Shown: piece by piece, positions 1 to 64,000 of the stretch | Layout of the letters: the number at the start of each line of letters is the position of its first letter | Position numbering within the stretch: the first letter of the stretch is position 1 | From: Aestuariivivens marinum | GTDB taxonomy: Bacteria > Bacteroidota > Bacteroidia > Flavobacteriales > Flavobacteriaceae | Length of the DNA stretch: 64,000 nucleotides | Direction: 5' to 3' | NCBI RefSeq assembly: GCF_022662175.1 | Contig: NZ_JAKMCR010000003.1 | Coordinates: 248,001-312,000 of the forward strand | The notes under the pieces: model-generated | What the model saw: only the letters and a program-made list of their open reading frames with translations | Told to the model about the DNA's origin: nothing | The model's database searches: none | Position numbers and translations under genes: made by a program

Positions 1-559
1 AGAATTAATAGAGCGATTATTAAAGGAATTTAGAGGCATTGTAGTTATAGATGAGGCTTATATAGATTTTGCGCCCGAACCTAGTTGGATTGCCAAATTA
101 GAGAAATACCCCAATTTAATTGTAACGCAAACACTTTCCAAAGCTTATGGTATGGCTGGTATACGTTTAGGTATTTGTTATGCTTCGACTAAGATTATTT
201 CGGTTTTAAACACCATTAAGCCACCATATAATGTTAATGAACTAACACAACAAAAAGCCATTGAACAATTGCAAAATAAGGATCAGACAGAACAGCAAAT
301 ACAGTCTATTCTAAAAGAACGTGACCTTATGATTTCAGAATTGGGGAAAATTTCATTCGTTTCTAAAATATATCCTTCCGATGCTAATTTTATACTCGTC
401 AAAGTTGATAACGCAACCATGCGCTATAACCAATTGATCGATAAAGGTATAGTGGTTAGAAATAGAACTTCACAACCAGGTTGTGAAAATTGTTTGCGAT
501 TTACAGTTGGCACAAAGCAAGAGAACAATACATTAATAAAAACATTAAACTTGTTATAA
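1..559 (+). CDS. hisC: Histidinol-phosphate aminotransferase, C-terminal part (partial at window edge)
   Basis: PLP-dependent transamination of imidazole-acetol phosphate with glutamate in histidine synthesis. The frame is already open at base 2, so the 5' end lies outside the window; about 185 residues are visible. Just before residue 50 of the visible part the motif TLSKAYGMAGIRLG carries the PLP-binding lysine, and upstream VVIDEAYIDF is the class I/II aminotransferase segment contacting the cofactor. An internal ATG at 152 lies after the PLP lysine and cannot be the true start. The stop codon abuts the hisB ATG with no gap, consistent with one operon. The identity is firm because of family motifs and the his neighbours. 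Confidence 0.96.
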   Translation, partial: ELIERLLKEFRGIVVIDEAYIDFAPEPSWIAKLEKYPNLIVTQTLSKAYGMAGIRLGICYASTKIISVLNTIKPPYNVNELTQQKAIEQLQNKDQTEQQIQSILKERDLMISELGKISFVSKIYPSDANFILVKVDNATMRYNQLIDKGIVVRNRTSQPGCENCLRFTVGTKQENNTLIKTLNLL

Positions 560-1693
560 ATGAAACGTGTACTTTTTATAGATAGAGACGGCACTTTAAT
601 AAAAGAACCAGCCGACGAACAGGTTGATGCATTCGAAAAGTTAATATTTTATCCTATGGTATTTCAGTACTTAGGAAAGATCTGTAAAGAGCTGGATTAT
701 GAAATTGTTATGGTCACCAACCAAGATGGTTTGGGTACATTATCAAATCCAGAGGAAAAGTTTTGGCCCATCCATAATTTTGTAATGGATACCTTTAAGG
801 GTGAAGGCATTGAGTTTAAGGAAGTGTATATTGATACAACTTATGCCAAGGATAATGCACCTACCCGAAAACCTAATACCGGCTTGTTGACTAAGTTTTT
901 TACTGATGAATATGATTTGGAAAATTCTTTCGTAATAGGGGATAGGCTTACCGATGTAGAGCTTGCCAAAAACTTAGGAGCTAAAGGAATATTTATAAAC
1001 GATGAAACGTATTTGGGAAATAATGAAATTACGGTTAAGCGTGAAGAACTGGACACTTATATTGCTATTGAAACTAATGATTGGAAGAAAATTTATGAAT
1101 TTTTAAAATTAGAGGATCGTGTTGCGGAAATTACCCGTAATACGAATGAAACGCAAATTTATATTAAGCTGAACTTAGATGGTTCAGGAAATAATGATAT
1201 TAGTACCGGATTATCTTTTTTCGATCATATGTTGGATCAAATAGGACGTCATGGAGCAATGGATTTAACCATTAAGGTTAATGGAGATTTAGAAGTAGAT
1301 GAACACCATACTATTGAGGATACCATGATTGCTTTGGGAGAAGTATTTCATAAGACTTTAGGTAACAAATTGGGGATTGAGCGTTATGGTTTTTGCTTAC
1401 CTATGGATGATTGTTTGGCTCAAATAGCTATAGATTTTGGTGGTAGAAATTGGTTAGAATGGGACGCTGAATTTAAGCGTGAAAAAATAGGAGATATGCC
1501 AACTGAAATGTTTTTTCATTTGTTTAAATCGTTTACTGATGGAGCCAAGTGCAATTTGAATATAAAAGCCGAAGGAATTAATGAACATCATAAGATTGAA
1601 GCTATTTTTAAAGCTTTTGCAAAAGCGATAAAAATGGCTGTAAAAAGAGATGCCAATAAGATGTTTTTGCCAAGTACAAAAGGTATGCTGTAA
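560..1693 (+). CDS. hisB: Bifunctional histidinol-phosphatase / imidazoleglycerol-phosphate dehydratase
   Basis: 377 residues carrying two enzymes of histidine synthesis. The N-terminal HAD phosphatase has DRDGT at residues 8-12 (nucleophile Asp8, acid/base Asp10) and a GDRLTD segment for metal binding. The C-terminal dehydratase starts near residue 185 and shows the two manganese-binding motifs HHTIED (249-254) and HHKIE (343-347). Length matches the fused HisB known from enterobacteria and Bacteroidota. It directly follows hisC with no spacer. Downstream, before hisH, lies a 72-base gap with a small inverted repeat. No odd residues seen. Confidence 0.98.
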
Positions 1694-1718
1694 TAATTAA
1701 AAACCAAGATTAACGATT

Positions 1719-1737
1719 CACGATTTCAATAATCGTG
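1719..1737. repeat. Small inverted repeat between hisB and hisH
   Basis: CACGATT (1719-1725) and AATCGTG (1731-1737) form a perfect 7-bp inverted repeat around a 5-base loop, followed by a further direct copy of AATCGT. No T-run follows, so it does not look like a terminator. It may be a weak RNA stem in the operon transcript, an operator or chance. Confidence 0.4.
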
Positions 1738-1764
1738 TATCCGAAATCGTAAATATGCAATTAA

Positions 1765-2346
1765 GTGAAGTTAGTTATTATAGATTATGGAGCCGGGAAT
1801 ATTAAAAGCATCCAATTTGCATTTAATCGTTTAGGTTATGATGCTATATTGTCTAATAATCCTGTGGAAATCAAAACCGCCGATAGGATTATTTTTCCGG
1901 GTGTTGGAGAAGCGAATTCTGCTATGAAAAAGCTTAAGGAAAGTAAGTTGGATGAATTAATACCAAACCTTAAACAGCCTGTATTGGGCATTTGCTTGGG
2001 AATGCAACTCATGTGTCAATATACTGAGGAAGGTGATACAAAGGGTTTGGGTATTTTTCAAACTAATGTAAAACGGTTTTCCAATTCCGTTAAGGTGCCA
2101 CAAATGGGATGGAACGTGATTAAGGAGTTGAAATCGGATTTATTTAAAGGCATCAAGGAAAATGAATACATGTATTTGGTACATAGTTTTTATGCCGAAC
2201 ATTGTAATGAAACCATAGCTGCTACCGATTATGGCATCAATTATGCTTCGGCTTTACAGCATGAAAATTTTTATGGAGTTCAGTTTCATCCAGAAAAGAG
2301 TAGTGTAGCAGGAGAGCATATTTTGAATAATTTTTTAACACTCTAG
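1765..2346 (+). CDS. hisH: Imidazole glycerol phosphate synthase, glutaminase subunit
   Basis: Class I glutamine amidotransferase that hydrolyses glutamine and channels ammonia to HisF. 193 residues. The nucleophile is Cys77 in GICLGMQL and the catalytic pair is His175/Glu177 in FHPEK. The start is GTG: an in-frame TAA sits immediately before it (1762-1764), and the family N-terminus KLVIIDYGAGN begins right there, so no upstream ATG is possible. The partner hisF lies two genes downstream. The non-ATG start may lower translation relative to hisB. Confidence 0.97.
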   Translation: MKLVIIDYGAGNIKSIQFAFNRLGYDAILSNNPVEIKTADRIIFPGVGEANSAMKKLKESKLDELIPNLKQPVLGICLGMQLMCQYTEEGDTKGLGIFQTNVKRFSNSVKVPQMGWNVIKELKSDLFKGIKENEYMYLVHSFYAEHCNETIAATDYGINYASALQHENFYGVQFHPEKSSVAGEHILNNFLTL

Positions 2347-2434
2347 AGTATACTTAACTAGTTTCAGTATCTCTTAAAAATAAATTAATATTAAAGCCTT
2401 GAAAAAAGTTCAGGGTCGATTAATAAGTTAATCA

Positions 2435-3169
2435 ATGAGAATTATACCAGCAATAGATATTATAGAGGGAAAGTGTGTACGACTAACCAAAGGAGATTAT
2501 GACACCAAAAAAATATATAACGAAAATCCATTGGAAGTCGCCAAGCAGTTTGAAGATTCAGGGATTAAGTATTTGCATTTGGTTGATTTAGATGGTGCAA
2601 AAGCACAGCATATAGTCAACTACAAGATCTTGGAACAAATTGCCTCTAAAACTAATTTAAAAATAGATTTTGGAGGTGGATTAAAAGCCTATGAAGACTT
2701 GCACATTGCTTTTAATTCCGGAGCGAAACAAATTACTGGAGGAAGTATTGCTGTTAAAGATCCCAAAACCTTTGAGGGGTGGATATCAAAATACGGTTCA
2801 GTAAAAATTATATTGGGTGCAGATAGTGATCAGGGTAAGGTATCCATTAGTGGCTGGCAGGAACGAAGCACAGAAGATGTGATTCCGTTTATCAAGACCT
2901 ATCAAAATAAAGGCATTCAATATGTAATTTGCACCGATATTTCTAAAGATGGCATGCTGCAAGGGCCTTCTATCGATTTGTATAAGCAAATCATAATAGA
3001 ATGTACCAATAGCAGTAGTGGACAACCTATTAAGTTAATTGCTTCGGGAGGTATTTCAAAAATAGATGAATTATCTGTTTTAAAAGAGATTGGCTGTGAA
3101 GGAACCATAATAGGCAAGGCTATTTATGAAAATAAAATTAGTTTAAAGCAATTAGAAAAGTTTGTTTGA
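2435..3169 (+). CDS. hisA: ProFAR isomerase (phosphoribosylformimino-5-aminoimidazole carboxamide ribotide isomerase)
   Basis: Catalyses the Amadori-type isomerisation of ProFAR to PRFAR. 244 residues, the usual length of this (beta/alpha)8 barrel. The N-terminus reads [15 protein letters not shown] with the catalytic Asp in AIDI (Asp8). The second half carries [13 protein letters not shown] with the other catalytic Asp, and phosphate-binding GGG/GGI motifs. The ATG at 2435 matches the family start. It sits 88 bases after hisH and 112 bases before hisF, loose spacing for an operon but on the same strand with no terminator seen. Confidence 0.97.
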
Positions 3170-3281
3170 CAATATTAAGATAACCATAATATGAAATGGA
3201 AGTGTATCCTTAAACAGTTAGTATAAAAATAGATTACAGCCCTCTATTATTGGGGTTGCAATGCCATAAAATATAGAAGTT

Positions 3282-4037
3282 TTGCTTACAAAGAGAATTA
3301 TACCTTGTTTAGATATTAAAGATGGACGTACCGTAAAAGGGGTCAATTTTGTTGATTTGAGAGATGCGGGAGATCCCGTTGTTCTTGCCAAGCAATATGC
3401 TGATTTGGGAGCAGATGAACTAGTGTTTTTAGATATTTCGGCTACTCTGGAAGAAAGAGCTACTGTACTGGACATGGTTTTGCATGTTGCTGAACAGGTT
3501 AATATTCCTTTTACAGTAGGTGGAGGTATTTCAAATGTAGAGCATGTTGATGCTTTATTGAAATGTGGTGCGGACAAAGTCTCCATTAATTCTTCTGCCA
3601 TAAAACGTCCAGAATTAATAAATGAATTGGCCGATAAGTTTGGTAGCCAATGTGTGGTTGTAGCCATAGACGCTAAACAAATTGATGGAAAATGGAAAGT
3701 ACATTTGGCAGGAGGCAGCATTCCAACAGAAATGGATTTATTTGATTGGGCCAAAGAAGTTGAAGAACGTGGTGCAGGTGAAATCCTGTTCACATCTATG
3801 GATCACGATGGGACTAAAAATGGATTTGCCAATAATGCACTTGCAAAGTTATCAGACGAATTAAACATTCCGATTATAGCTTCTGGTGGAGCTGGAAACA
3901 TTAAGCATTTTATTGATACCTTTAAAGAGGGTAAAGCTGATGCCGCTTTGGCAGCCAGTGTCTTTCATTTTGGGGAAATACCTATTCTAAAATTAAAACA
4001 AGAATTAAAAAAGAATAATATAGAAGTACGATTGTAA
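3282..4037 (+). CDS. hisF: Imidazole glycerol phosphate synthase, cyclase subunit
   Basis: Uses ammonia from HisH to convert PRFAR to imidazole glycerol phosphate and AICAR. 251 residues, standard for the barrel. [16 protein letters not shown] carries the catalytic Asp11, and AIDAK the second catalytic Asp. The start is TTG at 3282: the in-frame stop TAA at 3267 leaves no ATG between, and the translation [12 protein letters not shown] equals the family N-terminus. A long antisense open frame overlaps it but has no protein-like features. Partner of hisH in the same operon. Confidence 0.97.
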
Positions 4038-4085
4038 TTAAACCGTCTTACCTAATTTATTTAAGCATCTCAAAAATTAAGAACC

Positions 4086-4679
4086 ATGACTATAAAATAT
4101 GACGAAAATGGACTTGTTCCAGCCATTATTCAAGATGTCACAACCAAAAATGTGTTGATGCTTGGCTATATGAATGAATTAGCCTACCAAAAAACCATAG
4201 AAACTAAGCAAGTAACTTTTTTTAGTAGAAGTAAAAAACGACTATGGACAAAAGGTGAGGAAAGTGGTAATGTTTTGAATTTGGTGAGCATTAAAAACGA
4301 CTGTGATAATGACACACTTTTAATTCAAGTCAATCCTGTTGGGCCAGTATGTCATACAGGTACAGATAACTGTTGGGGTGAAGAAAACAATTCTTCTTAT
4401 GGTTTTTTCTCAACTTTAGAAGATGTAATAGCCGAACGTATTAACAATAAAGACACCAAAAAATCTTATGTAGCGAGTTTGTTTGCAAAAGGCATTAATA
4501 AAATCGCCCAAAAAGTAGGAGAGGAGGCTGTTGAAACTGTTATTGAAGCCATGGTTCACAATGATAAAGATTTTTTATATGAATCAACTGACCTATTGTT
4601 CCATTACCTTATTTTACTGCAAGCCAAAGGGTTTACACTTAAAGATATTGAAGAAGAGCTAAAGAGGAGACATAAGTAA
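4086..4679 (+). CDS. hisI: Bifunctional phosphoribosyl-AMP cyclohydrolase / phosphoribosyl-ATP pyrophosphatase
   Basis: Fused HisIE, 197 residues, catalysing steps two and three of histidine synthesis. The N-terminal HisI domain carries the zinc/magnesium cysteines in PVCHTGTDNCWG and the SRSKKRLWTKGE substrate loop. The C-terminal HisE domain, from about residue 110, is a helical MazG-like pyrophosphatase with KVGEEAVETVIEA. ATG at 4086 gives the usual N-terminus. Last gene of the his operon here; the next gene starts 61 bases later and is not a histidine gene. No terminator hairpin is evident after it. Confidence 0.97.
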   Translation: MTIKYDENGLVPAIIQDVTTKNVLMLGYMNELAYQKTIETKQVTFFSRSKKRLWTKGEESGNVLNLVSIKNDCDNDTLLIQVNPVGPVCHTGTDNCWGEENNSSYGFFSTLEDVIAERINNKDTKKSYVASLFAKGINKIAQKVGEEAVETVIEAMVHNDKDFLYESTDLLFHYLILLQAKGFTLKDIEEELKRRHK

Positions 4680-4740
4680 AGTTGGAATTTAGATATTAGA
4701 AGTCAAAGCTTTATAACTAAATCAAATAAATTGTTGTATT

Positions 4741-5517
4741 TTGAAAAAGTATTTTTACGTTATCTCCATTCAATATTTAGGTTACAGATTTCATGGTTGG
4801 CAAAAACAGCCCAATGTAAAAACACTGCATTTAATGGTAGACCGAACCTTAAATTATATTTTAGAAGGTAAGTATTTTAAAACACTTTGTGCAGGACGTA
4901 CCGATGCTATGGTTTCAGCCGAACAGGCGGCTTTCGAATTATTTCTGGACGAACCTATACAAGATCAAAATGCTTTTTTAGAGCTTTTTAATTATAACCT
5001 ACCTCAAGATATTCGAGCATTAGATATTCTTGAAGTTGACGAAAAGTTCAACATCATTCAACATTCAAAAGTAAAAGAATACAATTACTTGTTTGCTTAT
5101 GGGGAAAAATGTCATCCATTTTGTGCGCCAATTATGACAACCATTTTAGATTATTTGGATATTGAAATAATGAAACAAGGAGCTAAATTATTTGAGGGAA
5201 AACATTATTTTAAATCATATTGCTATAAGCCAACCGATAATGGCATTTATAATCGTGAGATTATAATGTCTGAACTCATTGAAAATACAATTTATAAGGC
5301 AAACTACTTTCCTGATAAAACATATTTATTTCGTGTAAAAGGACAAGGTTTTATGCGTAACCAAATCCGTTTAATGATGGGCGCTTTAATCGACTTGGGT
5401 AAAGGAAAACTAACTTTAATGGATATTGAGGATAGTTTACTTTTACATAGTAAAAAAAGAATAGAATATATTGCTCCAGCTTCCGGGTTAATACTTAAGA
5501 ACATTGATTTTTTGTAA
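4741..5517 (+). CDS. TruA-family pseudouridine synthase, diverged
   Basis: 258 residues with the TruA fold signatures: a start resembling the YxGxxFHGWQ block (YLGYRFHGWQKQP, 12-24) and the catalytic-Asp motif at 52-60, which reads GRTDAMVSA instead of the usual GRTDAGVHA. Asp55 is kept. The C-terminal QGFMRNQIRLMMGALIDLG block of the family is also present. It should isomerise uridine in RNA, but the altered active-site loop suggests a paralogue with a different target or partner rather than the housekeeping tRNA U38-40 enzyme. The start codon is TTG; an in-frame TAA at 4714 and no ATG between support it. Follows the his operon on the same strand. Confidence 0.85.
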   Translation: MKKYFYVISIQYLGYRFHGWQKQPNVKTLHLMVDRTLNYILEGKYFKTLCAGRTDAMVSAEQAAFELFLDEPIQDQNAFLELFNYNLPQDIRALDILEVDEKFNIIQHSKVKEYNYLFAYGEKCHPFCAPIMTTILDYLDIEIMKQGAKLFEGKHYFKSYCYKPTDNGIYNREIIMSELIENTIYKANYFPDKTYLFRVKGQGFMRNQIRLMMGALIDLGKGKLTLMDIEDSLLLHSKKRIEYIAPASGLILKNIDFL

Positions 5518-5591
5518 ACCAAAATGTTAACTTAACCATAATAGTCCTAGTAAAATATAGGTTTTTTGTATTTTAGAAAAAAAATTCATCT

Positions 5592-6269
5592 ATGAGTATA
5601 GTAGTACCAAAATCGGCATTAGATTTTTTTAAAAAATTAGAAAAAAACAATAATCGTGACTGGTTCAATGAAAATAAAAAAGAATTCAAGGTCATTGAAG
5701 CAGAAGTAAAACAGGTTTACAACACGGTTTTAGATAGCCTTAATAATCATGACGATATCGATAAGCTTAAAATGTTTCGCATCTATCGTGATGTAAGGTT
5801 TTCTAAAAACAAATTACCATACAAAACCCATTTTGGTGGTGCCTTTCACAGATCAAAACCCAAATTAAGGGGCGGTTATTATTTACATATTCAACCCAAC
5901 AATGAGAGTTTTATTGCTACAGGTTTTTGGGAGCCAGAGCCAGTTGATTTATTGCGTATACGAAAAGAGTTTGAAATGGATGATGAAGAAATTAGGCAAA
6001 TTATAAATGAAAAATCATTTAAAGCTATTTGGGGGGGCTTTGTGGGAGATGAAGTAAAGACTGCACCAAAAGGATTTAGTAAAGATCATAAAGCCATCGA
6101 TTTAATAAAAAAGAAGCAATATATATTTGTTAAAAAGTTTACCGACATGGATGTATTGGATGTTAATTTTCTTAACGAAGTAGACCAAGCCTTCAAGGCC
6201 ATTCGTCCATATTTTGATTATATGAGTGAGGTGTTGACTACTGATTTGAACGGAGTGTCCTTAATTTAA
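5592..6269 (+). CDS. DUF2461 family protein
   Basis: 225 residues matching the DUF2461 (TIGR02453) family: the N-terminus has FFKKLEKNNNRDWFNENK, then FRIYRDVRFSKNKLPYKTHFG, then GGYYLHIQPNNESFIATGFW. The biochemical function of the family is not established; it is a soluble, probably cytoplasmic protein. No signal peptide or membrane segment. ATG at 5592 gives the normal start. It is convergent with the small gene at 6275-6691, with five bases between the stops and no obvious terminator. Confidence 0.9.
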   Translation: MSIVVPKSALDFFKKLEKNNNRDWFNENKKEFKVIEAEVKQVYNTVLDSLNNHDDIDKLKMFRIYRDVRFSKNKLPYKTHFGGAFHRSKPKLRGGYYLHIQPNNESFIATGFWEPEPVDLLRIRKEFEMDDEEIRQIINEKSFKAIWGGFVGDEVKTAPKGFSKDHKAIDLIKKKQYIFVKKFTDMDVLDVNFLNEVDQAFKAIRPYFDYMSEVLTTDLNGVSLI

Positions 6270-6274
6270 CAAAA

Positions 6275-6691
6275 TTAAACTGCAGTTAGATACTCAGGTT
6301 TTTCAAATAATTGAATATTGCTTAATAAGCGCTCCTTAACCAGATTCATCATGCGTTTGTTCAAGGCAGAAGAATTTTCAATGTAAATAGCGTATTCTTC
6401 CAATGTAAATTGACCTATAACCATGCCTTTTAAAGAGTTTCTAAATTTCATGTCCTTATGTATGGCATTTTCAATGTAGTCAATACGCTTTTCTAATGTT
6501 AATCCATAAAATACCGATTTGTGCTTAACGATATAATTTCTAAAAACCACAATAAACAATTCCTCTTGTAGTTTAATTACCGGGCGTAGTACTAAATTCT
6601 GAAAACGCTCATCACTACTCATGTTGTCATTAATGGTAGCAGTTAATACCTCAGGTCTCGTCTGCTTTAGGTTATGGTCTCTTGTGTTCAT
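6275..6691 (-). CDS. Conserved flavobacterial protein of unknown function
   Basis: 138 residues from the ATG at 6691. A longer frame reaches 6742 but adds a residue stretch unlike a coding start, while MNTRDHNLKQTRPEV is a better N-terminus. The protein is polar, largely helical and has no signal peptide, membrane segment or recognisable catalytic motif. Similar proteins in flavobacteria are, as I recall, sometimes labelled glyoxalase, but I see no glyoxalase metal site (no spaced His/Glu pattern), so I give no function. Divergent from the DUF72 gene at 6829. Confidence 0.75.
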   Translation of the reverse strand: MNTRDHNLKQTRPEVLTATINDNMSSDERFQNLVLRPVIKLQEELFIVVFRNYIVKHKSVFYGLTLEKRIDYIENAIHKDMKFRNSLKGMVIGQFTLEEYAIYIENSSALNKRMMNLVKERLLSNIQLFEKPEYLTAV

Positions 6692-6828
6692 GATTCGGTG
6701 TTTTAAATAAAAATAGAGATTATTGGTACAGGTAATGACCATAAGTTTTCTAATTATTAACTAGGTTATCAACATAATGGTTTTCCTTATCTTTAAACCA
6801 TTTAATAATTTAAATCAGCAAACGACAT

Positions 6829-7716
6829 ATGAAATTTGGAAGTGTAGACAATCCTGAAGCTATTGATTTTACCCTACCAGAAGACCATCCAGACACAAAA
6901 GAAGTATTGGTTAAGGTTAAGGATGACAGCACCCCTGAGATTTATGTGGGCTGTGCTAAATGGAACAAAGCAGACCTTAAAGGGTTTTATCCAAAGGACA
7001 CCAAGGATGAATTGACATATTACTCAAAACAGTTTAATTCCATAGAGCTTAATGCTACATTCTACCGTATTTTTCCTGCGGAACAATTCTCCAATTGGTA
7101 TAATAGAACACCTGAAAACTTTAAGTTTTTTCCAAAACTCAATCAGGAAATTAGCCATTGGAAGCGTTTGAACAATATAAAAGAAGTAGTTGAACATTAT
7201 ATCTACAACACCTCCAACTTAAAAGAAAAATTAGGCACCATGTTTTTACAAATGCACAATAATTTTGCACCAAAGGATTTTGATCGGGTAGTTGGTTTTG
7301 TAAAAGAGTGGCCAAAAGAAATACCCTTAGCCATAGAATTTCGGCATACCGATTGGTATAATGATAAGGTCGTAGCTGAAGAATTATATCAATTATTGGA
7401 AACTCATAATATTTCCAATATCATTGTAGATACAGCAGGTAGGCGTGATTTACTTCATATGCGATTGACCAATCCTACGGCATTTGTAAGATATGTAGGT
7501 GCAAACCATGTAACGGATTATACCCGATTGGACGACTGGATAGAGCGTTTAAAACTCTGGAAATTACAGGGCATTAAGGAAATTGATTTTTTCATCCATC
7601 AGAACATTGAAAAAGAATCTCCCTTATTATCGGCATACTTCATAAAAAAGATTAATACTGAGTTGGGTTACAATTTAAAAATACCCAATGAGGATGACCA
7701 ACAAGAGCTGTTTTAA
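6829..7716 (+). CDS. DUF72 family protein (YecE-like TIM barrel)
   Basis: 295 residues. Family hallmarks are IYVGCAKWNKADLKGFYP, then ELTYYSKQFNSIELNATFYR, FKFFPKLNQEISHWKRL, and IPLAIEFRHTDWYN. DUF72 proteins adopt a TIM-barrel fold related to sugar isomerases; activity is unproven. The first 35 residues before the conserved core are acidic and look like a lineage-specific extension. Cytoplasmic, no membrane segment. A near-match to the Bacteroidota -7 box lies in the short divergent spacer. Downstream is the leucine operon promoter region. Confidence 0.9.
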   Translation: MKFGSVDNPEAIDFTLPEDHPDTKEVLVKVKDDSTPEIYVGCAKWNKADLKGFYPKDTKDELTYYSKQFNSIELNATFYRIFPAEQFSNWYNRTPENFKFFPKLNQEISHWKRLNNIKEVVEHYIYNTSNLKEKLGTMFLQMHNNFAPKDFDRVVGFVKEWPKEIPLAIEFRHTDWYNDKVVAEELYQLLETHNISNIIVDTAGRRDLLHMRLTNPTAFVRYVGANHVTDYTRLDDWIERLKLWKLQGIKEIDFFIHQNIEKESPLLSAYFIKKINTELGYNLKIPNEDDQQELF

Positions 7717-7869
7717 TTAGTAGTTTGTCTATAAAAATATAGTGTTTTAAAATTATTGGCATTTATATTGTTCCGTTGAAAAAAATGCAATATTTAATGT
7801 ATATGTTGGTAATTTTATAAAAATTCAACAACAAAGCTCCTTAAAGTTTTAATTAATTGTAATAAGATA

Positions 7870-7877
7870 TAACTTTG
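7870..7877 (+). promoter_or_regulatory. Candidate -7 box of the leucine operon promoter
   Basis: TAACTTTG matches the Bacteroidota TAnnTTTG -7 consensus, with a degenerate TTT 19 bases upstream in the -33 position. It lies 67 bases before the leuC ATG, in a 227-base gap otherwise free of genes. It would place the transcript start near 7883. Confidence 0.5.
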
Positions 7878-7892
7878 CTAACTTTTGCAGCA

Positions 7893-7915
7893 TAATGCTC
7901 AAAACTTAAGCATTA
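7893..7915 (+). promoter_or_regulatory. Stem-loop in the leuC leader
   Basis: TAATGCT (7893-7899) pairs with AGCATTA (7909-7915) around a 9-base loop, just downstream of the predicted transcript start of the leu operon. It lacks a T-run and is only seven pairs, so it may be an RNA element, an operator or chance. No terminator or antiterminator pair was seen. Confidence 0.3.
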
Positions 7916-7943
7916 AATTAAATTATAGTAAATAAACATATTT

Positions 7944-9338
7944 ATGAGCAATACATTGTTTGATAAAGTTTGGGATTCGCATGTGGTTAGAAAAATTGAA
8001 GGTGGTCCAGACGTATTTTTTATCGATCGTCATTTCATTCATGAGGTAACTAGCCCAGTAGCTTTTTTAGGCCTGAAAAACAGGGGGTTGAAGGTGTTAT
8101 ATCCAGAACGCACGTTTGCTACGGCCGATCACAATACACCAACCATAAATCAGCATCTGCCAGTTGAAGATCCCCTTTCTGCCAATCAGTTAAGAGCTTT
8201 GGAAGAAAACTCAAAGGAGCATGGTATAAGTCACTGGGGGTTAGGGCATAAGAAAAATGGTATTGTTCACGTTGTGGGGCCAGAGAATGGAATTACTTTT
8301 CCGGGTGCTACAATCGTTTGTGGTGATTCACACACGTCCACCCATGGTGCATTTGGAGCTATTGCTTTTGGTATTGGTACTTCAGAAGTAGAAATGGTAT
8401 TGTCTACGCAATGTATTATGCAGCCTAAGCCTAAAAAGATGCGCATTAATGTTAACGGACAATTAAGCAAAGGTGTTACACCTAAAGATGTTGCGCTTTA
8501 TATTATTTCACAATTAACTACTTCTGGTGCTACAGGATATTTTGTGGAATATGCTGGTGATGTTTTTGAAAGCATGACCATGGAAGGCCGTATGACAGTT
8601 TGTAACCTATCTATAGAAATGGGAGCTAGAGGTGGCATGATCGCTCCAGACAATACTACATTTGCTTATTTAAAGGATAAGCCAATGTCTCCAAAAGGAG
8701 AGGCTTGGGATAAAGCTATTACCTACTGGAGAACATTGAAAACTGATGATGGTGCTTCATTCGATAAAGAGTTCCATTTTAATGCTGGTGATATAGAACC
8801 TATGATTACCTATGGAACTAATCCGGGTATGGGTATCGGTATTTCTAAAAGTATTCCTAATGCTGAAGAAGTTGAAGGCGGTATTGCGACCTATAAAAAA
8901 TCCTTGGACTATATGGGTTATAGTGAAAATGAATCCATGATTGGTAAAAAAGTTGATTATGTATTTCTTGGCAGTTGTACTAATGGTAGAATTGAAGATT
9001 TTAGAGCATTTGCCTCTATCGTGAAAGGCCGTAAAAAAGCCAATCATATTACTGCTTGGTTAGTACCTGGATCTCATGAAGTAGAAGATAAAATTAAGGA
9101 AGAAGGAATTTTAGACATCATTACAGAAGCTGGATTTAGTTTAAGACAACCAGGATGCTCTGCCTGTTTGGCAATGAACGACGATAAGATTCCTGCTGGT
9201 AAATATGCCGTAAGTACCTCGAACAGAAACTTCGAAGGACGCCAAGGACCTGGATCAAGAACTATGTTGGCCAGTCCGCTTGTTGCAGCTGCTGCTGCAG
9301 TAACTGGTGTAGTAACCGATCCAAGAGAATTATTATAA
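7944..9338 (+). CDS. leuC: 3-isopropylmalate dehydratase, large subunit
   Basis: 464 residues; the 4Fe-4S aconitase-family subunit that, with LeuD, isomerises 2-isopropylmalate to 3-isopropylmalate. The cluster cysteines are visible: Cys345 in GSCTNGR and Cys405/Cys408 in [10 protein letters not shown]. The N-terminal region has DHNTPT and the [12 protein letters not shown] motif, and the C-terminus shows [20 protein letters not shown]. Length is that of bacterial LeuC. First gene of leuC-leuD-leuA-leuB, with a candidate TAACTTTG promoter box 67 bases upstream. Confidence 0.98.
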
Positions 9339-9386
9339 TCATTGAATTGACAAACAAATCAAAGATTAAACAAAAAACAATATAAA

Positions 9387-9983
9387 ATGGCATACGATAA
9401 ATTTAATATACTAACAAGTACAGCAGTTCCATTACCATTGGAAAATGTAGATACAGATCAAATCATTCCGGCTCGATTTTTAAAAGCAACTGAACGTAAA
9501 GGATTTGGAGATAACCTATTTAGGGACTGGAGGTATAATCCAGATAATACACCCAAGGAAAGTTTTGTATTAAACAATCCATTGTATGGTGGTAAAATAT
9601 TGGTAGGTGGTAAAAACTTTGGTTCAGGATCTTCAAGGGAGCATGCAGCATGGGCAGTTTACGATTATGGATTCCGTTGTGTAGTGTCTAGTTTCTTTGC
9701 CGATATCTTCAAAAACAATTGTTTGAATGTAGGTGTTTTACCCGTACAAGTAAGCCCTGAGTTCTCTGAGCAAATTTTTGAAGCTATTTATAGCGATCCT
9801 AAAACGGAAATAGAGGTAAACCTTCCCGAGCAAACCATTACCATTATATCTACTGGAGCCCAGGAATCGTTTGATATCAATAGTTATAAAAAGGAAAATT
9901 TACTTAATGGTTTTGACGATATTGATTATCTTCAAAATATGAAAGACGATATACAAGCATTTGCTAACGATTTGATGCTATAA
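9387..9983 (+). CDS. leuD: 3-isopropylmalate dehydratase, small subunit
   Basis: 198 residues, the swivel-domain partner of LeuC. Motifs: [14 protein letters not shown] near residue 24 and the substrate-binding loop [16 protein letters not shown]. Length is standard. It starts 48 bases after leuC and ends four bases before leuA, so it is certainly cotranscribed. Cytoplasmic heterodimer subunit. Confidence 0.98.
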
Positions 9984-9987
9984 ATAC

Positions 9988-11511
9988 ATGGCAACCACAA
10001 AACGAATTGAAATAATGGATACGACACTGCGCGATGGTGAACAAACCTCGGGCGTGTCGTTTTCAGCTTCTGAAAAGCTTACCATAGCAAAACTTTTATT
10101 GGAAGAATTAAAAGTTGACCGTATTGAAATTGCTTCAGCGCGTGTCTCAGAAGGAGAGTTTCAAGCCGTTAAAGCCATAACTTCTTGGGCCAATGAAGAA
10201 GGTTTTATAGACAAGATTGAAGTATTAACTTTTGTAGATAATGGTGTGTCTATTGATTGGATGCTTGAAGCAGGCGCAAAAGTACAAAATCTGCTCACCA
10301 AGGGTTCATTAAACCATTTAACCTATCAGCTTAAAAAAACACCGGAACAGCATTTTAAGGAAATTTCAGAAGTTATTGCACAAGCTAAATCTAAGGGAAT
10401 AGAAACCAATGTGTATTTAGAGGACTGGAGTAATGGCATGAGGCACTCCAAAGATTATGTATTGGAGTTTTTAGCCTTTTTGGCAACCCAACCCGTTAAG
10501 CGTATCATGCTTCCGGATACCTTGGGCATTTTAACTCCAAGGGAGTCCTATGAGTTTATTTCCGAAATACGAAGCATATATCCTTATCTGCATTTTGATT
10601 TCCATGCCCATAACGATTACGATTTAGGGGTATCGAATGTCATGGAGGCGCTTAAAGCTGGAATTGATGGTTTGCATTTAACGGTTAATGGTATGGGAGA
10701 ACGTGCTGGTAATGCCCCTATGGCGAGTACTATTGCTGTTATTAATGACTTTTTACCTGAAATAAAAATAGGGGTAAACGAAAAAGTACTGTATACTGTA
10801 AGTAAATTGGTAGAAAACTTTACTGGGGTTATGATTCCTGCCAACAAACCCATTATTGGGGCTAACGTCTTTACACAAACAGCAGGCATACATGCTGATG
10901 GCGACAACAAGAAAAACCTATATTTTAGCGATTTAATGCCTGAGCGTTTTGGTAGAAAACGACAATATGCCTTAGGAAAATCCTCCGGTAAAGCTAACAT
11001 TCAAAAAAATTTACAGGAGCTGGGTCTTCAATTGAATGATGAGGATCTACGTAAGGTCACACAGCGAATTATTGAGTTGGGGGATAAAAAGCAAATGGTA
11101 ACCAAAGAAGATCTGCCTTATATCATTTCGGATGTTTTGGATAACAGCTATGAAGAAAAAGTTAAGGTAAACTCGTATGTGTTGACCCATTCCAAAGGTC
11201 TTAGGCCTTCAACAACGGTGTCAATAACCATTGAAGATGATACGTTTGAGGAAAACGCCCAAGGAGATGGGCAGTTTGATGCCTTTATGAATGCAATTCG
11301 TAGCATATTTAAAAGAAAAAAGACGGCATTACCAGATCTTATAGATTATGCGGTACGAATTCCTCCCGGAAGCCGTTCCGATGCCTTATGTGAAACAACC
11401 ATTACTTGGAAAAATTCTGAAAAGGAATTTAAAACACGTGGTTTGGATTCCGATCAAACGGTATCGGCTATTAAAGCGACTGAAAAAATGCTGAATATAG
11501 TTGTTAACTAA
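9988..11511 (+). CDS. leuA: 2-isopropylmalate synthase-type enzyme (LeuA/CimA family)
   Basis: 507 residues. The DRE-TIM barrel shows DTTLRDGEQTSGVSF at the N-terminus, the metal-binding HAHND motif and NGMGERAGNAP. A C-terminal regulatory LeuA-dimer domain follows, with LIDYAVRIPPGSRSDALCE and TWKN near the end. Position between leuD and leuB makes acetyl-CoA plus 2-oxoisovalerate condensation (leucine pathway) the likely reaction. HAHND, where enterobacterial LeuA has HTHDD, resembles (R)-citramalate synthases, so a pyruvate substrate cannot be excluded from sequence alone. The spacer to leuD is four bases and that to leuB is 45 bases. Confidence 0.88.
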   Translation: MATTKRIEIMDTTLRDGEQTSGVSFSASEKLTIAKLLLEELKVDRIEIASARVSEGEFQAVKAITSWANEEGFIDKIEVLTFVDNGVSIDWMLEAGAKVQNLLTKGSLNHLTYQLKKTPEQHFKEISEVIAQAKSKGIETNVYLEDWSNGMRHSKDYVLEFLAFLATQPVKRIMLPDTLGILTPRESYEFISEIRSIYPYLHFDFHAHNDYDLGVSNVMEALKAGIDGLHLTVNGMGERAGNAPMASTIAVINDFLPEIKIGVNEKVLYTVSKLVENFTGVMIPANKPIIGANVFTQTAGIHADGDNKKNLYFSDLMPERFGRKRQYALGKSSGKANIQKNLQELGLQLNDEDLRKVTQRIIELGDKKQMVTKEDLPYIISDVLDNSYEEKVKVNSYVLTHSKGLRPSTTVSITIEDDTFEENAQGDGQFDAFMNAIRSIFKRKKTALPDLIDYAVRIPPGSRSDALCETTITWKNSEKEFKTRGLDSDQTVSAIKATEKMLNIVVN

Positions 11512-11556
11512 GAATACAGATAGATTTAAAATAAAAATAACAAATAACTAAAATAC

Positions 11557-12615
11557 ATGAAATTTAATATAGCTCTTTTAGCTGGAGATGGTATTGGACC
11601 AGAAGTTATAGAACAAGCAGTAAAAGTAAGTGATGCGGTTGCTAAAAAATTTGGACATGAGATTAATTGGAAACCTGCATTAACAGGAGCAGCAGCCATT
11701 GATGCTGTTGGCGAACCTTACCCAGATGAAACCCATGCCGTTTGTGCCAATGCCGATGCAGTGTTGTTTGGTGCCATTGGTCATCCAAAATTCGATAACG
11801 ACCCTTCGGCACCCGTACGTCCAGAGCAAGGCTTGTTGAAAATGCGTAAAAAATTAGGGTTGTTTGCTAATGTACGCCCTACGTTTACATTTCCGTCATT
11901 ATTGGATAAATCACCTTTAAAACAGGAGCGTATAGAGGGCACTGATTTAGTGTTTTTACGTGAATTGACTGGTGGTATATACTTTGGCGAAAAAGGCAGA
12001 AGGGATGAAGGCGAAACGGCTTATGATAATTGCGTTTATACACGTGCCGAAGTACAACGCTTAGCTAAAAAAGGTTTTGAATTAGCCATGAATCGTCGTA
12101 AAAAACTATGTTGTGTTGATAAAGCTAATGTTTTGGAGACCTCTCGTTTATGGAGAGAGACTGTTCAAGCTATGGAAAAGGACTATCCAGAAGTAGAGGT
12201 AAGTTATGAGTTTGTTGACGCTGTTGCAATGCGTTTAGTGCAATGGCCAAACAGTTATGACGTGTTAATTACCGAGAATCTATTTGGGGATATTTTAACC
12301 GATGAAGCCTCTGTCATTTCTGGATCTATGGGCTTAATGCCATCGGCTTCTATGGGTGCAGATATTGCTTTATTTGAACCTATCCATGGTTCTTATCCAC
12401 AAGCAACAGGATTAAATATCGCCAACCCAATGGCAACTGTTTTATCGGCAGCTATGATGTTTGAAACCGCTTTTAATTTACCTGAAGAAGGTAAAGCTAT
12501 AAGAGAAGTGGTAAACAAAGCTCTGGCTAAAGGTATTGTTACGGAAGATTTAGCCAATGGAGGAAAAGCATTTGGTACTAAAGAAGTAGGGGATTGGTTG
12601 GCTGCGAATATCTAA
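11557..12615 (+). CDS. leuB: 3-isopropylmalate dehydrogenase
   Basis: 352 residues; NAD-dependent oxidative decarboxylation of 3-isopropylmalate. N-terminal LLAGDGIGPEV, the RELTGGIYFGEKG substrate loop, and the signature NLFGDILTDEASVISGSMG near residue 245, then the NAD-binding HGSYPQATGLNIANPMAT. Length matches LeuB. Last gene of the leu operon, followed within 30 bases by a strong hairpin with T-run shared with the convergent channel gene. Confidence 0.98.
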   Translation: MKFNIALLAGDGIGPEVIEQAVKVSDAVAKKFGHEINWKPALTGAAAIDAVGEPYPDETHAVCANADAVLFGAIGHPKFDNDPSAPVRPEQGLLKMRKKLGLFANVRPTFTFPSLLDKSPLKQERIEGTDLVFLRELTGGIYFGEKGRRDEGETAYDNCVYTRAEVQRLAKKGFELAMNRRKKLCCVDKANVLETSRLWRETVQAMEKDYPEVEVSYEFVDAVAMRLVQWPNSYDVLITENLFGDILTDEASVISGSMGLMPSASMGADIALFEPIHGSYPQATGLNIANPMATVLSAAMMFETAFNLPEEGKAIREVVNKALAKGIVTEDLANGGKAFGTKEVGDWLAANI

Positions 12616-12640
12616 AAAAAGCAAGATTAAGTTATAATAT

Positions 12641-12671
12641 AAAAAGAGTCAGAATTACTGACTCTTTTTTT
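12641..12671. terminator. Bidirectional intrinsic terminator between leuB and the channel gene
   Basis: A 12-bp stem (AAAAAGAGTCAG at 12641-12652 pairing with CTGACTCTTTTT at 12658-12669) with a 5-base AATTA loop, flanked by A-run and T-run so it can act on both strands. The stop codon of the minus-strand channel gene (12655-12657) lies in the loop, so that gene ends inside its own terminator. Confidence 0.88.
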
Positions 12672-13917
12672 GTATAGTACCAAAACCTGTGCTGGTCGGT
12701 AATTCGTATAGCCTTAAATTGAAATACGGAACGGCAGCAATTAAATGATCAAAAATATCAGCCATGATATATTCATAATTTTGCCAACGTTTGTCTTTGC
12801 TAAAACAATAAATTTCCAAAGGCAAGCCTTGGGTTGTGGGCTCTAATTGTCTGGTCATGATGATCATATCCTTGTTCACAGCCGAATGCTTTTCTATATA
12901 TGATTCAACATATTTTCTGAACACTCCAATATTGGTTAAGTTTCTACCATTCAACAATAAGGACTTATCAATATTGTGGCTTTCGTTATAAGTCTCAATA
13001 TCCTTTTGACGTGTATTTAAGTATTCTGAAATTAATTGAATATCTTTAAGTTTATCTGTTTCATTTTCAGATAGATAGTGTATGCTGTTTAATTCAATTA
13101 TTAAAGCACGTTTAATGCGTCGTCCATCAGAATTCACCATACCTCGCCAGTTTTTAAACGAATCGGAAATTAAAGCATAAGTTGGAATGGTGGTGATGGT
13201 TTTATCGAAGTTTTGTACTTTAACAGTTGCAAGATTAATCTCTATTACATCACCATCGGCTCCAAATTTTTCGAAGGTAATCCAATCACCAATACGCACC
13301 ATGTCGTTAATGGATACCTGTATACTGGCAACAAAACCTAAAATGGTGTCTTTAAAGATTAACAGGATAATAGCCGAAGCCGTTCCTATTCCAGCCAAAA
13401 ACTCTAAAAATTTGATGTTACTAACAATAGCAAATGCTCCAAAAACACCAAATATCCATGCAAAAATCATAAATACTTGGATATAACTATCAACAGGCTT
13501 GTCCTTTAACCGTGGTAAGGTTTTAAAATAATCCTCGAGTGTGTTTAAAAGACTTCTAACGATCCAAAGCGTTAGTATTATAGCAAATACTTTAAGCCCT
13601 TTTTCAACAATATTTTCCAACCATTCAAATTGAAAGAGTACATGCGGTATAAATTCCAATGCAATCAATAACGGAATAATATGCGCAATGTTCCTGGGTA
13701 CTTTATTGGTAATCAATAAATCATCAAAATGGGTTCTGGTCTTTCGGGCTAAATTTATAAAGGTTACCCGTACCAGTTTTCTAATTAGAAAATCCGTTAG
13801 GTAAAGAATAATCAATAAAACCAGCAAAAGCGCAAACATATTTAGATATTTGGCCGTAACTTGATTAATTCCTGTTTCTAATAAATAGTCAAAAAGTAAG
13901 CGTCTTATATCTTTCAT
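12655..13917 (-). CDS. Mechanosensitive ion channel family protein (MscS superfamily, YbdG-like)
   Basis: 420 residues. About five hydrophobic segments occupy the N-terminal half (near residues 25-45, 75-95, 108-125, 150-172 and 175-195), followed by a beta-rich MscS-type domain with VRIGDWITFEKFGADGDVIEI and FDKTITTIPTYALISDSFKNW. Length and the motif FKNWRGM with a following extended domain resemble E. coli YbdG (the MscM-type channel) more than MscS itself. It should sit in the inner membrane and open under hypo-osmotic stress. Spacing of one base to the upstream DUF3817 gene suggests an operon, transcribed from a box at 14211-14218. Confidence 0.9.
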   Translation of the reverse strand: MKDIRRLLFDYLLETGINQVTAKYLNMFALLLVLLIILYLTDFLIRKLVRVTFINLARKTRTHFDDLLITNKVPRNIAHIIPLLIALEFIPHVLFQFEWLENIVEKGLKVFAIILTLWIVRSLLNTLEDYFKTLPRLKDKPVDSYIQVFMIFAWIFGVFGAFAIVSNIKFLEFLAGIGTASAIILLIFKDTILGFVASIQVSINDMVRIGDWITFEKFGADGDVIEINLATVKVQNFDKTITTIPTYALISDSFKNWRGMVNSDGRRIKRALIIELNSIHYLSENETDKLKDIQLISEYLNTRQKDIETYNESHNIDKSLLLNGRNLTNIGVFRKYVESYIEKHSAVNKDMIIMTRQLEPTTQGLPLEIYCFSKDKRWQNYEYIMADIFDHLIAAVPYFNLRLYELPTSTGFGTIQKKSQ

Positions 13918-13918
13918 A

Positions 13919-14197
13919 TTATTTTAAATATTTTCTATCAATATAAAAAGTTCCAAAAGGAACAATAGCAGCTAAAAGCACATAATTAAATTTTTTTGAA
14001 CTCCAGTTTAAACTGGACTTAAGCAGCATTGCTGTGGCGATATATGCTATAAATAGTAGTCCATGGGGCATACCCAGCAACTTTACATACTGCGGATTAT
14101 CTAGCGTATATTTAATTGGGGTGGCAATAAAAAGTAACAGGATATAAGACACCCCTTCCAATAGAGCTATAATTCTAAAAACACTTAAAAACGACAT
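13919..14197 (-). CDS. DUF3817 family membrane protein
   Basis: 92 residues with three hydrophobic segments and family features: FRIIALLEGVSYILLLF at the N-terminus, a central MPHGLLFIAYIATAMLL, and PFGTFYIDRKYLK at the end. DUF3817 (TIGR03954) small integral membrane proteins have no proven role. It lies directly upstream of the mechanosensitive channel gene with a one-base gap, so the two are likely translated from one message. A TATTTTTG box stands 14 bases upstream of its start. Confidence 0.88.
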   Translation of the reverse strand: MSFLSVFRIIALLEGVSYILLLFIATPIKYTLDNPQYVKLLGMPHGLLFIAYIATAMLLKSSLNWSSKKFNYVLLAAIVPFGTFYIDRKYLK

Positions 14198-14210
14198 ATT
14201 ATTTTTTTTG

Positions 14211-14218
14211 CAAAAATA
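14211..14218 (-). promoter_or_regulatory. Candidate -7 box for the DUF3817-channel operon
   Basis: On the minus strand the bases read TATTTTTG, an exact TAnnTTTG match, with CTG (one base off TTG) 19 bases upstream at 14238-14240. The predicted transcript start is within ten bases of the gene's ATG at 14197, giving a very short leader. Confidence 0.5.
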
Positions 14219-14289
14219 GGACAGACATTGTAATATACAGGTGAATTGATATACATTTTTGTTACGGTAGTATTAAGAATATTTATAAA

Positions 14290-14303
14290 ATGATTTTAAT
14301 CAT
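14290..14303. promoter_or_regulatory. Crp/Fnr-like palindrome upstream of the EF-G-like gene
   Basis: ATGAT-TTTA-ATCAT is a 5-4-5 palindrome fitting the general TGAT-N4-ATCA shape of Crp/Fnr-family operators. It lies 99 bases before the EF-G-like ATG and 93 bases before the divergent DUF3817 ATG. The same 5-4-5 form occurs in front of moeA. AT-rich sequence makes chance occurrence possible. Confidence 0.3.
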
Positions 14304-14401
14304 ATTTTTTCGTAAATTAAGGAATTAATTTTAGGTCATCTTAAAGCCTAAATATATCTTTTTTTATTAAGGGCTATTACAAACATTTAAACCATAAGTG
14401 T

Positions 14402-16510
14402 ATGAAAGTATTTGACGATAAGCACATTAAAAATGTAGTTTTTGTGGGTGCTCACGATAGTGGTAAAACTACTTTGGCAGAAACCATGTTATTTGAAGCT
14501 GGTTTGATTACTAGACGTGGAACAATTGAGGATAAAAATACAACATCCGATTATCATGATATTGAGCAGGAACGTCAGGCTTCAATATTTGCAACACCCT
14601 TACACACCGAGTGGCGCAATTACAAGATCAATATTATTGATACTCCCGGTTTGGATGATTTTATTGGTGAAATCATTTCATCCATCAGGGTTGGAGACAC
14701 GGTTGCCGCCGTTATAAACGGTAGGCATGGCATTGAGGTTGGCACTGAAATTATCTGGAACTATACCGATAAATATAACAAGCCAACCTTATTTATTATT
14801 AATCAAATCGATCACCCCGATTGTCATTTTGATGATGCCTTAAAAAGTATTAAAAACTTAGTTGGGAATAATGCTGTCCAGATTCAATATCCTATAAAAC
14901 TAGATGGTTCACACTGCATTATCGACGTGTTAAAAATGAAGTGCTACAAATTTGGACCAAATGGTGGGAAACCGGAAAAAATAGCAATTCCAGAGAACGA
15001 AAAGGAGAAGGCAGACTATTTACACAACGAATTGGTTGAAAAAGCGGCCGAAAATGATGAGGAACTTATGGAACTGTACTTTGATAAGGGTACGCTTAGT
15101 GAGGATGAAATGCGAAAAGGTATTAAGCTGGGGATGTTAAACCACGATTTGTTTCCTGTGTTTTGTGTATCTGCACTTCAGGATATGGGTACTGGTCGAT
15201 TAATGGGCTTTATTGATAACGTAGCTCCAGCTGCAGCCGACTTAAAGCCAGAACAAAGTATAGAAGGCGATGAGATAACCCCTAAAGTTGATGCAACCAC
15301 ATCACTTTTTGTGTTTAAGACCCTTTACCAATCCAATCTGGGGCAAATTACCTTTTTTAAGGTAAAATCTGGAGAGGTAAATGTAAATGATAAGTTCACC
15401 AATTCCAGAAATGGTGAAACCGAAGTGATAAACCAACTGTTTATTATGGATGGAAAAAATAGGGAACCCGTAAACAAATTGTCGACTGGTGATATTGGAG
15501 CGACCCTAAAACTAAAGTTCACCGAAACCAACGATACACTATATACCGGTAATAAACCCATTACCATTAAACCCATTCAGTACCCTGAACCTCGTATTCA
15601 AAAGGCTATTACTGTGACCAATAAGGCCGATGATGAAAAACTTAGTGAAGCACTTAAAAAAATCCACAAACAAGACCCTACTGTACTTATTAACTATTCT
15701 AAGGAGTCTAAAGAGCAAATATTGGGTTGTCAAGGTGAACTGCATTTAGCCATTATTGATTGGACCTTAAAAAATGAATATGGTATAAACGCAACCTATA
15801 GCAAACCAAAAATAAAGTATAGGGAAACCATACAACGTTCCTCTACGGCCAATTACCGCCATAAAAAGCAGTCGGGAGGCTCTGGACAGTTTGCCCAAGT
15901 ACATTTAAAAATAGAACCTTGGTTTGAAGGTATGCCAGAGCCTGAAGGCTTTAATATAAGAGGAAAAGAAGAAGTGGATTTACCATGGGGCGGTAAACTC
16001 GTTTTTTACAATTGTATTGTGGGCGGTGTTATTGATCTACGCTATTTGCCTTCTATTATGAAAGGTGTTATGGAAGTAATGGAGGAGGGACCACTTACGG
16101 GGTCTTACATCCGTGATGTTCGTGTAATGGTGTATGATGGTAAGATGCATCCAGTAGACTCTAATGATATATCCTTTAAAATAGCTGGAGCGCATGCTTT
16201 TAAAGAAGCCTTTCTAAATGCAAATCCTAAGTTATTGGAACCCACCAACGAACTAACCGTTAAGGTGCCAGAAGATATGGTAGGTAATGTTATGACCGAC
16301 CTTCAGTCCAGACGTTCCATTATTCAGGGCTTTGATAACTTGGATAATTACCAAATATTAAAGTGTACCATACCAGCAGCTGAATTGTATGGCTATTCTA
16401 CCGATTTAAGGTCGTTAACTCAGGGAAAGGCCACATTTAGTTCTAAATTTTCATCGTACCAACTGGTGCCAAACAACATACAAGAACAACTCGTAAAAGA
16501 AGAAGTATAA
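14402..16510 (+). CDS. EF-G-like translational GTPase (EF-G2 type)
   Basis: 702 residues with EF-G architecture: GTPase domain, beta-barrel domain II, then domains III-V (KYRETIQRSS and the YIRDVRVMVYDGKMHPVDSN region near the C-terminus). GTPase motifs are P-loop GAHDSGKT (16-23), DTPG (80-83) and the G4 motif NQID (134-137), where typical EF-G has NKxD. This marks the EF-G-like clade whose members are not the main elongation factor. A role in ribosome function, for example in stress, is plausible but unproven. It is followed 15 bases later by a small coiled-coil protein, probably cotranscribed. Confidence 0.88.
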   Translation: MKVFDDKHIKNVVFVGAHDSGKTTLAETMLFEAGLITRRGTIEDKNTTSDYHDIEQERQASIFATPLHTEWRNYKINIIDTPGLDDFIGEIISSIRVGDTVAAVINGRHGIEVGTEIIWNYTDKYNKPTLFIINQIDHPDCHFDDALKSIKNLVGNNAVQIQYPIKLDGSHCIIDVLKMKCYKFGPNGGKPEKIAIPENEKEKADYLHNELVEKAAENDEELMELYFDKGTLSEDEMRKGIKLGMLNHDLFPVFCVSALQDMGTGRLMGFIDNVAPAAADLKPEQSIEGDEITPKVDATTSLFVFKTLYQSNLGQITFFKVKSGEVNVNDKFTNSRNGETEVINQLFIMDGKNREPVNKLSTGDIGATLKLKFTETNDTLYTGNKPITIKPIQYPEPRIQKAITVTNKADDEKLSEALKKIHKQDPTVLINYSKESKEQILGCQGELHLAIIDWTLKNEYGINATYSKPKIKYRETIQRSSTANYRHKKQSGGSGQFAQVHLKIEPWFEGMPEPEGFNIRGKEEVDLPWGGKLVFYNCIVGGVIDLRYLPSIMKGVMEVMEEGPLTGSYIRDVRVMVYDGKMHPVDSNDISFKIAGAHAFKEAFLNANPKLLEPTNELTVKVPEDMVGNVMTDLQSRRSIIQGFDNLDNYQILKCTIPAAELYGYSTDLRSLTQGKATFSSKFSSYQLVPNNIQEQLVKEEV

Positions 16511-16525
16511 TTTAATATAAATGCC

Positions 16526-16906
16526 ATGATAGTAAAAGCAAATTATTTAAGTGATCTTAAATTCAATTTAGACACCTGGAAAAGGGAACTACAGTTTCAT
16601 TTTAATGAAATGGATACGTTTGAAGAAAAATTGGAAGAAATTGCAGGCCGAACATTCGATAAACGGGCTAACATGTCCATTGAAAATTTTCAAAATAGGA
16701 TCATGATAGAAAAGGCTGCCATTTCAAAATTAAAGCACCGCTGTAGAAACAAATTGGCCAATATTTATAAGGCAGATTACAACGAAAATATTGATGGTCG
16801 CTTACAAAATGAGCAAAACACCCTAAAAGATGATATGCGAACTTATATTAAGTTACATTACGATTTAAAAGAAGAAATGATGGATTTCTTCAGAGAGTGG
16901 CTTTAA
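16526..16906 (+). CDS. Small helical/coiled-coil protein of unknown function
   Basis: 126 residues, highly charged and predicted helical throughout (heptad-like LKFNLDTWKRELQFHFNEMD and later FQNRIMIEKAAISKLKHRC). No signal peptide, membrane segment or enzyme motif. It lies 15 bases after the EF-G-like GTPase with no promoter or terminator between them, and a hairpin overlaps its own stop codon, so both genes likely form a unit. I do not recognise a named family. A ribosome- or GTPase-associated role is only a guess from context. Confidence 0.72.
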   Translation: MIVKANYLSDLKFNLDTWKRELQFHFNEMDTFEEKLEEIAGRTFDKRANMSIENFQNRIMIEKAAISKLKHRCRNKLANIYKADYNENIDGRLQNEQNTLKDDMRTYIKLHYDLKEEMMDFFREWL

Positions 16907-16938
16907 AATGAATGTAATTATTATTTCACATTCATTTT
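16905..16938 (+). terminator. Hairpin overlapping the end of the coiled-coil gene
   Basis: Perfect 11-bp inverted repeat, AAAATGAATGT (16905-16915) with ACATTCATTTT (16928-16938), loop of 12 bases, ending in a short T-run. It begins at the stop codon of the gene ending at 16906, so it probably terminates the EF-G-like operon. Confidence 0.6.
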
Positions 16939-16958
16939 ATAAATAATCAGCGTTTTTT

Positions 16959-17002
16959 AAAAAAGCTATTGATACGATAAAAACTGTATAAATAGCTTTT
17001 TT
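16959..17002. terminator. Bidirectional terminator before the VTT membrane gene
   Basis: AAAAAAGCTATT (16959-16970) pairs perfectly with AATAGCTTTTTT (16991-17002) over 12 bp around a 20-base loop; A- and T-runs on both flanks allow action on both strands. It lies directly against the stop codon of the minus-strand VTT gene (17003-17005). Confidence 0.75.
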
Positions 17003-17620
17003 TTATACTACATGGAAAATAACAAGCCCATACAATAAAAAGCGCAACAGTCTCAACGACCCGTAAAGTATTACACGCTTAAACGGAAAATCAATAAGAC
17101 CAGCTGCAAGACAGGAAATAGAAAAGGGTAGTGGCAATAAGGCTCCAACAATGATTAAAAAACCGCCCCATTTTCTGGATTGTTTTAGTTGGGTTTTCAT
17201 TTTAACCTCCATATAATTATGAACCTTGGGTAAGCTGGTTATGCCTTTACCAATCATATAAGTTAATAATCCACCAACATAGGATAGCATAGCCAATATT
17301 GTAAGATATAACCATGGTTGTTTCATTTTTCCAGCCCAAGCAATAAATATTTCTGGAGGTACAAGACCCAAAACGGTTTCTGAACCAAAAAAGAATGCCA
17401 AAACACCAAGAGTTGGTAAAGTTTCTGTTAAATAAACTAATGCGGTATTAATATTATAAAACTCATTGACAACAAAAACAGTAATTATAATAATACTTAA
17501 AAGGGGAATAGCTTGTTTAACAGAACTCCAAACAAATGTATAAAAACCAGTATAGCTATAATATTGATGAAGGAGTTGCAAACGCGATTTAGAGGTTTTA
17601 TCCTTAGGTTGGTTTTTCAT
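17003..17620 (-). CDS. VTT-domain (DedA/TVP38-like) membrane protein
   Basis: 205 residues with about five hydrophobic segments. The region from FFFGSETVLGLVPPEIFIAWAG through YVGGLLTYMIGKG to RKWGGFLIIVGALLPLPFSIS fits the VTT/SNARE-associated fold, with its re-entrant loops and a G-x-x-x-G-rich core. Members move phospholipids or isoprenoid carriers across membranes or have unknown roles. Cytoplasmic basic N-terminus (KNQPKDKTSKSR). A TATATTTG box lies just upstream at 17641-17648. Confidence 0.82.
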   Translation of the reverse strand: MKNQPKDKTSKSRLQLLHQYYSYTGFYTFVWSSVKQAIPLLSIIIITVFVVNEFYNINTALVYLTETLPTLGVLAFFFGSETVLGLVPPEIFIAWAGKMKQPWLYLTILAMLSYVGGLLTYMIGKGITSLPKVHNYMEVKMKTQLKQSRKWGGFLIIVGALLPLPFSISCLAAGLIDFPFKRVILYGSLRLLRFLLYGLVIFHVV

Positions 17621-17640
17621 AGCTGGGGTATTTAAAGGCG

Positions 17641-17648
17641 CAAATATA
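17641..17648 (-). promoter_or_regulatory. Candidate -7 box of the VTT gene
   Basis: The minus strand reads TATATTTG, an exact TAnnTTTG match, 21 bases upstream of the ATG at 17620. No clear -33 TTG at the standard distance, so confidence is moderate. Confidence 0.4.
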
Positions 17649-17752
17649 AGGGAGCATTTAAAAATAAATACTATATTTATGATGAATTTAGCAATTGTCT
17701 AGCTTCAATTACATATCAATTCATTGCTATTGTTTCATAAATTAGTACACTT

Positions 17753-17932
17753 ATGGAAACCAAAAACACTGAAACCAAAAAGAAAAAGCATGCCGATTTT
17801 CAGGATGCCTATCGGCGATCATCAAATTTTATGTCATTTAGTAAAGAGGATTATAAATCGTTTAAACTGAAAGGCAATGGTTATTTAAAATTAAATAAAG
17901 AAGAGGATAACATTGGTTTGGACAATGAATAG
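17753..17932 (+). CDS. Small basic hypothetical protein (59 aa)
   Basis: An ATG at 17753 opens a 59-codon frame ending in TAG at 17930-17932. The protein is very lysine-rich at the start (METKNTETKKKKHADF), followed by DAYRRSSNFMSFSKEDYKSF and an acidic tail (NKEEDNIGLDNE). The residue mix is protein-like and unlike the AT-rich flanks, but there is no known domain. No neighbour on the same strand. It could be a small regulatory or nucleic-acid-binding protein; function unknown. Confidence 0.55.
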   Translation: METKNTETKKKKHADFQDAYRRSSNFMSFSKEDYKSFKLKGNGYLKLNKEEDNIGLDNE

Positions 17933-18026
17933 GGTTATGCAATGGAGTAGCAGTAATATCCCAATAGTTTAATTAAATAATTATTAGTTCAATATTCTAT
18001 TTGACATAATATAAATTATAGTACAC

Positions 18027-18067
18027 TTTTAATATTGGATTATCCAGTGGATGATTCAATATTAAAA
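18027..18067. repeat. Near-perfect 41-nt palindrome between convergent genes
   Basis: Two 20-base arms (18027-18046 and 18048-18067) around one central G at 18047. Eighteen of 20 positions are Watson-Crick; the other two (18038/18056 and 18041/18053) are G-T pairs, so as RNA the stem would be fully paired. There is no T-run on either side. It lies in a 241-base gap between the small gene ending at 17932 and the 3' end of the lipoprotein gene; I see nothing else in that gap. Confidence 0.7.
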
Positions 18068-18173
18068 CAACATTTAGCTATGGTTTTAATAATAACCACA
18101 AGCCGCTACCAAGCGCTCGATTGTTTTATGACACAAATGAGCAAGACATTTACTTCTAGTGTTCAAAAACAGG

Positions 18174-19331
18174 TTATTGACTTATAGCTTTTAAATGTGC
18201 ATATACTGGATGTCCTTGTACTTTCATCTCCACTGTTCTGTTAAAAATCTTAATACCTTTTACTGCATTAAGTTTTCCGTCTGGAGCAAATGCCTTAACA
18301 CCGTAAAACTCCCCATTTTCGTCAATAGCTTTAACATGAATAATATTTCCTGATCTACTAATGCCTTTTATATCTAATTTTTTCTGGTCTTCTGTCAATG
18401 CCTTAATGTCGTAAATGGTACCGTCTGTTCCAATAGCCTTAATGGGGGCATACTCCTCTGAAGTTGATCTTTGCAATATTTTTACCGGTAATTCTGTACC
18501 CTCAACAAGGGCTTTTATATCCATAAAACTATGTTGTTTAGAGTCTTGTATAGCTTTTACATCAAATATATTGCCTTTTGCATCAATAGCTTTTATATCC
18601 AGGTTTTTACCATCGGGGGTTATCGCTTTAATATTCCAGATAATTCTTTCGAAATTACTTTTATAAGGCCCTTTGGTTATGTTTTTCTTTGGTAGTGTAA
18701 AATTATCTTCATTATCAGATGGATGCATTGCTTTTACATGTGCATAAATACTATGGCCTTTTAAAGTCATCTCTCTATCTTGGGAATTGATTTTTATTCC
18801 TTTAATATCATTAAGTTGCCCCGTTGGCGAAATGGCTTTAACACCATAGAACTTTCCCTTACTGGTAAGGGCTTTGATAATAACAACATTTCCAAATCTA
18901 ACGACGCCTATGATTTCAAATTCCTCCCCTTCTGGAGTTATGGCTTTAAGCTTGTAAGCACTACCAGCATCTGTTATGGCTACAACAGGTGTATATTGAT
19001 TTTTACTTACTAATACCTTAACAGGCAATATCTCACCATCAACAATAGCTTTTACATCTAGTAGGTTATCTTGATCGGAGTTTTGAATAGCCTTTATATC
19101 GAAAGATTCTCCTGCGTTATCAAACATTTTGATATCGAGACTTTGTCCATTTGGATGGATGGCTTTAACATTCCAATAAATAGTCTCAAATTTTACAGTA
19201 TCCTTGGTTGCTGTCTTATTTGTTTTATCTTTTGAAGGGCCATTGTTACAGGCCGTTAATAAAAATAAAAAACCAATAATAAATACATTATAGCACGTAG
19301 TTTTAATAAATGAAAGATTTGAAATTTTCAT
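18174..19331 (-). CDS. Lipoprotein with two tandem arrays of VKAI-like motifs
   Basis: 385 residues. A signal sequence ends in the lipobox LTAC (Cys28), followed by a Lys/Thr linker. The rest is a duplication: module 1 (about 50-202) and module 2 (about 228-383) each contain 12 short motifs of the form (D/N/G/H)(I/V)KAI spaced 10-23, usually 12-14, residues apart (for example near 54, 78, 92, 127, 163, 198 and 233, 245, 257, 271, 296, 332, 379). Between them lies a 25-residue linker. Such regular short strands suggest a beta-solenoid, propeller or similar fold on the cell surface or in the periplasm. Several turns read PDG, EDG-like or DENG, as in WG or PQQ-type repeats. No enzyme motif. Function unknown. 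Confidence 0.85.
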   Translation of the reverse strand: MKISNLSFIKTTCYNVFIIGFLFLLTACNNGPSKDKTNKTATKDTVKFETIYWNVKAIHPNGQSLDIKMFDNAGESFDIKAIQNSDQDNLLDVKAIVDGEILPVKVLVSKNQYTPVVAITDAGSAYKLKAITPEGEEFEIIGVVRFGNVVIIKALTSKGKFYGVKAISPTGQLNDIKGIKINSQDREMTLKGHSIYAHVKAMHPSDNEDNFTLPKKNITKGPYKSNFERIIWNIKAITPDGKNLDIKAIDAKGNIFDVKAIQDSKQHSFMDIKALVEGTELPVKILQRSTSEEYAPIKAIGTDGTIYDIKALTEDQKKLDIKGISRSGNIIHVKAIDENGEFYGVKAFAPDGKLNAVKGIKIFNRTVEMKVQGHPVYAHLKAISQ

Positions 19332-19337
19332 GATTAC

Positions 19338-19367
19338 TTTTAACTTTAGAATTGTTTAAAGTTAAAA
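19338..19367. promoter_or_regulatory. Inverted repeat just upstream of the VKAI lipoprotein
   Basis: TTTTAACTTTA (19338-19348) and TAAAGTTAAAA (19357-19367) are perfect 11-bp arms around an 8-base spacer, ending seven bases before the lipoprotein start codon on the minus strand. It could be an operator or a 5' UTR stem that hides the start. Confidence 0.5.
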
Positions 19368-19372
19368 AAGTA

Positions 19373-19427
19373 CAGCCTTTTTTTTAATGACATTCGTCAT
19401 ATAAAGCAAATACCTTAAAAAAGGCTG
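19373..19427 (-). terminator. Large hairpin between the phosphoesterase and lipoprotein genes
   Basis: CAGCCTTTTTT (19373-19383) and AAAAAAGGCTG (19417-19427) are perfect 11-bp arms. On the minus strand the stem is followed by TACTTTTTT, as expected for a terminator of the phosphoesterase gene that ends at 19481. A second dyad sits inside the loop. Confidence 0.5.
19387..19400. promoter_or_regulatory. Dyad ATGAC-ATTC-GTCAT
   Basis: A perfect 5-4-5 inverted repeat inside the loop of the larger hairpin, 56-69 bases upstream of the lipoprotein start. Placement fits a transcription-factor site for the lipoprotein gene; no regulator can be named. Confidence 0.4.
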
Positions 19428-19480
19428 CAGCGTAGTGATTCGCTTGGATATTCGAAACTCAAGTAATTCTGCTTAGTAAA

Positions 19481-20404
19481 TCAATAAATATGGGGATAAT
19501 ATGTGTTTTTTAAACTTCCGTCATCAAATAATTCTAGAATGGTATACCCGGGTGGTGTTTCGTGATACCAACATTTTCCAGCAGAATCCTCATCTCCATC
19601 ACCCCACCAAAAGCCGCTCATGGAGCCATTACAATAATAGTTGACATCATTATAAACAGCCTTGTCCAATAAATGCATGTGACCGCTTATACAATGAATG
19701 TTTTTGTCTTTATGTTTATAAAATAACTTGGTGATGTATTTACTATCGGTGTGGCTACCTCCATAAGGAATTGTACTAACTCCAAGAATGGGATAGTGTG
19801 TCATTACCAACACATTTGCTTCTTTGGGCATTTTAAGAAGTTCGTTTTCTAACCAGTTGCGTTGTTCTTCATCAAGGGATCCTGCATTTTTATTGTTGCT
19901 GTCTAATATTAAAAAATACCAATGCTTTTTTTTGAAACTATAGTATCTGTTTGGGATGCCTAAATTTTTCACAACATAATCCTTACCATACATGGCATCA
20001 GCTTTATCAGGCGCTGCCCACCACATATCATGGTTCCCCAAACAACTAAACATATCATATTCTATAAACTCCTTTCTGAGCGCTTTCCATAATTCCCATT
20101 GGCTGAGTACCTGATCTCTAGTGATATGTCCATAATCGGCAGCCATAATGGTATCCCCTCCATTAAGAAAAAAATCAACCTTATGCGCTTTTATGTCTTT
20201 CAAACATTTTTTAAAGCGTTCAGGGGCATTGTTGTCTTCAGATATATGAACATCTGTAATGTGGGCTATTTTTAAAAGACGTTTACGTTTTTTGTTGATT
20301 GTACATTCCTGAGATAACACAATTGGAGGCATTGCTAACACCCCTAATGAAGCAACTATCTTTTTTAAAGTTGACCTTCTTTTTTTACTAAATTCTTGAT
20401 CCAT
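19481..20404 (-). CDS. Exported metallophosphoesterase (calcineurin-like)
   Basis: 307 residues. The N-terminus KKRRSTLKKIVASLGVLAMPP is a twin-arginine type signal (RRSTLKK then a hydrophobic stretch). The metal-binding motifs of the family appear in order: ITDVHIS, NGGDT, CLGNHDMWW, MTHYP and SGHMHLLD. It probably hydrolyses phosphomonoesters or diesters in the periplasm, folded before export because it binds metals in the cytoplasm. Same strand as the VKAI lipoprotein 149 bases downstream, but a hairpin between them suggests separate transcription. Confidence 0.9.
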   Translation of the reverse strand: MDQEFSKKRRSTLKKIVASLGVLAMPPIVLSQECTINKKRKRLLKIAHITDVHISEDNNAPERFKKCLKDIKAHKVDFFLNGGDTIMAADYGHITRDQVLSQWELWKALRKEFIEYDMFSCLGNHDMWWAAPDKADAMYGKDYVVKNLGIPNRYYSFKKKHWYFLILDSNNKNAGSLDEEQRNWLENELLKMPKEANVLVMTHYPILGVSTIPYGGSHTDSKYITKLFYKHKDKNIHCISGHMHLLDKAVYNDVNYYCNGSMSGFWWGDGDEDSAGKCWYHETPPGYTILELFDDGSLKNTYYPHIY

Positions 20405-20529
20405 TTGATTTTTTTAGTCAAACTACAAACTAATTCTTCACTATCCAAGTATTTGTAGTATTATACTTTGCCCCTGTCCTTCCAGCCTCACTCTTTATTG
20501 TTTGATATTTTGATATAAAGTCTATTAGA

Positions 20530-21489
20530 TTATTCAACAACCCTATAATTATCTTCCATAGGTTCTTCTACCCTTCCAAACAGCTTTTCCTTCCAATTGG
20601 TCCAGCTATATCTCTTGGCTAAAATAAAAAGCAAAATGGGAAAAATCACAAATACGGGCACAAAGATTTCACCTACTCCCATAGTTTCTGGATTGCTCAT
20701 ATCTTTTAAAACGGAGTGTGTTTGAAACGCTGTCCAATCTGCGGTAACCAGCAATGCCGTAAATAGGTTGTTGGCAGCATGAAAGCCTAAGGCCAATTCC
20801 AAACCTTCGTCCATTAAGGTCATAATGCCTAAAAACAAACCAGTTCCTATATAATAAACCATTATCACGTAACCCAGTTTGTCAACCTCTGGATTGGCAA
20901 TGTGCAACAATCCAAAAACAACCGATGTTAGTATGAGTGGTATCCATTTGTTTTTAGCAATCACACCAATGCCCTGCATTAAATACCCTCTAAACAAATA
21001 TTCCTCAAAACTGGTTTGTAAGGGTACAAAAATAATGGCTATAGCACATAATACTAAAAAGGGAATCAGTTTAAAATTAAAAAGATAATGCTCCGGACTA
21101 ATGTATAAATAGTCAATAATAACCATGCTACTTGATACCACGCCCCAAAGTATAAAAATAAACCAAAACCGTTTCCAATCTATTTTAGGTCTACTGGTAG
21201 TTAAGTGGGTTAAGGACTGTTTATGCAAAATCCTGCTTACAAAAATAACTGCTACCAAACCAGCAGCAAACGACAACAACATTAAAAGCAGGTTTAAATT
21301 TGGTTCCAGTAATTGCATCATTTTAGTTTCATCCAAATTATTTAGACCCTCTCCGTTGGTAAACGATTTGTATAAAACAGCGAAGGTAAAAGGTAGCTGA
21401 CCTATTATAACTGCAAAAATTACAATAAATACACCTATTAAATAACGCCACCAATCATGCAATACATTAAATGCTTGTGCTATATACAT
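20530..21489 (-). CDS. CPBP family intramembrane glutamic protease
   Basis: 319 residues with about eight hydrophobic segments. The CPBP/Abi motifs are present: FEEYLFRGYLMQG (EExxxR) near residue 164, VFGLLHIANPE (His) and GFHAANNLF (His with Asn). Members cleave or process prenylated or membrane proteins, or have unknown roles. The C-terminal tail is cytosolic-like and acidic (VEEPMEDNYRVVE). It begins nine bases after the menC stop on the same strand, so it is likely cotranscribed with menC. Confidence 0.88.
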   Translation of the reverse strand: MYIAQAFNVLHDWWRYLIGVFIVIFAVIIGQLPFTFAVLYKSFTNGEGLNNLDETKMMQLLEPNLNLLLMLLSFAAGLVAVIFVSRILHKQSLTHLTTSRPKIDWKRFWFIFILWGVVSSSMVIIDYLYISPEHYLFNFKLIPFLVLCAIAIIFVPLQTSFEEYLFRGYLMQGIGVIAKNKWIPLILTSVVFGLLHIANPEVDKLGYVIMVYYIGTGLFLGIMTLMDEGLELALGFHAANNLFTALLVTADWTAFQTHSVLKDMSNPETMGVGEIFVPVFVIFPILLFILAKRYSWTNWKEKLFGRVEEPMEDNYRVVE

Positions 21490-21498
21490 ATTTAAGTT

Positions 21499-22533
21499 TT
21501 AAAGTTTAAAGTTCCAACCAATGTTAAGATTATAATGTAAATTACCATTTTCTACTTGTAAGGGAGAATCAAAATTATTTGTAAACAACCCTCCTGTGCC
21601 AAGGCCCTGTGGTAGTTGGCTATGCTTGCTATAGGTATATTGTGCTATAGCATTTAAACCTACATTACTCTCTAACGCACTGGTAATCCACCATCCTATG
21701 TTTTGTTGCTCGGCCAACTCTATCCATAAATCACTTCCTTGAAAGCCACCAATTAAACTGGGTTTTAAAATAATATAATGTGGATTTATGGTTTGTAGCA
21801 ACTTTTGTTTTTTTGTTACAGAAAAAACACCTATTAGCTCTTCATCCAAAGCAATTGGTAATGGCGTCTGTTCACAAAGTTTAGCCATTTCTTGCCACTG
21901 GCCTTGTTTTATTGGCTGTTCTATGGAATGTAACTGATGGTCCGATAAGAATTTTAATTTTTCCATAGCTTCAGGTGCTGAAAAAGCACCATTGGCATCT
22001 ACCCTAATTTCAATGTCCTTAGGGCCAAATTCTTGTCTAATGGATTTTATTAGGCCTAATTCTGTTTGAAAATCGATGGCTCCAATTTTCATTTTTATAC
22101 AAGTAAATCCAGCTTCAATTTTTTCCTTTATTTGTTGCTTCATAAAGGTTTCACTGCCCATCCATATTAGGCCATTAATGGGGATACTATCGGTTCCATC
22201 AATAAATGGTGACGGAAATAAATGAAAAGGATTGTTAGAAGCTAAGGATTTGAAAGCCGTTTCTAAACCAAATTGTATGCTTGGTAGTTCCACAAGCTCA
22301 CTGAACAATTTATCTAAGCCTAAGTCAATATTATCGCATGCCCATTTTAATTGTTCTTCAAAATCGGGTCGGTCATCAATAGAAAGCCCTCTAAAAAGGC
22401 CACACTCCCCCACTCCAAACTTATCTTTTTCGAATATAACAATAAACCAAGTTTCCTTAGTTTGTAATATACCTCTTGATGTACCGCTGGGTTGTTTAAA
22501 TTCTAGGATGTGTTTTTGGTAACTAGCCGTCAT
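21499..22533 (-). CDS. menC: o-Succinylbenzoate synthase (enolase superfamily)
   Basis: 344 residues from the ATG at 22533 (an ATG at 22554 adds MIIFGNI but would overlap the -7 box). Dehydrates SHCHC to o-succinylbenzoate in menaquinone synthesis. Enolase-superfamily residues are visible: catalytic lysine in CIKMKIG, metal ligands in RVDANGAFS, SIEQPI and ALDEEL, and second lysine in ILKPSLIGG. The menA and menB genes nearby support menaquinone over muconate or dipeptide-epimerase roles. Very short leader, with the box at 22542-22549. Confidence 0.93.
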   Translation of the reverse strand: MTASYQKHILEFKQPSGTSRGILQTKETWFIVIFEKDKFGVGECGLFRGLSIDDRPDFEEQLKWACDNIDLGLDKLFSELVELPSIQFGLETAFKSLASNNPFHLFPSPFIDGTDSIPINGLIWMGSETFMKQQIKEKIEAGFTCIKMKIGAIDFQTELGLIKSIRQEFGPKDIEIRVDANGAFSAPEAMEKLKFLSDHQLHSIEQPIKQGQWQEMAKLCEQTPLPIALDEELIGVFSVTKKQKLLQTINPHYIILKPSLIGGFQGSDLWIELAEQQNIGWWITSALESNVGLNAIAQYTYSKHSQLPQGLGTGGLFTNNFDSPLQVENGNLHYNLNIGWNFKL

Positions 22534-22541
22534 GATGTTGC

Positions 22542-22549
22542 CAAAAATA
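22542..22549 (-). promoter_or_regulatory. Candidate -7 box of menC
   Basis: The minus strand reads TATTTTTG, an exact TAnnTTTG match, ending eight bases before the menC ATG at 22533. The transcript would begin almost at the start codon. It lies six bases from the opposite-strand box of the desaturase gene, so the two promoters overlap. Confidence 0.45.
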
Positions 22550-22555
22550 ATCATT

Positions 22556-22563
22556 TATTTTTG
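22556..22563 (+). promoter_or_regulatory. Candidate -7 box of the sterol-desaturase-type gene
   Basis: TATTTTTG on the plus strand, 21 bases before the ATG at 22585. Its -33 region would fall inside the menC promoter. No ideal TTG at 19-21 bases, so this is a moderate call. Confidence 0.4.
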
Positions 22564-22584
22564 TATTTTAGATAACCAATATTT

Positions 22585-23487
22585 ATGTCAACATTTCCCA
22601 ACATAATTGTATATGCGATTCCTTTTTTTATAGCAGCAATGCTTATAGAATTATATGTTACCACTAGAGACAAACTTAGGTCTATCAAGGGATATGAGAC
22701 TAAAGATGCTTTTGCTTCTATAGCTATGGGACTGGGTAATGTACTTTTGGGATACTTTAGCAAAGCTTTAATCTTTTGGTGTTTCTTTCTTATATATGAC
22801 AATTACAGGGTATTTACAATTCCAGTTACATGGTGGAGTTTTATACTTCTTTTCTTTGCAGATGACTTGAGTTACTATTGGTTCCATAGAATTTCACATG
22901 AATGCCGATTGTTTTGGGCATCTCATGTGGTGCATCATTCGTCATTACATTATAATTTAAGTACGGCCTTGAGACAAACATGGTCTGGAGGATTCTATGC
23001 TTTTATATTTTGGATTTGGCTACCACTTGTAGGGTTTCATCCAGGTATGATTGTATTCCAGATGTCGGTTAGCTTGTTGTACCAGTTTTGGATTCATACC
23101 GAAGCTATTGATAGGATGCCAAAATGGTTTGAAGCTGTTATGAATACACCTTCACACCACAGAGTACACCATGGTAGCAACCCCTTATATTTGGATCGTA
23201 ACCATGCGGGTATTTTAATTGTTTGGGATAAATTATTTGGTACTTTTCAACCTGAGCTTAAAAAAGAAAAAGTTATTTATGGTTTGGTGAAAAACATTAA
23301 TACCTATAATCCTATTAAGATTGCATTTGAGGAATGGTATAATATGTTTAAAGATGCTTTTTCTGGGAATAAAGCATTTAAAGATCGATTAAATTATCTT
23401 TTAAAGCCTCCTGGATGGAAACACAATGGTAGCGGACAAATAAGTAATGATTTGCGGGAGGAATGGCTTAAAAAGAACAAACTATAG
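22585..23487 (+). CDS. Sterol desaturase / fatty acid hydroxylase superfamily protein
   Basis: 300 residues with four to five hydrophobic segments and the histidine clusters that bind the di-iron centre: WFHRISHE (HRxxH), HVVHHSS and SHHRVHHG. A final His lies in DRNHAG. The family hydroxylates or desaturates lipids in the membrane; here the substrate is unknown (carotenoid, sterol or hopanoid-like, sphingolipid or alkyl lipid). It is inserted, in opposite orientation, between menC and the MBL-fold gene. Its stop overlaps the convergent gene by six bases. Confidence 0.92.
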   Translation: MSTFPNIIVYAIPFFIAAMLIELYVTTRDKLRSIKGYETKDAFASIAMGLGNVLLGYFSKALIFWCFFLIYDNYRVFTIPVTWWSFILLFFADDLSYYWFHRISHECRLFWASHVVHHSSLHYNLSTALRQTWSGGFYAFIFWIWLPLVGFHPGMIVFQMSVSLLYQFWIHTEAIDRMPKWFEAVMNTPSHHRVHHGSNPLYLDRNHAGILIVWDKLFGTFQPELKKEKVIYGLVKNINTYNPIKIAFEEWYNMFKDAFSGNKAFKDRLNYLLKPPGWKHNGSGQISNDLREEWLKKNKL

Positions 23488-24159
23488 TTCAATGCTTGCT
23501 CCTATATCAAGCAACATTAGGTCTTTATTTTTATTAAAAAATTTACGTTTGGCTTCTTCATGGTCAATTTCAATATAACCAAAGGTATCGTAATGATACC
23601 CCAATACTTTATCACATTGTACAAAGTCACTAGCAATTATAGCGTCGTCTATTCCCATAGTAAAGTTGTCGCCAATAGGCAATATAGCTAAATCCAAATT
23701 AGTTTGTAACGGGATCAACTTCATATCATAAGTCAAAGCTGTATCTCCGGCAATGTAAATGTTTTTATGTTCACCTTCAATAACAAACCCCCCTGGCTGT
23801 CCACCATAACTACCATCTGGAAACGAAGAGGTGTGTATGGCATTAACATATTTTACATTTCCAAATTCAAAATCCCATTGCCCGCCATGGTTCATGGGAT
23901 GTCCTTCTAAACCTAATTTTTCGAAATGGGAAATAATCTCAAAGTTTGAAACAAGTACAGCATCAGTTCGTTTAGCGATGGTTTCAACATCTAGAATATG
24001 ATCTTGGTGTGCATGTGTAACCAAAATATAATCAGCTTCCAATTTATTAATATCAATATGAGATGCTTTTGGGTTTCCTGATATAAAAGGGTCTACTAGA
24101 ATTGTAACATTATTAACTTCTATTCCTAGGCTAGCATGGCCGTAATAGGTAATCTTCAT
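23482..24159 (-). CDS. UlaG/YtkL-type metal-dependent hydrolase (MBL fold)
   Basis: 225 residues from the ATG at 24159 (MKITYYGHASLGIEV); an open frame reaches 24219 but the added residues are not family-like. The motif THAHQDH (HxHxDH) and the later GDTALT and GYHYDTFG carry the metal ligands of the UPF0173 family. Cytoplasmic, substrate unknown; some relatives act on lactones or sugar phosphates. Same strand as menA but 188 bases downstream. Convergent with the desaturase gene with overlapping ends. Confidence 0.88.
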   Translation of the reverse strand: MKITYYGHASLGIEVNNVTILVDPFISGNPKASHIDINKLEADYILVTHAHQDHILDVETIAKRTDAVLVSNFEIISHFEKLGLEGHPMNHGGQWDFEFGNVKYVNAIHTSSFPDGSYGGQPGGFVIEGEHKNIYIAGDTALTYDMKLIPLQTNLDLAILPIGDNFTMGIDDAIIASDFVQCDKVLGYHYDTFGYIEIDHEEAKRKFFNKNKDLMLLDIGASIEL

Positions 24160-24347
24160 AAGTTTATATATTTCTATAGTTATACATCTACACGCTAAAT
24201 AAAGACGTGTAACGACCAAAAATTATTTTACTACGTCACAATACTTTAACAAAGATGTTTTATTTAATACTTTTTGATTCAGAAAAATACTGATTTTAAC
24301 TAAGAATTAAAAATTGTTTTAACAAAGAAATGGATAAATACTTTTAT

Positions 24348-25250
24348 TTAAAGCAAATGTCCAATTGCCATTAAAACAGCTAGAAAAAATGTTGTAAAGG
24401 CTAACTTTTTAAGTTCAGGATCTAATAATTTAAGGTCACTTACTTTACTAACTTTATTTAGGTGAACTATTAGCGGAATATAAGTTATTACAAAAATTAA
24501 ATTTAAAATATCAGTAAAGTATAGAATACCAAAAAGTGCAGATAATATCATTGCTGAAATTACTATAAAAAAATGATATGATTTAATTCGTTTTGCACCC
24601 AATTTAACAGCCATTGTAATTTTACCAGATTGTTTGTCCGATTCCAAATCGCGCATATTATTCAAGTTCAACACTGCCACACTAAGCAGTCCAATGGTAC
24701 AAGCGGGTAAAACCACCACATGATCGAATGTTTTGGCATAAAGGACATAACAGCCCATAACACTCAACAATCCAAAAAATATAAATACAAATATATCACC
24801 CAAAGCTCTATAGCCGTAAGCTTTATCTCCAATTGTATAGCGCAATGCTGCCAAAATTGAGGCAATGCCCAAAATGAAGAACAAAATAGTTAATAAAAAG
24901 TGTTTAACGCCAAAAGCAGCAAAAATTAGAAAAATGGAAAGGGCTATACATATTAATATGTTAATCCTAATGGCGTTGAACATTTCATCTGGAGAAATTT
25001 TACCGCTTTGTATGGCACGTTGCGGTCCTACCCTTTCATTATTGTCCGTACCCTTAACACCATCACCATAATCGTTAGCCAGATTGGATAAAATTTGGAA
25101 ACTCAGGGTAGTTAATATGGATAGGATGAAAATATCCAATCTAAAACAACCATTATATTCGGCCAGAGCAGATGCCAAAATGATACCTGAAACGGAAAGC
25201 GGTAATGTTCTCAACCGCATAGTGGATAACCACAATACTACTTTACTCAT
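24348..25250 (-). CDS. menA: 1,4-Dihydroxy-2-naphthoate polyprenyltransferase
   Basis: 300 residues, eight to nine hydrophobic segments. UbiA-family motif NDYGDGVKGTDN near residue 60 binds the prenyl diphosphate through magnesium, and the second Asp-rich motif NLNNMRDLESDKQSGK is seen near 193-208. It joins a polyprenyl chain to DHNA to give demethylmenaquinone in the inner membrane. It starts one base after the menB stop, so the two are translated together. Confidence 0.95.
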   Translation of the reverse strand: MSKVVLWLSTMRLRTLPLSVSGIILASALAEYNGCFRLDIFILSILTTLSFQILSNLANDYGDGVKGTDNNERVGPQRAIQSGKISPDEMFNAIRINILICIALSIFLIFAAFGVKHFLLTILFFILGIASILAALRYTIGDKAYGYRALGDIFVFIFFGLLSVMGCYVLYAKTFDHVVVLPACTIGLLSVAVLNLNNMRDLESDKQSGKITMAVKLGAKRIKSYHFFIVISAMILSALFGILYFTDILNLIFVITYIPLIVHLNKVSKVSDLKLLDPELKKLAFTTFFLAVLMAIGHLL

Positions 25251-25251
25251 A

Positions 25252-26091
25252 TTAAGGAATCCATTTTTTTTCGAAGTTGGGCTTACGCTTTTCTAAAAAG
25301 GCGTTTCTACCCTCAACAGCTTCATCTGTCATATAAGCTAAGCGAGTTGCTTCACCGGCAAAAACTTGTTGTCCAACCATGCCATCATCAGTTAAGTTCA
25401 TGGCAAACTTTAACATTTTAATGGATGTTGGTGATTTGGCCAATATTTCCTGGGCCCATTGGTAGGCAGTACTTTCTAATTCATCATGTGGGACTACGGC
25501 ATTGACCATCCCCATTTCAAAAGCTTCTTGGGCTGAATAATTACGTCCTAAGAAAAATATTTCACGCGCCTTTTTTTGACCAACCATCTTAGCTAAATAA
25601 GCTGAACCATAACCACCATCAAAACTAGTGACATCCGCATCGGTTTGCTTAAAGATAGCATGTTCCTCGCTTGCCAATGTTAAATCACAAACAACATGCA
25701 AACTATGACCGCCACCAACTGCCCATCCAGGAACAACGGCAATAACGGCTTTTGGCATGAAACGGATTAACCGTTGAACTTCCAATATATTCAATCGATG
25801 GTACCCATCTTCTCCAACATAACCTTGATGCCCCCTTGCCTTTTGATCTCCTCCACTACAAAAAGAATAAACACCGTCTTTAGTCGATGGACCTTCTGCA
25901 GATAATAATACAACACCAATATTTATATCTTCATTAGCATCATAAAATGCATCATAAAGTTCGCTGGTAGTTTTTGGTCTAAAGGCATTGCGAACATTTG
26001 GCCTGTTAAAAGCTATCCTTGCAACACCACCACTTTTTTTATAGGTAATATCTTCGTATTCTTTGGCAATAACCCAATTCGCTTGCTCCAT
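25252..26091 (-). CDS. menB: 1,4-Dihydroxy-2-naphthoyl-CoA synthase
   Basis: 279 residues from the ATG at 26091; an in-frame ATG at 26109 would add six residues (MAKITN) but lies inside the candidate -7 box. Crotonase fold: the oxyanion-hole motif appears as SGGDQKARG, with the tail YHRLNILEVQRLIR and PGWAVGGGHSLHVVCDL. DADVTSFDGGYGSA is diagnostic of MenB. It cyclises o-succinylbenzoyl-CoA to DHNA-CoA. First gene of menB-menA, divergent from the secreted C1 peptidase gene over a 56-base spacer. Confidence 0.96.
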   Translation of the reverse strand: MEQANWVIAKEYEDITYKKSGGVARIAFNRPNVRNAFRPKTTSELYDAFYDANEDINIGVVLLSAEGPSTKDGVYSFCSGGDQKARGHQGYVGEDGYHRLNILEVQRLIRFMPKAVIAVVPGWAVGGGHSLHVVCDLTLASEEHAIFKQTDADVTSFDGGYGSAYLAKMVGQKKAREIFFLGRNYSAQEAFEMGMVNAVVPHDELESTAYQWAQEILAKSPTSIKMLKFAMNLTDDGMVGQQVFAGEATRLAYMTDEAVEGRNAFLEKRKPNFEKKWIP

Positions 26092-26106
26092 ATTTGTTAT
26101 TTTAGC

Positions 26107-26114
26107 CAAAAATA
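26107..26114 (-). promoter_or_regulatory. Candidate -7 box of menB-menA
   Basis: The minus strand reads TATTTTTG (TAnnTTTG), 16 bases upstream of the ATG at 26091. This placement favours that ATG over the one at 26109. No clear -33 match. Confidence 0.42.
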
Positions 26115-26147
26115 AATTTTATTTCATAATATACCTTATACTCTGCC

Positions 26148-27254
26148 ATGAAAAATAATCTTTTGATTCTTGTTTTTAGTTTTTATGCATCATTGCTGTT
26201 TTGCCAATCTTATGAATTTAAGACTATCATAGATTTGGAAGCAACCGAAGTTCTTAGTCAAGGAAAAACAGGAACTTGTTGGAGTTTCTCTACATCGTCT
26301 TTTTTGGAGAGTGAGATTATTAGGCTAACGGGAAATAAGATTGATATTTCAGAGATGTATAATGTTCGAAATACCTATCCAAAAAAAGCATGGAATTATG
26401 TTATGAGGCAGGGTAAAGCTCAGTTTAGCGAAGGTGGACTGGCACATGATGTTATAAATAGTATTTCTGAAAACGGCTTGGTTCCTGCAAATGTTTACAG
26501 TGGGTTGCCAAAAGGAAAAAATATTCATGATCATGAGAAGTTAATAAACAATATGAAAATAGTTTTAGATGAGTATCTTAAAAACCCTAAAGCATATAAT
26601 GGAAATTGGAAAAAAGATATAGACAACATCTTAGATGAACATTTAGGAAATAATATTACCAATTTTGAATTTAACGGTGAAATTTTTACACCTCTAAGTT
26701 TTTTAGAATATACTAAAATAAATCCAAAGGATTATATTACTATAACATCCTTTACCCATATACCCTATTATTCTAACTTTATATTAAATATCCCTGATAA
26801 TTTTTCAAATGGAACTTTTTTTAATGTGCCTTTAGAAGATATGGTTTCAATAACAAATCATGCTTTAAAAAATGGATACACAATAGAATTGGATTGTGAT
26901 GTTAGTGAAAAAACATTTTCATCAAAATATGGTTTGGCTGTAATTCCCAATACCGAAGAAGATACAATGAACATTCTATCTAAAATTCGGCCAGAAAGAG
27001 AAATAACTGTGGCTTATAGGCAGCAAGAATTTGAAAACTTTAACACAACGGATGATCATTTAATGCACATTACGGGTATTGTTGAAGATCAAAATGGAAA
27101 TCGTTATTATAAGGTTAAAAATTCATGGGGATTCGACTCTGCTAGAGTATCAAATGGTGGATATATTTATATGAGTGAGGCTTATTTTAAATTGAAAACC
27201 ATTTCGATCATGGTTCATAAGAATGCCATCCCTAAAGCTTTGTTAAAAACCTAA
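26148..27254 (+). CDS. Secreted C1 papain-fold peptidase, bleomycin hydrolase-like
   Basis: 368 residues with an N-terminal signal peptide (LLILVFSFYASLLFCQ). The active site is visible: Gln38 and Cys44 in SQGKTGTCWSF, His in DDHLMHITGI near residue 305 and Asn in YKVKNSWGFD. The order and the large insert between Cys and His resemble bleomycin hydrolase/PepC (family C1B) rather than papain. Because it carries a signal peptide it should act in the periplasm or outside. No propeptide is obvious between signal and catalytic Cys. Confidence 0.88.
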   Translation: MKNNLLILVFSFYASLLFCQSYEFKTIIDLEATEVLSQGKTGTCWSFSTSSFLESEIIRLTGNKIDISEMYNVRNTYPKKAWNYVMRQGKAQFSEGGLAHDVINSISENGLVPANVYSGLPKGKNIHDHEKLINNMKIVLDEYLKNPKAYNGNWKKDIDNILDEHLGNNITNFEFNGEIFTPLSFLEYTKINPKDYITITSFTHIPYYSNFILNIPDNFSNGTFFNVPLEDMVSITNHALKNGYTIELDCDVSEKTFSSKYGLAVIPNTEEDTMNILSKIRPEREITVAYRQQEFENFNTTDDHLMHITGIVEDQNGNRYYKVKNSWGFDSARVSNGGYIYMSEAYFKLKTISIMVHKNAIPKALLKT

Positions 27255-27264
27255 CCTCATCATT

Positions 27265-27283
27265 TAACTAAATCGATTAGTTA
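27265..27283 (+). terminator. Possible weak terminator after the C1 peptidase
   Basis: TAACTAA (27265-27271) pairs with TTAGTTA (27277-27283) around ATCGA, followed by a T-containing stretch. Only seven A/T-rich pairs, so the call is tentative. Confidence 0.3.
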
Positions 27284-27421
27284 TTTGTTACTTTTCTGTC
27301 ATTTTTGTATGATTAAACAATAATTTATTAGTATTTTTGTAAAAAAATTATATACAATCTGTTAATGATTTGAATATTATCGGATTTTTATGTATTTTAA
27401 CGAAACACGAACCCCTTGTCT

Positions 27422-27601
27422 ATGTTACTCAAAATTACACTTTGCATTTTAGCCTTAGTTGCTGTTAATTTCCTGCTCTTATTTTTTAGTTGCTCAAAGA
27501 CAAAAAAACAACAAAGAACTGCTACTAAAAGACCGGTTGTTATTAGACCAACACTTACCAAAGTATTGCAGGAAGATCCGCTTGCTCCAACAGGGAGTTA
27601 G
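27422..27601 (+). CDS. Small membrane or lipoprotein-like protein (59 aa)
   Basis: 59 residues from the ATG at 27422 (a TTG two codons earlier is less likely). One hydrophobic segment at the N-terminus ends in FFSCSKTKK, where the Cys resembles a lipobox but without the usual small residue pattern, followed by a basic tail and a PLAPTGS end. It is probably anchored to the inner membrane. A TATTTTTG box lies 83-90 bases upstream. The last 47 bases overlap the 3' end of the convergent ung gene. Function unknown. Confidence 0.6.
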   Translation: MLLKITLCILALVAVNFLLLFFSCSKTKKQQRTATKRPVVIRPTLTKVLQEDPLAPTGS

Positions 27602-28223
27602 TTTTACTAAAATGTTTATTGCCAAACCAATGCCCTCTATTAGCACTTAGTGGTGAAGGGTGTCCTGAGCTTAAAATGTGGTGTTTAGATTCATTAATTA
27701 ATATCGATTTTCTTTTGGCATATCCTCCCCATAGCAAAAACACAATATTGCCCTGTTTTTTATCACTTATTAACTTTATTACAGCGTCGGTAAACCTTTC
27801 CCATCCCTTATTTTGATGACTACCGGCTTGGTTAGCCCTTACCGTTAATGTAGCATTTAACAACAATACCCCTTGATTGGCCCAACGCAATAAATTTCCA
27901 CTTTTAGGGTAAGTAATACCTAAATCAACTTCTATTTCCTTAAAGATGTTAATGAGTGATGGTGGATGTGGTACCCCATCACTAACTGAAAAGCATAATC
28001 CGTTAGCTTGACCAGCTCCATGATAAGGATCTTGACCAATAACAACAACTTTTACATTATCAAAATTACATTGGTTAAACGCATTAAAAATCTGATTTCC
28101 TGGCGGGTAGCAAGTGTTGTTTTTATATTCACATTTTACAAAATCGACTAATTGACTAAAATAGGGTTTGTTAAACTCATCCTCTAAATGTGGTTTCCAG
28201 CTAGGGTGTATATCAACATTCAT
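27555..28223 (-). CDS. ung: Uracil-DNA glycosylase
   Basis: 222 residues from the ATG at 28223 (MNVDIHPSWK). A longer open frame reaches 28319 but its extra residues are hydrophobic and not family-like. Family 1 UDG motifs: catalytic water-activating GQDPYHGAGQANGL, PPSLINIFKEI, and the uracil-binding HPSPLSANRG near the C-terminus. It removes uracil from DNA to start base-excision repair. Its 3' end overlaps the small convergent gene by 47 bases. Confidence 0.96.
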   Translation of the reverse strand: MNVDIHPSWKPHLEDEFNKPYFSQLVDFVKCEYKNNTCYPPGNQIFNAFNQCNFDNVKVVVIGQDPYHGAGQANGLCFSVSDGVPHPPSLINIFKEIEVDLGITYPKSGNLLRWANQGVLLLNATLTVRANQAGSHQNKGWERFTDAVIKLISDKKQGNIVFLLWGGYAKRKSILINESKHHILSSGHPSPLSANRGHWFGNKHFSKTNSLLEQADLPAILW

Positions 28224-28284
28224 GGTGCAAATTAAAATTAAAACTAAAATAATGTTATATTTATTTTTATAAAAATGTAATCGT

Positions 28285-29778
28285 TTGAAAAAAATTAAAT
28301 TCCCAACCGCCCAAACCATTTTATTATTGATTGCAGCTTTTGTGGCTGTTCTTACCTTTATAGTTCCTGCTGGGAAATACGATACCTTATCCTATGATAA
28401 GTCACAAAATATATTTACAAAAATCACTCCTAAGGAGAATTATTTCTTAGCAGCTACCCAACGTACATTAGATAGTTTACAAATAAAAATCCCTTTGGAA
28501 AAATTTACCAATGGCGATATATGGAAACCCATAAGCATACCAAATACATATCAAAAATTGGAGGCTAAGCCTCAAGGTATTTCGGCATTTATAAAGTCAC
28601 CCATCAAAGGTATAATTGAAGCTGCCGATATAATTTTTTTGGTCCTTTTTATAGGTGGTTTAATAGGTATTATGAACCATACAGGAGCTTTTGATGCTGG
28701 AATTGCATGGTTGTCGGTCGTCCTGAAAGGTAGGGAGTATTGGTTAATCATATCAGTTACTTTTTTAATTGCAATTGGTGGTACAACGTTTGGTTTGGCA
28801 GAAGAAACCATTGCCTTTTACCCTATTCTTATCCCTATATTTTTGGCAGCAAAATACGATGCCTTGGTTCCCTTGGCCTCTATTTATATTGGGTCAAGTG
28901 TTGGTACCATGTGCTCAACAACTAATCCCTTTAGCTCAATAATTGCTTCTGATGCAGCTGGTATTAACTGGACAGCAGGTTTTAATTTTAGATTAATAAT
29001 GCTCTTGTGCTGTACTATAATCTGTTTAATATATATTCTTAGGTATGCCAAGCGAGTAAAAAAGGACGTTAAGGCATCCATTATTTACGAACAAAAAAGT
29101 GAAATTGAAAGTTTATTTGGAAATACAACCAATGTCACTGTTAAACTCAACAATCAATTACGTTTTATTCTTGTCATTTTTATATTATGCTTTATTGTTA
29201 TGATATATGGTGTTTCGCAGTTAGATTGGTGGTTTGTTGAGATGACTAGCGTGTTCTTGGTTGGTTCTATTTTCATTGGGATAATAGCCAATATAAAGGA
29301 ATTAACTTTTGTTGATTTGTTTGTAAAAGGGGCCAGTGATTTATTAAGCGTTGCTTTGATTATTGGTATTGCACGAGGGGTTACGGTATTGATGGAAGAC
29401 GGATTAATAAGTGATACCATGCTTTATTACACAAGTAATTTTACAAATGGTATGAACAAAGGACTCTTCACTAACGCCATGTTGTTTGTGTATGCAGGTC
29501 TTTCCTTTTTCATACCGTCTTCATCTGGAATGGCCGTATTGACCATGCCTATAATGGCGCCTCTTGCCGATGGTGTTGGCTTAGACCGAGAAGTGGTGGT
29601 AAACACCTATCAATATGGCATGGGATTATTTGCTTTCATTAACCCAACAGGACTAATACTCGCTTCACTGGCTATTGTAAAAGTAGGTTTTGATAAATGG
29701 TTAAAGTTTGTCACCCCATTATTAATTATCCTAACCCTTTTTACAATGTTAATGTTAACATTTCTGGTTTATATGTAA
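28285..29778 (+). CDS. YfcC-family membrane transporter
   Basis: 497 residues with about 12 hydrophobic segments. The N-terminal PTAQTILLLIAAFVAVLTFIVPAGKYD and the paired G-rich loops (FGLAEETIAFYPI and SSGMAVLTMPIMAPLAD) are typical of the YfcC/ArcD-related ion-transporter families. Substrate (amino acid, peptide or dicarboxylate) cannot be read from the sequence. The start is TTG at 28285, forced by a TAA at 28270 in frame. Divergent from ung. Confidence 0.85.
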   Translation: MKKIKFPTAQTILLLIAAFVAVLTFIVPAGKYDTLSYDKSQNIFTKITPKENYFLAATQRTLDSLQIKIPLEKFTNGDIWKPISIPNTYQKLEAKPQGISAFIKSPIKGIIEAADIIFLVLFIGGLIGIMNHTGAFDAGIAWLSVVLKGREYWLIISVTFLIAIGGTTFGLAEETIAFYPILIPIFLAAKYDALVPLASIYIGSSVGTMCSTTNPFSSIIASDAAGINWTAGFNFRLIMLLCCTIICLIYILRYAKRVKKDVKASIIYEQKSEIESLFGNTTNVTVKLNNQLRFILVIFILCFIVMIYGVSQLDWWFVEMTSVFLVGSIFIGIIANIKELTFVDLFVKGASDLLSVALIIGIARGVTVLMEDGLISDTMLYYTSNFTNGMNKGLFTNAMLFVYAGLSFFIPSSSGMAVLTMPIMAPLADGVGLDREVVVNTYQYGMGLFAFINPTGLILASLAIVKVGFDKWLKFVTPLLIILTLFTMLMLTFLVYM

Positions 29779-29791
29779 AAGTCCAACTGGG

Positions 29792-30811
29792 TTACAAAAT
29801 TTTAACTAGCAGTTCCTTAAGTAAATCGCCTTGGGAAATGGCATTTGCCCCTACTCCTTTACTTTTTACATCAAATTCCCTTAAAGTGGCCACTATAGTA
29901 CTTACTTTTTTCATTGGGTAGTTTCTTGCGGCATTTATGTATTCATTAACAAAATAGGGGTTTATCTTTAATGCTGAAGCAACACTTCGTGGAGATTTAT
30001 CATTTAATCCATGAAAATGCAACAATTGGGAAAAAAAATTAAAAAGCAGGGATATTGTCATGACCATTGGATTGTCTTTGGGGTTTTCAGAGAAATAATT
30101 CACAATTTGATGTGCTTTAACAACATTGCGTTCACCTATGGCCTTGCGTAACTCAAAATTGTTGAAGTCTTTGCTAATACCTATATTCTCTTCAATCAAT
30201 TCTGGTGTAATCTGACTTCCTATAGGTAGAATGATTTGAAGTTTTTGCAGTTCATTACTAATTTTACTGAGATCGGTCCCCAAAAATTCAACAAGCATTT
30301 GGGAAGCTTTTGGTGTAATGGTATAATCCTTAGGCGATAATACACGTCTTATCCAATCAGATACCTGATTTTCGTAAAGTTTTTTACTTTCATAAACAAC
30401 ACCTACTTTATTTATACCCTTATAAAGTGCCTTACGTTTATCAATTTTTTTATATTTATAATTTATGACCAGTATGGTTGATGGCTGCGGATTTTCAGCA
30501 TAAGACGTCAGTTTTTCAATAGTACGTGATAAATCTTGGGCTTCCTTTACAATAACTACTTGATACTCTGCCATCATGGGGTATCGTTTAGCGTTACTAA
30601 TAATATCTTCAACTGTTATATCCCGTCCGTAAAGTACAACTTGGTTAAACCCCCTTTCTTCTTCACTTAAAACAGTCTCTTCAATAAAATCAGAAATCTT
30701 ATCAATATAATAGGGTTCTTCACCCATTAAAAAATAAATGGGTTTTAAATTACCATTTTTAATATCCTGTACCAGTTGTTTTACTTCATCCAAATCGTAA
30801 TAAAATTTCAA
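29792..30811 (-). CDS. holA: DNA polymerase III subunit delta
   Basis: 339 residues. HolA of the clamp loader: N-terminal AAA+-like domain with IYFLMGEEPYYIDKI and the middle LVEFLGTDLSKISNELQKL segment, ending in a helical collar domain (VVKAHQIVNYFSENPKDNP). It opens the beta clamp with DnaX and HolB. No Walker A, as normal for delta. Convergent with the YfcC gene with 13 bases between stops; divergent from the nuclease-fold gene. Confidence 0.93.
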   Translation of the reverse strand: MKFYYDLDEVKQLVQDIKNGNLKPIYFLMGEEPYYIDKISDFIEETVLSEEERGFNQVVLYGRDITVEDIISNAKRYPMMAEYQVVIVKEAQDLSRTIEKLTSYAENPQPSTILVINYKYKKIDKRKALYKGINKVGVVYESKKLYENQVSDWIRRVLSPKDYTITPKASQMLVEFLGTDLSKISNELQKLQIILPIGSQITPELIEENIGISKDFNNFELRKAIGERNVVKAHQIVNYFSENPKDNPMVMTISLLFNFFSQLLHFHGLNDKSPRSVASALKINPYFVNEYINAARNYPMKKVSTIVATLREFDVKSKGVGANAISQGDLLKELLVKIL

Positions 30812-30816
30812 AAATT

Positions 30817-30844
30817 AAATTCCAAAGTACATCTTTTGGAATTT
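30817..30844. promoter_or_regulatory. Inverted repeat in the holA divergent region
   Basis: AAATTCCAAA (30817-30826) and TTTGGAATTT (30835-30844) are perfect 10-bp arms around an 8-base spacer, in the 55-base gap between the holA and HsdR_N-type starts. An operator controlling both genes or an RNA stem in either leader is possible. Confidence 0.4.
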
Positions 30845-30866
30845 GGGATTTATAAATTGGGATTTT

Positions 30867-31355
30867 ATGATTTCGAAACTTAACTTTGAAAACTATAAAA
30901 CACAAACATTGCAAGCGCTTAACTTTCCAAAGTACTCATTCCGATTCAAAAATAGCGAAAATAAAGTTTCAATATTTGATACTATTCGCAAAAAATTTGT
31001 GGTGTTACAACCTGAAGAATGGGTTAGGCAACATTGTGTTCAATTTCTAGTCAAGGAAAAAAAATACCCAAAATCTTTAGTGAATGTAGAAAAGGAATTG
31101 AAAGTTAATGATTTAAAAAAACGATATGATATTGTAGTTTATAATCCAAATGGAAGCATTCGATTAATTGTGGAATGTAAAGCACCTAGCGTAAGTATAA
31201 ACCAAAGTACATTTGACCAAATTGCTCAATACAACTTAGTCTTAAACGCCTCCTATCTTATGGTTACCAATGGTATTAATCATTATTATTGTGTAATGGA
31301 TTTTAAGGAAAAATGCTTTCTGTTTTTAAAAGATTTACCAGATTATAAGTTATGA
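30867..31355 (+). CDS. HsdR N-terminal-type PD-(D/E)XK nuclease-fold protein
   Basis: 162 residues from the ATG at 30867 (an earlier ATG at 30843 adds eight residues that fall in the inverted repeat). The core RYDIVVYNPNGSIRLIVECK has the Asp...Glu-x-Lys arrangement of PD-(D/E)XK nucleases, with an upstream EEWVRQHCVQFLV helix; this matches the HsdR_N_2 domain. There is no helicase, methylase or specificity subunit, so it is not a complete restriction system. Its stop overlaps the next gene's ATG by four bases (ATGA). Activity is unproven. Confidence 0.85.
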   Translation: MISKLNFENYKTQTLQALNFPKYSFRFKNSENKVSIFDTIRKKFVVLQPEEWVRQHCVQFLVKEKKYPKSLVNVEKELKVNDLKKRYDIVVYNPNGSIRLIVECKAPSVSINQSTFDQIAQYNLVLNASYLMVTNGINHYYCVMDFKEKCFLFLKDLPDYKL

Positions 31356-32341
31356 AGGTTGCTATTGTTATATTGAATTGGAACGGAAAAGAGCTATTAA
31401 AAAAGTTTTTACCATCTGTTATTGAGTATTCCAAAGGTTGTGATATTTATGTTGCAGATAACGCTTCAACCGATGATTCTGTAGAATTTACCAAAACTTA
31501 TTTCCCAACTATTAATATTATCCAGAATAAAATAAATGACGGCTACGCTAAAGGTTACAATGATGCTTTGAAACAAGTTGATGCTGATGTGTTTTGTCTA
31601 TTAAATAGTGATGTTGAGGTGTCTAAAGGCTGGTTGCAACCAGTTATTGACATTTTTGAATCAGAACCCAATACGGCCATCATTCAACCAAAACTTCTAG
31701 ATTATAATAATAGGGGTTACTTTGAGTATGCTGGGGCTGCAGGGGGATTTATTGATAAATATGGCTATCCCTATTGCCGTGGCCGTATTTTTAATACCAT
31801 TGAAAAAGACAATGGACAATACAATGATATTATGACCATATTTTGGGCTTCTGGAGCTTGTTTTTTTATTAGAAGTTCTGTTTTTAAAGCGCTCAATGGT
31901 TTTGATGAATCGTTTTTTGCCCACATGGAAGAAATTGATTTGTGCTGGCGAGCATATAATTCCGGTTACCTTATTAAGTATTGTGGTGAATCTGAAGTAT
32001 ACCATGTAGGGGGTGCAACTTTAAATAATCAAAACCCCAAAAAAACATTTCTTAATTTTAGAAATAGCCTATTTACGCTAGTCAAGAACGCTAAAGGCCA
32101 TATTTTGTTGCTACTCATTCCAAGGTTGATATTGGATGGTATGGCTGGAATAAAGTTTCTTTTAGAATTAAAATTCAAACACACATTTTCTGTAATAAGG
32201 GCTCATTTTTCATTTTACAGACGGTTTTTAATTCTAATTGAACAACGAAAATCTCAAAAAAACAAAAGAAATTATTACAAAAAAAAATCTATTGTGATTA
32301 ATTATTTCGTAAATAATAAAAAACATTACGAAACTTTGTAA
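31352..32341 (+). CDS. Family 2 glycosyltransferase
   Basis: 329 residues. GT-A fold: VAIVILNWNGKELLKKF at the start, ADNASTDDS, and NDGYAKGYNDALKQVDAD with the DVFCLLNSDVEV metal-binding region. Then ASGACFFIRSSVF and FDESFFAHMEEIDLCWR, typical of rhamnosyl-like transferases (GT2). The C-terminus is basic with two hydrophobic stretches, which may attach it to the membrane. It should add a sugar to a lipid or O-antigen-type acceptor. The start overlaps the HsdR_N-type gene by four bases. Confidence 0.92.
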   Translation: MKVAIVILNWNGKELLKKFLPSVIEYSKGCDIYVADNASTDDSVEFTKTYFPTINIIQNKINDGYAKGYNDALKQVDADVFCLLNSDVEVSKGWLQPVIDIFESEPNTAIIQPKLLDYNNRGYFEYAGAAGGFIDKYGYPYCRGRIFNTIEKDNGQYNDIMTIFWASGACFFIRSSVFKALNGFDESFFAHMEEIDLCWRAYNSGYLIKYCGESEVYHVGGATLNNQNPKKTFLNFRNSLFTLVKNAKGHILLLLIPRLILDGMAGIKFLLELKFKHTFSVIRAHFSFYRRFLILIEQRKSQKNKRNYYKKKSIVINYFVNNKKHYETL

Positions 32342-32390
32342 AAACTTAACAAAAGTTATGTTAAAGTGCTGAAAACAGCTCATTTTTATA

Positions 32391-32398
32391 TACTTTTG
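32391..32398 (+). promoter_or_regulatory. Candidate -7 box of the OmpA lipoprotein gene
   Basis: TACTTTTG fits TAnnTTTG, 39 bases before the ATG at 32437, with a CTG 19 bases upstream at the -33 position. Confidence 0.5.
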
Positions 32399-32436
32399 TG
32401 TAATTCTAATTTTAAAAATTAATCCGAAAAACAATT

Positions 32437-33276
32437 ATGAAAAAAATTGTATTACTTAGCTTATTATCAATGATTTTTTTGAGTTCATGTGTTTCTAAAA
32501 AAGAATTCATGGCGCTTCAAGAAAAACAAAAAGAAACACAAGATTTACTTAATTCAGCAACTGTTAAATTAAATGCCTGTTTAGAAGATAGAGCAGCAGC
32601 TACAGCAAGAGCAACTGCTTTAGAGGAGCAAGTGTCCGACTTGAGAAAAAGTGCTGAAAACCTACAAGTATTATCAGCTAAAAGTGCGAGTAACATTGAA
32701 AAAACTTTAGAAAGCATTAAAGAAAAAGACCTGAAAATTTCTCGTTTACAAGATGCAATTACTAAAAAGGACAGTGTTACTTTGGCCTTGGTTACCAGCC
32801 TAAAACGTGAAGTTGGCATTAACGACCCAGACATTGAGGTAAATGTAGAGAAAGGTGTTGTGTTTATTTCTATTGCTGACAAATTATTATTTAAAAGTGG
32901 TAGCTACAACGTAACATCACAAGCAAAAGACGTACTTGCTAAAGTTGCAAAAGTGGTTAACAGTAAGCCTGACTTTGAGTGTATGGTTGAAGGACATACT
33001 GATAATGTGCCTTATAGAAAAGAGCCTTTATTGGATAACTGGGACTTAAGTGTTAAGCGTTCTACTTCTATTATTCGAGTGTTAGAGGAATTAGGTGTTA
33101 AATCAAGTCAGTTAATTGCTGCTGGACGTAGCTACTATGTGCCTCTAGTAGATAATGATACCGCTGAGAACAGGGCGACTAACAGACGTACACGTATAGT
33201 TATTCTTCCAAAAATTGATCAGTTCTATGACATGATTGAAAAAGAAATGAAGAATTTAGCTGCAGGAGGAAACTAA
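32437..33276 (+). CDS. OmpA-family lipoprotein
   Basis: 279 residues. Signal peptide with lipobox LSSC (Cys18), then a long coiled coil (about residues 20-115, with LEEQVSDLRKSAENL and IKEKDLKISRLQ), then an OmpA peptidoglycan-binding domain with VEGHTDNVPYR and AENRATNRRTRIVI. It probably tethers the outer membrane to peptidoglycan. A strong palindromic terminator follows within 25 bases. Confidence 0.93.
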   Translation: MKKIVLLSLLSMIFLSSCVSKKEFMALQEKQKETQDLLNSATVKLNACLEDRAAATARATALEEQVSDLRKSAENLQVLSAKSASNIEKTLESIKEKDLKISRLQDAITKKDSVTLALVTSLKREVGINDPDIEVNVEKGVVFISIADKLLFKSGSYNVTSQAKDVLAKVAKVVNSKPDFECMVEGHTDNVPYRKEPLLDNWDLSVKRSTSIIRVLEELGVKSSQLIAAGRSYYVPLVDNDTAENRATNRRTRIVILPKIDQFYDMIEKEMKNLAAGGN

Positions 33277-33298
33277 TGACCTAGTAAACTATTTCAAT

Positions 33299-33328
33299 AA
33301 AAACCCAACGTATACGTTGGGTTTTTTT
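33299..33328. terminator. Perfect palindromic bidirectional terminator
   Basis: AAACCCAACGTA (33301-33312) is followed directly by its reverse complement TACGTTGGGTTT (33313-33324), extended by A/T pairs and a T-run on the plus strand. It serves both the OmpA gene and the convergent YciO-like gene (33331). Confidence 0.88.
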
Positions 33329-33330
33329 GT

Positions 33331-33951
33331 TTAGAAGATTTCTAAACTACCTTTGCCTTCCCTAATTATTAAAGGGTCATTTTCAGACAGGTCTACAATT
33401 GTAGATGCTTCATTTCCCCCATAACCAGCATCTATAACACAATCTACAAGGCTTCCCCATTTTTCTAGAATAAGTTCTGGATCGGTTGTATATTCCAAAA
33501 CTTCATCTTCATCCCTAATCGAAGTCGATACAATAGGATTTCCCAATTGTTTAACAATTTCTAAGGCAATGGCATTATTGGGTATGCGTATACCAACTGT
33601 TTTTTTCTTTTTAAATGGATTGGGTAATGTTCTGGCGCCAGGAAGAATAAAGGTGTAAGGTCCTGGTAAAGCGCGTTTTAATATTTTAAATGTTACTGAA
33701 TCTATTTGCTTGACATAATCACTTAGATTACTCAAATCATGGCAAACAAACGAAAAATTAGCTTTTTCCAGTTTAATGCCCTTAATTCTTGAAATACGCT
33801 CCAAAGCCCTAAAATTGGTAATATCGCAGCCCAAACCATAAACCGTATCTGTTGGATATATAATTAATCCTCCAGATTTTAGGATATTAACCACCTTGGA
33901 AATTTCTCTAGGGTTAGGGTTTTCTTCATAAATTCTATAAAATACCGCCAT
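33331..33951 (-). CDS. YciO/TsaC/Sua5 family protein (L-threonylcarbamoyladenylate synthase-like)
   Basis: 206 residues. Shows the YrdC-domain pattern: GLIIYPTDTVYGLGCD, then RISRIKGIKLEKANFSFVCHDL, and the late motif GNPIVSTS. VDCVIDAGYGGNEASTIVDL and the FSFVCHDLSNL stretch are closer to YciO than to TsaC. YciO relatives often cannot replace TsaC fully, so the tRNA t6A role is probable but not certain. It is single-domain (no C-terminal Sua5 domain). TsaD is encoded at 52864. Confidence 0.82.
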   Translation of the reverse strand: MAVFYRIYEENPNPREISKVVNILKSGGLIIYPTDTVYGLGCDITNFRALERISRIKGIKLEKANFSFVCHDLSNLSDYVKQIDSVTFKILKRALPGPYTFILPGARTLPNPFKKKKTVGIRIPNNAIALEIVKQLGNPIVSTSIRDEDEVLEYTTDPELILEKWGSLVDCVIDAGYGGNEASTIVDLSENDPLIIREGKGSLEIF

Positions 33952-34093
33952 AATAATTGAACAGGTTTCCCCAAAACAAAGTAAATACTATTTCTAAATA
34001 TTATTTTTATGTTGAAATGTGCCTTATAGCAATTTTTTGTAAAGCCAATTATCTATAAACTAAAATCACAAAAAACTTCATACATCTTAATTA

Positions 34094-36472
34094 TTATCCT
34101 ATAACTTTCAATTTTGCAAAGCGTAGCAATAACTTTTTTATACCGCCGTGAGTAAATTTAATTTCAGCTTTGGTATCGGCACCCCTGCCTTCTATTTTTA
34201 ATACCTCACCGTTACCAAAACGAATATGCTCTACCATATTTCCAACAACCAAATCGTTATCAAATAAATTACTGGGGGTTTCCTCTTGGGAAGTTATGGA
34301 AGCTTTAGATATTGACTTTAATTTTTTTGGAACATTACTTTTAAATTTTTCTGGTTGTTTTTTTGTTAGATCCTTGTTTTTAAAATCCAGTTGTTTTGCT
34401 GGTTTAAATCTTAAAACATTGGGCTCTGCCTTATTAGTATTTTGCTCAGCAATAACATCACCAAAAATATCAGCGCTAAGCATAGGGTTAAAACGACGTT
34501 CTTCAATAGGGGTAACAATATCCAAATAGGCATCGTCAATTTCTTCAATGAAACGGCTAGGTTCTGCATCAACCAGTTTTCCCCAGCGATACCTAGACAT
34601 AGCATAGGTCAGATAAGCTTGTTTTTCTGCGCGTGTTAGGGCTACATAAAATAGCCTTCGTTCCTCTTCCAATTCACTACGGGTGTTCATACTCATAGCA
34701 CTAGGGAATAAATCCTCCTCCAGACCAACTATATAAACATAAGGAAATTCCAGTCCCTTAGCCAAATGTATAGTCATTAATGCCACACTATCAGTGTCAT
34801 CTTTATCATTATCTAAATCTGTAGCGAGTGCAACATCTTCTAAAAACTCAGCCAACGAACCTGTGGAATCCACCAGTTCTTTTTGACCCTCAACAAAATC
34901 TTTCATCCCATTAAGTAACTCTTCAATATTTTCCATTCTGGTAACACCTTCGGGTGTTCCATCCTTATTGAATTCCCTTATTAATCCGCTGGTTCTTGTA
35001 ACATGTTCGGCTAATTCAAAAACATCGGCAGATTGATTCATAACTTGATAACTCTCAATGAGCGTGACAAAATCCTGTAATTTATTCTTAGTTCCACTAT
35101 TAATTTTTACATCAATAGTATCAATACGCTTCATAACATCAAAAATAGGTTTATCATAAGCATTGGCAACTACAATTAGTTTATCAACCGTAGTCTGGCC
35201 AATCCCACGTGGAGGAAAGTTTATCACACGTTTTAAGGCCTCTTCATCAGCAGGATTTATGATTAATCTCAAATACGACAAGACATCCTTAATTTCCTTA
35301 CGCTGATAAAAGGATAGCCCACCATAAATCCTGTATTTAAGATCACGCTTTCGCAGTGCATCTTCAATTGCTCGAGATTGGGCATTGGTACGATAAAGCA
35401 CCGCAAAATCACTATTTTTTAACTGATGTTGCATCTTATTTTCAAAAATAGTACTAGCTACATAACGTCCTTCATCACTATCAGTTATCGAGCGGTTTAC
35501 TTTAATTTTTTGACCTTCTTCATTAGCAGTCCAAACCACTTTATCTAATTTGGTTTGATTTTTATCTATGACAGAATTAGCAGCATTGACAATATTTTTA
35601 GTGGAACGGTAATTTTGTTCTAATCGGTAAACACTCACATCATCATAGTCCTTTTGAAAATTGAGTATGTTATTAATATTCGCTCCTCGGAAAGCATAAA
35701 TACTCTGTGCATCATCCCCTACTACACATATATTTTGAAACTTATCAGAAAGCGCTCTAACAATCAAGTACTGTGAATGGTTTGTATCTTGGTACTCATC
35801 CACCAAAATGTATTTAAAACGATTTTGATATTTTGCCAAGACTTCAGGGAAACGAGTTAATAATTCATTGGTTTTCAATAGTAAATCATCAAAATCCATC
35901 GCTCCAGCTTTGAAACAACGATTTACATACTCTTTATAAATATCTCCCATTCTGGGACGACGCGCCATAGTATCCGATTCAATAAGCTCTGGGTTTTGAA
36001 AATAGGCACGTACCGTAATCAAGCTGTTTTTATAAGATGAAATTCTAGAACGTATTTGTTTATACTTATAAATATCTTTATCAAGATTCATCTCTTTGAT
36101 AATCGAAGCTATCAATCGGTCAGAATCTTGGGTGTCATAAATAGTGAAATTGCTCGGATAACCAAGTTTATCGGCTTCTATACGTAATATTTTGGCAAAC
36201 ACAGAATGAAAGGTCCCCATCCATAAATTTTTGGCCTCACTACTACCAACTATGTTAGCAATACGTTCCTTCATTTCACGAGCCGCCTTATTGGTAAAAG
36301 TCAATGCCAAAATATTGAAAGCATCAATTCCTTTACTCATTAAATAGGCTATGCGGTAGGTCAGCACCCTTGTTTTGCCAGAGCCAGCACCAGCAATAAC
36401 TATCATAGGCCCTTCAATTTGCAATGTTGGGGCCAGCTGTGCTTCATTTAACTGACTTAAATACTTCTCCAA
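34094..36472 (-). CDS. UvrD/PcrA-type ATP-dependent DNA helicase
   Basis: 792 residues. Superfamily 1A helicase: Walker A GAGSGKTR (28-35), then LTFTNKAAREMKERI, DEYQDTN (Walker B, 'DExQDTN'), GDDAQSIYAFRGA, QNYRS, and motif VI VALTRAEKQAYLTYA. It ends in a C-terminal extension with a Tudor-like VEHIRFGNGEVLKIEG segment, as in PcrA/UvrD. It unwinds DNA for repair and removes blocks to replication. Upstream and downstream genes are unrelated. Confidence 0.95.
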   Translation of the reverse strand: MEKYLSQLNEAQLAPTLQIEGPMIVIAGAGSGKTRVLTYRIAYLMSKGIDAFNILALTFTNKAAREMKERIANIVGSSEAKNLWMGTFHSVFAKILRIEADKLGYPSNFTIYDTQDSDRLIASIIKEMNLDKDIYKYKQIRSRISSYKNSLITVRAYFQNPELIESDTMARRPRMGDIYKEYVNRCFKAGAMDFDDLLLKTNELLTRFPEVLAKYQNRFKYILVDEYQDTNHSQYLIVRALSDKFQNICVVGDDAQSIYAFRGANINNILNFQKDYDDVSVYRLEQNYRSTKNIVNAANSVIDKNQTKLDKVVWTANEEGQKIKVNRSITDSDEGRYVASTIFENKMQHQLKNSDFAVLYRTNAQSRAIEDALRKRDLKYRIYGGLSFYQRKEIKDVLSYLRLIINPADEEALKRVINFPPRGIGQTTVDKLIVVANAYDKPIFDVMKRIDTIDVKINSGTKNKLQDFVTLIESYQVMNQSADVFELAEHVTRTSGLIREFNKDGTPEGVTRMENIEELLNGMKDFVEGQKELVDSTGSLAEFLEDVALATDLDNDKDDTDSVALMTIHLAKGLEFPYVYIVGLEEDLFPSAMSMNTRSELEEERRLFYVALTRAEKQAYLTYAMSRYRWGKLVDAEPSRFIEEIDDAYLDIVTPIEERRFNPMLSADIFGDVIAEQNTNKAEPNVLRFKPAKQLDFKNKDLTKKQPEKFKSNVPKKLKSISKASITSQEETPSNLFDNDLVVGNMVEHIRFGNGEVLKIEGRGADTKAEIKFTHGGIKKLLLRFAKLKVIG

Positions 36473-36596
36473 TTCACTATAATTTTAAATGGTGAAAATA
36501 ACCAATGTTACACTTTTAACTAAGTCATTTTATGAATAATTATAAACAATCTTCTATATTTAATTTTAATATCTTTAAGCTTAAAATATAGTCTTT

Positions 36597-37865
36597 ATGA
36601 AATATACATTTCTTTTTCTAACCTACTTTATAGTTTCATTTGTTTTTGGTCAAACTGCTTTAGAACAACAATTTAAGGAAATAGAGCCTAAGGTTATTGA
36701 ATGGAGACGTTATTTCCATCAAAATCCAGAACTATCAAATAGAGAGTTTAAAACTGCTGAAGTTATCGCTGATCACTTAAACCGTTTGGGTTTGGAAGTA
36801 AAAACAGGAGTTGCACACACAGGAGTAGTAGGTATTTTAAAAGGTATTGGACCAGGCAAGGTCATTGCCCTTCGTGCAGATATTGATGCATTGCCTGTCA
36901 CAGAACGTAATGACCTACCGTTTAGATCGGATGTAAAGACTATCTTTTTGGGTACTGAAACTGGTGTGATGCATGCTTGCGGACATGATGCACATACGGC
37001 CATTTTAATGGGTGTTGCAGAGATTCTTTCACAACACAAAGACAAGATTAAAGGAACGGTTAAGTTTATTTTTCAACCTGCAGAGGAAACACCACCCCCT
37101 GGTGAAGATGGAGGATCTAGAATGATGATAAAAGAAGGTGTGTTGGAAAACCCAAAGGTAGATGCCATTTTTGGTTTACATATACGGTCTGGTGTTAATA
37201 TTGGAGAAATCCACTATAAGCCGGGTGGTGCTATGGCAGCGGTAGAACGTTTTGTTATTAACGTTAAAGGGAAGCAAACTCACGGTTCCGAACCTTGGAA
37301 TGGTGTAGACCCTATACTTATATCGGCTAAAATAATTGATGGGCTACAAACCATTATAAGTCGTGAAAGTGAACTTATTAATGAAGCAGCCGTAATTAGT
37401 GTTGGAAAAATTACTAGTGGTGTACGTTTTAACATTATCCCGGAATCCGCCGAAATGATTGGAACTATAAGGACTTTGGATCCTGACATGAAAACACTGA
37501 TTATTAAAAGAATGACAGAAATGACAGAAACTATTGCCAAAGCTTATGGTGGCTCGGCGACAATTTCGTTCAGTAATGAAACCGCTATCACCTATAACGA
37601 TCATAAATTAGTTGAACTAATGTTGCCCTCATTAAAAAAGGCAGCTGGCGAAAACAATGTGAGGCAAATTAAAGCGGAAACTATTGGGGAAGACTTTTCT
37701 TATTTTCAAGAACTGATTCCGGGTTTTTACTTTTATTTGGGAGGAATGACCAAAGGCAATACCCAAGTATTTCCACATCATACCCCAGATTTTTATATTG
37801 ATGAAAAAGGATTGCTTCTAGGTGTAAAGGCATTTACACAAATAACTTTTGATTATTTACAATGA
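36597..37865 (+). CDS. Secreted M20D amidohydrolase (IAA-amino acid hydrolase-like)
   Basis: 422 residues with a clear signal peptide ending FGQ. Metal-binding motifs: MHACGHDAHTAILMG near residues 127-140 and PAEETPPPGEDGG, and the dimerisation domain follows. It should cleave N-acyl amino acids, or similar amide bonds, outside the cytoplasm. Single gene, with weak TATATTTA and TATCTTTA boxes upstream plus a 12-bp palindrome. No operon partner seen. Confidence 0.9.
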   Translation: MKYTFLFLTYFIVSFVFGQTALEQQFKEIEPKVIEWRRYFHQNPELSNREFKTAEVIADHLNRLGLEVKTGVAHTGVVGILKGIGPGKVIALRADIDALPVTERNDLPFRSDVKTIFLGTETGVMHACGHDAHTAILMGVAEILSQHKDKIKGTVKFIFQPAEETPPPGEDGGSRMMIKEGVLENPKVDAIFGLHIRSGVNIGEIHYKPGGAMAAVERFVINVKGKQTHGSEPWNGVDPILISAKIIDGLQTIISRESELINEAAVISVGKITSGVRFNIIPESAEMIGTIRTLDPDMKTLIIKRMTEMTETIAKAYGGSATISFSNETAITYNDHKLVELMLPSLKKAAGENNVRQIKAETIGEDFSYFQELIPGFYFYLGGMTKGNTQVFPHHTPDFYIDEKGLLLGVKAFTQITFDYLQ

Positions 37866-38003
37866 TTTTTTAGTGTGCTATTAATTCTATCAAATATTGA
37901 AATAAATGTGGATGTCCATAATCTTTACTTGAAATCAAGTCGAGCTTACACCTGATAGAAATCATCGGTACCCTTTCAGGTATGTAAAGCCTAAAAGATT
38001 GTG

Positions 38004-38011
38004 TATATTTG
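38004..38011 (+). promoter_or_regulatory. Candidate -7 box of the DUF7935-like gene
   Basis: TATATTTG fits TAnnTTTG exactly, 37 bases before the ATG at 38041. The rest of the 175-base gap upstream holds a 6-2-6 dyad (ACTTGA-AA-TCAAGT, 37927-37940). Confidence 0.48.
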
Positions 38012-38040
38012 GGAGGTTAAATCACATCAAATTAAATCCT

Positions 38041-38565
38041 ATGGATTATTCTCAAAGATTAATTGACCTATTTATGTATATGATTCCATCCATTGTGGTT
38101 GGACTTTTGGCATATTACTTTTTTAAGGAACATACCAAAAATGAAGATGGACGAAGACGGTTTTTATTAAAAAAGGATTTGGAAGTTTCTGCGCTTCCTT
38201 TGCGTCTTCAAGCTTATGAACGGATGGCTTTATATTTAGAGCGAATATCGCCAAACAAACTATTAGTTAGAGTATCCCCAACATCTTCAAATAAAGAAGA
38301 TTATGAATCCTTATTGATACAAACCATTGAACAGGAAATGGAGCACAATTTATCGCAGCAAATCTATATTAGTGAGAAATGTTGGAATATTATTTCGGCC
38401 GCTAAAAATGCGACCATCCAACTCATTAGAAAAGCCAGTTTGTTAAAAAAATCCGAAACAGCCGAAAAACTACGTGAGGTTATCTTAACTGAAATGATGG
38501 AACGTAGAGCGCCAAGCGATGCTGCTTTATCCTTTATCAAGGAAGAAGTTAGCGAGATATTTTAA
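38041..38565 (+). CDS. Conserved membrane-anchored protein of unknown function (DUF7935-like)
   Basis: 174 residues from the ATG at 38041; a frame open from 37999 would place the start before the -7 box and adds non-family residues. One membrane segment (MIPSIVVGLLAYYFF) followed by a long charged, helical cytosolic region (EQEMEHNLSQQIYISEKCW). Conserved in flavobacteria as I recall, with no known role. The 3' end overlaps the convergent patatin gene by four bases. Confidence 0.72.
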   Translation: MDYSQRLIDLFMYMIPSIVVGLLAYYFFKEHTKNEDGRRRFLLKKDLEVSALPLRLQAYERMALYLERISPNKLLVRVSPTSSNKEDYESLLIQTIEQEMEHNLSQQIYISEKCWNIISAAKNATIQLIRKASLLKKSETAEKLREVILTEMMERRAPSDAALSFIKEEVSEIF

Positions 38566-39473
38566 TCATTTCTCAATTCGTTGTACTTGGCTTGTGATAG
38601 CTTTTCCTTTGCATAATCAAAACCTTGCTGCCACCAAGATGTCATTAGTTTTTTGTTGAATATCAAAGAGTTTTCCGTAAGCTTGGATGGGGTGTAATAC
38701 AGGTTAAGTTGAACATCCTTTGTTTTTGCTGCTAATTTTCCAATAGTAATATCGTTACGCTCTATTTGATCAGATAAATGCCCGAAGAGATTAATTAGTA
38801 AGGAAAAAGGATTCTTACCCAATATTTTATTATACTCCATCGATTCCGATTCCAATACAATCGCATCAACTTCGGTTGCACCGCGTAAAATGGCCTCCCG
38901 AATGGGCACGACACAGCCCAAACCCCCGTCGGCATATTCAAATCCGTTTTTCTTCACTAAGGACATAAACGGAATATAATTGCAGGATATCCATATCCAA
39001 TCGCAAAACTCTTGGTAACTATAATCCTTAATGGACTTGTACTCTACTCTATTTTTAGACAAATTGGACACAGTTACAACCACATCGTCTTTAGCATTCC
39101 TAATGAAATGATATTCTTCTTCGGTAAAATGCTTTTTAATATGACGTCTTAAAGCCTTGCTTTCTCCAAATGTCCGCTTCATTTTAATGAATTGCCAAAG
39201 TGTATTTATAAAATCAATGGAAACAAACTCCCTTCTACCTTTTCTACGTAATACGAATGGGTTGACGCTAAAAATATCATGCTGTTGGACGTTAGTATAA
39301 ATCTGGTAAAGCTTTTCAATTTTACCCGCTGCCAAATGGGGCACCAATAAGCTTCCTGTAGATGTGCCTAAGAAAATATCGTAGTCATAACCCATCTCTT
39401 GAATAAGATACTGTGCTACTCCCCCAGCATACGCTCCTTTACTACCACCTCCTGATATTACTAGTGCTTTCAT
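38562..39473 (-). CDS. Patatin-like phospholipase
   Basis: 303 residues. Oxyanion-hole motif GGGSKGAYAGG (8-18), the nucleophile serine in GTSTG (Ser38) and the catalytic Asp in the DGGLG motif. It lacks a signal peptide, so it is likely cytoplasmic, acting on lipids at the inner membrane. It lies immediately after the M1 peptidase gene on the same strand with no gap, so the two are likely cotranscribed. Confidence 0.92.
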   Translation of the reverse strand: MKALVISGGGSKGAYAGGVAQYLIQEMGYDYDIFLGTSTGSLLVPHLAAGKIEKLYQIYTNVQQHDIFSVNPFVLRRKGRREFVSIDFINTLWQFIKMKRTFGESKALRRHIKKHFTEEEYHFIRNAKDDVVVTVSNLSKNRVEYKSIKDYSYQEFCDWIWISCNYIPFMSLVKKNGFEYADGGLGCVVPIREAILRGATEVDAIVLESESMEYNKILGKNPFSLLINLFGHLSDQIERNDITIGKLAAKTKDVQLNLYYTPSKLTENSLIFNKKLMTSWWQQGFDYAKEKLSQAKYNELRND

Positions 39474-41510
39474 TTAATCTATCTCCTTTAATAATTGTTT
39501 GGCAAACTTTGAAAACTGCCACACATGATGCTTTGCTGCTTGTTCTAAGTTTTCTTTACAAACCGCATCACAGCCCTTAATGGAACTAAGATATTGAAAA
39601 GCGTTTTGTCTGACCTCAAAATGATATTTTGCATCGGTATACCCTCTTAATTCCTCAAAATACATTTGCTTATTTTCGGGTTCAAAATCTGGTGTTACTA
39701 AAGCCAAGGTAAGCCATAGTACTCTTATGTTTTTATTGTTAAACCCAACAATGTCTTCGGTTTGAATAAGATATTTGGTTCTGTCTTCTGGAAAATTACG
39801 CCATAAATTGTACAGAGCCGCTTCTATTGTAATGTAGGACTTGTCATTTAAAAGCGATTCATAATCTATTTTTAAATCCAATGGAATTTCGACTAATGTT
39901 TGCGCTATAGCCTGACGCACCTTTAAATCATTTGTATTTAGGATAGACTTTGCTAAAATAGTTTTGTTAATTGTTGAATCATTCCATAATTCTTGAAAAA
40001 CTTTAATTCTTGAAAAGTCATTGATTTCTTTTGAAATTGATTCCCAGTTTGAATTTGCTTTCAAAGATTCATAATGGGTTTTGCACGCCGACGAAATACT
40101 TTTGATCTTTTGTATTGTTAATATCCCTAAAGTACGCTTCATTAATATAAGGCGAAAAGATTCCGTATCAACTAAAGTTTCTTGAGCAAATTTGTCTAAA
40201 TTCTCTCCACTAGTCTTTTCAACTTCAGAAATAAAATCATTGGTTTCTACGTTTTTAAACTGATGCTTTAACAAATAGTTTTTAACCGCTTTTTTAAAAG
40301 CTATATCTCCAACCTTTTCACGAAGTATGTGCAATACCCATGCGCCCTTTTTATAAAAGGTCGTGCTGCTGGATTTAGGATCTAACAGCGAGGTACTCTG
40401 CCCCGCTTTATCCTGCTCCAACAATTCCTGGGCGTATTCGTATAAACTCCAGTAATAATAATCATCACCAAAAATATCGCGTTCAGCTAACAGGGCATAA
40501 TAAGTTGCAAAACCTTCCTGAAGCCAGTGGTGCGTGCCAGAGGTTTCGGTAACCAAATTGCCAAACCATTGGTGCGCCAGTTCGTGGGCGTTTACATTTA
40601 CATAGTTTTTATCCACAAATGCAGTGGAGTCGATTACAAAACTATCCGAAAAAATAGTAGTACTAGTGTTTTCCATGCCCGCATATAAAAAATCTTTCAC
40701 AGGCACTTGTTTATAATTCTGCCATGGGTAAGGTACGCCAATCTCTTCCTCCAAAAAATCGAACATACGCTTGGTATAACGATAGGTTGGCTCCACTTTA
40801 TTGGAATCTTCTGGGTAATAATACATTTCTAACGGAATACCGCTTTTAGAATACGCTACTTTTTTATTGTATTTACCTATAGCCAAGGCGACCAAATAAC
40901 TGGACATGGGCTCTTGCATATCGTAATGCCATGTAGTTGTTGATTCGTTGATTTGTTTATTTGTTAGTTTGCCGTTTGCAATGACTTCGTAATCAGAATC
41001 GAATGTAATTGACAAATCAAACTCAATTTTATCGGTCATGTCATCTATACTAGGCAACCAATTGCTGGTATATTTGCCCTGACCTTGGGTCCAGACTTGC
41101 CCTGAGGTTGCCGAATGGGCATCCCAATCAATAAAGTATAGGGCTTTTTGGGGATTATTTTTAAAAAAGAAAAAAGTAATTTGATAAGATTGCCCTTTTT
41201 TGAATTTATGAATTAGCCAGATCTTTTTGCCGTCATAATCGTTCACTACTTCTCCTCGACCTATAAAGTCTGATTTATTATTTTTAGGATGCATTCTTAC
41301 GCGCATTATGCGCATATCTACTGCGTCCAAATAAATTGAATCTACATCTTTTAATATATTAAACACATAAGAGGCTTCTCCATAAATCTTCTTTTGAGAG
41401 ATATCAAAACCAATATCTGCTTCAGCTGTTTTAAAATCAACGTATTCGGTTTGTTGTGCAAAACAAACCACAGCAAAAAAGTAACAAAACCATTGGAGCA
41501 ATAACTTCAT
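39474..41510 (-). CDS. M1-family metallopeptidase (aminopeptidase N-like)
   Basis: 678 residues with an N-terminal signal (ending VCFAQQ). The zinc motif HELAHQWFGN followed by the downstream Glu (LQEGFATYY) and the exopeptidase motif read as AGMEN rather than GAMEN. It is shorter than the ~870 residue E. coli PepN, with a reduced C-terminal helical domain. It probably trims N-terminal residues of peptides in the periplasm. It is followed at once by the patatin gene. Confidence 0.92.
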   Translation of the reverse strand: MKLLLQWFCYFFAVVCFAQQTEYVDFKTAEADIGFDISQKKIYGEASYVFNILKDVDSIYLDAVDMRIMRVRMHPKNNKSDFIGRGEVVNDYDGKKIWLIHKFKKGQSYQITFFFFKNNPQKALYFIDWDAHSATSGQVWTQGQGKYTSNWLPSIDDMTDKIEFDLSITFDSDYEVIANGKLTNKQINESTTTWHYDMQEPMSSYLVALAIGKYNKKVAYSKSGIPLEMYYYPEDSNKVEPTYRYTKRMFDFLEEEIGVPYPWQNYKQVPVKDFLYAGMENTSTTIFSDSFVIDSTAFVDKNYVNVNAHELAHQWFGNLVTETSGTHHWLQEGFATYYALLAERDIFGDDYYYWSLYEYAQELLEQDKAGQSTSLLDPKSSSTTFYKKGAWVLHILREKVGDIAFKKAVKNYLLKHQFKNVETNDFISEVEKTSGENLDKFAQETLVDTESFRLILMKRTLGILTIQKIKSISSACKTHYESLKANSNWESISKEINDFSRIKVFQELWNDSTINKTILAKSILNTNDLKVRQAIAQTLVEIPLDLKIDYESLLNDKSYITIEAALYNLWRNFPEDRTKYLIQTEDIVGFNNKNIRVLWLTLALVTPDFEPENKQMYFEELRGYTDAKYHFEVRQNAFQYLSSIKGCDAVCKENLEQAAKHHVWQFSKFAKQLLKEID

Positions 41511-41580
41511 GCCTCGAATATAACAAACTTTAGTCCAAAATGCTACTTGCTAATACGCTCAAAAGAATTATTTTAGTTTT

Positions 41581-43728
41581 ATGAATACCACCAACCTCCA
41601 AACCCCTATAGATTATTTAAAAGGTGTCGGTCCCAATCGTGGTGACCTGCTGCGTAAGGAATTGGGTATTCATACTTACCAAGACTTAATCAATCTCTTT
41701 CCCAATCGCTATTTAGACCGCACCCAGTATTACAAGATCAATCAACTGCAACACAATACGTCTGAATTACAGGTAATTGGAAAAATTATTGAATTTAAGG
41801 AAGTTGCTCAAAGCAGAGGCAAGCGCTTAGTAGCAACATTTCAGGATGATACGGGCGTTATGGAATTGGTTTGGTTTAGAGGTCATAAATGGATTCGCGA
41901 GAGTCTAAAAACCAATAAATTGTATGTTGCCTTTGGAAAGATCAACTGGTTTAATGGTCGGTTTAATATGGCGCACCCTGAGTTGGAACCATTGGAAGAG
42001 CATGAAAATAAGTTGCGTTCTGCGATGCAACCCATTTATCCTTCAACTGAAAAATTAACTAACAAAGGGATAACCAATAAGGTAACCAATAAAATCATGC
42101 AGGAGCTTTTTTTGGAAACGAAAGGGCGTTTTGTTGAAACTTTACCTGATAATCTATTATCTGAATTAAAACTAATCAATAAAAGTGACGCCCTGTTCAA
42201 TATCCACTTTCCAAAAAGTCAGGAGCTCTTGGCCAAAGCACAGTACAGATTAAAATTTGAAGAGTTTTTTTATATTCAATTACAACTAATTTTAAAAAAT
42301 CTAATCCATAAGACGAAGATTAAAGGCTTGCCTTTTGAGCATGTAGGCGACTATTTTAATCGGTTTTATGCTGAGCATTTAACTTTCGAGCTGACCAATG
42401 CACAAAAACGTGTGCTAAAGGAAATCCGTTCCGATTTAGGCAGTCACGCTCAAATGAATCGTTTGTTGCAAGGTGATGTGGGCTCTGGAAAGACCATTGT
42501 TGCGTTTATGTCAATGCTCATCGCACTTGACAATGGATTTCAAGCCTGTTTAATGGCGCCGACTGAAATTTTGTCAGTTCAACACTATAGCAGTTTACTG
42601 GAATTATGTAAATTATTGAATATCAACATTAAAATATTGACTGGTTCAACAAACACTTCAGAACGAAAGGTGATTTTTGAATCATTGGAAAATGGTGATT
42701 TAAACTTATTGGTTGGTACCCATGCACTACTTGAAGACAAGGTTAAGTTCAAAAAATTGGGGCTTGCCGTGATAGACGAACAACACCGTTTTGGTGTTGC
42801 CCAACGGAGCAAACTTTGGAAGAAAGGACCTAAAAGCCCTCCTCAATCCTCTGGGGAGGCCGGAGGGGCTGCCATACCTCCTCATGTTTTAGTAATGTCG
42901 GCTACCCCTATACCACGTACTTTAGCCATGTCTGTTTACGGCGATTTGGACATCTCGATAATTGATGAGTTACCCCCAGGGCGAAAACCTGTTAAAACAG
43001 TACATCGCTTTGATAAAAACCGACTTAGTGTATTCCGTTTTATAAAAGACGAAATAGCTAAAGGCCGACAAGTGTATATTGTATATCCATTAATCCAGGA
43101 AAGTGAAGCTTTGGATTATAAAGACCTCATGGACGGCTACGAAAGCATTGCAAGGGACTTCCCCCTGCCCGATTATCAAATATCCATTGTTCACGGTAAA
43201 ATGAAAGCTACCGATAAGGATTATGAAATGCAGCGGTTCATAAAAGGCGAAACTCAAATTATGATATCGACAACTGTGATTGAAGTTGGCGTTAATGTGC
43301 CCAATGCTTCGGTAATGATTATTGAAAGTGCCGAACGTTTTGGTCTGTCCCAATTGCATCAATTGCGAGGCCGTGTTGGGCGTGGTGCTGAGCAGAGCTA
43401 TTGTATCCTAATGACTGGCCATAAGTTGAGTAATGATAGTAAAGTGCGTTTGGAAACCATGGTGAAAACCAATGACGGCTTTGAAATTGCAGAAGTGGAC
43501 CTAAAGCTACGTGGCCCTGGTGACCTTATGGGAACCCAGCAGAGTGGGGTTTTAAACCTAAGGATAGCAGACATTGTTAAAGACAAGGACATTTTGAATG
43601 CCGCACGTTACTACGCCAAAAAAATTCTTCATGCAGATCCTTCCTTGGTCAGCCCTGAAAATAAGGTCATATTAAATACCTACAAATCGATGGGCAAGTA
43701 CAAAAATATTTGGAACTATATCAGCTAA
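41581..43728 (+). CDS. recG: ATP-dependent DNA helicase RecG
   Basis: 715 residues. N-terminal wedge domain (LKGVGPNRGDLLRKELGI), Walker A in QGDVGSGKT, the DEQHRFG box, MSATPIPRTLAMSVYGDLD and GRVGRG in the helicase core, and a C-terminal TRG-type region. RecG remodels stalled forks and Holliday junctions. Between the DEQH box and motif III there is a 16-residue insert (417-432), rich in Pro, Ser and Gly and encoded by a GC-rich palindrome. Relatives have only a few residues there, so this is likely an insertion in a surface loop. Confidence 0.96.
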   Translation: MNTTNLQTPIDYLKGVGPNRGDLLRKELGIHTYQDLINLFPNRYLDRTQYYKINQLQHNTSELQVIGKIIEFKEVAQSRGKRLVATFQDDTGVMELVWFRGHKWIRESLKTNKLYVAFGKINWFNGRFNMAHPELEPLEEHENKLRSAMQPIYPSTEKLTNKGITNKVTNKIMQELFLETKGRFVETLPDNLLSELKLINKSDALFNIHFPKSQELLAKAQYRLKFEEFFYIQLQLILKNLIHKTKIKGLPFEHVGDYFNRFYAEHLTFELTNAQKRVLKEIRSDLGSHAQMNRLLQGDVGSGKTIVAFMSMLIALDNGFQACLMAPTEILSVQHYSSLLELCKLLNINIKILTGSTNTSERKVIFESLENGDLNLLVGTHALLEDKVKFKKLGLAVIDEQHRFGVAQRSKLWKKGPKSPPQSSGEAGGAAIPPHVLVMSATPIPRTLAMSVYGDLDISIIDELPPGRKPVKTVHRFDKNRLSVFRFIKDEIAKGRQVYIVYPLIQESEALDYKDLMDGYESIARDFPLPDYQISIVHGKMKATDKDYEMQRFIKGETQIMISTTVIEVGVNVPNASVMIIESAERFGLSQLHQLRGRVGRGAEQSYCILMTGHKLSNDSKVRLETMVKTNDGFEIAEVDLKLRGPGDLMGTQQSGVLNLRIADIVKDKDILNAARYYAKKILHADPSLVSPENKVILNTYKSMGKYKNIWNYIS
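42835..42870. repeat. GC-rich palindromic insertion inside recG
   Basis: A C/T-rich arm beginning AGCCCTCCTC (from 42835) and a G-rich arm ending GGAGGGGCT (to 42870) form an imperfect inverted repeat of about 36 bases, translated in frame as part of a Pro/Ser/Gly/Ala-rich loop. Its composition contrasts strongly with the surrounding AT-rich gene. It resembles palindromic elements spread through other bacterial genomes. Confidence 0.65.
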
Positions 43729-43738
43729 GCTAAAAAAC

Positions 43739-43770
43739 AGACCTGCAAGGTTTAAAAATCTTGCAGGTCT
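43739..43770. terminator. Hairpin repeat after recG
   Basis: AGACCTGCAAG (43739-43749) pairs perfectly with CTTGCAGGTCT (43760-43770) around a loop of A and T bases. It lies 11 bases after recG and 34 before the convergent DUF2911 gene, so it could terminate both. The GC-rich sequence looks like a flavobacterial intergenic repeat. No classical T-run. Confidence 0.65.
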
Positions 43771-43803
43771 AAACAAAACTGTTGTAGTTTGATTGATGAC
43801 AGT

Positions 43804-44895
43804 TTATATGGCGTCTAATTCGGCCAGTAATTTTTCTGAATTTGCCTTAACGTTTGCTGGCGGATTAAGTGCCAAAGCCTTCTTTAAGTTTTTAATAGCA
43901 TTCTTTTTATCACCCATTGTTTTGTAGCACTCTCCTAAACTATCATAAGAATTAGCATCTGTAGGATTGTTGGCGACATTTTGCTTAAAATATTTTAACG
44001 CTCGGTCGTAATCTTTGGCATTTAACATTTGATAACCCAAAGCATTTAACTGATTTTTATTGGCCATTCCCGCAGCTTCATCCATTAATGTCGCATACTG
44101 CTCTGTTTTCCCCATTTTATTTAGAATTTGTCCCTTTATGGAGAGGTTGTTAAATGTTTTCTGACTAAAAAAGTTGCCTGAAATAGCATTATCTATCCAG
44201 CCTAAAGCCTCATTTAAATCACCATTATTATTTAAGGCATAATTAGCCGCACGTTCCCAGTTTTGCCTTTGGAAGCCATCTTGTCCGTTGAACCTGGCTC
44301 GAACATCATCTAAAACTATAGTTGATACATCCACCTCAATTTTAAAAGGAAATGCCTTTTCTTCCCACTTCAAAACAGCTGTTGCCGCATGAGGCTCAAC
44401 GATGTCGAAATTATAGGTTAAAAGTTCAGTATGGGATACAGATTCTGTTTTAATGTCCACACGTAAAGCATCTTCTTTAGGGTTGTAAAAATAACTGCCC
44501 CAAGAGGTATGATTGTTGGAAAAAATAAGCGTGGCCGTATCATCTTGTTTCACTATAATGTGAACTCCGTATTTACCAGCTTTTAAAGCCTGTCCTTCAA
44601 TAGTTACATCATCTGAAAATTTAATAACCGTGTTCTCATCTGCGCCTGCTCTCCATGGCGATTCCTTAGCAGTACCAAACCCAAGGTTGTTCATGCCATA
44701 GGGCACCAATTGCCCCCATATTTGGCGACCTTTTACACTTGGTCTGGAATAAGAAATTGTGACATCGGTAATACCTATGCGTTGTGAAACTTTGGCTTGC
44801 TGACTGCTTCTAGGAAAATTTAATTGAGCAAAAACACTAAAATTTAAAGTAAGCGCTATACATAAAAATAGCTTGGTTAGGTTGTTAGTCTTCAT
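43804..44895 (-). CDS. Secreted DUF2911 protein with TPR domain
   Basis: 363 residues with a signal peptide (ends VFAQ). DUF2911 region: SQRIGITDVTISYSRPSVKGR, VPYGMNNLGFG, WRAGADENTVIKF. A TPR array follows (about 250-355), with DYDRALKYFKQNVANNPTDANSYDSLGE and the consensus-like KKNAIKNLKKALALNP. It probably lies in the periplasm; function unknown. Two dyads precede the start. Confidence 0.9.
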   Translation of the reverse strand: MKTNNLTKLFLCIALTLNFSVFAQLNFPRSSQQAKVSQRIGITDVTISYSRPSVKGRQIWGQLVPYGMNNLGFGTAKESPWRAGADENTVIKFSDDVTIEGQALKAGKYGVHIIVKQDDTATLIFSNNHTSWGSYFYNPKEDALRVDIKTESVSHTELLTYNFDIVEPHAATAVLKWEEKAFPFKIEVDVSTIVLDDVRARFNGQDGFQRQNWERAANYALNNNGDLNEALGWIDNAISGNFFSQKTFNNLSIKGQILNKMGKTEQYATLMDEAAGMANKNQLNALGYQMLNAKDYDRALKYFKQNVANNPTDANSYDSLGECYKTMGDKKNAIKNLKKALALNPPANVKANSEKLLAELDAI

Positions 44896-44914
44896 AATTG
44901 TTTGTTGTTTGATT

Positions 44915-44930
44915 TATCTAAAAGTAGATA
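44915..44930. promoter_or_regulatory. Dyad upstream of the DUF2911 gene (proximal)
   Basis: TATCTA-AAAG-TAGATA, a perfect 6-4-6 palindrome, 20-35 bases upstream of the minus-strand ATG at 44895. Confidence 0.35.
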
Positions 44931-44931
44931 G

Positions 44932-44958
44932 AAATGCTACTGGCAGATGTTAGCATTT
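44932..44958. promoter_or_regulatory. Dyad upstream of the DUF2911 gene (distal)
   Basis: AAATGCTA (44932-44939) and TAGCATTT (44951-44958) are perfect 8-bp arms around 11 bases, next to the proximal dyad. The two may be operator sites or a stem. Confidence 0.35.
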
Positions 44959-45071
44959 TGTTAAAGAAGAAGGAGCTTTTGTTAATTAACTTTCTTTTAA
45001 GAAAAAAGCCGACACCCTATGAAAACCCATAAAATGATGTGAATAGAACAAGAAATGAAGTGAATGAACAT

Positions 45072-45100
45072 AAAAAAAGGCTCAACGTCTTGTTAAGCCT
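45072..45100 (-). terminator. Terminator after the BadF-type kinase
   Basis: On the minus strand AGGCTTAAC pairs with GTTGAGCCT (one mismatch) around AAGAC, followed by a run of seven T. It lies 27 bases beyond the kinase stop. Confidence 0.8.
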
Positions 45101-45126
45101 AATTTGATTATAAAAGAGCAAAGTTC

Positions 45127-45987
45127 TTACATGTCTTTGGTGTGAAAAGGAATTAGACCATCTATTGGCCTTCTCACGAAATTTCCAACCTTAAATCCCA
45201 TTTCTTCAGCAACTTCTTTTATTTCTTTTTGAGCAAAAAAAGCTATTGATCCCGCAAAGTGGACAGGAACGGTTTTTAAATGTTCTTTATACTGAAAAAT
45301 CATATTTTTTGCAAATAGCCTAACCCCTTCTTTTATTAAATTGATGGTGTAGTCTGAATCTTTATGCAAAAACATAAACTCAGCAAAATTAGCCAAATAA
45401 GCATTGGGGTTGGGTTGTTTGTATAAATTGTACTTTATATAATCTGCATCCATATTGTACTTACTTCCAAAGGCTAACTTAACATTTTCAGGCATATTAT
45501 TAAAGTAGTAATCCCTTATTAACTGTTTTCCATAGTAATTTCCAGAAGCATCATCCATAAGAGTATATCCAAGGGACAACACATCTTGATGGAGTTTTTC
45601 TCCGTCATAAAAACTACAATTTGATCCGGTACCCAAAATGCAAACCACAGCTGCTTCGGTTGGGTTATTTATACAGGCATAAACAGCTGCCATGGTGTCT
45701 TCATTTACCTCTACTTGTGCATTTTTAAAGAAGTCCTGTAAAACCTCCTTTAATTGTTGGGTGGGTTTTTCAGTGCCACACCCAGCTCCATAAAAAAACA
45801 CATGGGTGACTTTATCCCGGTTACTCTTTAAATCCTCATTACTTTTAATTATTTTTTTTAGTTTCTTTTCTGGTAAAATAGCAGGATTTAGACCCTTAGT
45901 ACGAATTTTTTCAAGTAATTTGTTACCTTCTCTATCTACTGCAATCCAATCGGACTTAGTAGAACCACTGTCGACAATTAAAATCAT
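45127..45987 (-). CDS. BadF/BadG-type N-acetylglucosamine kinase-like ATPase
   Basis: 286 residues. ASKHA fold: DSGSTKSDWIAVD (phosphate 1), GAGCGTE, GTGSNCSFYDG (phosphate 2) and LMDDASGNYYGKQLI. Closest in pattern to eukaryote-like N-acetylglucosamine kinases, so a cell-wall sugar recycling role is likely, though benzoyl-CoA reductase activators share the fold. It follows gapA, but a strong hairpin separates them, so it may be expressed by readthrough or separately. Confidence 0.88.
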   Translation of the reverse strand: MILIVDSGSTKSDWIAVDREGNKLLEKIRTKGLNPAILPEKKLKKIIKSNEDLKSNRDKVTHVFFYGAGCGTEKPTQQLKEVLQDFFKNAQVEVNEDTMAAVYACINNPTEAAVVCILGTGSNCSFYDGEKLHQDVLSLGYTLMDDASGNYYGKQLIRDYYFNNMPENVKLAFGSKYNMDADYIKYNLYKQPNPNAYLANFAEFMFLHKDSDYTINLIKEGVRLFAKNMIFQYKEHLKTVPVHFAGSIAFFAQKEIKEVAEEMGFKVGNFVRRPIDGLIPFHTKDM

Positions 45988-46000
45988 AAGTTTAGAGTTA

Positions 46001-46051
46001 AAAAAAACTCCACAGAATACTGTGTACTATACACAATAACTCTGTGGAGTT
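46001..46051 (-). terminator. Nested-hairpin terminator after gapA
   Basis: Outer arms AACTCCACAGA (46006-46016) and TCTGTGGAGTT (46041-46051) are perfect, and TGTGTA/TACACA form a second stem inside the loop. On the minus strand a T-run of seven follows, so it ends the pfkA-gapA transcript 14 bases before the kinase start. Confidence 0.85.
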
Positions 46052-46072
46052 ATCATTATATTATTTTACAAA

Positions 46073-48078
<2,006 letters not shown>

Positions 48079-48225
48079 TAAACCTAATCTTAAATTTTGG
48101 AACGTAAAATTAATAAACAAATATTACATTTATATAGCATTTATAGTATTTTAATGCTAATTAGAACTATAACGTTTTAGTTAAATATCTACAAATGACA
48201 TAGCTAACTAAAGGGAGCAGCCAAA

Positions 48226-51200
48226 TTATTTTTCTGCTTTTTCAGAAGATTTTACCTTTACAAATCCAGGAAGTTGGGAATTATATTGAGTAGCAGACGT
48301 TTTGTCAGAAACCTCAATTTCTTCATCCTTCACTTTCGTTTTAAAAAGGTTTTGAAGCAACTCTTTAAAGGTGTTAAAATCTACATTATATGAAATACCT
48401 AAACCTTGTGTATATCCAATGGCTTCTCCAAAATTTTGAATACTATTCTCCCTATTAAAAACTTTTGCTGTAAGTGTTCCTTCTTCATTAAGTAAAAAAT
48501 CTATTTCCACATCTCCAGCAACAACAGTTTCTGTAGCACTTGCGCCACCTATGGGAACCCCTACTTTTCCATTTATTAAAACACGATCGCTTATTTGTGT
48601 TTGCAAAGTAACACCAACCCTATCATTAGTTTGGTAGTCTGGTCTATTTTGCCCTGCTTCGTAATTTATGCCAAGATTAAATTTACCATCACCACTAGAA
48701 AAAATACCATTTATTATACCATTAAGTCGTTCTGCGATGGTCCCTGAGAAGTCAAGTTCATTTAACCCTCTTGAAAATGAACCAGTAGACAGTAAATATA
48801 GCGCTTGGTTTTGTCTGTCATCTTTAGATTCTAATCGGTACTGCAATTCCGATTTTACTGTAGAATTAACATTAGGGAAATTAAAGGTAAAATCCGGGTT
48901 AGGCTGCATCAAATTGTCCTGTAAATGAATTTTTAATTCAACAGGAATGCTTCTATTTATAGGATTGTCTAATAAAGGTGATGGGTTGGCTTGAGTTCTG
49001 TATATGGCTTCAATATTAATATCGGCTTCGAGAGGCTCTCCCTCCCAAGCAATTGTTCCACCTGGTTGTACAATGAATTGTTTTTGTACCAATCCACCAT
49101 ACGCAAAATTATAAACTCCTTTAAACACGGATATATCTCCCCACATCTTAAATTTTCCATTGGTATTAATTTCTACTAATAAAGCACCTGCCCCACTTCC
49201 TTTTAGGGAATGCCCTGTATTTTTATCTATAATGATTTCAACCTCTGCATCTTCGGTGATATCCAGATCAAAATCAAGTTCCAACCCCTTAATATCGTTA
49301 AAAACTATTTCTCTCCCATTTTTTCTAGCTTCCTTTTCTTCCTTGGTAACAAATCTTATATAAGTGTTATCACCAAAAGATTCGGTGTCACGAATAGGGA
49401 TTTTAAAAACGGTACCTGCTTTAGTTTCCCCAACAACGTTTATGTTTAATTGATTGGCTGGGCCATAAATGTTTGCAGAACCACCAATAAATCCAGTACC
49501 ATAATATAAGGCATCTTCTGATTCTTTAGTATCAAGAACCAACAATCGTGGTGTTAAAATTTGTAAATTCAAGCGCCAATTGGAAAGATTTTCATGACTC
49601 ATTGAACCATTTAACTCGCCTTTCGAATTATATTTGGTATCGGTAAGTTTTAAGTCTTTGAAGGTAAAGCTTTGATCCTTAAGTCCAACTTTCGTGTTAT
49701 CATTAAAATCGTAATCTACATTAAGGTAAGGAATACCCAAGCCGCCATCATCAAGTGTTAATGCTCCGTTTATATCTGGCTTTTTTAAGTCTCCCTTTAT
49801 ATTTGCAGTTCCAGATACAAGCCCTCTAATATTGGACAAAACATCTTGCAACAATGGGTTTAGTGGTATTAAATTAAATTTATTAAAGTCAAGCTTTAGA
49901 TCAATATTTGACCGTTTACCAATGACGTTAATATCACCTTTAGCGCTAAAAGATTTTGTTTTATCATCTTTAATTGAAATATCCACATTGTAGTTAGTCA
50001 ACGATTCCTTTCCGTCAATATTGGCCTCGAAAGAACCCAACAAAAAATCGTTGACTTTTAAATTGTCTATTATTATTTTTGATTCTGGTAAATAGCTATT
50101 GTTCTTAGAAATGATATTCAACTTTCCATTAACATTACCTGCTAAGGACAAACTATCTATATCTGGTGTTATTTTAGCTAAGTCAACATTTTTAAAATTG
50201 AGTCTTAAAGAATCATTTAATGAACCTGACAATTTAATTTCTTCATTTATATGATTTATTTTTAATCTATCTATATTAAACTTTGTCAGCTTTTTGTCAA
50301 AAGCAACTGTATTAAACCTGTCTTTATCCTCATTTATAAACCATTTGTTATTTTTAATAGTCACATCCGATTTTTTAAACCCGATAACCGATTCGTTTTT
50401 TTCATTTATGGTATGGTAAAAACTTAAGTTGTAAACATCATTGTTTTGCTTACCTCCTTTAAACTCAGATCGCATAAAAAGAGTATCGTTAACCGTTGCA
50501 TTAATCAAACTAAAACCTGATACACTATAATATTTTGTACTTAAACTATCTAATTCAATATAGGTATTGAACAAAGGATTTTCATTATCTACTTGAAGCT
50601 CAATATTGCGCACCAAGTTTTCTGCCAATTTAATTTCAGGCGATTTAAACAATAACTTAAACTCCTTTGCGTCACTCTCCACTGTTCCTTTAATAAAAGT
50701 GTTTTTGCCTACTTGAATATCTGGTAAGAAAACCTCAAGAATTTTGTTATATATGGTGAAGTTAAAATCGATGTGTTGATTACCTGCAACATTATTGGGA
50801 ATATAATTTGTATATATATTCCCCAAAGAATTTTCGAAGAGTTTTTTTAAGTCATTAAACTTAAACTTACCAACCATACCTCCACTAATAATATCGGGTG
50901 AATTAATACTTATATACCTTACCTCATCCACAAACCTTGAATTAGTTTCAAACCGATTAAAGTAATAGGTGTTGTGTTCGTTTTTATATGTAGTATTATT
51001 AAATACTATATTGCCGTAAGCGTCGTCAAAACTACTTCCGTTTACATTCATTTTAACTGAACTTTCAAATAATGAAATACTATCATTTTTAACAAAGTTT
51101 AATGCCCGTAAATTGGCATAGTCTACTTTGGCTTGAAAATCATATTTGCGAACATCTTGTGAAAAGTCCACTATTCCATTAAAATTGAAAATTAAGTTCC

Positions 51201-52623
51201 TGTCATTTGTAACAAGATTACCATCAAAAATTTTATTTCTAATAGTACCGGCTACTTTGGTGTTCGAATAATTATAATCATTATAGACTGCACTAATAAT
51301 ATCCCCTTTCACTTCAGTATTAAGCGTCTCTGTTAAAAAACCCTTTCCGTTTACATCAAAATTAAGCGATACTAAACCTATTTTTGAAGCCTCTACAAAT
51401 GTACCTGCATCAAATTCTTCTAAAATGAATTTCCCTTTATACGATGCATTGTCAATACTATTAATTTTAGAGATATCCAGGTTTGTTTTAATAAGGCCTA
51501 AATCTGTTTCTATCTTAATATCGGCCTTAACATTTGAAGCTGTAACTTCTGAAGTTCCAACAATAGTAAAATATCCCAATCGATCAAACGAGGACGGTAT
51601 AGAGGCCCCCAACACATTGGGCAACATGCTCTTTAATTCATCATAGGTTGATGATAAATTACTGAAATGTCCACCCATATAGAAATTGTTAGGGGTTTTA
51701 TTAAACAAATTTTTAAAGTTGATATCCCCATATACTCTTGTAAGTCTATTGGAGTTTAGTCTCAAGTTTTTTGCATATAAATTATTTAGAGTCCCAGAGA
51801 GGTCAACATCAAATCTGGTACGTTGATTTGAACCAAATTCATTATAAAAGGTATTGAGTTCATCTAATAGTACATTAGAATTCCTAAACGACGCATATAT
51901 TGTAACCTTTTCCGTAAAGAATTGTAGATCTTCACGATTATATATAAACTTTAAATCTCCTTTTAAAATCGAGTTTTCTGTTTTTATTTCCAGACCATCA
52001 AAGGTCATATCGGTAAGGGTATATTTAAAATTAGTCATCATGTTTTTTACAGTAACACCCCTACTATCCCTAAGTGCCAATGTATTTATTCTCGCACTAA
52101 CATCACTTCCACTTATTAAAAAATTTGTAGCATTAATATTTAGATGACTAAAATCCAATGTTTTTTCATTGACTTTATTTTCATCTGATAATTTAAAAAT
52201 ACCATCATAAATTGAAACATCACTGGAAGACAACAAAAAATTCCCCTTTTTCTTTCGAGGATTATCACTTTCTAATTTTTTAACAAAAACATCTAGATTG
52301 GTATCTTGTGCGTTCTTGTACTTTTTGATGTTAAATATTAGTCCTTCAATATCAATGTCTCCAAAAATCAAATTACCTTTATATAGATTGGACAAACTTA
52401 AAATAGAGGTATTCAATTCTGTGATGCTAATTAAAGTATCTTGTTTGTAGTCTTCAATGTAAATATCCTTTAACTCTATATCTCCATTAAATTGTAAGCT
52501 TACACGTTCAACATTAATATTAGTTTTGAATTCCTTATTCAATTTTTTGGTAACATAATTACCAAGATCTGTTTGAACAGAAGGGATAGATAAAACCAAC
52601 ACCAAAATGATGAAGAACAGCAA
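48226..52623 (-). CDS. tamB: TamB-like translocation/assembly protein (DUF490 domain)
   Basis: 1465 residues from the TTG at 52623. N-terminal membrane anchor (LFFIILVLVLSIPSVQT), then a long beta-rich AsmA/TamB-like tunnel, then the DUF490 C-terminal region (KMWGDISVFKGVYNFAYGGLVQKQFIVQPGG, and NPDFTFNFPNVNSTVKSELQYRLE). It spans the periplasm and is thought to help move phospholipid and outer-membrane proteins. The frame stays open 15 codons further to an ATT at 52666-52668; that would add a positively charged start (KKVLKIASK) before the anchor, as such anchors usually have. I have no way to prove which start is used. Divergent from tsaD. Confidence 0.92.
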   Translation of the reverse strand: MLFFIILVLVLSIPSVQTDLGNYVTKKLNKEFKTNINVERVSLQFNGDIELKDIYIEDYKQDTLISITELNTSILSLSNLYKGNLIFGDIDIEGLIFNIKKYKNAQDTNLDVFVKKLESDNPRKKKGNFLLSSSDVSIYDGIFKLSDENKVNEKTLDFSHLNINATNFLISGSDVSARINTLALRDSRGVTVKNMMTNFKYTLTDMTFDGLEIKTENSILKGDLKFIYNREDLQFFTEKVTIYASFRNSNVLLDELNTFYNEFGSNQRTRFDVDLSGTLNNLYAKNLRLNSNRLTRVYGDINFKNLFNKTPNNFYMGGHFSNLSSTYDELKSMLPNVLGASIPSSFDRLGYFTIVGTSEVTASNVKADIKIETDLGLIKTNLDISKINSIDNASYKGKFILEEFDAGTFVEASKIGLVSLNFDVNGKGFLTETLNTEVKGDIISAVYNDYNYSNTKVAGTIRNKIFDGNLVTNDRNLIFNFNGIVDFSQDVRKYDFQAKVDYANLRALNFVKNDSISLFESSVKMNVNGSSFDDAYGNIVFNNTTYKNEHNTYYFNRFETNSRFVDEVRYISINSPDIISGGMVGKFKFNDLKKLFENSLGNIYTNYIPNNVAGNQHIDFNFTIYNKILEVFLPDIQVGKNTFIKGTVESDAKEFKLLFKSPEIKLAENLVRNIELQVDNENPLFNTYIELDSLSTKYYSVSGFSLINATVNDTLFMRSEFKGGKQNNDVYNLSFYHTINEKNESVIGFKKSDVTIKNNKWFINEDKDRFNTVAFDKKLTKFNIDRLKINHINEEIKLSGSLNDSLRLNFKNVDLAKITPDIDSLSLAGNVNGKLNIISKNNSYLPESKIIIDNLKVNDFLLGSFEANIDGKESLTNYNVDISIKDDKTKSFSAKGDINVIGKRSNIDLKLDFNKFNLIPLNPLLQDVLSNIRGLVSGTANIKGDLKKPDINGALTLDDGGLGIPYLNVDYDFNDNTKVGLKDQSFTFKDLKLTDTKYNSKGELNGSMSHENLSNWRLNLQILTPRLLVLDTKESEDALYYGTGFIGGSANIYGPANQLNINVVGETKAGTVFKIPIRDTESFGDNTYIRFVTKEEKEARKNGREIVFNDIKGLELDFDLDITEDAEVEIIIDKNTGHSLKGSGAGALLVEINTNGKFKMWGDISVFKGVYNFAYGGLVQKQFIVQPGGTIAWEGEPLEADINIEAIYRTQANPSPLLDNPINRSIPVELKIHLQDNLMQPNPDFTFNFPNVNSTVKSELQYRLESKDDRQNQALYLLSTGSFSRGLNELDFSGTIAERLNGIINGIFSSGDGKFNLGINYEAGQNRPDYQTNDRVGVTLQTQISDRVLINGKVGVPIGGASATETVVAGDVEIDFLLNEEGTLTAKVFNRENSIQNFGEAIGYTQGLGISYNVDFNTFKELLQNLFKTKVKDEEIEVSDKTSATQYNSQLPGFVKVKSSEKAEK

Positions 52624-52721
52624 TATAACTATCGCTATTTTTGATGCTATTTTGAGTACTTTCTTAATATTCTATAAAGATAAAAGATTAGTTATTAAAA
52701 CAGGGACACCAATAAAACATA

Positions 52722-52751
52722 AGGATATGAAGTGCTACTTCTATATATCCT
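52722..52751. promoter_or_regulatory. Hairpin in the tamB-tsaD divergent region
   Basis: AGGATAT-GAAGT (52722-52733) pairs with ACTTC and ATATCCT (52737-52751) with a three-base bulge and a GCT loop. It lies in the 240-base gap between tamB and tsaD, which otherwise shows no gene. An operator or leader structure is possible. Confidence 0.35.
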
Positions 52752-52863
52752 CGCTAAATCTATCTATTAAAAAAATAAAAAGACTAGTTTTGTGTTGGTT
52801 TAAAATAATGTACTTGCTTTATTTGTTTTCAAAATTAACAATTATTGTGCCTAAAATTTAGTA

Positions 52864-53886
52864 ATGGCTGAACAAAATATTTATATTCTCGGAATTGAGT
52901 CATCTTGCGACGACACAGCTGCTTCCGTTATTCATAACGGAAAAATTTTAAGTAATGTTATTGCAAATCAAAAAATACATGAAGCCTATGGTGGTGTTGT
53001 TCCTGAATTGGCCTCTAGAGCACATCAGCAAAACATAGTTCCAGTTGTAGATCAGGCCTTAAAACAAGCCAATGTTTCTAAAAAACAACTTAATGCCATA
53101 GCTTTTACTCGTGGGCCTGGCCTAATGGGATCGTTATTGGTAGGTACCTCTTTTGCTAAATCTTTGGCTTTTGGTTTAAATGTGCCGCTAATAGATGTTA
53201 ACCACATGCAGGCTCATATTTTGGCGCATTATATAGATGAAGAAGGTTACAATAAACCTCCATTTCCCTTTTTGGCTATGACGATCTCAGGGGGTCATAC
53301 GCAAATTGTTCGCGTTGATAATCACTTTAATATGACCGTTATTGGTGAAACCATCGATGATGCCGTAGGTGAAGCGTTTGACAAGAGCGGAAAGATTCTT
53401 GGCCTAGGCTATCCTGCAGGCCCCGAAATTGACAAACGAGCGAAGCTAGGTAACACAAAAGCTTTTAAATTCACCAAACCCAAAGTAGAGGGGTTGAATT
53501 TTAGCTTTTCAGGATTAAAGACCGCCATTCTATATTTCATTCAAAAAGAAACCAAGAACAATCCCAATTTTATTGAAGAAAACCTTAATGACATTTGTGC
53601 TTCGATTCAATATACCATTATTGGTATTTTAATTGACAAATTAAAAATAGCAGTAAAACAAACCGGTATTAAACACATTGCCATTGGTGGTGGTGTATCA
53701 GCCAACTCTGGTATAAGACAGGCTTTAAAGGATGGCGAACAAAAGTTTGAATGGACCACCTATATTCCCAAATTTGAATTCACCACAGACAACGCCGCGA
53801 TGATAGCCATTGTAGGCTATCTGAAATATTTAGAAGGGCATTTTACAAAACAAAATGTAACGGCATCGGCTAGATTGAAGATTTAA
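52864..53886 (+). CDS. tsaD: tRNA N6-threonylcarbamoyladenosine transferase
   Basis: 340 residues. GIESSCDDTAASV at the start, the metal-binding NHMQAHILAHY, SGGHTQI, and the late NAAMIAIVGYLKY. It transfers the threonylcarbamoyl group to A37 of ANN-reading tRNAs. Length and motifs are standard. It is first in a same-strand series with rsmE, DUF4159 and a TrmH-like gene. Confidence 0.97.
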   Translation: MAEQNIYILGIESSCDDTAASVIHNGKILSNVIANQKIHEAYGGVVPELASRAHQQNIVPVVDQALKQANVSKKQLNAIAFTRGPGLMGSLLVGTSFAKSLAFGLNVPLIDVNHMQAHILAHYIDEEGYNKPPFPFLAMTISGGHTQIVRVDNHFNMTVIGETIDDAVGEAFDKSGKILGLGYPAGPEIDKRAKLGNTKAFKFTKPKVEGLNFSFSGLKTAILYFIQKETKNNPNFIEENLNDICASIQYTIIGILIDKLKIAVKQTGIKHIAIGGGVSANSGIRQALKDGEQKFEWTTYIPKFEFTTDNAAMIAIVGYLKYLEGHFTKQNVTASARLKI

Positions 53887-53953
53887 TTGCTAAACCTGCT
53901 CGCTAATAAATTAGATTAAAGAATGATTTTTAAATGATAAAAGTAATACCGTT

Positions 53954-54658
53954 ATGCAATTATTCTATAATCCAAACATAAATGAGCAAACTATTGAGTT
54001 TGCTTTTAACAAGGAAGAAAGTCGGCATATTTCGAAGGTCTTACGAAAACCCGTTGGTGACACCTTGTACATTACCAATGGCTGTGGATGGTTGTTTACT
54101 GCAGAAATTTTGATTGCCGACAGCAAGAAATGTGTCGCTAAAATTATCAATAAAGCATTACAAGTACAGCGGCCATACACGTTACATCTAGCCGTAGCAC
54201 CTACAAAAATGAATGATCGCTATGAATGGTTTCTAGAAAAGGTTACTGAAATTGGCATCGATACTATAACCCCTATAATTTGTGACCGCAGCGAGCGTAA
54301 AATGGTTAAAAAAGAACGTTTTGAAAAGATACTGCAATCAGGGATGAAACAATCGTTAAACTGTTATCTGCCTAAACTTAATGAGGTCATTACATTTAAG
54401 GATTTCATAGCACAAAATTTTGAAGGTGATTTATTTATAGCCCATTGTGTGGAAACCGAACGCAAAAACCTAAAACAAGTGTTAAGTCCCAACACTCATA
54501 CCACCATTTTAATTGGACCAGAAGGAGATTTTAGTTTTAAAGAAATTGAAATGGCTCTAAAAAATGATTTTATTCCTGTAACTTTGGGTACAACTAGATT
54601 ACGAACTGAAACAGCTGCAATAGTTGCTTGTCATTCGGCTGCTTTTATTAATCAATAA
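53954..54658 (+). CDS. rsmE: 16S rRNA m3U1498 methyltransferase
   Basis: 234 residues. N-terminal PUA-like domain, and the SPOUT knot motifs: KVTEIGIDTITPI, IGPEGDFS and LGTTRLRTETAAI. It methylates U1498 in the ribosome small subunit. The stop TAA is followed immediately by the ATG of the DUF4159 gene, so the two are coupled. Confidence 0.95.
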   Translation: MQLFYNPNINEQTIEFAFNKEESRHISKVLRKPVGDTLYITNGCGWLFTAEILIADSKKCVAKIINKALQVQRPYTLHLAVAPTKMNDRYEWFLEKVTEIGIDTITPIICDRSERKMVKKERFEKILQSGMKQSLNCYLPKLNEVITFKDFIAQNFEGDLFIAHCVETERKNLKQVLSPNTHTTILIGPEGDFSFKEIEMALKNDFIPVTLGTTRLRTETAAIVACHSAAFINQ

Positions 54659-55303
54659 ATGAAGAAAACACTTTTATTTCTACTATTTAACGTTGTAATT
54701 CTAACTTTAGGGGCTCAAGAAATTGCAGTTTTAAAATACAAAGGTGGTGGTGATTGGTACAGTAACCCAACAGCATTACCCAATTTAATCAAGTTTTGTA
54801 ATAAGCATATCAATACCAAAATAGACGAAAAGCCTCGAACAGTTGAAGTTGGTAATAGCGATATTTTTCAATATCCCTTAGTATATATGACAGGACATGG
54901 CAATGTATTTTTTAGTGATGACGATGCCGAAAACTTGTACAATTATTTAGTTTCTGGTGGTTTTTTACATATTGACGACAATTATGGCATGGAACCATTT
55001 ATAACAAAGGAACTTAAAAAAGTATTTCCAAATGCAACGCTGGTAGAGCTTCCTGCTAACCATCCTATTTTTAGTAATGCTTTTGAGTTTAAAAATGGAT
55101 TGCCCAAAATCCATGAGCATGATGGTAAACGCCCGCAAGCTTTTGGTATTTTTTATGAAGGCAGATTGATATTATTGTTTACCTACGAAAGTGATTTAGG
55201 TGATGGATGGGAGGACCCCGAAGTACATAACGACCCAGAACATGTACGACAAAAAGCCCTTAAAATGGGAGCCAACATTGTGAAATATGCCTTTGAAAAT
55301 TAG
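54659..55303 (+). CDS. DUF4159 protein, exported
   Basis: 214 residues with a signal peptide (ends LGAQ). DUF4159 motifs: LKYKGGGDWYSNPTALPNL, the YMTGHGNVFFSDDDAENL segment, GGFLHIDDNYGMEPF and then ELPANHPIF. The fold looks like a glutamine-amidotransferase or sulfatase-like alpha/beta protein; function unknown. It starts at the base after the rsmE stop. Confidence 0.88.
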   Translation: MKKTLLFLLFNVVILTLGAQEIAVLKYKGGGDWYSNPTALPNLIKFCNKHINTKIDEKPRTVEVGNSDIFQYPLVYMTGHGNVFFSDDDAENLYNYLVSGGFLHIDDNYGMEPFITKELKKVFPNATLVELPANHPIFSNAFEFKNGLPKIHEHDGKRPQAFGIFYEGRLILLFTYESDLGDGWEDPEVHNDPEHVRQKALKMGANIVKYAFEN

Positions 55304-55317
55304 CTAATTGCAAATTT

Positions 55318-55494
55318 ATGATTAAAAATGTTCTGATAGCAATTATTGGATACTCAGAAATCATTACTGATTTAATCTTTAATCGAAATCACGGAGATGA
55401 AACATCAATTAAAACACTATTTATTGTTATCTTGAAATTAGTGTTCTTTTTATTAGTTTTATCTAGTGTTATATGGATAGTATTAATACTTTAA
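55318..55494 (+). CDS. Small membrane protein (58 aa)
   Basis: ATG at 55318 opens a 58-codon frame ending in TAA at 55492-55494. It has two hydrophobic segments (around residues 5-21 and 34-58) separated by a polar NRNHGDETSIK loop, giving a two-pass membrane protein. It lies between the DUF4159 and TrmH-like genes on the same strand. No family known to me. Confidence 0.5.
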   Translation: MIKNVLIAIIGYSEIITDLIFNRNHGDETSIKTLFIVILKLVFFLLVLSSVIWIVLIL

Positions 55495-55542
55495 ATAGTT
55501 GCTTTATTAAACAACCTGAAACACTAAACTTTGAACCCCAAA

Positions 55543-56049
55543 ATGCAACTTACCCACTACAATACCAAATTTAAGCCACACACTTTTCCTATTACATTGG
55601 TTTGCGACAATGTTACTAACTCCTCAAATATTGGCAGCTTGTTTAGAATGGCCGATGCTTTTGGTATAGAAAAACTGATACTTTGTGGTGAAGCTATTCC
55701 ACTGGGTAGGAAAATGACAAAAACGTCGAGAGCTACAGAAAAAGTGGTTAATTACAGTATTGAAAATTCAGCTTTAGAAGTTGTAGAAGCTTTAAAGCAT
55801 CAAAATTACCACATCATTGCGTTGGAGATTACCAATGACAGCAAACCCATACATTCCTTTCAATTTTCAAACAACAAACCTTTAGCTTTAATTATAGGGG
55901 ACGAAAATTTTGGAGTTTCTGAATATATTCTAAAGTTGGCTGAAGATATTATACATATTGATATGTTTGGCAATAATAGCAGTATGAATGTGGTTCAGGC
56001 CACTAATATTGCTCTTTATGAAATAACCAAACAGCTTAGAGCATTTTAA
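55543..56049 (+). CDS. TrmH/SpoU-family RNA methyltransferase
   Basis: 168 residues from the ATG at 55543 (MQLTHYNTKF); a TTG at 55531 adds four residues. SPOUT motifs: SSNIGSLFRMADAFG (motif 1), IIGDENFGVS (motif 2) and SMNVVQATNIALYE (motif 3). It methylates a 2'-O position of tRNA or rRNA; the target is not evident. It is short (no N-terminal RNA-binding domain). The last 14 bases overlap the convergent GNAT gene. Confidence 0.9.
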   Translation: MQLTHYNTKFKPHTFPITLVCDNVTNSSNIGSLFRMADAFGIEKLILCGEAIPLGRKMTKTSRATEKVVNYSIENSALEVVEALKHQNYHIIALEITNDSKPIHSFQFSNNKPLALIIGDENFGVSEYILKLAEDIIHIDMFGNNSSMNVVQATNIALYEITKQLRAF

Positions 56050-56527
56050 CCATCTTATAGTCGTCCATAATAAAACCATTTCCTATATCCTTTACTGCTG
56101 GGCCTATATTTTTAAAACCAAGCTTTTCATAGACCAATATGGAATTATAATTATTTTTGTTGACTGTTAAGGTAATGTTGTTTATCCTTGATGCTTTTGC
56201 CTTTTTTTCTACAAATTGTAACGCTGTTTTACCAATTTTTTTGCCGCGATGATTACTCAATACATATATTTTACTTAAAAACAAGCTATCATCTTCTTTT
56301 TTAATTGAAATGTAACCTACAGGTGTGGCATTAAAATTTATCAAATAATATTCATAGCCTTGGTTTGATTGCTCACCAATTACCTCAGCAGACTGAAACT
56401 TTTCTAGCATATAATCTATTTGTGCTTTACCCACCATAGGAATATAATGCTCACGCCAAATAATATCTGCCAATTTAGCTGCGATTTGATAGTCATGTTC
56501 TGTTTTAGCTTGGTTAAACGTAACCAT
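56036..56527 (-). CDS. GNAT-family N-acetyltransferase
   Basis: 163 residues. Motif A appears as LSNHRGKKIGKTALQFV (acetyl-CoA loop Q/RxxGxG/A-like), with KIYVLSN before it, and the C-terminal NYNSILVYEKLGFK is typical. Acceptor not evident. It starts five bases after the DUF4294 stop on the same strand, so both share a transcript. Its 3' end overlaps the TrmH-like gene. Confidence 0.87.
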   Translation of the reverse strand: MVTFNQAKTEHDYQIAAKLADIIWREHYIPMVGKAQIDYMLEKFQSAEVIGEQSNQGYEYYLINFNATPVGYISIKKEDDSLFLSKIYVLSNHRGKKIGKTALQFVEKKAKASRINNITLTVNKNNYNSILVYEKLGFKNIGPAVKDIGNGFIMDDYKMVKML

Positions 56528-56532
56528 AAATA

Positions 56533-57219
56533 CTAGTGGGTATTAGTAGTTTCAGCATTTAACCATTTATCTGTGAGTTCATAAAAATCGTATTTCATAG
56601 CAGACATTTGTCGCTCTAAAACTCCACTTTGAAAATTACGTTGTAAAATGTCTTCAATTAAATAGTCCTCTTTGTCGTTATATGGGTCGAATTCCTTTTT
56701 AAGCGAAATGTCGAACATACTAGCTGTAGTGTTATACCAAAAGGCACGCCATCCATTACGCAGATCCTTAACTAAATCGAAGGTGGTGTGTCCCGTTTGT
56801 CTATGGATAAGCTTAACCAAAATCTGACCTTCAGTACGAGTTAGTTTTTTCAATTCATCTGAAAATTCACCTTCAATATATTTTTGGATTATTTTAGTAT
56901 ATCGCTTTTTATCTCGTTTTTTTGTAATGGTTTCCAAACGTTTGTTTAAGGAGTCCAGTCGGTCTGCTGCCAGTTTAGCATATGGAAAGACTTTTACCGT
57001 CTTCTTTCTTAAAATTAAATACCTAATACGGTCTTTTCTGCTATCGAATTTAAGTTTGTGTAATAACATTACCTCTTCCAAATCGATTACCGTTCTTGGA
57101 ATGGAATCCCCTTTAATAATTAAATATTCATATTCGGTAGTGTCCTGCTCCACTTCATTTACCTGTGAAAGCAAAACCATTGGAAAAATTAAGATTATAA
57201 ATTTTAAGATATTTTTCAT
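56533..57219 (-). CDS. DUF4294 protein, exported
   Basis: 228 residues from the ATG at 57219 (MKNILKFIILIFP); an in-frame ATG at 57249 adds residues before a signal peptide that would then be buried. Signal peptide ends LLSQ. Then DUF4294: VIDLEEVMLLHKLKF, RYLILRKKTVKVFPYAKLA and LTRTEGQILVKLIHRQTG. Periplasmic, function unknown. First of DUF4294-GNAT. Confidence 0.88.
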   Translation of the reverse strand: MKNILKFIILIFPMVLLSQVNEVEQDTTEYEYLIIKGDSIPRTVIDLEEVMLLHKLKFDSRKDRIRYLILRKKTVKVFPYAKLAADRLDSLNKRLETITKKRDKKRYTKIIQKYIEGEFSDELKKLTRTEGQILVKLIHRQTGHTTFDLVKDLRNGWRAFWYNTTASMFDISLKKEFDPYNDKEDYLIEDILQRNFQSGVLERQMSAMKYDFYELTDKWLNAETTNTH

Positions 57220-57330
57220 AAACAGGATTTGGAGCCATTTCCATACCAAAATTAATAATTTACACTATGCAAAACATTATTTTTAACTGTTATTTGGCAG
57301 GATTTTATACAAAAAAGCATTTTTTCCAAT

Positions 57331-57357
57331 CATGCTTAAGTTATTAACCTTAGCATG
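57331..57357. promoter_or_regulatory. Imperfect hairpin upstream of the M42 peptidase
   Basis: CATGCTTAAG (57331-57340) pairs with CTTAGCATG (57349-57357) with one bulge. It lies 102 bases upstream of the M42 start in a 239-base gap that otherwise shows only AT-rich sequence. Confidence 0.3.
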
Positions 57358-57458
57358 GACTAACAAAAATAATTTTTATATTTTTCTTATTATTTTTCAA
57401 GTATAAAACAGTACCTGATTCTGTTTAATATTATTATTTTAGTGCAAAACTTTTAAAT

Positions 57459-58547
57459 ATGGCAAAAAAGAGTATTCTCAATAAAAAATCGCTAACATTT
57501 TTAGAAAACTATTTAAACAACGCAGCCCCTACAGGTTATGAGTGGACCGGGCAACAATTATGGATGGACTACCTAAAACCTTATGTAGATGAATTTATCA
57601 CAGATACTTACGGCACTGCGGTTGGTGTAATTAATCCTAAGGCCAAATATAAAGTGGTTATTGAAGGTCACGCTGATGAGATTTCTTGGTATGTAAATTA
57701 TATATCAGATAATGGTCTAATCTATGTGATTAGAAATGGCGGAAGTGACCATCAAATTGCACCTAGCAAGATAGTAGACATTCACACCAAAAAAGGCGTT
57801 GTAAAAGGGGTGTTTGGCTGGCCAGCAATCCATACCCGTGATCGATCTAAAGAAGAAGCACCCAAACCAGAAAATATCTTTATTGATTGTGGTTGTGCTA
57901 CCAAAGAAGAAGTTGAAAAATTAGGTATACATGTAGGTTGTGTGATTACCTATCCGGACGAATTCCATATTTTAAACAATGATAAGTTTGTATGTCGCGC
58001 TCTTGACAATCGTATGGGTGGTTTTATGATTGCAGAAGTTGCACGCTTATTAAGGGAAAATAATAAAGAACTCTCTTTTGGGCTTTACATCACCAATTCT
58101 GTTCAGGAGGAAATTGGTTTGCGTGGCGCCGAAATGATTACCCAAACCATTAAACCCAACGTCGCTATTGTTACCGATGTGACCCACGACACTACCACGC
58201 CGATGATTGACAAAAAAAAAGAGGGGCATTTAGAATTGGGCAAAGGCCCCGTAGTCGCTTATGCACCAGCGGTACAACAAAAATTACGTGATTTAATTAC
58301 TGATACTGCTGAAGCCAATAAAATTCCATTCCAACGTTCAGCTTTATCACGTGCTACTGGCACCGATACTGATGCCTTTGCATATAGCAATGGAGGGGTA
58401 GCTTCAGCACTTATTTCATTACCTTTACGCTATATGCATACTACGGTAGAAATGGTACATCGTGATGATGTTGAAAATGTGATCCGTTTAATTTACGAAA
58501 CCTTACTGAACATTAAAGACGGAGACACATTTAGTTACTTTAAATAG
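57459..58547 (+). CDS. M42-family metallopeptidase (glutamyl aminopeptidase/endoglucanase-like)
   Basis: 362 residues. Metal sites: EGHADEISWYV (His), CRALDNRMGG (Asp), NSVQEEIGLRGA (Glu pair) and the C-terminal MHTTVEMVHRDD (His). Lacks a signal peptide, so it is probably a cytoplasmic aminopeptidase working in large assemblies. It is followed by a GC-rich hairpin then the Nudix and Nramp genes. Confidence 0.93.
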   Translation: MAKKSILNKKSLTFLENYLNNAAPTGYEWTGQQLWMDYLKPYVDEFITDTYGTAVGVINPKAKYKVVIEGHADEISWYVNYISDNGLIYVIRNGGSDHQIAPSKIVDIHTKKGVVKGVFGWPAIHTRDRSKEEAPKPENIFIDCGCATKEEVEKLGIHVGCVITYPDEFHILNNDKFVCRALDNRMGGFMIAEVARLLRENNKELSFGLYITNSVQEEIGLRGAEMITQTIKPNVAIVTDVTHDTTTPMIDKKKEGHLELGKGPVVAYAPAVQQKLRDLITDTAEANKIPFQRSALSRATGTDTDAFAYSNGGVASALISLPLRYMHTTVEMVHRDDVENVIRLIYETLLNIKDGDTFSYFK

Positions 58548-58553
58548 TTAGGG

Positions 58554-58580
58554 ATTCCCGCAATAGCGGGAATTATTTTT
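58554..58580 (+). terminator. GC-rich hairpin ending at the Nudix start codon
   Basis: ATTCCCGC (58554-58561) and GCGGGAAT (58566-58573) are perfect arms around AATA, followed by TATTTTT that ends at the base before the ATG at 58581. It fits a terminator for the M42 gene, yet occupies the Nudix leader. It may partially end transcription or act on Nudix translation. Confidence 0.72.
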
Positions 58581-59144
58581 ATGGATGAATATATAGACAT
58601 TGTTACTAAAGAAGGAAAGCCTACGGGTAAATCGGAATTAAAATCGGTGATTCATCAAAAAGGATTTTTTCACCATACAACCCACATATGGTTATATACC
58701 AAGAGAGGAGACATTCTATTGTCACAACGTTCAGTAAAAAAGCTAATTTGTCCTTTACTTTGGGATGTTTCTGTTGCAGGACATGTTGATGCTGGTGAAG
58801 CAGTTGTACAGGCAGCTATTCGAGAAACCAAAGAAGAAATAGATCTTACCATTACTGAAAGCGATTTAAAGAAAATTGGAGTTTTTGAATGTTTTCAGGA
58901 TTACCAAAATGGCTTAAAAGATTACGAATTTCACAACACGTTTATATGTGAGCTGAAGGTGCCTTCGTCACTTCTTACACCTCAACCAAATGAAGTTGAA
59001 TCCTTAAAATTAGTGACACTTTCAGAGTTTGAAGAATTGCTTGAAAACAGTGGTAATAATAATCATTTTGTGTCTTCAAACAGAGCATATTATAATATTG
59101 TTTTAAGTGCAATCGAAAAGGAAGTGGTATCCAAAACCAAGTAA
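58581..59144 (+). CDS. Nudix hydrolase (YfcD/IDI-like)
   Basis: 187 residues. The Nudix box is GHVDAGEAVVQAAIRETKEE followed by IDL, with D in place of the usual G. The N-terminal HTTHIWLYTKRGDILLSQRS is like isopentenyl-diphosphate isomerases and YfcD, so it may act on a prenyl or nucleoside diphosphate. It starts right after a hairpin and ends 11 bases before the Nramp-like gene, so these two are coupled. Confidence 0.86.
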   Translation: MDEYIDIVTKEGKPTGKSELKSVIHQKGFFHHTTHIWLYTKRGDILLSQRSVKKLICPLLWDVSVAGHVDAGEAVVQAAIRETKEEIDLTITESDLKKIGVFECFQDYQNGLKDYEFHNTFICELKVPSSLLTPQPNEVESLKLVTLSEFEELLENSGNNNHFVSSNRAYYNIVLSAIEKEVVSKTK

Positions 59145-59155
59145 TAGAATTAATT

Positions 59156-60424
59156 ATGAACTGGGAAAAAATTAAAAAAACATTAGGACCGGGTATTTTA
59201 TTTGCTAGTACTGCAATTGGTGTGTCCCATTTAGTACAGAGTACCCGGGCGGGTGCTAATTTTGGTTTTGGCCTTGTCCTTTTTATCATAGCCGCCAATG
59301 TTTTTAAATTCCCTTTTTTTGAATTCGGTGCACGTTATGCCAATGCTACGGGTAAAACACTCATAGACGGGTACAAACGTTTAGGTAATTATGCCATTTG
59401 GATTTACTTTTTAGTAACTATTTGCTCCATGTTTTTTGTGAGTGCAGCCGTGGTATTAGTCACGACAGGTTTTATGGATAACCTTTTTGGATTGTCGGTG
59501 TTGTGGCCTACATTCAATCTATTCCCAATTGCACTCGTGTTTTTGGTTACTGTGAGTTTGCTCATGTCTGGAAAGTATAACTTTTTGGATCATTTTATAA
59601 AGATTGTAGGTATAGTATTATTGATTTCTACATTAATCGTTTTTGTACTAACATTAATAAACGGTCCTGCCGAACATGTTGAACATTTTATACATCCCCA
59701 TATTTTTGATGACACGAGCATATTGTTCATCATTGCATTGATGGGCTGGATGCCAACCGCAATGGACATGTCTACCTGGGTAAGTTTATGGACGGTTGCC
59801 AAAATGAAATCGTCCAACTACCACCCTACTCTAAAAGAAACCCTTTTCGATTTTAATTTCGGGTATTGGGTGTCAGCTTTTTTATCGTTGTGCTTTGTTA
59901 CCATAGGTGCGTATTTAATTTACGGTACAGGTAAAACCTTACCTGCTGGAAGTGTTGGTTTTGCAGATGGGGTTATAAAACTCTATACCTCTACCATGGG
60001 TAATTGGAGTTACCTGATTATAGCCACGGCAGCCTTTTCAATCATGTTTGGTACCTGCATAGGTTTGTTTGATGGCTATGCTAGAACTTTACAGCGCACC
60101 ACGACCATTTTGTTTGCAAAAAACGATAATAAAGAAACCGATTCCCGAAATGTTTACATCTGGTCCTTGGTTATTTTAGCGATTGGTTCGTTTGCTATTA
60201 ATGCATTTTTCTCAGGACAATTTAAAATTCTTATTGATTTGGCAACTACCATTTCCTTTTTAATAGCGCCTTTGGTTGCTGTAGCCAATTTTAAATTGGT
60301 TAGCAGCAAGTATATCGACAAAGCCTTTTTACCTGGCAAACTTATGAAATTAATAAGCTGGTTAGGAATTCTATTTTTAACAGGATTTGCATTTTTTTAT
60401 ATGTATGTGAAGTTTCTTAAGTAA
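59156..60424 (+). CDS. Nramp-family (SLC11-like) transporter lacking the canonical metal site
   Basis: 422 residues with about 11 membrane segments. The first conserved loop reads LGPGILFASTAIGVSHLVQS: the position of the DPGN metal-binding motif of Nramp is held by GVSH (22-25). In membrane segment 6, the usual MPHN is GWMPTAMD. These changes argue against Mn/Fe binding in the classic manner, as in Nramp-related magnesium transporters and other divergent clades. The substrate is unknown. Cotranscribed with the Nudix gene. Confidence 0.88.
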   Translation: MNWEKIKKTLGPGILFASTAIGVSHLVQSTRAGANFGFGLVLFIIAANVFKFPFFEFGARYANATGKTLIDGYKRLGNYAIWIYFLVTICSMFFVSAAVVLVTTGFMDNLFGLSVLWPTFNLFPIALVFLVTVSLLMSGKYNFLDHFIKIVGIVLLISTLIVFVLTLINGPAEHVEHFIHPHIFDDTSILFIIALMGWMPTAMDMSTWVSLWTVAKMKSSNYHPTLKETLFDFNFGYWVSAFLSLCFVTIGAYLIYGTGKTLPAGSVGFADGVIKLYTSTMGNWSYLIIATAAFSIMFGTCIGLFDGYARTLQRTTTILFAKNDNKETDSRNVYIWSLVILAIGSFAINAFFSGQFKILIDLATTISFLIAPLVAVANFKLVSSKYIDKAFLPGKLMKLISWLGILFLTGFAFFYMYVKFLK

Positions 60425-60503
60425 ACACTAACTAACCAAATGACAATTAAAACATAGGAAAGAAATAAAATTTTAAGCTTCTAAAGAATATTAAAAAATT
60501 AGA

Positions 60504-61589
60504 TTAATCCACAAACATGCTCTTGTCCAATCCAGGTACAATCCGCAAAGCGTTTTTATAATATACCTTTTTTAATACTTCGTCGGGTAAATCCATACCA
60601 TACATAGGCCAAAACGCATGGTACTTTTTATGGTAAGGAAAGTATTCATCAGCTGTTTCCAATACTCTAAAATAAGTTGGAAACTCTTCAGGTTTCCAAC
60701 TATCCTTACCAAACAGAATCCTATCTTGGTATTTTATAAAAAAAGCTTTGGCAAATCGTGGTTGCCTTCCCAATTCAGCAATAATGGCAGCTATACCCAC
60801 ATTCATATTGGGGATTTCATCAAGCAATTTACCCAATGCTCCTAAGTCATTTGCAAACCAGCCCATATGTGCATTGATAAAGGTGGTTTTAGGATGCTTC
60901 TTAAACATATTATGTTGTTCGTTTATAATTTGTTCCCAAGGAACCGGATTATTAGCATCACGCTTACGCCTGGGGTGAGTCTTTAGTTCCAGCCAACGTT
61001 CATTATCAGCATTAAATTCATCCCAAAAGGGTTTAGGATCTGCCGCATGGATTAAAACAGGAATTCCCAGTTCGCTACACGTTTCCCAAATAGCTTCTAA
61101 ACGCACATCATCAATAGCCAAGCGCTTACCGTCTACATCTTTGTTATACATGCCCAAGCTCTTATAAACTTTTAAGCCTCTAGCCCCTTGCTTTACATCT
61201 TCCTTGAGTTGGCCCACGGTTTTTTCTATCCATCCTGGCGCTCCAGCTCCATCAAAATCAATATTAGCAAACACTACAAACCTATTGGGATAGTTATTTT
61301 TTATATTTTCTACTGCTTGTTTTAAATGATTACCAGACCGTCCGCTTAAATTTACCATGATTTGCATGTTAAGAGTATCCATGGCTGCAATAACTGGCGA
61401 TAAGTCTTGAGTAGGCATTCTATATTGATGTCCATGAATATCAATAAATGGATATTTGGCACGCTTTACAACCTTACCAGGTACCACCAATGTTGATTTA
61501 GGGTTATATTCTTCAAACGACATCTCTTGTGATATTGAAAAAAATGGTATTGAAACAGATATTAATATTAATAACACGAATGTTTTCAT
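60504..61589 (-). CDS. Exported amidohydrolase-family protein
   Basis: 361 residues with a signal peptide (ends ISQ). TIM-barrel features: FIDIHGHQYRM (HxH, here HGH), ARGLKVYKSLG, VLIHAADPKPFW, FINAHMGWFAND, and LFGKDSW with the Asp. This fits the amidohydrolase 2 family, acting on an unknown amide, lactone or decarboxylation substrate in the periplasm. Convergent with the Nramp gene; divergent from moeA. Confidence 0.88.
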   Translation of the reverse strand: MKTFVLLILISVSIPFFSISQEMSFEEYNPKSTLVVPGKVVKRAKYPFIDIHGHQYRMPTQDLSPVIAAMDTLNMQIMVNLSGRSGNHLKQAVENIKNNYPNRFVVFANIDFDGAGAPGWIEKTVGQLKEDVKQGARGLKVYKSLGMYNKDVDGKRLAIDDVRLEAIWETCSELGIPVLIHAADPKPFWDEFNADNERWLELKTHPRRKRDANNPVPWEQIINEQHNMFKKHPKTTFINAHMGWFANDLGALGKLLDEIPNMNVGIAAIIAELGRQPRFAKAFFIKYQDRILFGKDSWKPEEFPTYFRVLETADEYFPYHKKYHAFWPMYGMDLPDEVLKKVYYKNALRIVPGLDKSMFVD

Positions 61590-61727
61590 TTGTCAATAGG
61601 CTTTTATAGAGTCTAAAAATACGCCACAGGATATTGATAAGCTACTTTTTAAGACGGCTTTAACAAGTATATATGCCTTAAAGTATTTAGGAACCAGTGG
61701 TATGAGTAACAAAAGTATTTTAAGTTA

Positions 61728-61743
61728 AATGATATTTATCATT
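61728..61743. promoter_or_regulatory. Crp/Fnr-like palindrome upstream of moeA
   Basis: AATGATA-TT-TATCATT, a perfect 7-2-7 inverted repeat; its core ATGAT-ATTT-ATCAT fits TGAT-N4-ATCA of Crp/Fnr operators. Its centre is about 42-44 bases upstream of the predicted transcript start, the usual spot for a class II activator. A direct copy of TTATCATT recurs at 61791-61798. Confidence 0.5.
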
Positions 61744-61762
61744 AAAACAAGAAAATATAAAG

Positions 61763-61786
61763 CGTTATATTTGTTTAGATATAACG
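61763..61786. promoter_or_regulatory. ModE-type operator before moeA
   Basis: CGTTATAT (61763-61770) and ATATAACG (61779-61786) form perfect 8-bp arms around 8 bases. The E. coli modA operator has the same 8-8-8 layout and nearly the same arms (CGTTATAT and ACATAACG). It lies 15 bases before the moeA ATG and contains the -7 box, so a bound repressor would block RNA polymerase. Confidence 0.75.
61766..61773 (+). promoter_or_regulatory. Candidate -7 box of the moeA operon inside the ModE box
   Basis: TATATTTG is an exact TAnnTTTG match and starts inside the left arm of the ModE-like operator. The -33 region is only TTA, so the promoter may depend on an activator at the upstream palindrome. Confidence 0.58.
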
Positions 61787-61801
61787 ATTATTATCATTTA
61801 A

Positions 61802-62983
61802 ATGATTTCTATAAAAGAAGCCATACAGCTTGTTAAAAGCAATTCGGATACCTTAGGTATAGCCAAAGTGGGATTAAATGAAGCCTTTGGATATCTGGTA
61901 GCGAATGATATAAAATCTCCAATAAACATGCCACCATTTAGACAATCGGCTATGGATGGTTACGCCATAAACATAACCGATAAACTTTCTTATAAATTTA
62001 TTGGAGAGATAAAGGCGGGAGATGGCTACCAACCCATTTTAAATACAGGTGAGGCAGTTCGGATTTTTACGGGAGCCCCCGTTCCAGATACAGCCAATGC
62101 TGTTGTGATGCAGGAAAAAATAAAAATTAAGGATGGTAATATAATACTTGAACATGAAATTCCTCAAGGACATAACATCCGCTCCCTAGGTGAACAGGTG
62201 AAGAAGGGCGACTTGGCCTTAAAAAAAGACACTAAATTAACACCGGCTGGTATTGGCTTTTTAGCTTCTTTGGGAATTACGGAAGTAGATGTTTACAAAA
62301 AACCAAGAATTGCTGTTATTACCACAGGAAATGAGCTTATTGAACCTAACCAACCTCTTGATCATGGCAAAATTTATGAGAGTAATTCACATATGCTAAC
62401 TGCCGCACTTGCGAATTTGGGTCATAATAATGTTTCCGTTTACAAAGTAGAAGATAATTATGATAATACTTATCAGCTTTTAGATAAAACCATAAACAAT
62501 TCCGATTTGGTACTGATTACTGGAGGTATCTCGGTTGGTGATTACGATTATGTAGGGAAAGCGTTAAATGAATTGCAGGTTGAAGAAATATTTTATAAAG
62601 TCGTGCAAAAGCCCGGTAAACCGCTCTACTTTGGAAAAAAAGCCGAGACCCTCATTTTTGCCTTACCAGGCAATCCGGCCGCAGCTCTAACCTGTTTTTA
62701 TATATACGTTTATATTGCCTTGCAAAAGATTACAAATAATCAACAGAATGAATTACCTCGGATACAAGCTGAATCCCTTTCAAACTTTGAAAAGAAAGGT
62801 GACAGACCCCAATTTTTAAAAGCGATTTATTTAGATGGGAAAGCAGAACTATTAGAAGGTCAAAATTCATCTATGTTACAAACCTTTGCGCTTTCCAACG
62901 CTTTGGTTTTTGTTCCGGCAGAGCAAAACCAAATCGCTATTGGTGATCCTGTTGAAACTATATTATTACCTATTGAATTATGA
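61802..62983 (+). CDS. moeA: Molybdopterin molybdotransferase
   Basis: 393 residues. MoeA motifs: PFRQSAMDGYAI, GEAVRIFTGAPVP, TGNELI, GGISVGDYDYV and the LPGNPAAALTCF loop. It inserts molybdate into molybdopterin (from MPT-AMP) to give Mo-MPT. First gene of moeA-modE-mobA-moaD, under a ModE-box promoter. Its stop overlaps the modE-like start by four bases. Confidence 0.97.
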   Translation: MISIKEAIQLVKSNSDTLGIAKVGLNEAFGYLVANDIKSPINMPPFRQSAMDGYAINITDKLSYKFIGEIKAGDGYQPILNTGEAVRIFTGAPVPDTANAVVMQEKIKIKDGNIILEHEIPQGHNIRSLGEQVKKGDLALKKDTKLTPAGIGFLASLGITEVDVYKKPRIAVITTGNELIEPNQPLDHGKIYESNSHMLTAALANLGHNNVSVYKVEDNYDNTYQLLDKTINNSDLVLITGGISVGDYDYVGKALNELQVEEIFYKVVQKPGKPLYFGKKAETLIFALPGNPAAALTCFYIYVYIALQKITNNQQNELPRIQAESLSNFEKKGDRPQFLKAIYLDGKAELLEGQNSSMLQTFALSNALVFVPAEQNQIAIGDPVETILLPIEL

Positions 62984-63318
62984 ACTACTCGATTAAAAGT
63001 AGAATATGGATTGAATCAAACGGGCATGTACTCTTAGGTGAAGGTCGTGTACAATTACTAAAAGCCATTGAACAAACCGGATCGCTCTCGAAAGCTTCTA
63101 AGACATTAAATTTATCCTATAAAAAAGCTTGGCACCTTTTGGATTCTATTAATCAATCAGCAAAAAATCCTGTGACCATCAACACTACTGGTGGTAAGGA
63201 TGGAGGGGGTACAATATTGACCAACTATGGGAAAACCTTAATCAGGGTTTTTGATGATATAAACCAAAATTGTTGGGAATTTTTGGATAGTGAATTAGAA
63301 AAAATGAAGAATTTATAA
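62980..63318 (+). CDS. modE: Single-domain ModE-type winged-helix regulator
   Basis: 112 residues. It matches the N-terminal DNA-binding domain of ModE: IWIESNGHVLLGEGRVQLL, then the helix-turn-helix TGSLSKASKTLNLSYKKAW, like the E. coli GSISQGAKDAGISYKSAW. The winged segment KNPVTINTTGGKDGGGTIL follows and the protein ends soon after, so the two molybdate-binding (TOBE) domains of E. coli ModE are missing. Overlaps moeA by four bases and mobA by one. Confidence 0.86.
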   Translation: MNYSIKSRIWIESNGHVLLGEGRVQLLKAIEQTGSLSKASKTLNLSYKKAWHLLDSINQSAKNPVTINTTGGKDGGGTILTNYGKTLIRVFDDINQNCWEFLDSELEKMKNL

Positions 63319-63908
63319 TGCTAGCAGTTAACAAAAGTAACATTACAGGAATTATTTTAGCGGGCGGGAAAAGTTCTAGAATGGGAACTGATAAAGGCCT
63401 TTTGAAGCTTAATAATAAACCTTTCACGCAATATATTATTGACGCCCTAAAGCCCTTAGTTTCTGAAATTTTAATTGTTTCCGACAATTTAAATTATGAT
63501 GTTTTTGGTTATAAAAGAATAGAAGATATTATTAAAGATGCTGGTCCCTTGGCTGGAATCTACTCAGGTTTGACTCATTCTAAAACCGATTATAACCTTG
63601 TACTAAGTTGTGATATCCCATTAATAAGTACCGAAGTGTTAAGGTGGCTTATAGAACATGCCAATGATTCTTCTGAAGTCATTCAAATCGAAAGCCATGG
63701 TAAAACCATGCCACTAATTGCACTTTACAGAAAAGAATGTTCTAGTATTTTTTTAAGCTTATTACAAAATGGTGAAAGGCGATTACGAAAAGCCGTTAGC
63801 CAATGCACCATTAAAACTATTAAACTGGATATGGATGATCATATTGTAACAGCAAACATAAATACTCAACAAGAATTAAAAGACATACAGAATGCATATA
63901 AATATTAA
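63318..63908 (+). CDS. mobA: Molybdenum cofactor guanylyltransferase
   Basis: 196 residues. Signature LAGGKSSRMGTDKGLLKL, with the nucleotide-binding GGKSSRMG, then DAGPLAGIYSGL and SCDIPLIS. It adds GMP to Mo-MPT to give MGD for DMSO-reductase-type enzymes. Its start codon shares one base with the modE stop; its last 17 bases overlap moaD. Confidence 0.94.
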   Translation: MLAVNKSNITGIILAGGKSSRMGTDKGLLKLNNKPFTQYIIDALKPLVSEILIVSDNLNYDVFGYKRIEDIIKDAGPLAGIYSGLTHSKTDYNLVLSCDIPLISTEVLRWLIEHANDSSEVIQIESHGKTMPLIALYRKECSSIFLSLLQNGERRLRKAVSQCTIKTIKLDMDDHIVTANINTQQELKDIQNAYKY

Positions 63909-64000
63909 ATATTTTGGGCAAATTGCTGAAGTTACCAAATGTGACGAAGAAATAATTTCTATTTCAAAAAACTTGGTTTCAGAACTAATTGCTTACTTGT
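63892..64000 (+). CDS. moaD: MoaD/ThiS-family sulfur carrier, 5' part (partial at window edge)
   Basis: The frame starts at ATG 63892 (MHINIKYFGQIAEVTKCDEE) and runs off the window. The beginning fits MoaD, the molybdopterin synthase small subunit; the GG C-terminus is outside. It starts inside mobA, so translational coupling is likely. Confidence 0.78.
   Translation, partial: MHINIKYFGQIAEVTKCDEEIISISKNLVSELIAYL

Follow-up and report, generated by a model that had tools for sequence, protein, structure and literature searches.

A predicted ModE-type operator overlapping a putative activator site and -7 box at the molybdenum-cofactor operon promoter of Aestuariivivens marinum

In E. coli, the regulator ModE carries two molbindin domains and controls modABC, as described in the accessible sections of PMC545781. 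The same sections describe single-domain ModE proteins in two Desulfovibrio species and in D. psychrophila and call the sensing mechanism of Desulfovibrio ModE not clear; for Desulfovibrio they also predict a different box, CGGTCACG-N14-CGTGACCG, and describe its mod cluster as containing a gene with a fused MOP domain. A paper on Geobacter metallireducens (PMC2700814, likewise used in part) was consulted for ModE architecture only. The regulator considered here, from Aestuariivivens marinum, resembles the Desulfovibrio and D. psychrophila proteins in having the DNA-binding domain only, but is distinct from the Desulfovibrio system, as far as the accessible sections portray it, in that the box retained is of the E. 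coli type and the genome yielded no TOBE match. With regard to promoter structure, a transcript map of F. psychrophilum places the sigmaA -7 box, TAnnTTTG, at positions -12 to -5 (PMC9723704, accessible sections).

The promoter analysed here precedes moeA within a window of 64,000 nucleotides, this being the whole stretch of DNA that was analysed, and comprises, together with the genes that follow, these features:

61728 to 61743, no strand assigned: Crp/Fnr-like site AATGATATTTATCATT, core TGA-N6-TCA, centre 61735.5, a predicted class-II activator site at about -42.5.
61763 to 61786, no strand assigned: predicted ModE-type operator CGTTATAT-N8-ATATAACG, 24 bp, assigned from conservation and from the E. 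coli modA operator.
61766 to 61773, plus strand: -7 box TATATTTG (TAnnTTTG), lying within the operator's left arm.
61778, plus strand: predicted transcription start, placed from the -7 box taken as -12 to -5.
61802 to 62983, plus strand: moeA, molybdopterin molybdotransferase; Pfam MoeA_N, MoCF_biosynth and MoeA_C over their cut-offs.
62980 to 63318, plus strand: modE-like gene, 112 aa, ModE DNA-binding domain only, assigned from TIGR00637, a fold match and an alignment.
63318 to 63908, plus strand: mobA-like gene, molybdenum cofactor guanylyltransferase; Pfam NTP_transf_3 over its cut-off.
63892 to 64000, plus strand: 5' part of a moaD-like gene that runs off the window, taken from the reading frames and named by reading.

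The start of the modE-like gene overlaps the stop of moeA. The best NCBIfam match of the moeA product is MoeA, below its cut-off, and the best NCBIfam matches of the mobA-like product are the MobA models, again below their cut-offs. The frames after the mobA-like gene, which continue in L005, resemble moaD, moaE, a moaC-type fusion and moaA (named by reading). A palindrome, ATCATTTAAATGAT, spans the moeA start codon at 61793 to 61806 and probably reflects chance plus coding.

The dyad reads CGTTATAT-TTGTTTAG-ATATAACG, and the perfect 8-8-8 inverted repeat that the initial annotation had reported at 61763 to 61786 is confirmed; it is the sole exact match in the 3.2-Mb genome. Its left arm holds TATATTTG at 61766 to 61773, as had also been proposed, and this octamer has the TAnnTTTG form of the -7 box of Bacteroidota sigmaA promoters. 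With this box set at -12 to -5, as in the accessible sections of PMC9723704, transcription would start at about 61778, which would put the centre of the Crp/Fnr-like site at -42.5 and the dyad at about -15 to +9, so that the predicted operator would cover both the -7 box and the start. All three elements are located, and the earlier view that activator site, -7 box and ModE-type operator follow one another in overlapping order stands. The moeA promoter, judged by eye, has no good -33 box, which is consistent with recruitment by a class-II activator. Class-II FNR-dependent promoters carry a TGA-N6-TCA core at about -42, and the corresponding core in AATGATATTTATCATT falls near -41.5, at a predicted -42.5 from the inferred start; the likeness lies in this position and in the presence of the same motif before the cbb3 oxidase and hemN genes of this genome, whereas the predicted site here would work with a Bacteroidota -7 box.

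The E. coli K-12 modA operator, CGTTATATTGTCGCCTACATAACG, can be written CGTTATAT-TGTCGCCT-ACATAACG and lies 19 nt before modA; it has the same 8-8-8 layout with one arm mismatch, in agreement with the near-identical arms claimed at the outset. The likeness to the E. coli system includes not only the 24-bp dyad, CGTTATAT-N8-ACATAACG, but also the DNA-binding fold and the helix and wing residues of the regulator. At about 24 bp and next to molybdenum genes, the flavobacterial dyad is an inverted repeat of the E. coli type, and ModE is predicted to bind it. In contrast to E. coli, the flavobacterial protein ends after its DNA-binding part and its gene belongs to the moeA operon. The mod genes of Aestuariivivens marinum, again unlike those of E. 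coli, are without the dyad, none being found with up to 3 mismatches in the mod transport cluster on contig C8. At about 13.1-17.5 kb (L151:4153-8500), this contig encodes a ModA-like protein (503 aa) in which two solute-binding stretches are seen, near a ModB-like permease and a 216-aa ATPase.

The next best matches to the dyad in the genome are two sites with 2 mismatches, both inside reading frames. At a laxity of 3 mismatches the pattern is unremarkable, with one match in the 64-kb window, where shuffles average 0.59, and 25 in the whole genome, where the reversed control pattern gives 50; the exact match is the distinctive feature. Of the 24 further matches with up to 3 mismatches, three were read (L136-L138), namely the pair with 2 mismatches and a single one with 3; all are intragenic, and on this ground a wider ModE regulon in this genome was rejected. 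The case for a dyad beyond chance rests mainly on its conservation.

A ModE-like protein is present in 70 of 199 Flavobacteriaceae genomes in a family search, and 23 named loci were drawn from the genome collection. At 85 of 93 loci moeA lies directly before modE, and removal of 4 duplicates leaves 81 distinct linked loci; L018, L045, L057, L058, L062, L079, L091 and L097 were set aside as unlinked, the criteria being that moeA is cut, absent or far away or that its match begins late. The last applies to L045; its moeA is preceded by a 2-mismatch site, and the locus was left out of the linked set. Within the 100 nt scanned directly upstream of moeA, a dyad with at most 2 mismatches occurs at 78 of the 81 loci (0 mismatches in 22, 1 in 37 and 2 in 19), as against 0 of 4,050 shuffled upstream regions and 0 of 20 moeA upstream regions from 19 of the modE-less genomes, in which the best matches have 5 to 7 mismatches. 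The conservation among relatives on which the initial annotation had made its case depend is borne out by these counts. In that 100-nt stretch the three exceptions have best matches of 4, 6 and 7 mismatches. For one of them a 2-mismatch site exists at a greater distance upstream, for another a 1-mismatch site stands directly before modE, and in L056 the 4-mismatch site is the best. Among the 78 good sites the right arm is looser than the left, and the distance from dyad to start codon is 3 to 17 nt at 74 and 30 to 58 nt at the other 4. On the moeA strand, TAnnTTTG lies within the left arm of 60 of the 78 operators and the laxer TAnnTTT in 71, as against 0 for the mirror CAAAnnTA and 5 for the mirror AAAnnTA.

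Tallied per genome, a site within 2 mismatches of the dyad occurs at a molybdenum locus in 67 of the 70 modE-bearing genomes; the three not counted are G048, which is unjudgeable at a contig end, G127, with no site in the stretches read, and G031, with a 3-mismatch variant. Genome-wide, matches with at most 1 mismatch are found in 52 of 70 modE-bearing genomes versus 1 of 129 modE-less genomes, where two of the 52 match only away from molybdenum genes and the sole modE-less match is intragenic. Eight such forward matches lie away from molybdenum operons, 7 of them inside frames and 1 intergenic. The reversed control pattern matches in 29 of 199 genomes (counted by reading), so chance matches of such an AT-rich pattern do occur. 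In G118, moeA is unlinked from modE, yet the exact dyad is present at moeA, and in G177 the site lies directly before modE; in genus g128 of the Flavobacteriaceae, a dyad with at most 2 mismatches is near modE at 1 of 5 loci. As a separate observation, four loci with distant ModE-like genes have the dyad downstream of modE and not before moeA, exact in L183 and as 3-mismatch variants in L057, L058 and L123. A second ModE-like paralogue in G059 (L079 and L133), near a napA-like gene named by reading, has no dyad of up to 3 mismatches in the stretch read.

Across the phylum, 79 of 296 genomes gave a ModE-like protein in a search. Most of the long frames (about 270-350 aa) belong to one family, f17, which we take to be Chlorobiaceae, and short frames are found in the same class as Aestuariivivens marinum and in two other families. 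Among the 30 loci returned, the dyad is present with at most 2 mismatches at 3 of 15 f17 loci (exact in L192), and one same-class locus, L183, has it exactly. GTDB places green sulphur bacteria in Bacteroidota, and the title of a 2003 paper by Studholme and Pau names them. A ModE box in Bacteroidota in the wide sense would therefore not be wholly new. Among the matches listed by an open-access literature search, in which ModE is inseparable from the word "mode", none concerned a ModE operator in Flavobacteriaceae.

The 112-aa protein matches TIGR00637 with an E value of 2.8e-23, at 81.8 bits below the cut-off of 98.5, and phmmer with the ModE-like proteins matches 2ijl, 1o7l and 1b9m. Its AlphaFold model has a mean pLDDT of 91.1, and the best 10 Foldseek matches of this predicted model are ModE chains, including 1b9m, 1b9n, 1o7l and 2ijl; by alignment, a helix SYKxAW and a wing GGxxGGG are common to the ModE-like proteins and E. 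coli ModE. We predict a winged-helix DNA-binding domain of the ModE type, though the protein remains below the TIGR00637 cut-off. The putative ModE of Agrobacterium, 2ijl, is similarly short (110 residues compared), with best two-way TM-scores of 0.78/0.79 to the predicted model, but has no cysteine in the C-terminal part of the aligned stretch, where Cys98 is found here. Cys98 is the single cysteine of the 112-aa protein and is kept in 87 of 93 homologues.

A C-terminal molbindin (TOBE) region is absent from the alignment, the protein ending at 112 aa, and it is classed for this reason as a single-domain ModE-like protein and not as a full ModE. The ModE-like proteins are short across the 93 loci, with lengths of 95 to 114 aa when counting begins at the first aligned residue. 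A whole-genome search for the TOBE domain PF03459 found none, the positive control of the search working in 12 of 14 genomes, and a molbindin acting in trans was rejected on this result. Within the family, TOBE is present in 16 of 199 genomes; cross-reading shows modE in 5 of these 16, and the other 65 of the 70 modE-bearing genomes gave no TOBE match. Since the ModE-like protein is without a molybdate-binding domain, the notion of repression by molybdate itself may be wrong, and with no molbindin found in protein or genome, sensing probably works otherwise than in E. coli. Candidate signals are the status of the cofactor, relayed by MoeA or some other partner, and an alteration of the conserved residue Cys98. 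In Flavobacterium IR1, deletion of moeA is accompanied by increased MoaA, MoaC2 and MobA (PMC12758843, accessible sections), a result that fits feedback; the IR1 operon as listed in those sections is without modE, and the result is thus not counted as evidence for a ModE switch. Taken to its full extent, flavobacterial ModE might be a molbindin-free one-domain switch that has retained an ancestral operator and reads molybdenum-cofactor or redox status via Cys98, in the C-terminal helix, or via a partner such as MoeA, exerting feedback on cofactor synthesis rather than on molybdate uptake, with an oxygen-type activator at the same promoter; as a whole, this proposal is speculative and we consider it somewhat doubtful.

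The upstream motif TGAYN4RTCA occurs in 23 of 78 loci, its centre lying exactly 27 nt before the dyad in 15 (17 counting offsets of 25-27), with a second group of 7 matches at 76-81 nt before the dyad. In 200 rounds of shuffling, a mean of 0.39 loci had the motif and never one at 27 nt. With the exact offset in just 15 loci (17 at 25-27), most relatives are without the site. In the Aestuariivivens marinum genome, ATGAYN4RTCAT has 47 sites versus 20 for the reversed control, and TAnnTTT lies 29 or 30 nt from the motif centre at 22 of these 47 (21 hits at 29 nt and 2 at 30; other offsets mean 0.56, maximum 3), so that the spacing of 30 at moeA compares with 29 in 21 of 23 genomic hits. Phased sites precede hemN, ccoN (258 nt from the ccoN start) and cytochrome c-type genes, and such a site also precedes an fnr-like gene, there without a phased -7-like box. 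The remaining 25 of 47 sites are without such a box and about 14 sites are inside frames (by reading), for which reason many are probably not functional. The activator motif appears, by its spacing, to belong to a larger fixed-spacing set in the genome. The fixed 27-nt phasing in a subset of relatives and the nature of the motif-bearing genes here (hemN, ccoN and the fnr-like gene) both support the earlier assignment of AATGATA-TT-TATCATT, at 61728 to 61743, as a Crp/Fnr-like site.

The genome has four matches to the Crp-type helix-turn-helix (HTH) domain. A 225-aa Crp/Fnr protein encoded in L147 has cysteines at 4, 7 and 29 among others (by reading), and its best NCBIfam match is Fnr, at 91.6 bits versus a cut-off of 228. 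A literature search on FNR in Bacteroidetes returned no match. In 12 named relatives, the gene divergent from moeA is napA-like in 4 (L037, L040, L049, L050) and of the Crp/Fnr type in 3 (L045, L046 and L051; in L045 the gene is broken into two frames), all named by reading. A Crp/Fnr-like site about 50 nt upstream of the phased position is seen in L012, L013, L037, L050, L067, L068 and L070, and in L037 and L050 this farther site may serve the divergent napA-like gene. Elsewhere, a cluster of FNR-like sites on contig C6 (90-117 kb; L143 and L144) surrounds likely stress-protein, transporter and histidine-kinase genes (by reading) and includes a response regulator fused to a Crp-type domain. 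We also note a palindrome-like stretch close to TAAGTATTAATACTTA upstream of moeA that is common to L025, L027, L053 and L060.

Our preferred reading, to which we assign a probability of roughly 0.8, is that the promoter of this molybdenum-cofactor operon (moeA-modE-mobA and moa-type genes) combines three overlapping signals, namely an activator, a -7 box and a ModE repressor. The dyad could be a ModE operator while AATGATATTTATCATT is palindromic by chance or serves another factor, in which case the promoter would not be oxygen controlled. The exact offset of such a site is seen in no more than 15 of the 78 relatives, binding of FNR to AATGATATTTATCATT is a prediction in a genome with four Crp-type HTH matches, and the motif before the fnr-like gene is not phased to a -7-like box. 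We nevertheless regard this version as unlikely, as shuffled upstream regions never placed the motif at the 27-nt offset and the same motif stands before hemN and ccoN with a -7 spacing of 29, against 30 at moeA. Recognition of the dyad by a protein other than the ModE-like protein is improbable: AT-rich dyads are used by other regulators too, but this one is nearly identical to the E. coli modA operator and co-occurs with modE, even where moeA is unlinked, and with a site directly before modE in one genome.

E. coli ModE activates at some promoters and is annotated as a dual regulator, and the flavobacterial protein could likewise be an activator here; the position of the dyad over the -7 box in 60 of 78 loci (71 with the laxer box) is that of a repressor, and leaves activation with little likelihood. 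That the inverted repeat instead functions at the RNA level, as a hairpin or riboswitch of the moeA leader, is suggested by its closeness to the start codon, 3 to 17 nt away at 74 of the 78 loci. Given a -7 box in the left arm, transcription would begin within the dyad and leave that arm untranscribed. Moreover, the arms are kept even at 30 to 58 nt from the start codon (4 of 78), and Rfam gives no match up to E 1 in 61500-62100, by which a Moco riboswitch or other RNA element in the leader was rejected; we consider an RNA function highly improbable.

Under the preferred reading of an activated and ModE-repressed promoter, a Crp/Fnr-family activator, most likely an FNR-like protein of the genome, would bind AATGATATTTATCATT at about -42 and recruit RNA polymerase in class-II fashion, the polymerase using TATATTTG as its -7 box. 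The short ModE, as the product of the second gene of the operon, would then bind the 24-bp dyad over the -7 box and the predicted start, and its occupancy would block the promoter, amounting to negative autoregulation of cofactor synthesis.

New here are the wide distribution of the box in the family, the loss of the sensor half from its regulator and the membership of the activator motif, as judged from spacing, in a larger fixed-spacing set. Many Flavobacteriaceae retain an E. coli-type ModE operator with a regulator that no longer has its sensing half, which turns the puzzle of single-domain ModE sensing into a small, testable system of one operator, one promoter and one conserved cysteine. 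In addition, an FNR-like motif placed at a constant distance from the -7 box of Bacteroidota would be useful for predicting low-oxygen promoters in Flavobacteriaceae.
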